IMG/VR virus record: IMGVR_UViG_3300030098_002514 | Coordinates: 3,990-28,605 of that record | From: a virus | DNA: 24,616 nucleotides | Reading direction: 5' to 3' (one strand) | Shown: positions 1 through 24,616 of the stretch, one piece after another | How the letters are laid out: the number at the start of each line of letters is the position of its first letter | Numbering within the stretch: the first letter of the stretch is position 1 | Made by a program: the position numbers and the translations under genes | The notes under the pieces: model-generated | What the model was told of the DNA's origin: nothing | Database searches by the model: none | What the model saw: only the letters and a program-made list of their open reading frames with translations

Positions 1-39
1 GATAAGACTTATCGATGGGGGGAAGGTGCTCGTATTTGA
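1..39 (+). CDS. 3' end of an upstream gene (possibly the primase/helicase), partial
   Basis: Frame 1 is open from the window edge and ends in TGA at 37-39, giving the tail DKTYRWGEGARI. In T7-like phages the gene just before the polymerase region is often the gp4 primase/helicase, whose C-terminus tends to end in a short Tyr/Arg-containing tail, so that identity is plausible. Only 12 codons are visible, so product and even coding status are inferred from position. It overlaps the GTG start of the next gene by 14 bases. Confidence 0.35.
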   Translation, partial: DKTYRWGEGARI

Positions 40-544
40 TATAGAAACTAACGGGCTGATACCTGACGTTGATGAGATTCATTGCTTATCTATTTACGAT
101 ACTGACGAGGATCATCTTGAAACTTATAACAACCAAAAAGATAACAAATACCCCGTTCATACTGGGTTACAACGCTTATGTGACGCAGCTTGCATCTCTG
201 GGCATAATATTATCAATTACGATTTACGAGTTTGTAAGTCCATTTACAACTGGTTCAAGGTTACTGGCGACGTCGTGGATACTTTGCTTTTGTCTCATTT
301 ATTTCACCCGAATATTATTGAAATAGACAAGAAACATAAGTGGCCAAACATGCCTTTGCAGTTATATGGCAGGCATTCATTAGAAGCATATGGTCACAGA
401 TTAGGTGAATACAAAGGTGGATTTGGAAAAACAACTGACTGGAAAAGTTGGTCACAAGAAATGCAAGATTATTGCGAACAAGATGTACGAGTAACAACAA
501 AATTATGCAAGCACTTCCACCCTTACCTGACTGGTGCTCGCTAG
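26..544 (+). CDS. DNA polymerase, 3'-5' exonuclease domain (T7 gp5 N-terminal part, split gene)
   Basis: This 172-residue protein matches the proofreading exonuclease domain of T7-type family A DNA polymerase. Visible motifs are Exo I (VFDIET, D5 and E7), Exo II (GHNIINYD, D66) and Exo III (YCEQDV, Y149 and D153), so the metal-binding acidic residues are all present. The region between Exo II and III (GRHSLEAYGHRLGEYKG) also follows T7 gp5. It starts with GTG after a GGGGGAAG purine run. It stops at TAG 542-544 just where the exonuclease domain ends, and the polymerase domain continues in another frame that overlaps it by 40 bases. The two products may associate to form a working proofreading polymerase. 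Whether the split is real, a programmed frameshift or a one-base sequencing error cannot be settled from sequence alone. Confidence 0.9.
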   Translation: MLVFDIETNGLIPDVDEIHCLSIYDTDEDHLETYNNQKDNKYPVHTGLQRLCDAACISGHNIINYDLRVCKSIYNWFKVTGDVVDTLLLSHLFHPNIIEIDKKHKWPNMPLQLYGRHSLEAYGHRLGEYKGGFGKTTDWKSWSQEMQDYCEQDVRVTTKLCKHFHPYLTGAR

Positions 545-1767
545 AGCATGAAGTCGCAAAAATATTAACTGAACAGGAGGATCATGGATGGTACTTTGAT
601 GAGATCGCTTCACGGAAACTTGAATCGGATCTCAGAAACGAACTGGAAGAAATTAATAGGATACTTCGAAAACGGAACCCTTTCGTTGCCGGATCGGAAT
701 TCACTCCTAAACGAGATAACAAAACAAGTGGCTATATAAAAGGAGCTACATTTACACGTCTCAAAGAATTTAACCCGTCATCTAGGGATCACATTGCATG
801 GATATTAGAAACCAAACACTCACTGAAGTTGACGCAGCGGACGACGACTGGGAAACCAGTTATCGACGAAGTTATTCTGAACGAGATAAACACGAAATTC
901 TCGAAGCTCTCCGCCCGATATTTAGAACTGACAAAGAAGCTTGGGATGATCTCCGAAGGCGTGAACTCATGGAACAAGTTGAGTACGACGTCTAGCCGTA
1001 TTCATCATCATTGTTCAGTTGCCGCCGCCACTCATCGATGTTGTCATCGACGCCCAAACCTTGCACAAGTACCAGCCGATGAAGAATGTAGAAAACTATT
1101 TACTGCGAGCCCAAATCATGTATTGGTCGGTGCCGATCTTAGCGGTATTGAGCTACGGATGCTCGCACATTACCTTGCCCGATACGATCAAGGACGTTAT
1201 GCCGAAATCCTCCTTACAGGGGACATTCACCAAGTCAACGCCGATAAAATTGGTATCTCCCGACGTGCCGTAAAGACTGTAACTTACGCATTTTTATATG
1301 GAGCTGGAGATCAAAAAATTGGTCTTTCAGTGGATAAACAATTATCAGAAAATGAAGCTAAGAAAAAAGGTAAGGAAGTTCGTAAAGCCTATGTCGATGC
1401 TATTGACGGGTTGTCAGAACTCCTTAAGGCAATTAAGAAGGCGGGTGAGAGAGGCTTTGTACGAGCTATAGACGGACGTAAATTACTTGTTGATAGCCCA
1501 CATAAAAGTTTAAATTTTTTATTACAGGGATCAGCGGGTGTAATTGCAAAACGTTGGCTATACATTGCTAATCAAAACTTACCTAAATCAGCACATCAAC
1601 TAGCATTTATCCATGATGAATTACAGTTTGAATGTCTACCACAAGATGCTAAAGACTTAGCTTTCTTGTTGGAGCTGAGTGCAAAAGAAGCAGGGGAATA
1701 TTACAACCTACGTATACCTATTGAAGCTGAAGCTCAACAGGGTCTGACGTGGGCTGACGTACACTAA
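505..1767 (+). CDS. DNA polymerase I-like, polymerase domain (T7 gp5 C-terminal part, split gene)
   Basis: This protein of 420 residues carries the family A polymerase domain that replicates the phage genome. Motif A is GADLSGIELR (catalytic D211), motif B is the O-helix segment RRAVKTVTYAFLYGAG, and motif C is IHDE (catalytic D371). The THRxxxxxPNLAQVP segment corresponds to the TGRxxxxxPNLAQIP stretch of T7 gp5. ATG 505 is the first ATG in frame and lies inside the end of the exonuclease ORF; an in-frame TTG at 448 would give an off-family N-terminus. No clear Shine-Dalgarno precedes ATG 505, so translation may depend on coupling to the exonuclease ORF. The first eight or so residues (MQALPPLP) are read out of frame relative to the exonuclease ORF, and family-like sequence resumes at about SLEHEVAK. 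Confidence 0.93.
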   Translation: MQALPPLPDWCSLEHEVAKILTEQEDHGWYFDEIASRKLESDLRNELEEINRILRKRNPFVAGSEFTPKRDNKTSGYIKGATFTRLKEFNPSSRDHIAWILETKHSLKLTQRTTTGKPVIDEVILNEINTKFSKLSARYLELTKKLGMISEGVNSWNKLSTTSSRIHHHCSVAAATHRCCHRRPNLAQVPADEECRKLFTASPNHVLVGADLSGIELRMLAHYLARYDQGRYAEILLTGDIHQVNADKIGISRRAVKTVTYAFLYGAGDQKIGLSVDKQLSENEAKKKGKEVRKAYVDAIDGLSELLKAIKKAGERGFVRAIDGRKLLVDSPHKSLNFLLQGSAGVIAKRWLYIANQNLPKSAHQLAFIHDELQFECLPQDAKDLAFLLELSAKEAGEYYNLRIPIEAEAQQGLTWADVH

Positions 1768-1774
1768 CCACCAC

Positions 1775-2512
1775 ATGAAATTATTAATAGATGCAGATTT
1801 TATTGTTTATAAATGTTGTGCAGCTTCAGAAGATGAAATTGATTTTGGCGATGATGTAATTATAGTTACGTCTAAATTTAGCGAAGCTTATGCTTGCGTT
1901 AAAAGAGAGTTAAAAAAAGTTGAACGAGAATACGGATCATTTGATGAAATGATTTTATTCTTTAGTAGCCCTTATAATTTTCGGAAAAAAATTAAAGCCG
2001 ATTACAAAGGTCATCGAAATAGAAAAAAGCCGTGCGGTTATAAACGTGTGATAGAGAAACTCAAGACTGAGTATCGCGTAATAGTAATGGATTCATTAGA
2101 AGCTGATGACGCTCTTGGTATTTTTGCTACTCGTCACCCAGGAAATATTATTGTTAGTCCAGATAAAGACATGAAACAAATACCTGGACAGCTATATAAC
2201 TTTGATGAATCTTTCACAATCACGAAATCTGCTGGTGCCAAATGGCATTTAATTCAAGCTGCTGCTGGAGATAATACTGATGGTTATTCTGGTGTCCCTG
2301 GTATTGGGGTCAAACGAGCAACCGCATTATTTGAAGAGCATGGGTACAGCTACAAAACATTAGTCAAAATGTTTACCGATAAAGATTTGTCGGAAGAATG
2401 TGCTTTACAAAATGCACGACTAGCAAAAATTCTCACATGGGATGATTATGACCAAGACAAACAACAACCTATACTCTGGAATCCCTCAGCCGATTACGCA
2501 GTTAACGACTGA
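1775..2512 (+). CDS. 5'-3' exonuclease, FEN/T7 gp6-like
   Basis: This 245-residue protein is a flap-endonuclease-like 5'-3' exonuclease, the counterpart of T7 gp6. In T7, gp6 removes RNA primers and degrades host DNA into nucleotides for the phage. The N-terminal acidic residue is in LLIDADFI (D6), followed by the YKGHR helical-arch motif (77-81), EADD (109-112), SPDKDM (D130, D132) and a helix-3-turn-helix DNA-binding motif with GDNTDGYSGVPGIGVKRA (165-182). These give the two-metal site expected for the family. It begins 7 bases after the polymerase stop, consistent with one replication operon, and the position right after the polymerase suits the role. Confidence 0.92.
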   Translation: MKLLIDADFIVYKCCAASEDEIDFGDDVIIVTSKFSEAYACVKRELKKVEREYGSFDEMILFFSSPYNFRKKIKADYKGHRNRKKPCGYKRVIEKLKTEYRVIVMDSLEADDALGIFATRHPGNIIVSPDKDMKQIPGQLYNFDESFTITKSAGAKWHLIQAAAGDNTDGYSGVPGIGVKRATALFEEHGYSYKTLVKMFTDKDLSEECALQNARLAKILTWDDYDQDKQQPILWNPSADYAVND

Positions 2513-2525
2513 ACAAGATTTCAAA

Positions 2526-2756
2526 ATGAGACAAATAGAACTTGCATTAAATAATCCTGATGTTGAAATCGAAGACATAAAAACAGTCTTCTTAGCATTA
2601 CAAAAACAGAATTTTGTACTTGCTAATTCTGTAATGAATTTAATTAAACAATGGCCAAAAGTAATGATAACGGACCCTCCTACTACCGAAGAGGGAAAAC
2701 GCAAGTATGGGATTTTATTAGAGATCAAGGACTCAACTTCCACCTCGGAAACGTAA
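2526..2756 (+). CDS. Small hypothetical protein
   Basis: The frame runs through the end of the exonuclease gene, but ATG 2526, just after the exonuclease stop, is the most sensible start and gives 76 residues. An upstream in-frame start at 2442 would overlap the exonuclease gene by 71 bases. The product is predicted mostly helical (IELALNNPDVEIEDIKTVFL and ALQKQNFVLANSVMNLIKQW) with a charged C-terminus. No domain is recognised. The last 106 bases overlap the next gene in a different frame. Its place among nucleotide-metabolism genes suggests an early or middle expressed protein, but no function is assigned. Confidence 0.65.
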   Translation: MRQIELALNNPDVEIEDIKTVFLALQKQNFVLANSVMNLIKQWPKVMITDPPTTEEGKRKYGILLEIKDSTSTSET

Positions 2757-2953
2757 TCAAATATGTTTCCAGAGCTGGTTATAAAACCAATGGTTTAACA
2801 CAAGATACAGATATAACCGATTTACAAAAAGCCATCCACTACTTACAAAATGAAATCGAATTTAGAACAAGCGAAAGAGTTCAGAGAAGCTTATCAGGTA
2901 CCAAACTCCCGGAACTTAAGGCAGCGAAATATGCAGAAGCGTTTGATAGATGA
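2651..2953 (+). CDS. DUF3310 family protein (T7 gp1.7 nucleotide kinase-like)
   Basis: This 100-residue protein has the DUF3310 pattern: a Tyr-rich start (PSYYRRGKTQVWDFIRDQ), then LNFHLGNVIKYVSRAGYK (residues 28-45), then DLQKAIHYLQNEI (57-69). T7 gp1.7, a nucleotide kinase that phosphorylates dGMP and dTMP, carries this domain, so a role in nucleotide metabolism is likely by family. Catalysis is not proven here because many DUF3310 proteins are uncharacterised. The conserved core ends near residue 72. The tail beyond that overlaps the next gene by 104 bases, so the C-terminal 30 residues are probably shaped by the other frame. Confidence 0.8.
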   Translation: MAKSNDNGPSYYRRGKTQVWDFIRDQGLNFHLGNVIKYVSRAGYKTNGLTQDTDITDLQKAIHYLQNEIEFRTSERVQRSLSGTKLPELKAAKYAEAFDR

Positions 2954-3227
2954 AGAGTACTCAGAGTTTATCGATGCTGAGCAACATATTTATAGGGATA
3001 ATAATGTTTTACATGCTGAAGCTTTAAAAGAATTAGCTGATCTTGTTTATGTTTGCTATCAATACGCTGCAAATATGGAGTGGGATTTAGATGAAGCTTG
3101 TCGTCGTGTGCATGAAAGCAACATGTCAAAGCTAGGAGATAACGGACAACCAGAACGAAGAGAAGACGGAAAGATATTAAAAGGTAAAAACTATCACCCA
3201 CCAACACTTACCGATTTAGTTAAATAA
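2850..3227 (+). CDS. MazG-like / PRA-PH-like NTP pyrophosphohydrolase
   Basis: This 125-residue all-alpha protein resembles the MazG/HisE-type nucleotide pyrophosphohydrolases common in marine cyanophages. The metal-binding pattern is EEYSE (35-39) followed by ELAD (61-64), matching the EExxE...ExxD arrangement of the superfamily. The C-terminal segment VHESNMSKLG, then DGKILKGKNYHPP, is typical of phage members with a single compact domain. Substrates could be non-canonical NTPs, dNTPs or an alarmone-like nucleotide; the sequence does not decide. Its start lies inside the DUF3310 gene, and its stop overlaps the next start as TAATG at 3225-3229, implying coupled translation with the ribonucleotide reductase. 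Confidence 0.83.
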   Translation: MKSNLEQAKEFREAYQVPNSRNLRQRNMQKRLIDEEYSEFIDAEQHIYRDNNVLHAEALKELADLVYVCYQYAANMEWDLDEACRRVHESNMSKLGDNGQPERREDGKILKGKNYHPPTLTDLVK

Positions 3228-4597
3228 TGAGCAATTTTATATCTCGTACAGGAAGAGTTCAAAGCTGGATTGATGATCCTGAATCACGTCTTCCAGTGTC
3301 ATGCACAGTCTTTGTTGTAGAAGACTCAATGGAGGGACCTAATGGAATTGAAGCAAGTTGGAGATTCGTTTCACACGCTTTGCGATACGGAGCCGGAGTC
3401 GCTGTACATCTTTCTAAACTGCGTCCAAAGGGAACAGAAAATGGAAAAGGTCTTACAGCGAGCGGACCTGTCTCGTTCGGAAAAATTTACAGTACATTAA
3501 ATGAAATTATTCGCCGTGGAGGGCACTACAAAAACGGTGCTTGTGTCCTTCATCTTGATATTACACATCCCGATATTATGGATTTCGTTACGACCAATCG
3601 TAGTGAACTTCCTTGGGTTAAACGCTGCGTCAACCTTGATAGAAACAGCTGGCAAGAAGCAACTGAAGAAATTAAATCCGCCATCCTCTACGGAATTAAA
3701 AGTGGAGACATTTGGCTTAACAAAATAAAACACGATCAAAATGGAAAACGTATCAGAGGAAATGTTTGTCTCGAAGTATATCTGCCCTCACGAGGCACAT
3801 GCCTCCTCCAGCACGTCAATCTTGGTGCCTGTAAAATCGGAGACTTGTGCGATGCTTTCTCTGAAGGTATGCGGAATTTGTGCGAACTTCATGGCAGAAC
3901 AGGCGTTAATGTGTCGGGAGAATACCTCTCACCCGAAACGGATCGTCAAGTTGGGCTCGGGGTTCTTGGATTAGCAAACTTTTTAAAACAAGAAAACATT
4001 ACCTATCAACAATTTGGTGATGCATTAGAAGCAGTTATGGATGGCATCCCTGGACTGGGTAAAGCTGGTCTAGTTGCTGGTGAATTTTATAAAGCAATAA
4101 ATAGAGCTGCAGACATGGCTCGTTTACATGATATGGATAGAGCATTTGCAATAGCTCCTACTGCATCATGTTCATATAAAAGTAAAGATAGAGATGGACA
4201 TACATGTGCTCCAGAAATTGCTCCGCCTATTGCACGTGCAGTAGATAGAGATAGCGGAACTTTTGGTGTACAACATTACGATTATGGTGATGTAGAAATT
4301 GCAAGCGAAGTAGGTTGGGATGCTTATAAAAAAGTAGCCGACAATTTAGTTGCAATGTTTAGACACACAGGGCTTCTTCATGGATACAGCTTTAACTCTT
4401 GGAGTGACGTTGTAACCTACGACAATGCGTTCGTGGAAGAGTGGCTGGATAGCCCCCAAACTTCTCTTTATTATTCTTTGCAAGTAATGGGAGACGTTCA
4501 GGATAAATCAAGTGCATATGCAGCATTAGATGAGAATGAAGTTGAAGATTACTTAGCGGGAATACTCGAACCCGTTACATGCGATTGTCAAGAATGA
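3227..4597 (+). CDS. nrdA: Ribonucleotide reductase, class I alpha subunit (minimal cyanopodovirus type)
   Basis: This subunit reduces ribonucleotides to deoxyribonucleotides. The protein is 456 residues, much shorter than bacterial NrdA (about 760), and lacks the N-terminal ATP-cone. C26 (PVSCTVF) and C192 (GTCLLQHVNLG) fit the active-site redox pair. NVCLE at 179-183 supplies N179, the thiyl C181 and E183. The pair Y415-Y416 in SLYYS matches the radical-transfer Tyr diad of class I enzymes, and the C-terminal CDC (452-454) may be the regenerating cysteine pair. From memory, the related P-SSP7 enzyme was first called class II and later reassigned to class I. The Tyr diad and the adjacent beta-subunit gene support class I here. 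ATGA at 4594-4597 couples it to nrdB. Confidence 0.92.
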   Translation: MSNFISRTGRVQSWIDDPESRLPVSCTVFVVEDSMEGPNGIEASWRFVSHALRYGAGVAVHLSKLRPKGTENGKGLTASGPVSFGKIYSTLNEIIRRGGHYKNGACVLHLDITHPDIMDFVTTNRSELPWVKRCVNLDRNSWQEATEEIKSAILYGIKSGDIWLNKIKHDQNGKRIRGNVCLEVYLPSRGTCLLQHVNLGACKIGDLCDAFSEGMRNLCELHGRTGVNVSGEYLSPETDRQVGLGVLGLANFLKQENITYQQFGDALEAVMDGIPGLGKAGLVAGEFYKAINRAADMARLHDMDRAFAIAPTASCSYKSKDRDGHTCAPEIAPPIARAVDRDSGTFGVQHYDYGDVEIASEVGWDAYKKVADNLVAMFRHTGLLHGYSFNSWSDVVTYDNAFVEEWLDSPQTSLYYSLQVMGDVQDKSSAYAALDENEVEDYLAGILEPVTCDCQE

Positions 4598-5313
4598 AAA
4601 ACCCATATGAAAAATTACTATCTCGAAAGAGAAAATGGACACCTGTCCAAACAACAGGAGGGACACTTAAAGAGGGAGCTGAAGAAACCATCTACCGTGC
4701 TCTGGCTATACGTCACATGGAGTTACCAGTTGGGAATTTTATCTCCGACGCTCTTGAGAAAGATGTACCTGCTGATGCACGCAAGCTCTTGGAGTCCAAT
4801 GTTAAGGATGAAATAAACCATGACATTGCTCTAGGGTATGCGGTCAATGCATTGGGAGTTGATGAACAAGCAGAGGCAGAGGCAATACGTCTCCGCACTG
4901 CTTGGGAAGAACACCCCGATCACACAATCACAAAAGCCTTGGTAGCTGAACGTGCAATATTCTTTGTTTTACTCCCTTTCTTTAGGTTTTGTGGTGATGC
5001 TGGTCTTAGAACGATATCAGCTGATATTTCCAGAGATGAGCAAATCCATGTTGCCACTAATAGTCTCGTATGTACTCATATGGGTCTTAGCAGTAGTCAA
5101 TCTTTGGATAAACTTAGGAAAGCCACAATTAATTGGGTACTACAACCCTTAAAAGTAAACACTAACGATAAATATTTGGACAAAAAATTTTGGTTGGATG
5201 CTAGTGATCGCTTGATGTACGAAGGCAAAGCCCCAGAATTTAATGAGACTAAGCGAGCTAGAATGCCCGCCTTTTTTGAACATGCAAACACCAATCTCCC
5301 TCAATACTCTTAA
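4594..5313 (+). CDS. nrdB: Ribonucleotide reductase, class I beta subunit (ferritin-like)
   Basis: This 239-residue protein is the radical-generating partner of the preceding subunit. The frame extends a little further upstream, but ATG 4594 in the ATGA overlap is the clear coupled start. Ferritin-like ligand positions visible are E43 (HMELPV, tentative), E73 and H76 (DEINH), E119 (VAERAIFF), and E149 and H152 (RDEQIH). By spacing from E73 and H76 (compare E115, H118 and Y122 in E. coli NrdB), the radical-tyrosine position is L80. A stable tyrosyl radical there is therefore not possible, and a Mn/Fe-type or other cofactor is implied. The C-terminus ends in PQYS, so a Tyr is available for radical transfer to the alpha subunit. 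It is divergent from bacterial NrdB and easy to miss in annotation. Confidence 0.88.
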   Translation: MKNPYEKLLSRKRKWTPVQTTGGTLKEGAEETIYRALAIRHMELPVGNFISDALEKDVPADARKLLESNVKDEINHDIALGYAVNALGVDEQAEAEAIRLRTAWEEHPDHTITKALVAERAIFFVLLPFFRFCGDAGLRTISADISRDEQIHVATNSLVCTHMGLSSSQSLDKLRKATINWVLQPLKVNTNDKYLDKKFWLDASDRLMYEGKAPEFNETKRARMPAFFEHANTNLPQYS

Positions 5314-5473
5314 GCTTCATAACGAAAGGTTAGACAAGCTTGTAGATAAACTTGAAAAAAATTTTGGTTGGAAACCAATTCACCCAACAGAAGATATCAA
5401 CACAATTATGTACAGAGCTGGTCAAGCCAGCGTTATTGAATATATAAGATCAATTATGGAGGAAGAAATTTAA
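5282..5473 (+). CDS. Small conserved hypothetical protein
   Basis: The frame extends upstream, but ATG 5282 gives a 63-residue protein and avoids a longer overlap with nrdB (32 bases remain). The first half (LKLHNERLDKLVDKLEKNFG) looks like an amphipathic helix or short coiled coil. The second half contains INTIMYRAGQASVIEYIRSI, a pattern I associate with small phage proteins next to nucleotide or head genes. No enzymatic motif is seen. The stop overlaps the next start as TAATG (5471-5475). Function unknown. Confidence 0.7.
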   Translation: MQTPISLNTLKLHNERLDKLVDKLEKNFGWKPIHPTEDINTIMYRAGQASVIEYIRSIMEEEI

Positions 5474-5862
5474 TGTGTGGACCAATAACAATACCTGCCC
5501 TTACAAAAGTGTTTGGTTTAATTGCTGCAGGTAAAACCGCATACGACGCAGTACAAGATACATTTAATGATCCAGCTGACAACCGAGCTCCTACGCAAAC
5601 TAATGCACCCGGAGTAGCTAGAAAACAAGTTCAACAAGCAGCTGAAGTTCCTGAAGAGGACAAAGACAAAAAAAAGAAACTTGATTTACAAAAAACTGAA
5701 GCTCAAGAGCAGTCGACTAGAAGAAAACAATTAGGCTTAAGTCAGTTAGACGCCATTATGAGTGAAGATCCTAGCTATGTCGGTTTAACTACACCACCAG
5801 AAACGAAACCACAGGGTCTCAATCTGGGTAGTTTATATGCACCCCCAGCGGAGACAAGATAA
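5473..5862 (+). CDS. Small structural-type protein, possible T7 gp7.3 counterpart
   Basis: The 129-residue product has a short hydrophobic, Ala/Gly-containing N-terminus (MCGPITIPALTKVFGLIAAG), a highly charged low-complexity middle (EVPEEDKDKKKKLDLQ) and a C-terminal part ending in GLNLGSLYAPPAETR. It sits immediately before the portal gene, where T7 has gp7.3, a small virion protein needed for tail assembly and adsorption. Both proteins share a hydrophobic N-terminus, a VPE/Glu-Gln-rich middle, an Arg-Lys segment and a C-terminal G-L/I-N motif. This is a positional and compositional comparison, not a proven homology. TAATG overlaps couple it on both sides (5473 and 5862). Confidence 0.7.
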   Translation: MCGPITIPALTKVFGLIAAGKTAYDAVQDTFNDPADNRAPTQTNAPGVARKQVQQAAEVPEEDKDKKKKLDLQKTEAQEQSTRRKQLGLSQLDAIMSEDPSYVGLTTPPETKPQGLNLGSLYAPPAETR

Positions 5863-7427
5863 TGAACACAGCTAAAGAAAGATACAATCAACTTACCCAA
5901 CAACGTACTCAGTTCCTTGATACAGCAGTTGAATGTAGTGAACTTACTGTCCCTTCATTAGTTAAAGACGATACAAACGGACCTGACTATAAAAAGTTAC
6001 CCACTCCGTATCAAAGTGTAGGAGCCAAGTGTGTCTTAAATTTAGCTGCAAAGCTTGGTTTAAGTTTACTTCCTCCACAAACAACTTTTTTTAAATTTCA
6101 GATAAGAGACGACAAGCTTGGTGAAGACATACCACCAGAGGTTAGAAGTGAATTAGATCTTTCCTTTTCAAAAATGGAAAGGATGGTTATGGATTACATC
6201 AATGCTTCTACTGACCGTGTAGTTCTTAATACAGCTTTAAAGCATCTCATCGTATCTGGTAACGCTTTAATTTTTATGGGTAAAGATGGTCTCAAACACT
6301 ATCCCCTAAACCGTTACGTAGTTAATCGTGATGGAAACGGTAATGTCATTGAGATTGTCACAAAGGAACTTGTAAGTAAAAAACTATTGGAATATGACGT
6401 CGATGTACCCGACCCTACTAAGGTTGTAGGGGACTATCAATCGGCTGACGATAAACAATGTGAAGTATATACATGTGTAAAACTAGAGAACGGAAGATGG
6501 CATTGGCATCAGGAAGTCTTCGATAAAATTATTCCTAACTCTAAAAGCTCAGCACCTAAAAATGCTAACCCCTGGCTGGTATTACGCCTAGCCACGGTCG
6601 ATGGTGAAGATTATGGACGTGGCAGAGTCGAAGAGTTTCTTGGAGACTTACGTTCACTTGATGGTTTAAGTCGTGCGTTATTGGAGGGTGCAGCAGCAGC
6701 TAGTAAAGTTATCTTTCTTGTTAGCCCATCCTCTACAACAAAGCCAAAACAAATTGCAGAAGCTGGATCAGGGGCTATTGTCCAAGGTCGTGCAGAAGAT
6801 GTGCAAGTGGTTCAGGTCGGTAAGACAGCAGATTTCCGTACGGCTGCAGAACAAGCACAAATAATTGAACGAAGAATTAGTGAAGCTTTTCTTGTATTAA
6901 ATGTAAGACAAAGCGAACGTACAACTGCTGAGGAAGTACGCCTCACACAACTAGAACTTGAACAACAGTTAGGAGGTTTATTTAGCTTATTAACTGTAGA
7001 GTTTTTAATTCCTTATTTAGATAGAACACTACACATACTTCAAAGAAGTAATCAAATAAACAAGATACCTAAAGATTTAGTCAGACCTCAAATTGTTGCT
7101 GGGGTTAATGCGTTAGGTAGAGGACAAGATCGAGAGAGTCTTACACAGTTTGTACAGATCATTGCACAAACAATGGGACCAGAAGCTTTAATGAAATTTA
7201 TTGATCCAAGTGAATATATAAAAAGACTTGCAGCTGCACAAGGTATTGACGTATTGAATTTAGTTAAGTCCGAACAGCAGTTACAACAAGAGGCACAACA
7301 GCAACAAGAACAAGCTGGTCAAATGGCTTTGATGGAACAAGCTGGTCAAATTATGAATTCAAAAATGCTTGATCCAACTGCACAACAAGAGCAACAACCA
7401 GAACAAGAACAACCACCTACAGAATAA
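5862..7427 (+). CDS. Head-tail connector (portal) protein, T7 gp8-like
   Basis: This 521-residue protein matches T7 gp8 (536 residues) in length, position and sequence style. The N-terminus (AKERYNQLTQQRTQFLDTAV) carries the typical helical start, followed by the portal core, for example SVGAKCVLNLAAKLGLSLLPP, and a conserved block with RLATVDGEDYGRGRVEEFLGD and SLDGLSRALLEGA. It forms the dodecameric ring at one capsid vertex for DNA packaging and tail attachment. The last 60 residues or so are extremely Gln/Glu-rich (for example QQEAQQQQEQAGQ), likely disordered. It is the first of a portal-scaffold-capsid series interrupted only by the accessory cassette. Confidence 0.95.
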   Translation: MNTAKERYNQLTQQRTQFLDTAVECSELTVPSLVKDDTNGPDYKKLPTPYQSVGAKCVLNLAAKLGLSLLPPQTTFFKFQIRDDKLGEDIPPEVRSELDLSFSKMERMVMDYINASTDRVVLNTALKHLIVSGNALIFMGKDGLKHYPLNRYVVNRDGNGNVIEIVTKELVSKKLLEYDVDVPDPTKVVGDYQSADDKQCEVYTCVKLENGRWHWHQEVFDKIIPNSKSSAPKNANPWLVLRLATVDGEDYGRGRVEEFLGDLRSLDGLSRALLEGAAAASKVIFLVSPSSTTKPKQIAEAGSGAIVQGRAEDVQVVQVGKTADFRTAAEQAQIIERRISEAFLVLNVRQSERTTAEEVRLTQLELEQQLGGLFSLLTVEFLIPYLDRTLHILQRSNQINKIPKDLVRPQIVAGVNALGRGQDRESLTQFVQIIAQTMGPEALMKFIDPSEYIKRLAAAQGIDVLNLVKSEQQLQQEAQQQQEQAGQMALMEQAGQIMNSKMLDPTAQQEQQPEQEQPPTE

Positions 7428-7430
7428 AAC

Positions 7431-8216
7431 ATGGCAGAAACACTTACCTACGATGCTGGTACCGATACTATTTCTACTGAAGATAATTTAAATGCTGAAG
7501 AACAAGATAGTTTAAAAGTTGGTGAAGCATTACTAGAAGAGCAAGAAAATTTATTAGCTGGTAAATACAAGAGTGCTGAAGAATTAGAAAAAGCTTATGT
7601 TGAGTTACAGAAAAAATTAGGTTCTGAAACTGAAGCTAGTAGTGATAAAGGCGAAACAGTTAAGGAGGAAGAGGTTGAAATATCACCTATTCAATCATCC
7701 TTAGCTGAAGCTGCTAAAGAGTGGGAAACTAATCAAACTCTTTCTGATGAAACACTAGAAAAATTTAAAGAGATTGATAGCAGTGAGTTAGTTAAAACAT
7801 ATATGGAATTGTATGTGCAAGCTAATGAAACATCAGCAGAACCAAAATCTGATTTAACTGAAACAGAAACAAACAACATATATAAGTCAGTAGGAGGAGA
7901 ACAAAAATATGGTGAAATGATTCAATGGTATTCAAATAACACAACACCAGCATCAAGAGATGCTTTTAATAAACTTATCGAGTCTGGTTCCAGCGATTTA
8001 ATTCAATTAGCTGTAGATGGAATCAAAGCACAATATGAAAACGCTAACGGATACGAAGGAAGAATGTTAACAGGTAAAGCACCAGCATCCTCAAGTGATG
8101 TATTTAGATCACAAGCTGAAGTAGTAGCAGCTATGAGTGATCCACGATATGACAAAGATCCAGCTTATAGACAAGATCTAATGAATAAACTTGATCGTTC
8201 AAATATTAATTTCTAA
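7431..8216 (+). CDS. Capsid assembly scaffolding protein, T7 gp9-like
   Basis: The protein has 261 residues, very acidic with little Cys or Trp, starting 3 bases after the portal gene. T7 gp9 (about 307 residues) is similarly acidic and helical and directs capsid shell assembly before it leaves. Visible features are a Glu/Asp-rich N-terminal third, a KYKSAEELEKAYVELQKKLG segment typical of phage scaffolds (residues about 46-65), and a basic C-terminal end (YRQDLMNKLDRSNINF) that in scaffolds contacts the shell protein. Identification rests on position between portal and capsid, composition and the KYKSAEELEKAY motif. Confidence 0.88.
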   Translation: MAETLTYDAGTDTISTEDNLNAEEQDSLKVGEALLEEQENLLAGKYKSAEELEKAYVELQKKLGSETEASSDKGETVKEEEVEISPIQSSLAEAAKEWETNQTLSDETLEKFKEIDSSELVKTYMELYVQANETSAEPKSDLTETETNNIYKSVGGEQKYGEMIQWYSNNTTPASRDAFNKLIESGSSDLIQLAVDGIKAQYENANGYEGRMLTGKAPASSSDVFRSQAEVVAAMSDPRYDKDPAYRQDLMNKLDRSNINF

Positions 8217-8218
8217 TC

Positions 8219-8278
8219 ATGGCAAAAGGAAAAGGAACTTACGGAACAAAAGTCGGTAGACCTCCAAAGAAAAAGTAA
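8219..8278 (+). CDS. Tiny basic peptide (19 aa)
   Basis: ATG 8219 opens a 19-residue frame, MAKGKGTYGTKVGRPPKKK, two bases after the scaffold stop. Its strong Lys/Gly content and clean ending make chance less likely, and I recall closely similar tiny ORFs in marine cyanophages. The VGRPPKKK end resembles an AT-hook core (GRP followed by Lys), so binding to AT-rich DNA is a possible, untested role. No Shine-Dalgarno is evident; coupling to the scaffold stop is likely. Confidence 0.5.
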   Translation: MAKGKGTYGTKVGRPPKKK

Positions 8279-8284
8279 ACAGGC

Positions 8285-8313
8285 GAGGCGACCCGAACGA
8301 TCGTCATCGCCTC
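8285..8313 (+). terminator. Stem-loop between the scaffold/tiny peptide and hli (possible weak terminator or processing site)
   Basis: GAGGCGA at 8285-8291 pairs perfectly with TCGCCTC at 8307-8313 across a 15-base loop that itself contains the palindrome ACGATCGT (8297-8304). No T-run follows, so this is not a standard intrinsic terminator. It could be an RNA-processing hairpin, an attenuator, or a boundary of the inserted photosynthesis cassette. Confidence 0.4.
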
Positions 8314-8336
8314 AAGAGTTTACCCCAAAAAATTTA

Positions 8337-8513
8337 ATGAACGATACAGAAGTAATCGCTTTAGAACCCCCAATTGAAGTAATGTATAACGAAGAACAAA
8401 ATTTTTTATTCCGTGGAGCTGAAGAGCTAAACGGTCGTGTAGCAATGCTTGGCGTTGTTGCAGCTCTTGGAGCTTACTTAACAACTGGTCAAATTATTCC
8501 AGGAATATTTTAA
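8337..8513 (+). CDS. hli: High-light-inducible protein (Hli)
   Basis: This 58-residue protein has a single chlorophyll-binding-type membrane helix. The conserved Hli core is in residues 29-57: [20 protein letters not shown] followed by TTGQIIPGI, with the ExxNGRxAM signature at E30, N32, G33, R34, A36 and M37. Hli proteins protect photosystem II and chlorophyll under stress. Phage copies are usually thought to sustain photosynthesis during infection. The stop overlaps the psbA start as TAATG (8511-8515), so hli and psbA are probably translated together. The N-terminal 25 residues are variable and acidic, as in other phage Hli proteins. The stretch just upstream of the start has no clear ribosome-binding site. 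Confidence 0.93.
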
Positions 8514-9589
8514 TGACAACAGCAACCTTAGTACAAGAAAAAAATTCTTGGCAGAGGCTTTGCGACTGGGTTACATCTACTGATAACCGCCTCTATGTGG
8601 GGTGGTTTGGTGTCTTAATGATACCTTGCTTAATCACAGCAGCAACCGCATTCATAATAGCTTTTATAGCTGCCCCGCCAGTCGATATTGACGGCATTCG
8701 TGAACCAGTCTCAGGCTCTTTGCTTTATGGAAACAACATCATCTCGGGAGCAATCGTCCCGTCATCTAATGCAATCGGTCTTCACTTCTACCCAATCTGG
8801 GAAGCTGCAACCCTCGACGAGTGGTTGTATAACGGAGGACCATATCAACTTATTGTGTTCCACTTTCTCATCGGTATCGCAGCATACATGGGACGACAAT
8901 GGGAACTTAGTTATAGATTAGGTGCCCGACCCTGGATACCAATAGCTTACTCAGCACCTGTTGCTGCAGCTTATGCAGTCTTCCTTGTTTACCCATTCGG
9001 TCAAGGGAGTTTTAGTGATGGTATGCCTCTTGGTATTTCTGGGACTTTCAATTTCATGTTCGTATTCCAAGCCGAACATAATATCCTCATGCATCCTTTC
9101 CACATGCTCGGTGTTGCTGGGGTATTCGGCGGTGCTCTTTTCTCTGCAATGCACGGAAGTCTCGTTACTTCCTCACTGGTTAGAGAAACGACTGAGAATG
9201 AATCCCTTAATTATGGATATAAATTCGGACAGGAAGGAGAAACCTATAACATCGTTGCAGCTCACGGATACTTTGGACGTTTAATTTTCCAATATGCTTC
9301 TTTCAATAATAGTCGGGCTCTTCATTTCTTTCTTGCTGCTTGGCCAGTCACTTGTATCTGGCTTACCTCCATGGGAGTTTCTACGATGGCATTTAATCTC
9401 AACGGATTCAATTTTAATCAGTCCGTTAATGCTGCAAATGGAGCCGTTATCCCAACTTGGGCTGACGTATTAAACAGAGCTGATCTTGGTATGGAAGTAA
9501 TGCATGAAAGAAATGCACATAATTTCCCATTAGATTTAGCGGCTTCTGAAACTTCTGAAGTTGCTTTAGTAACACCAACTATAGGTTAA
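8513..9589 (+). CDS. psbA: Photosystem II reaction-centre D1 protein
   Basis: This full-length D1 of 358 residues would replace the photodamaged host subunit in thylakoids during infection. Residues correspond to standard D1 numbering minus one because the N-terminus is one residue short. Present are Y160 (Tyr-Z), D169, E188 and H189, H197 (P680 ligand), H214 and H271 (iron ligands), S263 (Q-B site), and H331, E332, H336, D341 and A343 of the manganese cluster. The C-terminal 15 residues after A343 are the CtpA-cleaved extension. Q129 (standard 130) is the D1:1-type residue, with Glu marking the high-light form. The [13 protein letters not shown] and [10 protein letters not shown] stretches look phage-like. 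The gene seems more GC-rich than the late tail genes. It is joined to hli by a TAATG overlap. Confidence 0.98.
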
Positions 9590-9593
9590 TAAA

Positions 9594-10103
9594 ATTTTTA
9601 ACAGTTTAACAAAATATATAAAAGAGACTGTTGACTCTGTTAAGTATATCTTACAGGGTCTTTCAGTTACCTTTGACCATATGGGTAGACGGCCAATAAC
9701 AGTTCAATATCCTTATGAAAAACTAATACCATCTACTCAATACAGAGGAAGAATTCATTACGAATTGGATAAATGTATTGCATGTGAAGTTTGCGTAAGA
9801 GTATGTCCTATAAATTTACCAGTTGTCGATTGGGTAATGAATAAGGAAACTAAAAAGAAAGAACTTCGAAATTATTCTATTGACTTTGGTGCTTGTATAT
9901 TTTGCGGAAATTGTGTGGAATATTGTCCAACTAATTGTCTTTCAATGACCGAAGAATATGAACTGGCTGCATTTGATAGGCATAGCTTAAATTACGACAA
10001 TGTTGCATTAGGTCGTCTACCTACAAACGTTACACTTGATCCTAGTGTGAAAGCATTAAGAGAACTTGCTTACCTTCCTAAAGGTGAAATGGATCCACAT
10101 TAA
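9594..10103 (+). CDS. ndhI: NDH-1 subunit I (NdhI), with N-terminal helix upstream of the first ATG
   Basis: This protein carries two 4Fe-4S ferredoxin-type motifs, [12 protein letters not shown] and [12 protein letters not shown], and the NdhI stretches [20 protein letters not shown] and [20 protein letters not shown]. NdhI belongs to the peripheral arm of cyanobacterial NDH-1, which carries cyclic electron flow around photosystem I and respiration. The first ATG is at 9681 (140 residues), but the same frame upstream encodes [20 protein letters not shown] then GLSVTFDH, matching the amphipathic NdhI N-terminal helix. From stop TAG 9582 to ATG 9681 there is no ATG, GTG, TTG or CTG. ATT 9594 best fits the family length, and TAGG at 9582-9585 could be its ribosome site. 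The product stops at EMDPH and lacks the roughly 40-50-residue tail I recall in host NdhI. Confidence 0.9.
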
Positions 10104-10108
10104 CCACG

Positions 10109-10175
10109 TACGTTTATCCATCAAGGACGCATGAAACCTAAGCATGAAACGGGGCTTAGGTAATTGAGGTGTGTT
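10109..10175 (+). promoter_or_regulatory. Glutamine-II (downstream-peptide) riboswitch candidate
   Basis: This leader precedes a very short gene and fits the downstream-peptide RNA motif of marine cyanobacteria and phages, which binds glutamine. Parts seen: an E-loop-like element CGTTTATCC (10111-10119), ATCAA, then GGACGC (10125-10130); a stem CCTAAGC (10137-10143) pairing with GCTTAGG (10154-10160), extended by A10136-T10161; and a possible pseudoknot between loop TCAA (10121-10124) and TTGA (10164-10167). That TTGA overlaps the Shine-Dalgarno GAGG (10166-10169), 6 bases before ATG 10176, so ligand-stabilised pairing could block translation. The motif match is from memory of the consensus. 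Confidence 0.8.
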
Positions 10176-10283
10176 ATGTCTCCAGTAGAATTGCAAGCTC
10201 GCATCGAAGAGCGTAAACAATACGAAAGAGAAGAGAAACTCAAATATCGTGGCATCACTTATTACAAAAAATTTAAATCTTAA
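10176..10283 (+). CDS. Riboswitch-controlled small peptide (35 aa, YRG motif)
   Basis: The 35-residue peptide begins MSPVELQARIEERKQYEREE and ends KLKYRGITYYKKFKS. The KYRGITY segment resembles the YRGxxY core of DUF4278-like cyanobacterial and phage peptides. It has a proper Shine-Dalgarno (GAGG) placed inside the riboswitch. In the downstream-peptide class such conserved peptides follow the aptamer. Their function is not established, but regulation by glutamine suggests a role in nitrogen metabolism, perhaps binding a host enzyme. The highly charged N-terminal helix with Glu, Arg and Lys would suit protein-protein contact (inference). Confidence 0.78.
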   Translation: MSPVELQARIEERKQYEREEKLKYRGITYYKKFKS

Positions 10284-10285
10284 CT

Positions 10286-10651
10286 ATGAAATTAATTGCT
10301 CTGTCTACCCTAGCGGCTGTTGCTGCTACCTCTGCAATCCCGGCGAGAGCTGGGTTTTATGTCAACGTAGAGACTAATGGATCAAGTGTTGGAAGTGATT
10401 TCCAATCAAGAACTACTGAAACTCATATTGGGTATGAAGGTGATATTGGACAACTAGGTTGGTACCTACAAGGTGGACCAGCATTCTTAGGTACGGATGC
10501 AGCCGATGGCACCACGGAACTTAGTGGGAAAATCGGTGGCACTGTTCAAGCTACAGAAAAGCTTGGCATCTATGGTGAACTAGCGGTTCAATCAAATGAA
10601 ACTACGGACACAGTTTACGGTTCCAAACTCGGAGCCAAATGGAGTTTCTGA
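10286..10651 (+). CDS. Secreted small beta-barrel-like outer-membrane-type protein
   Basis: This 121-residue protein starts with a clear signal peptide, MKLIALSTLAAVAATSAIPA, with an AxA cleavage site at ARA before GFYVNVET (predicted mature chain about 98 residues). The mature part is rich in alternating hydrophobic/polar beta-strand patterns and Gly turns (HIGYEGDIGQLGWYLQGGP, GKIGGTVQATEKLGIYGELA), and it ends in KWSF. A C-terminal Phe is the usual recognition signature of outer-membrane beta-barrels. It starts 2 bases after the riboswitch peptide, so it may be co-transcribed and subject to the same upstream control. Possible roles include changing the host surface or excluding other phages; none is shown here. 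I recall similar genes in marine cyanophages. Confidence 0.8.
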   Translation: MKLIALSTLAAVAATSAIPARAGFYVNVETNGSSVGSDFQSRTTETHIGYEGDIGQLGWYLQGGPAFLGTDAADGTTELSGKIGGTVQATEKLGIYGELAVQSNETTDTVYGSKLGAKWSF

Positions 10652-10652
10652 T

Positions 10653-10778
10653 ATGAGTCAACAAAGTGACAAGGCACCAGCTTCAGTTACAAGGCTGACT
10701 CCAGAAACAGGAAAAGAAGAAAAGAAAGAAGAGAAAGAATATGAATCTCTAGAGGAAGCCTTTATGGGCGACTCATGA
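10653..10778 (+). CDS. Small charged hypothetical protein
   Basis: ATG 10653 follows the barrel gene stop by one base and gives 41 residues. The sequence has a Ser/Gln/Pro-rich start (MSQQSDKAPASVTRLTPE), a Lys/Glu low-complexity block (EEKKEEKEY) and an acidic end (LEEAFMGDS). It is predicted disordered and has no recognised domain. Its stop overlaps the next start as ATGA (10775-10778), typical of a coupled operon. Function unknown. Confidence 0.6.
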   Translation: MSQQSDKAPASVTRLTPETGKEEKKEEKEYESLEEAFMGDS

Positions 10779-10975
10779 GAAATCAGTTAGTTAATGCTTT
10801 AAAAGCACACGCCTCTGGTGAGATTGCAAAACATCTAGCCAACGTTGAAGTTTACTTAAACAATCCTGTTGGGATTGGTGAGCACTCTGACGTAACTGAG
10901 GCAATAGGTATTGAGTTAGATAAAGTAGCTCGTTATCACGATCAAATTGAAGTGATAAATAAATATCTTAAATAA
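10775..10975 (+). CDS. Small conserved cyanophage protein
   Basis: This 66-residue protein starts in the ATGA overlap (10775). It is helical, with recognisable stretches LVNALKAHASGEIAKHLANV and NNPVGIGEHSDVTEAIGIEL. I recall near-identical small proteins (LINALKAHA...NPVGIGEHSD) in T4-like cyanophages, where their function is unknown. If so, this gene is shared between unrelated phage families, which supports the view that the surrounding cassette moves by recombination. It is the last gene before the terminator and the capsid leader. Confidence 0.72.
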   Translation: MRNQLVNALKAHASGEIAKHLANVEVYLNNPVGIGEHSDVTEAIGIELDKVARYHDQIEVINKYLK

Positions 10976-10980
10976 CCGTT

Positions 10981-11016
10981 TAGGGAGCACCTCAGAGTCG
11001 GACTCCCTATTCTTTT
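10981..11016 (+). terminator. Terminator after the accessory cassette
   Basis: TAGGGAG (10981-10987) pairs with CTCCCTA (11003-11009) across a 15-base loop, followed by a T-rich stretch TTCTTTT. It would end transcription from the hli-psbA-ndhI cassette before the capsid gene, or allow differential expression. The T-run is broken by one C, so efficiency is uncertain. Confidence 0.6.
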
Positions 11017-11140
11017 GGCTCTAAGCCCTCCACGGAGGATACCTTTTAGCCGTCTAGACGGTGGGAAAGACCACAAAAACAATCGATTTAATTTCCGGGA
11101 ACGATCATTTATACCTTTTAGAATTTAAAAATATAGGAAA
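11017..11140 (+). promoter_or_regulatory. Structured leader upstream of the capsid gene, with an 11-bp direct repeat
   Basis: The largest non-coding stretch of the window precedes the capsid gene. It contains the direct repeat ATACCTTTTAG at 11039-11049 and 11111-11121 (exactly 72 bases apart), a 12-base palindrome CCGTCTAGACGG (11050-11061), a short hairpin GTGG/CCAC (11061-11064 and 11071-11074), and TAGGA (11134-11138) as ribosome-binding site two bases before ATG. These could form a phage promoter, an RNase-processing site or a leader that boosts capsid expression. No T7-consensus promoter is visible and the phage RNA polymerase specificity is unknown, so the role is inference. Confidence 0.5.
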
Positions 11141-12301
11141 ATGGCTCAACAGAGTACAGACCATCAAGCGTCAGTAACCGTTGGAACCGCCGCGAATGGT
11201 GCGGTTGCCAATAATACTGAACGCAGAGCCCTTTGCTTGAAACTTTTTAGTGGAGAGATGTTCAAAGGGTTCGAGCATAACTCAATTGCTCGTGATCTCG
11301 TAATGAGAAGAACACTTAAAAATGGTTCCTCATTACAATTCATCTACACAGGACACACCAAAGCTGAATTCCATACACCTGGAAACAGCATACTTGGTAA
11401 CTCCGATGGAGCACCTCCAGTAGCTGAAAAAACCATAAAATGCGATGACCTCCTTATCAGCTCAGCTTTCGTGTATGAGCTAGACGAGACACTTGCACAT
11501 TATGAGTTGAGAGGAGAAATATCTAAGAAGATTGGATATGCACTTGCTCAAAAATATGACCGACTAATCTTACGTGCCGTAACTCGCGGTGCAAGAAAAG
11601 CTAGTCCAATTACTAAGACTAACTTTGTAGAACCCGGTGGAACTCAGATCCAAGTTGGAGCTGGTTCTGATGCTGACGACGCTCTTAACGCAGATAAGCT
11701 TGTAACTGCATTCTATGATGCAGCTGCAGCTCTTGATGAAAAAGGAGTCAGTACTGACGGAAGAGTGGGGATTTTGAATCCAAGACAATATTACGCTCTT
11801 ATCCAAGAAGTTGGTTCAAACGGTCTCATTAATAGAGACGTACAAGGTACAGCCTTGCAGTCTGGTAACGGCATCGTTGAGATAGCTGGTATCAAGATAT
11901 TCAAGTCTATGAATGTGCCTTTCTTCAGTAAGTATGGTACTAAGTATGCTCCAGCATCTAGTCCTACAGCTGGTACTGACCCAGCAACAATAGATCCAGG
12001 TAACACAGGATCCTTTGTTGGAGAAGCCACTGAAGATGCTCGCAGTTCCGTAACTGGTATCAACAACGATTACGGTAATGCAACTTCATTCGCCAACTCA
12101 TGCGGACTTATCTTCCAACGTGAAGCCGCTGGTGTTGTCGAAGCAATAGGTCCACAAGTACAAGTAACCTCTGGTGATGTTTCAGTCATCTATCAGGGTG
12201 ATGTGATTCTTGGAAGACTTGCAATGGGTGCAGATTACCTAAACCCTGCAGCTTCTGTAGAACTATTCGCTGGTACTACAACTAAGCCTGCTGCTTTCTA
12301 A
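11141..12301 (+). CDS. Major capsid protein, T7 gp10-like
   Basis: This 386-residue protein matches T7 gp10A (345 residues) by position, size and N-terminal similarity (ERRALCLKLFSGEMFKGFEH compares with ALFLKVFGGEVLTAF in T7). It would form the icosahedral shell with an HK97-type fold. Typical segments include the DDLLISSAFVYELDETLAHY block, the conserved NPRQYYALIQ near the middle, and a long Ala/Gly-rich C-terminal region. It is preceded by the structured leader and followed by a strong terminator, so it can be expressed at high level on its own transcript. Confidence 0.95.
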   Translation: MAQQSTDHQASVTVGTAANGAVANNTERRALCLKLFSGEMFKGFEHNSIARDLVMRRTLKNGSSLQFIYTGHTKAEFHTPGNSILGNSDGAPPVAEKTIKCDDLLISSAFVYELDETLAHYELRGEISKKIGYALAQKYDRLILRAVTRGARKASPITKTNFVEPGGTQIQVGAGSDADDALNADKLVTAFYDAAAALDEKGVSTDGRVGILNPRQYYALIQEVGSNGLINRDVQGTALQSGNGIVEIAGIKIFKSMNVPFFSKYGTKYAPASSPTAGTDPATIDPGNTGSFVGEATEDARSSVTGINNDYGNATSFANSCGLIFQREAAGVVEAIGPQVQVTSGDVSVIYQGDVILGRLAMGADYLNPAASVELFAGTTTKPAAF

Positions 12302-12315
12302 ATACAGTTTTATAC

Positions 12316-12341
12316 GGGGGGTCTTTGTACCCCCTTTTTTT
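12316..12341 (+). terminator. Strong intrinsic terminator after the capsid gene
   Basis: GGGGGT (12317-12322) pairs with ACCCCC (12329-12334) across a 6-base loop CTTTGT, followed by seven consecutive T (12335-12341). This is a classic rho-independent terminator. Its place matches the T7 terminator after gene 10, the site of the main drop in late transcription. Confidence 0.92.
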
Positions 12342-12355
12342 ATGCAATAAATTAT

Positions 12356-12994
12356 ATGGCTAACCCATCATTAATATCTCCCGATACCGAACTATCCGCC
12401 GTGAATACAATTCTGGGTGCCATAGGTCAAGCACCAGTTTCCAGTCTTGATTACGATGCTGCTACTGATACAGGAGCTTTTGAAAATCCTGAAATAGGTC
12501 TGATATACAACTTGCTTAGAGAAGCAAATATGGATGTTCAGAACGAAGGCTGGGTGTTCAATACTGAAGATCATATTAAATACACACCTGATGCTGATGG
12601 TTTCATCCAAGTACCAGACAATGTATTACGTATGGATATTACAGAAAGTACTGATAAGAATTTTGACCCAATAAAAAGAAATGGACGTTTATATAACAAA
12701 GTTAATCACTCCGATGTATTTGAAAATGATGTATTTGTTAATCAAGTAACTCTTATTGAATTCACAGATCTACCACCAGTGTTTCAAAGATGGGTAACTT
12801 ATAAAGCTGCCACTAGAGCTGCAGCACAGTTAGTAGCTAATACTGGACTTGTTCAAATAATGGCTGCTAAAGAAGGTGAAGCAAAAGCAAATTGTATTGA
12901 ATATGAATGTAATCAAGGGGACTACAACTATATGGGTTTCCCTCACGAAACACATTTCACAACTTACAAACCATATCGCGGGCTTAGGAGATAA
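12356..12994 (+). CDS. Tail tubular protein A, T7 gp11-like
   Basis: This 212-residue protein (T7 gp11 has 196) lies between the capsid terminator and tail tube B. The N-terminus carries the family pattern LSAVNTILGAIGQAPVSSLD, followed by EIGLIYNLLREANMDVQNEG and WVFNTE, and a helical segment FQRWVTYKAATRAAAQLV near residues 143-160. Gp11 forms the ring below the portal that links head to nozzle. The stop overlaps the tail tube B start as TAATG (12992-12996). Confidence 0.94.
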   Translation: MANPSLISPDTELSAVNTILGAIGQAPVSSLDYDAATDTGAFENPEIGLIYNLLREANMDVQNEGWVFNTEDHIKYTPDADGFIQVPDNVLRMDITESTDKNFDPIKRNGRLYNKVNHSDVFENDVFVNQVTLIEFTDLPPVFQRWVTYKAATRAAAQLVANTGLVQIMAAKEGEAKANCIEYECNQGDYNYMGFPHETHFTTYKPYRGLRR

Positions 12995-15783
12995 TGACAG
13001 CAATTACCCAACAAGTTGAAAACTTTATACAGGGTATCTCAAAACAACCGGATGAATTAAAAGGTACAGGGCAAGTAAACGATTTAAAAAATGCATTACC
13101 TGACGTAACGTTAGGGTGTATTAAAAGACCTGGAAGTAAATTAGTTAGTGCAATAACACCTTCTAGTGGAACATTAACTTGGTTTCATATTTATGAAGAT
13201 TCAACAGATCAATACATAGGAAATGTCAACACCTCTGGAGTAATCCAAGTTTGGAGAACAAGAGATGGTGCATCAATTCCTATTGATTATTCAGCAGTTC
13301 CTGGCAGTAGTGCTTGTACATATTTATCTGGTTGGACTAATTCGGATGAGATACAACCTTTAACTATTAATAGAAGAACTTATCTATTAAATAGAAACAC
13401 AACAGTAGCAATGAAAACGGGTACTTCTGATAAATCACCCGCTGAAGTACATGAAGCAATCATTGAATTAAGTTCCATTACTTATGGAAAACAATACGCA
13501 TTAGATATATTTGACCCAACTAGTACAGCTACTACAACAACTAATAGAGCAACATCTATAGCTGTACGAGAAGGTTTAACATTACCTGGGTCTGGATATA
13601 CAAACGATGGTAAATGCTCTCAAATGACTAGAGAGACAATTACACAAGGAACCATAAGTGGTAAAACAAATTTAAGAGTCGAAGTAGATATTAGATGTGC
13701 ACCTATTGCTGAGGGTGGTGGTGATGCAAGTAATCATCCTAATTATGATGATTCATACCAGACATTTGCTAAGTTACAATTTGGTGGAGAAGGTTGGTCT
13801 ACTGGAGATACTTTTACATTTACCACTGAAAAAGGTACAAGTGGAACTATCGAAATTAAAACTCATGCAACACTTACATCAAGAGCAAATATTGCAAAGG
13901 TAAGACCACCAGCAACCTCCTCTAATTCTGAAGAGGCAGTAACAGCAGAAGAAATATTAGGTCAAATGAAAGCTTCTCTGGATGCAATATCTGGTACTGG
14001 TATAACTGCAACTATTGTTGGTAAATGTCTTCATTTAACTAGATCAAGTGCATTCAGTGTTACTACACCTGAACCAGCTTTATTGAACGTAGTTACAAGT
14101 GAAGTGAATAGCTTTGGTGAACTACCAACACACTGCAGACATAATTTTAAATGTAAAATATTAAACAGTGGTGAAGATGAAGACGATTACTATGTATCGT
14201 TTAGAGCTGATAATGTTGATGCCAGTGTTACTGCAGATAGATTTGGAAGCGGTGTATGGGAAGAATGCCCAGCTCCTAACCTGACAATTAAGTTTGATGA
14301 AACAACATTACCTGTATCTTTAGTTAGAGAATTACCTAGCGGATCTTATTCTAACGGTAGATTTCTAGTACAATCTCCAGCTTGGATTGATCGTAGTGTT
14401 GGTGATGAAAGTACAAACCCACAACCTTCTTTTGTTGGAGAAAAAATAAACAAGGTTTTATTCTTTAGAAATAGACTTTGTATGTTTTCTAGAGAGAATA
14501 TAATATTTTCACAAACAAATGATTTCTTTAATTTTTGGTCTAATTCTGCTGTAGCAGTAGCTGATGATGATCCAATAGATATACAATCTAGTTCAACATT
14601 TCCTACAAAATTATTTGATGGAATAGAAGTTAATACAGGGCTTTTAGTATTTGCTAATAATCAACAGTTTATGTGTACAACTGACAGTGATTCGTTTAGC
14701 CCAACAACTGCAAAAATTAACAGCTTATGTAGTTATAACTTTAACTCTGCAACTAAACCTTTTTCTTTAGGAACTACAGTTGGTTTCTTAAATAGTACTG
14801 GTAAAAATGCCAGGGTATTTGAGATGACAAATATACGTCGTGAGGGGGAACCTACTGTTGTTGAACAAAGTAAAATTGTAAGTAAATTATTACCAATAGG
14901 ATTAACAGAACCTACAGTATCAAAAGAAAATAATCTTTTACTTATAGCAGAACCTGGATCAAGTGAAGTTTGGGGATATAGGTATTATCAACAAGGTGAT
15001 AAGAGAGTACAGTCAGCGTGGTTTAGATGGACATTTAGTGGTACTATTACACACCATGTTATCTTAGATGACGTATATTACGTTGTACTAAAGAATGGAA
15101 GTAATTATACACTAGAAGCCATAGATGTAAAGAAACAATCAGCCACGACGCTTGTAGGCACCTCTCCTGACGATTATAGAATACACCTTGATTGTCATTC
15201 AATTGTAAGCTCATTAGCAAGTAATACATATAACGCATCCACTAATAAGACTACATTTCCAAAACCAACAGGTTACAATAGTTCTAATCAATTAGCTGTA
15301 TATAATAACAATGCAGGTAATGATGTAGGACGTTTTGGATTAGTAACAGTTAATGGTAGTAATTTAGAACTTACAGGTGATTGGACTGGAGCTAATTTAA
15401 TACTTGGTTATGAATTTGAATGGTTAGTTGAATTACCAACATTATTTGTAAAACAAGCTGTTGGCGGTGGTCAAAGGTCTGATACTAGATCATCATTAAT
15501 TATCCATAGATTAGGTTTTATATTTGGTTCAACTGGTCTAATAGATGTTGTTTTAAAACGGAAAGGAAGACCAGATTACACTAAGTCTTATGAATCAATA
15601 GTATGGGATGTATATAATATTAATAGTGTAAATATTGCTGAAGATGCACTTCATACTGTTGCTGCATATGAAAGAAATAAAAACCTAACTATACAACTCA
15701 AATCAAAACACCCCTCCCCAGCTTCACTACATTCATTGAATTGGGAAGGTGATTACAACACTAAATTTTATAAGATTGTTTAA
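12994..15783 (+). CDS. Tail tubular protein B (nozzle), T7 gp12-like
   Basis: This 929-residue protein (T7 gp12 has 794) begins with the family start ITQQVENFIQGISKQPDELK, where the gp12 family has the Q..N..GVSqQP-type motif, followed by CIKRPGSKLVSAI. It is rich in Thr/Ser/Asn and beta strands, as expected for the nozzle that closes the tail end and contacts the host. The block FVGEKINKVLFFRNRLCMFS (around residue 480) and the following SQTNDFFNFW are also typical of the family. It is about 135 residues longer than T7 gp12, and the extra length lies in the middle part. The 3' end overlaps the next gene by 35 bases. Confidence 0.95.
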   Translation: MTAITQQVENFIQGISKQPDELKGTGQVNDLKNALPDVTLGCIKRPGSKLVSAITPSSGTLTWFHIYEDSTDQYIGNVNTSGVIQVWRTRDGASIPIDYSAVPGSSACTYLSGWTNSDEIQPLTINRRTYLLNRNTTVAMKTGTSDKSPAEVHEAIIELSSITYGKQYALDIFDPTSTATTTTNRATSIAVREGLTLPGSGYTNDGKCSQMTRETITQGTISGKTNLRVEVDIRCAPIAEGGGDASNHPNYDDSYQTFAKLQFGGEGWSTGDTFTFTTEKGTSGTIEIKTHATLTSRANIAKVRPPATSSNSEEAVTAEEILGQMKASLDAISGTGITATIVGKCLHLTRSSAFSVTTPEPALLNVVTSEVNSFGELPTHCRHNFKCKILNSGEDEDDYYVSFRADNVDASVTADRFGSGVWEECPAPNLTIKFDETTLPVSLVRELPSGSYSNGRFLVQSPAWIDRSVGDESTNPQPSFVGEKINKVLFFRNRLCMFSRENIIFSQTNDFFNFWSNSAVAVADDDPIDIQSSSTFPTKLFDGIEVNTGLLVFANNQQFMCTTDSDSFSPTTAKINSLCSYNFNSATKPFSLGTTVGFLNSTGKNARVFEMTNIRREGEPTVVEQSKIVSKLLPIGLTEPTVSKENNLLLIAEPGSSEVWGYRYYQQGDKRVQSAWFRWTFSGTITHHVILDDVYYVVLKNGSNYTLEAIDVKKQSATTLVGTSPDDYRIHLDCHSIVSSLASNTYNASTNKTTFPKPTGYNSSNQLAVYNNNAGNDVGRFGLVTVNGSNLELTGDWTGANLILGYEFEWLVELPTLFVKQAVGGGQRSDTRSSLIIHRLGFIFGSTGLIDVVLKRKGRPDYTKSYESIVWDVYNINSVNIAEDALHTVAAYERNKNLTIQLKSKHPSPASLHSLNWEGDYNTKFYKIV

Positions 15784-16219
15784 AGAAAAACCACTTACGT
15801 TAGAGGCGGCTACCGAAGTTGCCTCTAATTTATTAAAGGCTGATTTTAAAGAACTAACAGAAGGTCACGGTATGTCACCCGAAGATCTTCCATCTTTAGC
15901 TATAAAAGAAGAATCATCATATTCAGCTGAATACATACTCAACGGTAGAACTGCCGCAATGGGTGGTGTATTAAAAAACGGACAAGTTTGGTTGTTATGC
16001 ACACCTCTTATTAAGAAATATCCTTTAGCTTTTGCACGAGGTATAAACCAAGTTGTTAACAACAGACCAGAGCCATTACTTTGGAATATTGTTGACAAAA
16101 GAAATACAACACATTTAAAACTCTTAAAATTTTTGGGATTTAAGTTTTTAAGAGAACTTCATTACGGTCCCAATAATTTATTATTTATTGAATTTTGCAG
16201 ATTATGTACAGCAAATTAA
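15749..16219 (+). CDS. Internal virion protein A, T7 gp13-like (GNAT-like fold)
   Basis: The chosen start is GTG 15749, preceded by GGGAAG, giving 156 residues (T7 gp13 has 138); TTG 15776 is a possible alternative. Sequence order follows gp13: SYSAEYILNGRTAAMGGVLK, then QVWLLCTPLIKKYPLAFARG, then LLWNIVDKRNTTHLKLLKFL and GFKFLRELHYGPNNLLFIEF. T7 gp13 is a small protein needed for virion morphogenesis, and this family looks like an acetyltransferase-fold (GNAT) protein; the N-x-x-H-L-K-x-L-K segment fits that pattern. Enzyme activity is not implied. The gene overlaps tail tube B by 35 bases. Confidence 0.85.
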   Translation: MITTLNFIRLFKEKPLTLEAATEVASNLLKADFKELTEGHGMSPEDLPSLAIKEESSYSAEYILNGRTAAMGGVLKNGQVWLLCTPLIKKYPLAFARGINQVVNNRPEPLLWNIVDKRNTTHLKLLKFLGFKFLRELHYGPNNLLFIEFCRLCTAN

Positions 16220-16231
16220 AGGAGAAATGTT

Positions 16232-16936
16232 ATGAATCCTAAAATGTTTGGAGCAATAACAGGCGGACTAGGCTTGCTACAAAGTATTACTAAACGTAAT
16301 CTTAAAGATGCAGATATTAAACGTCGTAACCGTCTAGCAATTAAAGAACACCATAGAGATGTTGCAGCAAAACACTTAACGGATATGGTGAACGAAATTA
16401 AATATCAGAATTTTGTACAAGATAGTAAGAGAAAAGCACAAAATAATTTTAGAACAGCTATGTATAACATTGCTTCTAATGATTTAAATTTATGGAATAA
16501 AACAACTCAAGCTGGTAATGAAGTAGCAGCAGCCTATGCAAAAATGATGGGCAGTGGAGGAGGAGAACAAACAGGACGAAGATCTAAGCAAACTACATCT
16601 AAAAGAAAAGCAATTCTTGAATATGGACAGACTCAAGCCAGGATTGCTACTGAACTTATAGGAAATCGTAATACAACTATTTTAGCTAATGAGATGAGAA
16701 GAGACGCTGCAAAAAATACTTTAGAACAATCCACACTCGATCAAATGACAGGAGAACCAATACCCGGTTTAGATCCAACATTTGATCCAGATAATTTAAT
16801 CCCGATGACATCCGGCTTGGAATTCGCTTTAGATGCAGGTCAATCATTCTTGTCTGGATACAACGCATATCGAAGTTTAAAAGCCCCTGATAAAGATGAA
16901 ATAAAAGCTCCTAAGAAAGGTGATAACTATGAGTAG
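16232..16936 (+). CDS. Internal virion protein B, T7 gp14-like
   Basis: This 234-residue protein (T7 gp14 has 196) has a strong Shine-Dalgarno GGAG (16221-16224) 7 bases before ATG. It begins with a short hydrophobic stretch (MFGAITGGLGLLQSITK), followed by a helical, basic, Gln/Ala-rich region. T7 gp14 is ejected first into the host outer membrane to build the DNA channel; the hydrophobic start would fit this. Its place right before the gp15 and gp16 homologues is the main evidence, because sequence in this family diverges quickly. The last 8 bases overlap the next start (ATGAGTAG). Confidence 0.85.
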   Translation: MNPKMFGAITGGLGLLQSITKRNLKDADIKRRNRLAIKEHHRDVAAKHLTDMVNEIKYQNFVQDSKRKAQNNFRTAMYNIASNDLNLWNKTTQAGNEVAAAYAKMMGSGGGEQTGRRSKQTTSKRKAILEYGQTQARIATELIGNRNTTILANEMRRDAAKNTLEQSTLDQMTGEPIPGLDPTFDPDNLIPMTSGLEFALDAGQSFLSGYNAYRSLKAPDKDEIKAPKKGDNYE

Positions 16937-19190
16937 ATTTGACCAAGCTCTTGATAGCTTTAAACAAAATGAACTACAAAACGCTAATCGTGCTATTACT
17001 AGAGAGCGTACTAAAATAGATGCTCTTAGACAAAGAGATGATTCATTCTTAAATAGTCTTTCTGCATTTTCAAAAACATTAGCAAAAACAGCTAAGATAC
17101 AAACAGAAGAACAGAAAAGAAAAGATATATCAAGAGGTGCGGCATTAGCTCATGAAGAGCATATGCATAAACTAGAAACAGAAGGTACTGACGATATTCC
17201 TCTAGAGGAGAAACAAGCATTTGAAGATAACAAAACTCAATTAAAGGAAGCTAAGCAAAAAGAACAGGAAGCTAAACACGACATTATAAAAAATGGTGGT
17301 TCTTTTCATGACGCTGAAAAAATAGATAATCTTAGTGGGTGGGCTTTATATAGCTATTCATCTCAACGTGCAGCTTTACTTGGTGGAGAATATAAAAATT
17401 GGTTAGAAGGTGTGTTTGTTGAATCAGATATAGAAATACAAATGGGTGAAGATAAATTCTTTCCTCATGAAGCAAGGACTTTAGAGCAAAAGAAATTTGC
17501 TTTAAGACAGTTGCGAATTAAGTATATGGAAGAAAATGGTTTAACAGATTTAAATAGAAACCTACTAGCAGAGAAAGGTGGTTTTTATGAACAAGCTACC
17601 GACGCAAATAAAGAAGTTTTTAAAAATTTTTCAAGACAAGACCGTATAGAAAAGAGTCAAGAAAAAATAGAGAATGCAAAAATCGAATTTAAAAAAGATA
17701 AAGATTACAATAAACTAGTATCTAATCTTATTGGACTTGCTGACGAGAATGGTATCGTTGATACTACGATGAGGACTGCAAAAAATAAAGCATTAGAAAT
17801 TATCAAAGCTGAAATTGATGTAGGTAAATTTGACTCAGAAGATTTAGAAGATTTAGGTGATACAGAAATTGATGGTGTTAAATTTAAAAAGAAGTTCGAA
17901 AATGATTATGAAGAACTTATAAGAGCTATAGCATCAGCTGAAGAAAAAGAAGATCAACATGACGATCGTGTACTAAAGAATGAAATGGATGATGCTGGGG
18001 ATAAAGTACTTAAAGAATTTTTAGATCTACCACCGGAAAAACAAACTTCGCAAACGCTTAAAAATCTTTATGACGAAATTAGGATAGCTAACGGTGGAAG
18101 ATTAATGGGTCAAAGTCACAAAGCTATAGATTATATTTTAACGAATATGACTGTAGATGTACTTGATTATAAAAATCAACAAATTGAGATTAAACAAAAG
18201 GCTGCAAATTTAACATTAACTACTGACGAGTTAAAAAAATATCACCCAAGATTGCAAACAGAATATCAAAATACTGCACTTATTATTGATAAAATGCAAC
18301 CTAATTATGCAGCAAGTAAAGAAGATATAGGAAAATTTTTAGATGCTCAAGCAAAAGGTATAGATGCCTTAGATAATCCAACTTGGCCAATTTATAAAAA
18401 ACAAATTCTTAATGAATATACAGCACTAATAAATTATAATCTTGAGAATGATGTTAAAAATCCAGAGCAACAAGCAAGAGATACTATTTTAAATAAATAT
18501 AAGGATCAAGTTGTAAATGATTATAATCCTCTTACTGGTTTCCCTATAGCAGCAAGTAACACTCAAGAAGCTATAAACAAAGTCAACAGAATTACAAGAT
18601 TTGAAAGCTCAACTGATACTTCTATATTACGAACTGAATTGCAAAATGTATCGTACGATGATTTTGTAGAAGGTAAAGTTGAAGCTATTATTAGTAAAAA
18701 AGATTTAGTAGATCAAGTAAAGTATTTAATGGATGAAGGTAAATTAGTAGAAGGTAAAGGAGTTGGTAATAGATTTCCAGGTATAGTTTATAAATTACAT
18801 GGAATATATCCTAATAAATCTAAGAAACAAATACTTAATGATTTACTAGGTCATTATGAATTAGGTAATTTAAAAAACACAAAGTTTGAGGATGAAATTG
18901 AAAAAGATAAAAACTTAGTAAAACAACTAAACAATCTTTATAATGAAAGTGATACTCAAAGATTTTTTGGCGAAGCTAATAAGAACCCAGAGTTTTCTAA
19001 AACATATACAGATAATAGAGAAAGAGATATATTTTTTACTTGTTTAGCAAAACACCCCGAAATATTTAAATTCGGAGATGATTGGGAATTAACACCCGAA
19101 GTTAGTCAATCAATAAATAAAATACTTTATTCACATACTGGTAGTAATTATTTTTTACCAGGAACAATAAGATCAAGTTTGTTTGAATAA
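16929..19190 (+). CDS. Internal virion protein C, T7 gp15-like
   Basis: ATG 16929, preceded by AAAGG with 8-base spacing, gives 753 residues, nearly the size of T7 gp15 (747). The frame also reads a GTG at 16920, but the ATG is better placed. The protein is highly charged, helical and Lys/Glu-rich throughout, with coiled-coil-like stretches (for example KQKEQEAKHDIIKN and EKSQEKIENAKIEF). In T7, gp15 is part of the internal core and is ejected into the periplasm to form the DNA-translocation channel. Identification rests on order, length and composition rather than a sharp motif. Local base composition is very AT-rich. Confidence 0.87.
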   Translation: MSRFDQALDSFKQNELQNANRAITRERTKIDALRQRDDSFLNSLSAFSKTLAKTAKIQTEEQKRKDISRGAALAHEEHMHKLETEGTDDIPLEEKQAFEDNKTQLKEAKQKEQEAKHDIIKNGGSFHDAEKIDNLSGWALYSYSSQRAALLGGEYKNWLEGVFVESDIEIQMGEDKFFPHEARTLEQKKFALRQLRIKYMEENGLTDLNRNLLAEKGGFYEQATDANKEVFKNFSRQDRIEKSQEKIENAKIEFKKDKDYNKLVSNLIGLADENGIVDTTMRTAKNKALEIIKAEIDVGKFDSEDLEDLGDTEIDGVKFKKKFENDYEELIRAIASAEEKEDQHDDRVLKNEMDDAGDKVLKEFLDLPPEKQTSQTLKNLYDEIRIANGGRLMGQSHKAIDYILTNMTVDVLDYKNQQIEIKQKAANLTLTTDELKKYHPRLQTEYQNTALIIDKMQPNYAASKEDIGKFLDAQAKGIDALDNPTWPIYKKQILNEYTALINYNLENDVKNPEQQARDTILNKYKDQVVNDYNPLTGFPIAASNTQEAINKVNRITRFESSTDTSILRTELQNVSYDDFVEGKVEAIISKKDLVDQVKYLMDEGKLVEGKGVGNRFPGIVYKLHGIYPNKSKKQILNDLLGHYELGNLKNTKFEDEIEKDKNLVKQLNNLYNESDTQRFFGEANKNPEFSKTYTDNRERDIFFTCLAKHPEIFKFGDDWELTPEVSQSINKILYSHTGSNYFLPGTIRSSLFE

Positions 19191-19192
19191 TT

Positions 19193-22100
19193 ATGGAAAA
19201 ACCTCCATTTGAGGAGGAGAAGTTGTTAGACAGTGAGCCTGTCAATAATTTGGATGCTTTTATAGAAGAGGCAAATGCTACTGATGCATATTTGGCTGAT
19301 CTAGAACCGAAAGAAAATACAACTTCTACTCCTCCAATAAATCAAGACTCTTCTACGGAAGAGGTAACACCTACACCTACACGAAGAATAAGAACTGATG
19401 CTGAGATTTTAAAGCTTCTTACTACTAAGGAAGGCTTGCAAGAATTTGCAAATGGTTTTAGCCGAGAATTTAGTCAAGCAAAATTCAATTTAAAAAACCC
19501 GCTTACTTGGGATCAACTCCCCTCTGCAATGGGAGCTGGAGTAGTAGATACCGCGATTGGTGTTACAAATTTAATACCTTATGTAAACATCCCAACTTTA
19601 CCGAAATACGAACAAGAGGGATTACAAGCTGTTAGAGATATCAGCTCAATTCTTATCCCTACTATGGGTTTAACAGGTAAATTAAATAAGTTTGGAAAAG
19701 CAGCACATGCAAAAGTTGGTTGGAAAATCGGTAATGATCCTTTAGTTAAATTTATAGGTAAATCAGGAATTGCTGCTGGATCAGGTGCATTAGTTGATGG
19801 AACTGCACCTGTACAAGAAAGAGATCACAACGCTTTAGGTCAACTTAAAAAAGCTTGGCCAAAATCATGGGGTTGGGTTTCTGATGACTGGGCTACTTTA
19901 GATAGTGATGGACCTGACCAAAAACGTCAAAAAAACATAAAAGAAGGTGTTGGCTTTGGTATATTTGCTGATGTTTTAGTAGGTGCTGGTAAATTATCTA
20001 AAGCATTAAGAGGTAATAAAAAAGCTTTAGGTTGGGTACCTGAGAACGAGAAAGCTAAAAACCTTCTTAAAAATTTAAAAAAGAAAGAACAACTATCTAA
20101 AGATCCGATAGAAAACGCCATACTAAATAGTGCAAAACAACGTTCTGATGATTTAGATGAAACAGGTCTTTTTAATTTAGGAAGATCAGTTGATTTAGAT
20201 TCACCAGTAAAAGGTTTCCACGATTTATACGATTACACTGAAACAGGATATAGATCAGTAGATGAGGGAGGTATTTTTGGTGCTTCTGTTGACCTTGTAA
20301 GAATTAACAATAACATCGATACAATTCACGGAAGGATTGGGTCTTTCTTTACTGATAATGCAATTAAATTAGGTTTAGAAGCTGATGATGCTGGTCATAA
20401 ATTTATAAAAGAACAAGCTGATTTGTTATCAGATAGTAAATATGGATATCGTTTAAGTGATACTAAATATCTAAGTTTTGACGACATGAATGCAGCTGGT
20501 GAACAATTAGCAGCTGATCTTTACAAAATGGATTTAGATGCAATAAAAAGAACACTTAAACCTTTAACACAAAAAGATCTTTCTACTGGAGCGACAACAT
20601 TAACTGATGTTGGATATGCAGGTGTATTTAAATCAATTAATAAATACATGAAAGATTACGCAACGATGGATATTGCAAAAGCCCAAGCATATACAGCTAC
20701 GTCTTTTGCTGGTCAAATATCTGACATGTCACAAGCTAGTCGTCTAGTAAATGATAACCCTGCACAAGTTGCTCATGCTCGTGAACAAATTCTAGATAGG
20801 TTGCAATATTTAATGCAGATAAAAGCTACCACTTCTTATACAAGAGGTAGAGCATTAAATATGATGAATTTATGGAAAAGAATTACAAAAGGTGCAACAA
20901 AACTAAGTCCATCGGAAGCTAGATTAGCTGTTGAAAATGAAGGCTCAACAACCTTAGAAGCATTACAAAAAATAAGAACAGATAGTTTTGATACTATTGA
21001 AACCTTACGAAATGTACAAAGAGAAAGACCTCATTTATTAGATCCATTAATACTTGCGTATGAACATACTGATGGAAATATAGATAGCATTACACGGCTA
21101 AATAAATATTTAGAAAATACAACAGGTGTACTAAATAAAGCAATATTTGATAACAACCCAGATATGCCATCGGCATGGGTTAACGGTATGTGGGCTAACA
21201 TTTATAACTCTGTTTTGTCTTCTATAGGTACACCTTTAAAAGCTGCAGCTTCAAACATTGCATTAATGATTGAACGTCCAATAGCTACATTAGGTGGTGC
21301 TTTATTAAGTGGAGAAAAAGATACTGTTCAACGTGGTATGTATATGTACACAGTTGGGATGGTAGATACTTTACAAAAATCTTTTGCTCATATGAATCAG
21401 GTATTTAGAAGAGCATCTAATGATCCTGGTTCAGTGCAATACATAATGCGTGAAGACATTGCTAGAGCTAATGAAAACCAAATGCAAATCTTAAATAGTT
21501 TTGCTGATGCTGCTGAAATTGATGGAAATTTAGGACCAAGATTAATTGTTAATCAAATTGAAGAAATGAATGCTTTAGCACAACATCCTTGGATGAGATT
21601 TAGTGCTAATGCTATGACAGCATTTGACGGATTTACTAAAGCATTTGTAGGTAGTGTTGAAGCTAGAGGTAGAGCATATGACCAATTAATAAAAGCAGGT
21701 CAACCAGTAACTAAAGCTGAAGTTAAAAAACTAGGTCAAGGTCTTTACGATCAAATGTTTGATGCTAATGGTTTCATTACTGATGAGGCTGTTGAATATG
21801 CAAGTAGAGAAATAGCTATGAACCTTGATAGCCAAGCTGTGCAAGGTTTAAACGATGTAATAAGAAGATTTCCAATATTTAAACCCTTCTTAATGTTCCC
21901 TAAAACATCAGCAAATATCTTACGTTTTGCTCAAACACATTCACCAATACAAAAGTTTAATGGAGAATTAAGAAAGTTTAGTCAAGCATGGGATGACATA
22001 AGTTTAGATGATGCGAAAGCTTTGTTATCTGAAAGAGGTCATAACGTAAGTGACGTAACTACATTAGAAAATACTTATAAAACAATTCAAGCTGAATTAA

Positions 22101-23170
22101 GAGGTAGGCAAGCTATTGGTCGTCTAACTACATTTGCAGCCTTTGGTTTATTTTCAACTGATCGATTAAGAGGAAACGGTATTTATGATAAGACAAGACA
22201 ACGTACTAGAAGAGAACTTGGATGGAAACCTAGAACATATAAAGGTTTAGACGGTAAATGGTATAGCTACGACAACATGGGTGCTCTAACTGATTGGTTA
22301 GCATTAACTGCTGATATCTTAGATAACTTCGATGTTGGATTAGGTAGTAATCCTGGCACTCTTGATGAAAATGATTTTGGTCTTTTATTTAATAAGGCGG
22401 GACATATTCTAAGTGCAAACTTAACTAATAAATCATTTACAGCTGGTTTAGAGCCATTAAACGATGTTTTAGCTGGAAACCCAGCTGCATTAAATAGATG
22501 GGGTGCAAGTTTTGGAAGTAGTTTCTTACCTATGAGTGGTATGAGAAATGAACTAGGAAGATTAATGAGTCCAGCTCTTAGAGAAGTTGAACAAGATTTA
22601 GGACAACTTATTGCTAATAGAAATATTGGGATGAGAGATAAATTACCAGTTGTTTATGATTGGATTGATGGAAGTGTAATTGGAGAACCTGATAATTTCT
22701 TCCAACGTGTTCATAATGTATATTCTCCTTGGTGGAAACAATCTGCGTCTATAACACCTGAGAAACAGTTTTTAATTGATATTGAATATAATGGTAGACC
22801 TTCTTTAAAATCCAATGGAAAAGGCGTTGAATATACTCCAATAGAAAGATCTGAAATAACAAGTTTAATTGGTCAACAAGGTTATTTTAAAAAACAGTTA
22901 CAGCAAATAATGCAAAGTACTGATGGTCAAGAGTTTAGAAGATTATATAGAGAAGCACAGAAGTCAGGTGTACCAATTGATAGAAATAAATTAGCTAACT
23001 TGCATCACCGTATAAATTTAGCTTTACGACGAGCTAAAAAAATAGCTGAAGCAAAAGCAACTAGTAAAGATTCTATACAACAAAAAACAGCTGTAAATAA
23101 GTTAATTAAATATGCCACCGAAAAAGGAGATACAGATTTACTAAAACTTATAAACGAAAAAAACCGATAA
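19193..23170 (+). CDS. Internal virion protein D, T7 gp16-like, without a visible transglycosylase domain
   Basis: The 1325-residue protein is almost the length of T7 gp16 (1318) and follows gp15 in order. T7 gp16 forms the inner-membrane end of the ejected DNA channel and carries an N-terminal lytic transglycosylase. Here the first 75 residues or so are acidic and Pro/Thr-rich (ENTTSTPPINQDSSTEEVTP), and no transglycosylase signature is seen. The central part has hydrophobic stretches such as AMGAGVVDTAIGVTNLIPYV and SGIAAGSGALVDGTAPV that could enter membrane. The long C-terminal part is helical; FPIFKPFLMFPKTSANILRF is a distinctive conserved-looking patch (about residue 894). Confidence 0.9.
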   Translation: MEKPPFEEEKLLDSEPVNNLDAFIEEANATDAYLADLEPKENTTSTPPINQDSSTEEVTPTPTRRIRTDAEILKLLTTKEGLQEFANGFSREFSQAKFNLKNPLTWDQLPSAMGAGVVDTAIGVTNLIPYVNIPTLPKYEQEGLQAVRDISSILIPTMGLTGKLNKFGKAAHAKVGWKIGNDPLVKFIGKSGIAAGSGALVDGTAPVQERDHNALGQLKKAWPKSWGWVSDDWATLDSDGPDQKRQKNIKEGVGFGIFADVLVGAGKLSKALRGNKKALGWVPENEKAKNLLKNLKKKEQLSKDPIENAILNSAKQRSDDLDETGLFNLGRSVDLDSPVKGFHDLYDYTETGYRSVDEGGIFGASVDLVRINNNIDTIHGRIGSFFTDNAIKLGLEADDAGHKFIKEQADLLSDSKYGYRLSDTKYLSFDDMNAAGEQLAADLYKMDLDAIKRTLKPLTQKDLSTGATTLTDVGYAGVFKSINKYMKDYATMDIAKAQAYTATSFAGQISDMSQASRLVNDNPAQVAHAREQILDRLQYLMQIKATTSYTRGRALNMMNLWKRITKGATKLSPSEARLAVENEGSTTLEALQKIRTDSFDTIETLRNVQRERPHLLDPLILAYEHTDGNIDSITRLNKYLENTTGVLNKAIFDNNPDMPSAWVNGMWANIYNSVLSSIGTPLKAAASNIALMIERPIATLGGALLSGEKDTVQRGMYMYTVGMVDTLQKSFAHMNQVFRRASNDPGSVQYIMREDIARANENQMQILNSFADAAEIDGNLGPRLIVNQIEEMNALAQHPWMRFSANAMTAFDGFTKAFVGSVEARGRAYDQLIKAGQPVTKAEVKKLGQGLYDQMFDANGFITDEAVEYASREIAMNLDSQAVQGLNDVIRRFPIFKPFLMFPKTSANILRFAQTHSPIQKFNGELRKFSQAWDDISLDDAKALLSERGHNVSDVTTLENTYKTIQAELRGRQAIGRLTTFAAFGLFSTDRLRGNGIYDKTRQRTRRELGWKPRTYKGLDGKWYSYDNMGALTDWLALTADILDNFDVGLGSNPGTLDENDFGLLFNKAGHILSANLTNKSFTAGLEPLNDVLAGNPAALNRWGASFGSSFLPMSGMRNELGRLMSPALREVEQDLGQLIANRNIGMRDKLPVVYDWIDGSVIGEPDNFFQRVHNVYSPWWKQSASITPEKQFLIDIEYNGRPSLKSNGKGVEYTPIERSEITSLIGQQGYFKKQLQQIMQSTDGQEFRRLYREAQKSGVPIDRNKLANLHHRINLALRRAKKIAEAKATSKDSIQQKTAVNKLIKYATEKGDTDLLKLINEKNR

Positions 23171-23183
23171 CCAATAGAGGGTA

Positions 23184-24616
23184 ATGGCTACAACTTATGT
23201 AGAGAATGGAGGGGCGGTAAATGGCTCTAATTTAGAGTACACATTTTCCTTTCCATATTTAAAAACTGAAGACGTCAAAGTAGCACTCAATGGAGTAGTG
23301 CAAGCAACAACTAAATATACAGTCTCCACCTCGCCAACTAAAATTACTTTCAATAACACAAGTGTCGATAGTACATACCAAGAATCCAGCGGTGCTCCTA
23401 AATCAGGAGTAACCGTTAGGGTTTTTAGGGATACCGATGTTGATACTGCTAAAGCTGTATATGCAGCTGGTTCATCTATTAGAGCTACTGATCTAAATAA
23501 CAACGAAGATCAACTTTTGTATGCTGTACAAGAAGAACAAAACCAACCAGCTTTTACCGCTACAACTGCTATTCAAGGCGATATGTCAGCAGCGGATAAA
23601 GCTAAACTTGATGGAATAGAAGCTTCAGCAACTGCAGATCAAACAGGAGCTGAGATAAAAACAGCCTATGAAGGCGAATCAAATACTAATGCTTTTACTG
23701 ATGCAGAGAAAACAAAACTTGCAGGGATAGAAGCATCAGCTACAGCAGATCAAAGTAACTCAGAAATTAAAACAGCATACGAAGCCAATAGTGATACAAA
23801 TGCATTTACCGATGCTGAGAAAACTAAGTTATCAGGAGTAGCAGCTTCAGCTAATAATTATTCAATATCTTCTGATTTATTAGATGAAGATAACATGGCA
23901 ACTAACTCGGCTACTAAAGTACCGAGTCAACAATCAGTTAAAGCATATGTAGACAGTCAAGCTGGTGGTGACTCTAACCAAAACGCATTCTCTAACGTAG
24001 CGGTAAGCGGTCAAACCACTGTAGCTGCAGACTCTGTAACTGATACTTTAACTCTTGTTGGAGGAACTAATGTCACGATTACAACTGATGCCTCTGCTGA
24101 TTCAGTCACAATAAATGCGGCTGGAGGATCAAGTGGATTATCAGCTGTTGTAGGAGATACAACTCCACAACTAGGAGGTAACCTTGATGTTAACTCACAA
24201 GATATTGTATCTACATCTAATGGAAATATTGACTTAGATCCTAATGGTTCAGGTAAGGTTGTCTTTAAAGGTAATGCAACTAAAGGTGCTGGTCAGTTTG
24301 TATTAAATTGTGAGAACAATAGTCACGGTATAGTTATTAAAGGACCACCTCATAGTGCAGGTGCTAGTTATACACTAACTCTTCCTGATGATGATGGATC
24401 TGCTAACCAAGTTTTAAAGACTGATGGTAGTGGAAATTTAGCTTGGGTTGCTCAGACTACAGATACCAACACTCAATTATCTAACGCAGAAGTTAGAGCT
24501 GCTGTTGAGGCAGCGAGTGATAGTAACGTATTTACTGATGCAGACCACACTAAATTAAATGGTATTGCAGCTTCAGCTAACGCTTACGTACACCCTAACC
24601 ACTCAGGAGAGGTAAC
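23184..24616 (+). CDS. Tail fibre protein, T7 gp17-like, N-terminal part (runs off the window)
   Basis: ATG 23184 (GAGGG upstream) begins a long open frame to the window edge, 477 codons plus two bases. The first 120 residues match the T7 gp17 virion-attachment domain, especially VTVRVFRDTDVDTAKAVYAA, then GSSIRATDLNNNEDQLLYA. Then follow about two 37-residue repeats (residues 141-214), a partial third, and beta-rich tail-fibre modules such as LGGNLDVNSQDIVSTSNGNI, DLDPNGSGKVVFKG and LPDDDGSANQVLKTDGSGNL. Another repeat-like segment ends the window (SNAEVRAAVEAASDSNVFTD). The N-terminus anchors the fibre to the tail and the far end binds the host receptor. The C-terminal tip is not in the window, so receptor specificity cannot be judged. 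Confidence 0.93.
   Translation, partial: MATTYVENGGAVNGSNLEYTFSFPYLKTEDVKVALNGVVQATTKYTVSTSPTKITFNNTSVDSTYQESSGAPKSGVTVRVFRDTDVDTAKAVYAAGSSIRATDLNNNEDQLLYAVQEEQNQPAFTATTAIQGDMSAADKAKLDGIEASATADQTGAEIKTAYEGESNTNAFTDAEKTKLAGIEASATADQSNSEIKTAYEANSDTNAFTDAEKTKLSGVAASANNYSISSDLLDEDNMATNSATKVPSQQSVKAYVDSQAGGDSNQNAFSNVAVSGQTTVAADSVTDTLTLVGGTNVTITTDASADSVTINAAGGSSGLSAVVGDTTPQLGGNLDVNSQDIVSTSNGNIDLDPNGSGKVVFKGNATKGAGQFVLNCENNSHGIVIKGPPHSAGASYTLTLPDDDGSANQVLKTDGSGNLAWVAQTTDTNTQLSNAEVRAAVEAASDSNVFTDADHTKLNGIAASANAYVHPNHSGEV
23604..23825 (+). repeat. Two tandem 111-bp coding repeats in the tail fibre gene
   Basis: Unit 1 (23604-23714) and unit 2 (23715-23825) each encode 37 residues: K-L-x-G-I-E-A-S-A-T-A-D-Q, then E-I-K-T-A-Y-E, then T-N-A-F-T-D-A-E-K-T. 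A third unit begins at 23826 (KLSGVAASA) and then diverges. The protein repeats are far more alike than the DNA (many synonymous changes), so they are old and kept by selection. A further diverged copy starts about position 24467. They probably form a trimeric shaft segment. Confidence 0.85.

Follow-up and report, generated by a model that had tools for sequence, protein, structure and literature searches.

The window (the whole stretch of viral DNA analyzed, 24,616 nucleotides) encodes at positions 3227-5313 a minimal ribonucleotide reductase (RNR) of class Ø, the group also called Cyano SP and once proposed as subclass 'If', as placed by its close similarity to published members. The beta subunit retains its metal ligands and carries Leu (L80) at the position of the radical Tyr of E. 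coli (Y122), and the best explanation, which we consider probable, is an enzyme in which a metal-centered oxidant replaces the tyrosyl radical. The Tyr-less beta is already known from published work as a trait shared across this class of RNR; Harrison et al. (2019; PMC6370689), who proposed a new subclass, described both the absent Tyr and an identical ligand pattern for Prochlorococcus phage P-SSP7, and a preliminary description of this DNA was right that they had reassigned the P-SSP7 enzyme. Our survey adds firm numbers, Tyr being absent from position 80 throughout 235 distinct proteins, and the window is one more ordinary member of the class.

The window is contained in a 28,605-base viral record whose gene content (DNA polymerase, exonuclease, RNR, portal, scaffold, psbA, and capsid) resembles that of T7-like cyanophages, e.g., P-SSP7. 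Translation of the open reading frame (ORF) from the ATG at 4594 gives the 239-aa beta, and the overlap of this start with the alpha stop suggests translational coupling of the two subunits (Table 1).

Table 1. Features of the RNR gene pair in the window, with counts from the survey of distinct related proteins.
Feature	Position	Strand	Basis
RNR alpha subunit, class Ø type, 456 aa	3227..4597	+	PF02867 E 3.5e-23; 7urg_A E 6.8e-222
Alpha Y415-Y416, radical-transfer pair	4469..4474	+	220/220 and 219/219 rows with readable letter
RNR beta subunit, ferritin-like, 239 aa plus stop	4594..5313	+	phrog_6799 E 1.5e-135; AlphaFold model; R2 fold
ATGA, alpha stop/beta start overlap, 4 bases	4594..4597	+	read in sequence
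Beta W15, radical transfer	4636..4638	+	Trp in 235/235 rows
Beta E43, first ligand of the metal site (classes Ic and Id also have Glu here)	4720..4722	+	235/235 rows; corresponds to P-SSP7 E42 (Harrison et al., 2019, Table 3)
Beta E73-x-x-H76, first EXXH metal motif	4810..4821	+	235/235 rows each
Beta L80, codon CTA, E. coli Y122 position	4831..4833	+	Leu 229, Phe 6, Tyr 0 of 235
Beta E119, fourth metal ligand	4948..4950	+	235/236; Val in L225
Beta D148 (radical transfer), E149 and H152 (second EXXH)	5035..5049	+	D148 236/236, E149 236/236, H152 235/235 readable
Beta Y238, C-terminal Tyr, one residue before end	5305..5307	+	234/234 rows

Among solved structures the alpha subunit matched entry 7urg best, which we take to be the structure of the alpha subunit of Synechococcus phage S-CBP4 determined by Burnim and colleagues. 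The entry has 470 residues, the length that those authors give for S-CBP4 alpha (Burnim et al., 2022; PMC9531940). Alpha subunits of class Ø average ~412 aa, lack an ATP-cone, and carry a Tyr-Tyr pair and a C-terminal CXC or CXXC, and a short alpha without ATP-cone, with a YY pair and a C-terminal CXC, is likewise described for S-CBP4 (Burnim et al., 2022). The window's alpha (456 aa) also has no N-terminal ATP-cone, PF02867 being its only Pfam match and only 25 residues standing ahead of C26, and it has both the Y415-Y416 pair and a C-terminal CDC (C452-D-C454). In this class a ferritin-like gene of ~240 aa follows directly downstream; its product carries the E/D plus EXXH set twice, has Phe or Leu in place of the Tyr, and bears a C-terminal Tyr about one residue before its end. 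S-CBP4 has an adjacent beta of that size with Phe/Leu at the Tyr site and a Tyr just ahead of the C-terminus (Burnim et al., 2022), and the window has a 239-aa beta overlapping alpha by 4 bases, with E43, E73xxH76, E119, E149xxH152, L80, and Y238-S239. At 70% identity to S-CBP4 alpha as annotated and about 77% to S-CBP4 beta, the window's pair showed no difference of substance. The P-SSP7 enzyme shares the window's gene order, and its beta is 80% identical with no functional difference seen; the residues E42, E71, H74, E117, E147, and H150, with D70 and D146 in the second sphere, in Table 3 of Harrison et al. (2019) correspond one for one to eight residues of the window's beta. In 48 of 56 matching phage records, nearly all of them cyanophages, the homologue shared 60-90% identity with the window's beta.

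The preliminary description had read the product of 4594-5313 as an RNR beta with E73, H76, L80, E119, E149, and H152, and translation confirmed all of these, L80 lying four positions after H76. The first ligand, which it had left unnamed, is E43, a Glu where E. coli has Asp; the six ligands E43, E73, H76, E119, E149, and H152 are consistent with the dimetal center that had been supposed. Relatives of beta came from three scans of viral contigs and one of genome contigs, together with six named phage records. Ranked by closeness to the query, the best 80 of 595 confirmed relatives were taken from the first viral scan and the best 80 of 591 from each of the second and third, while the genome scan contributed all of its 16. 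The window's own record (L103) was excluded, and the resulting 262 ORF hits in 261 loci, together with the window, yielded 237 distinct beta proteins once identical ones were collapsed. Position 80 was covered by 235 of the 237 rows (L099 and L100 being without it), and since the rows share kinship, the counts given here are of sequences and not of independent events. All six Leu codons occurred at position 80 across the survey and therefore selection maintains Leu there, and the Leu/Phe state required only two changes on a FastTree tree; taken with the counts at the ligands in related proteins, those at position 80 exclude chance as the reason for the absence of Tyr. The pocket residues F123 and L127 were present in 236/236 rows each. 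Near-invariant acids also stand by the ligands in sequence, namely the second-sphere D72 (4807-4809; 235/235), D77 (4822-4824; 232/235), and D144 (5023-5025; 231/236); D72 has a counterpart in the table of Harrison et al. (2019).

Searches with beta against Pfam and NCBIfam returned no match, the Pfam R2 small-chain model included (0 families at E 0.001), and a single-sequence search of the PDB gave nothing useful. A profile search reached R2 proteins only at E 0.05-0.14, the best being the Chlamydia class Ic R2 (E 0.05-0.07). It is therefore fold, motifs, and gene order that support the assignment to R2. The AlphaFold2 model, built from a 60-row alignment, had a mean pLDDT of 90.4 and a pTM of 0.86 and places residues 60-87 in a ligand helix; pLDDT fell below 50 at residues 224-227 and 235-239, so that the C-terminal tail bearing Y238 is poorly modeled. 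All 50 of the VIA-align matches listed were R2 subunits of RNR, with Z from 20.1 down to 18.5 and rmsd ~3.0-3.5 over ~213-222 residues. The top Foldseek matches were R2 proteins as well, two with E below 0.001, and aldehyde-deformylating oxygenases appeared further down. Because several R2 subclasses fall within ~1.6 Z of one another, the fold does not pick a subclass.

Residues expected of a radical-transfer route are present in both subunits. We take W15, D148, and Y238 of beta to be the equivalents of E. coli W48, D237, and Y356, with the same radical-transfer roles. Y122, W48, and Y356/Y357 are named in the RNR literature (PMC6370689, PMC9531940, PMC12918982). The protein ended exactly one residue past Y238 in 197 of 234 rows. 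Among 221 distinct alpha rows, the cysteines C26, C181, and C192 were invariant wherever readable (181, 197, and 199 rows, respectively), as were C452 and C454 (220 readable rows each). A related alpha lay in the fetched stretch of 227 of the 261 loci and was absent from it in 34, several of these stretches starting near the beta gene. One beta of class Ø with intact ligands was found in Calothrix membranacea FACHB-236 (2995-3708). Searches with a single alpha and then with an alpha alignment found no class Ø alpha in that Calothrix genome (contigs under 3 kb being outside the collection), whereas four other records searched alongside gave matches; an assembly gap is a possible explanation. 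In Microcystis phage Mic1 (MN013189.1), alpha (74.7-76.0 kb) and beta (61.6-62.4 kb) are non-adjacent, ~12 kb apart.

The site can be compared with those of characterized subclasses. Like the class Ic (Mn/Fe) protein of Chlamydia trachomatis, the window's beta has a Glu first ligand (E43), a non-Tyr residue at the radical site (L80), and the same fold (Z 19.6 to 4d8f_D). In contrast, the Chlamydia protein is 346 aa long (the window's 239 aa, at 15% identity), its second sphere has Glu where the window has D72, and it possesses a C-terminal extension that the window lacks. Chlamydia Y222, which we take to be an electron relay of class Ic, aligns with D144 (Asp in 231 and Glu in 5 of 236 rows, the register coming from a profile alignment). 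The class Id (Mn/Mn) protein of Flavobacterium johnsoniae shares the Glu first ligand and, in Foldseek, the fold (8dq4_B, 6cwq_A), yet class Id keeps the Tyr according to the text of Harrison et al. (2019) and has a second-sphere Cys in place of the window's Asp. Since the shared Glu is offset by D144 at the place of Y222, and since NrdI was not found in the seven records searched (one of them, G000, a fragment; the control matched three of 14 genomes), membership in neither Ic nor Id is claimed. Classes Ia and Ib are defined by a radical Tyr and an Asp first ligand, whereas here L80 and E43 occupy these sites, with no Tyr in 235 rows. Class Ie combines replaced carboxylates with a NrdI partner; the window's beta has all carboxylates.

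A cofactor without tyrosyl radical is the likeliest reading of the window's beta. Metal-centered oxidants are workable in classes Ic and Id. By analogy, beta would bind two metals and react with O2 or superoxide, and the oxidizing equivalent would be stored in a high-valent metal cluster rather than on a Tyr. That cluster would take an electron from W15, assisted by D148, and the radical route would continue over Y238 of beta and the Y416/Y415 pair of alpha, producing at C181 the thiyl radical with which ribonucleotide reduction would start; C26/C192 could then be re-reduced by the CDC at the alpha C-terminus. The same picture is drawn by Burnim et al. (2022, sections 7-9). As for the metals, a Mn-containing site is somewhat favored, Mn/Fe, which the preliminary description had suggested, being a candidate at rather less than even chances and Mn/Mn a weaker one. 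The analogy with class Ic is incomplete, D144 standing in place of the Chlamydia Y222 relay, and the alpha-binding extension usual in R2 proteins is absent from the C-terminal tail. A cofactor or activation route unlike that of any characterized RNR, with a Tyr-free dimetal site and the acids D72, D77, and D144 but without Tyr relay or alpha-binding tail, is conceivable, if unlikely; it would involve a distinct metal-centered oxidant and might reflect how the R2 mechanism worked in an early form.

Iron would be compatible with the sequence, and a conventional diiron site, with its six ligands all there and F123 and L127 present in 236/236 rows, might generate a short-lived oxidant acting directly on W15 or Y238, with no stored metal or Tyr radical. 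Such a cycle, however, requires an oxidant that lasts between turnovers, and we regard this reading as improbable. To our knowledge, Mn/Fe serves as that lasting oxidant in the Tyr-less RNRs described to date, those of class Ic. Class Ic was the only known subclass without Tyr at the time of Harrison et al. (2019). A tyrosyl radical on another Tyr would most plausibly sit on Y82, two residues past L80, which lies within ligand helix 60-87 and is Tyr in 221/235 rows. However, Y82 is replaced by Phe, Leu, or Asn in the other 14 and is therefore not strictly required; on an ideal helix it would point ~180 degrees away from E73, with L80 on the ligand face. Y34 is variable (Tyr in 113/237 rows) and the remaining Tyr residues are outside the ligand helices. 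From this helix arithmetic and conservation, we infer that the metals have no further Tyr turned toward them, which leaves a radical on Y82 very improbable.

We give even less credence to the idea that beta is another ferritin-like diiron oxygenase, e.g., an aldehyde-deformylating oxygenase, merely located beside alpha. Cyanobacterial enzymes of that kind do appear in the Foldseek list at rank 18 (TM 0.59/0.62, E 6.5e-3), and beta lies away from alpha in Mic1 and has no detected alpha in Calothrix, but all 50 VIA-align matches listed were RNR R2 proteins, a related alpha lies in the stretch examined for 227/261 loci, and the residues anticipated for radical transfer in an RNR (W15, D148, and Y238) are invariant, as is the alpha Tyr pair. 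Two further readings, gene decay and a class Ie enzyme with a metal-free DOPA radical, have only the absence of the usual Tyr in their favor and can be dismissed, since class Ie replaces carboxylate ligands (Harrison et al., 2019, Table 3) that the window's beta retains, NrdI was not found in the seven records, the site offers no Tyr for conversion, and the variety of synonymous codons indicates strong selection.

The preliminary description had also proposed that such a cofactor could suit phosphate- or iron-poor ocean water, but we found no support tying the Leu to either scarcity. Cyano SP enzymes are anti-correlated with predicted iron, a pattern ascribed, as a proposal, to host distribution in a 2026 preprint (PMC12918982), and Harrison et al. 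(2019) proposed avoidance of nitric oxide. Burnim et al. (2022) assigned the class a near-basal position among oxygen-dependent RNRs, and the 2026 preprint describes it as still to be biochemically characterized; we found no later work on its biochemistry in the open-licence literature. RNRs of this class occur commonly in viruses that infect the ocean's most abundant phototrophs, and a stable beta from any of its members, the window's included, would offer a route to the identity of the cofactor.

Elsewhere in the window, the DNA polymerase (2-1767, + strand) extends over a pair of overlapping frames (2-544 and 448-1767), which points to a frameshift or a split gene; a frameshifted polA is mentioned for some members of the P-SSP7 RNR clade (Harrison et al., 2019). 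After psbA, this T7-like cyanophage carries a homologue of ndhI (NAD(P)H-quinone oxidoreductase subunit I; 9681-10103, + strand), which matched TIGR00403 with an E of 1.1e-80 yet stayed under the cut-off of that model. Full-length ndhI matches among the phage records listed were P-TIM40, P-TIM68, and unannotated single-cell viruses. T7-like structural genes flank ndhI in 9 of 80 loci among the IMG/VR matches listed, and the arrangement therefore recurs. Between ndhI and the capsid gene, the window encodes a protein of 121 aa whose start resembles a signal peptide (10286-10651, + strand), and relatives of it occur downstream of ndhI in four of the nine T7-like loci (L274, L275, L276, and L280).

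Follow-up and report, generated by a model that had tools for sequence, protein, structure and literature searches.

The riboswitch locus

We describe here a glutamine-sensing leader and the micropeptide gene behind it in a cyanophage. The window analysed is a stretch of 24,616 nucleotides corresponding to positions 3990-28605 of a 28,605-base virus record (G000:C1); it covers the central part of the genome of a T7-like cyanophage. The gene order is scaffold, hli, psbA, ndhI, the riboswitch and its peptide gene, a gene for an outer-membrane beta-barrel protein (OMP), two small ORFs, and the major capsid gene; the phage origin and the neighbors hli, psbA (D1) and ndhI given in a preliminary description of this DNA are borne out by gene matches in the window. 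The features, in window coordinates, are as follows.

8337-8513, + strand: hli, upstream (phrog_178, E 1.9e-18)
8513-9589, + strand: psbA (D1), upstream (TIGR01151, E 9e-220)
9681-10103, + strand: ndhI, upstream (TIGR00403, E 1.1e-80, profile 33-172; frame open to ~9591)
10108-10160, + strand: glutamine-II aptamer, RF01704 (cmscan)
10111-10115, + strand: pseudoknot 5' strand CGTTT (partner 10147-10151)
10117-10127, + strand: P1 hairpin TCC-ATCAA-GGA (from the sequence; the two inner base pairs are kept in 100%, with C-G/U-A compensation)
10128-10131, + strand: linking strand CGCA, with the equivalents of C17, G18 and C19 of the ligand site (PMC6698751)
10137-10143, + strand: P2 5' strand CCTAAGC (compensatory changes among relatives at all seven P2 pairs)
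10147-10152, + strand: pseudoknot 3' strand AAACG and the G equivalent to G41 (alignment, covariation)
10154-10160, + strand: P2 3' strand GCTTAGG (sequence, covariation)
10166-10169, + strand: Shine-Dalgarno (SD) GAGG, six bases before the ATG and five after P2
10176-10283, + strand: 35-aa YRG micropeptide (ATG 10176, TAA 10283; pN/pS 0.45 in its class)
10286-10651, + strand: cyanophage OMP, PF24653 (Pfam 129.6 bits), a possible co-regulated gene
11141-12301, + strand: major capsid protein (PF21703, E 1.2e-72), a conserved downstream anchor of synteny

We also note that the ndhI frame encodes a full-length N-terminus back to ~9591 with no ATG, GTG or TTG before the ATG at 9681. Translation could begin at an ATT at 9594; L029, a near-identical contig, shares the feature, and an ATG is present in the phage ndhI of L126.

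Anatomy and covariation of the aptamer

When both strands were searched with 4227 families, the only match above cut-off in the window was RF01704, at 40.3 bits (E 8.7e-7) over the full length of the model (1-60 of 60) and against a gathering cut-off of 33 bits; the aptamer is present as a single copy across the 28.6-kb record. The assignment to the glutamine-II class made in the preliminary description is thus upheld, and the pieces it named are all present, namely CGTTTATCC at 10111-10119, GGACGC at 10125-10130, and the 7-bp stem P2. The reading of CGTTT and GGACGC as an E-loop is mistaken, since CGTTT is instead a pseudoknot strand paired with AAACG in the loop of P2, and GGACGC, when set against the glutamine-II structure, comprises the 3' strand of P1 and the ligand-binding linking strand (PMC6698751). 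The pseudoknot had been overlooked, and a TCAA/TTGA pairing proposed instead. The observation is therefore confirmed as real and correctly named, with the detail of the switch being wrong.

In the glutamine-II crystal structure the contacts to the ligand are made by C1, G2, G18, C19, C39 and G40 (PMC6698751), and their equivalents in the window (C10111, G10112, G10129, C10130, C10150 and G10151) are all retained and lie in invariant columns, with the linking strand CGCA invariant in the 18 aligned aptamers. Most RF01704 members have the pseudoknot CGTTC/GAACG, whereas the window has CGTTT/AAACG with both sides altered, such that the pair U10115-A10147 stands in place of the usual C-G as a compensatory change. 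The same double change is present in L092 and in the isolate SS120-1, and the host glutamine-II copies have CGTCC/GGACG. In a set of 17 distinct aptamers from phages and hosts, the pseudoknot helix is 98.8% paired, with two pairs changed on both sides. Compensatory changes are found in 11 of the 14 pairs of the whole structure compared with a shuffled mean of 7.6, and covariation scores 0.578 in the real alignment and 0.237 when shuffled.

The start region

The preliminary description had proposed that a loop TCAA pairs with a TTGA overlapping the SD. The two motifs are present (10121-10124 and 10164-10167), but the pairing is not conserved, with 19 of 102 relatives having a four-base loop/SD match in their own leader versus 15.5 expected after partners are swapped, and we reject it as a switch element since it occurs at no more than chance level. 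Loop/SD duplex energies are likewise -5.20 kcal/mol for own and -5.24 kcal/mol for swapped pairs, and a more general search for a conserved anti-SD within the 5' strand found none, own pairs being no stabler than swapped or shuffled ones. In the window leader, SD accessibility is nearly equal in the free and the aptamer-constrained folds, and no expression platform is readable from them. A start-codon CATG, considered as a possible sign of pairing between the linking strand and the start, is present in 31 of 102, which gives no clear signal, and the idea was set aside.

The start itself is distinctive. An SD-like triplet precedes 78 of 84 phage YRG ORFs, compared with 37 of 247 for the starts of six other kinds of gene on the same contigs, an enrichment that fits control at the level of ribosome binding.

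The YRG peptide

The peptide encoded directly behind the aptamer (MSPVELQARIEERKQYEREEKLKYRGITYYKKFKS) carries the YRG motif, and both its length of 35 residues and the motif agree with the preliminary description. The values of pN are lower than those of pS in all 66 pairs of the 35-aa class, and in 310 of 351 pairs of a 17-aa class, and every one of the 75 distinct phage peptides among the matches listed carries YRGxxY; YRG was a search criterion, and the second tyrosine was not part of it. From the 66 pairs and the constancy of YRGxxY, the substitution patterns indicate that the 35-residue ORF is a real gene. Phage peptides among the matches listed are mostly either 13-20 or 32-39 residues long, and in most public records the gene is unannotated; where it has an annotation, this is as a hypothetical protein.

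Comparisons with known families place the peptide near DUF4278 (PF14105). The window peptide matches phrog_5049 with an E of 9.5e-4 and has no Pfam match to DUF4278 at E values up to 1. For most of its sister peptides DUF4278 is the best Pfam match, below the cut-off of 25.3 bits in all but one, the peptide of L033, which scores 29.9 bits. A profile of the long phage peptides with the window copy left out finds the window peptide at 3e-19, and the same profile finds a host 65-aa DUF4278 protein at 2.8e-6, with the best shuffle at 0.01. At the level of sequence, the phage YRG peptide family is thus linked to DUF4278 by way of close relatives of the window peptide, which we view as a single DUF4278-type YRGxxY repeat following a charged and probably helical N-terminus. 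No match resulted when a host 33-aa peptide was compared directly with the window peptide by BLAST, and a PDB search with a host DUF4278 protein matched no solved structure.

Occurrence among T7-like cyanophages

A pattern scan of viral contigs gave at least 120 matches, and with isolates added at least 127 phage aptamers were collected; among the matches listed, 122 of 127 have a YRG or FRG ORF starting within 110 bases. Of the five that do not, L058, L075 and L097 end at a contig edge near the aptamer, in L077 the ORF is cut off, and L099 is an apparent exception. At ~6051 of L099, on the reverse strand, the aptamer is followed by an ORF lacking a readable YRG (MNTLLLVKQQLEKAARLRKAQLASLHGHRYCVA), which appears to be either a frameshift or an exception.

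In many T7-like cyanophages the aptamer-peptide unit is located just upstream of the capsid gene, with the scaffold/psbA region on its other side. The Rfam cut-off was passed by 14 of 15 isolates chosen for similarity, and by one (SS120-1) of eight further T7-like isolates chosen by capsid similarity; no unit was found at the Rfam level in P60, Syn5, S-CBP2, S-CBP3, S-CBP42, S-B28 or S-SRP01. Since it is absent from several isolates, the unit is not essential to T7-like cyanophages. S-SBP1 (L277, ~2001-2041) has the 3' half of the aptamer only (model 25-60, 19.6 bits), in what appears to be a decayed copy.

The preliminary description had placed the riboswitch in a photosynthesis cassette, and while the neighboring genes are as it stated, the tie of the unit to psbA and ndhI is weakened. 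In SS120-1 and S-TIP28 the riboswitch is present although the stretch shown contains no psbA, and the unit is still upstream of the capsid gene; conversely, psbA is present and the unit missing at the Rfam level in S-B28 and S-CBP3, and also in S-SBP1 with its half aptamer. The gene ndhI adjoins the unit only in the window phage and the near-identical L029. The unit is therefore neither universal nor tied to psbA or ndhI.

The T4-like form

A YRG peptide family, phrog_545, is present in 228 phage records, largely T4-like, and in Syn9, S-SM1, S-RIM2 and S-RS29 the gene is situated between nrdB and talC. The T4-like YRG gene has two repeats and its leader two glutamine-type aptamer units (L290, L292-L294, L295-L414). 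In compact loci with no enclosed ORF (L304, L318, L396 and others), RF01739 is passed by the tandem when it is read as a single aptamer with the second unit inside its P3 arm. In 91 of 124 matches found (84 distinct), the second unit is opened up such that one aptamer arm encloses a whole ORF of 53-66 residues (gp197 in Syn9), whose ATG follows the start of CGTTC by 10 bases and which ends, in nearly all, 16 bases from the start of GGACGCA, with its terminal DAND-stop being aptamer sequence. The enclosed ORF is under protein selection, with pN lower than pS in 526 of 528 pairs, and the linker carries the SD GGAG in 93 of 94 ORF-bearing cases compared with one of 13 others. In the enclosed-ORF forms CGTTC/GAACG is kept in 84 of 84 and the four leading pairs of the stem in 99-100%, which leaves little variation with which to test the pairing. 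We found no description of this arrangement in the open-licence literature.

With the SD of the enclosed ORF in the aptamer linker and its last codons being aptamer sequence, the aptamer would be expected to fold only while the enclosed gene is not being translated, and vice versa. We tentatively suggest, with slightly more doubt than confidence, that cyanophages share a glutamine-gated module whose minimal YRG output mimics host DUF4278 proteins, and that the T4-like version would be a two-gene switch in which aptamer folding and enclosed-ORF translation are exclusive and the YRG gene is turned ON.

Proposed function and alternatives

We consider it probable that the glutamine-II riboswitch of the cyanophage controls translation of the 35-residue YRG peptide, and that the peptide is a mimic or competitor of DUF4278 proteins that tunes host nitrogen. 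Glutamine binding and the ON direction would be those known for the glutamine-II family, which is linked to DUF4278 proteins and has an ON response (PMC6316151; PMC6698751); a Kd for glutamine of 190 uM was obtained with the calorimetry construct of the crystallised RNA (PMC6698751). When host glutamine is high, L-glutamine would enter the pseudoknot helix (10111-10115/10147-10151), with G10129 and C10130 in the groove, and would lock the aptamer, and by analogy with the family, ribosomes would then initiate at the GAGG/ATG immediately 3' of P2; the position of the SD is compatible with ON-type control. The family link, the host copies and the linkage in the literature together suggest that the peptide is a one-repeat DUF4278 mimic, a minimal form of the host DUF4278 proteins made behind the same riboswitch, and it would most likely act in trans, mimicking or competing with these proteins such that host nitrogen handling may be tuned during synthesis of the capsid and other late proteins.

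There are several alternatives to consider. We regard it as unlikely that the peptide ORF serves chiefly as a control leader, with the riboswitch gating OMP, and perhaps later genes, through termination-reinitiation at the peptide stop. Across 19 loci the OMP ATG is located -4 to +36 bases from the peptide stop, mostly 0-6, with a gap of two bases in the window and no SD in any, and OMP could be co-regulated given that its ATG is mostly within six bases of the stop. However, SD-like triplets are rare elsewhere too (2 of 73 MCP, 2 of 55 ttA and 1 of 11 OMP starts; Fisher p 0.35 and 0.09), and the missing SD was rejected as proof of coupling because most genes in these phages have none. Many phages have no OMP behind the peptide, and only the capsid gene 0.3-1 kb further on, yet YRGxxY is kept, which argues against a mere leader, as this would not need those residues.

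It is less likely still, and in our estimate improbable, that the peptide is a glutamine synthetase (GS) inactivating factor similar to IF7 or IF17 that is produced when glutamine is high and switches off host GS. In its favor are the small size of the peptide and its high content of arginine and lysine, as well as the coverage of the IF17 N-terminus by DUF4278 and the glutamine riboswitch of gifB, but a review describes this part of IF17 as not required for function and as serving stability (PMC6316151), so that this reading is weaker than that of a DUF4278 mimic. A host nitrogen-metabolism enzyme as the target of the peptide, raised in the preliminary description, is a speculative candidate. 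Moreover, marine picocyanobacteria have no GS inactivating factors (PMC8092223), many phage peptides have just 13-20 residues and are barely more than a YRG repeat, and Pfam, PHROG and NCBIfam gave no match to a GS-inhibiting domain in the 35-aa peptide. A passive host relic, in which aptamer and ORF were acquired without function for the phage, would accord with the loss or absence of the unit in several T7-like isolates and the half aptamer left in S-SBP1, but is highly improbable in view of the base-pair compensation and coding selection, the placement ahead of the capsid gene that is conserved in many genera, and recurrence in T4-like phages.

These results indicate that sensing of nitrogen status by RNA, which is known in marine picocyanobacteria, is widespread in their viruses, where it is tied to one tiny and strongly conserved peptide. 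P-SSP7 (AY939843), in which the unit is unannotated and the YRG ORF lies at about 20.59-20.64 kb, and MED4 form a culturable pair with which use of the glutamine signal and the role of the YRG repeat are directly testable. DUF4278 is a domain of unknown function, and the viral form of 13-39 residues is the smallest version to study.

Relationship to known systems

The window copy shares with the RF01704 family the aptamer fold, the ligand-site nucleotides, an SD just 3' of P2, and a small ORF directly downstream, and differs in being phage-borne and in having a short P1 with a 5-base loop and the CGTTT/AAACG pseudoknot. Six Prochlorococcus genomes have three to five glutamine-II copies each, and these precede proteins of 33, 65 and 51-56 aa, mostly with YRG repeats. 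The Prochlorococcus DUF4278 proteins are likewise small, carry YRGxxY and are behind the same riboswitch class, but at 33-65 aa they have two or three YRG-type repeats, whereas the window peptide has one and is below Pfam detection. We also note that one Prochlorococcus copy sharing GGACGCATGA with the phage aptamers (L264-L270, L128-L244) leads a 51-56-aa protein lacking YRG, whose N-terminus resembles T4-like phage YRG proteins (33% over 39 residues); this host gene is a possible source of the phage genes.

The Downstream-peptide motif, another name for the glutamine-II class, precedes ORFs of 17-100 residues, one of which is Yfr6 (PMC2864571; PMC1242208). Yfr6 of Prochlorococcus MED4 and SS120 has the same leader class and a 33-aa ORF of similar peptide size, although unlike the phage unit it is host chromosomal and is described as a possible dual-function RNA (PMC1242208, PMC2864571). 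The gifB/IF17 system of Synechocystis similarly has a glutamine riboswitch ahead of a DUF4278-containing protein, but its aptamer is of another class, glutamine-I, and the phage peptide lacks room for the GS-inhibiting part of IF17. Phage leaders that sense glutamine have also been reported in T4-like cyanophages and in marine phages such as Melnitz, although these are different phage groups, and in Melnitz the leader is linked to tmRNA and a glnA-like motif is reported (PMC9602691, PMC9004378). Glutamine riboswitches and their DUF4278 partners were thus already known, and the window copy adds one more case.
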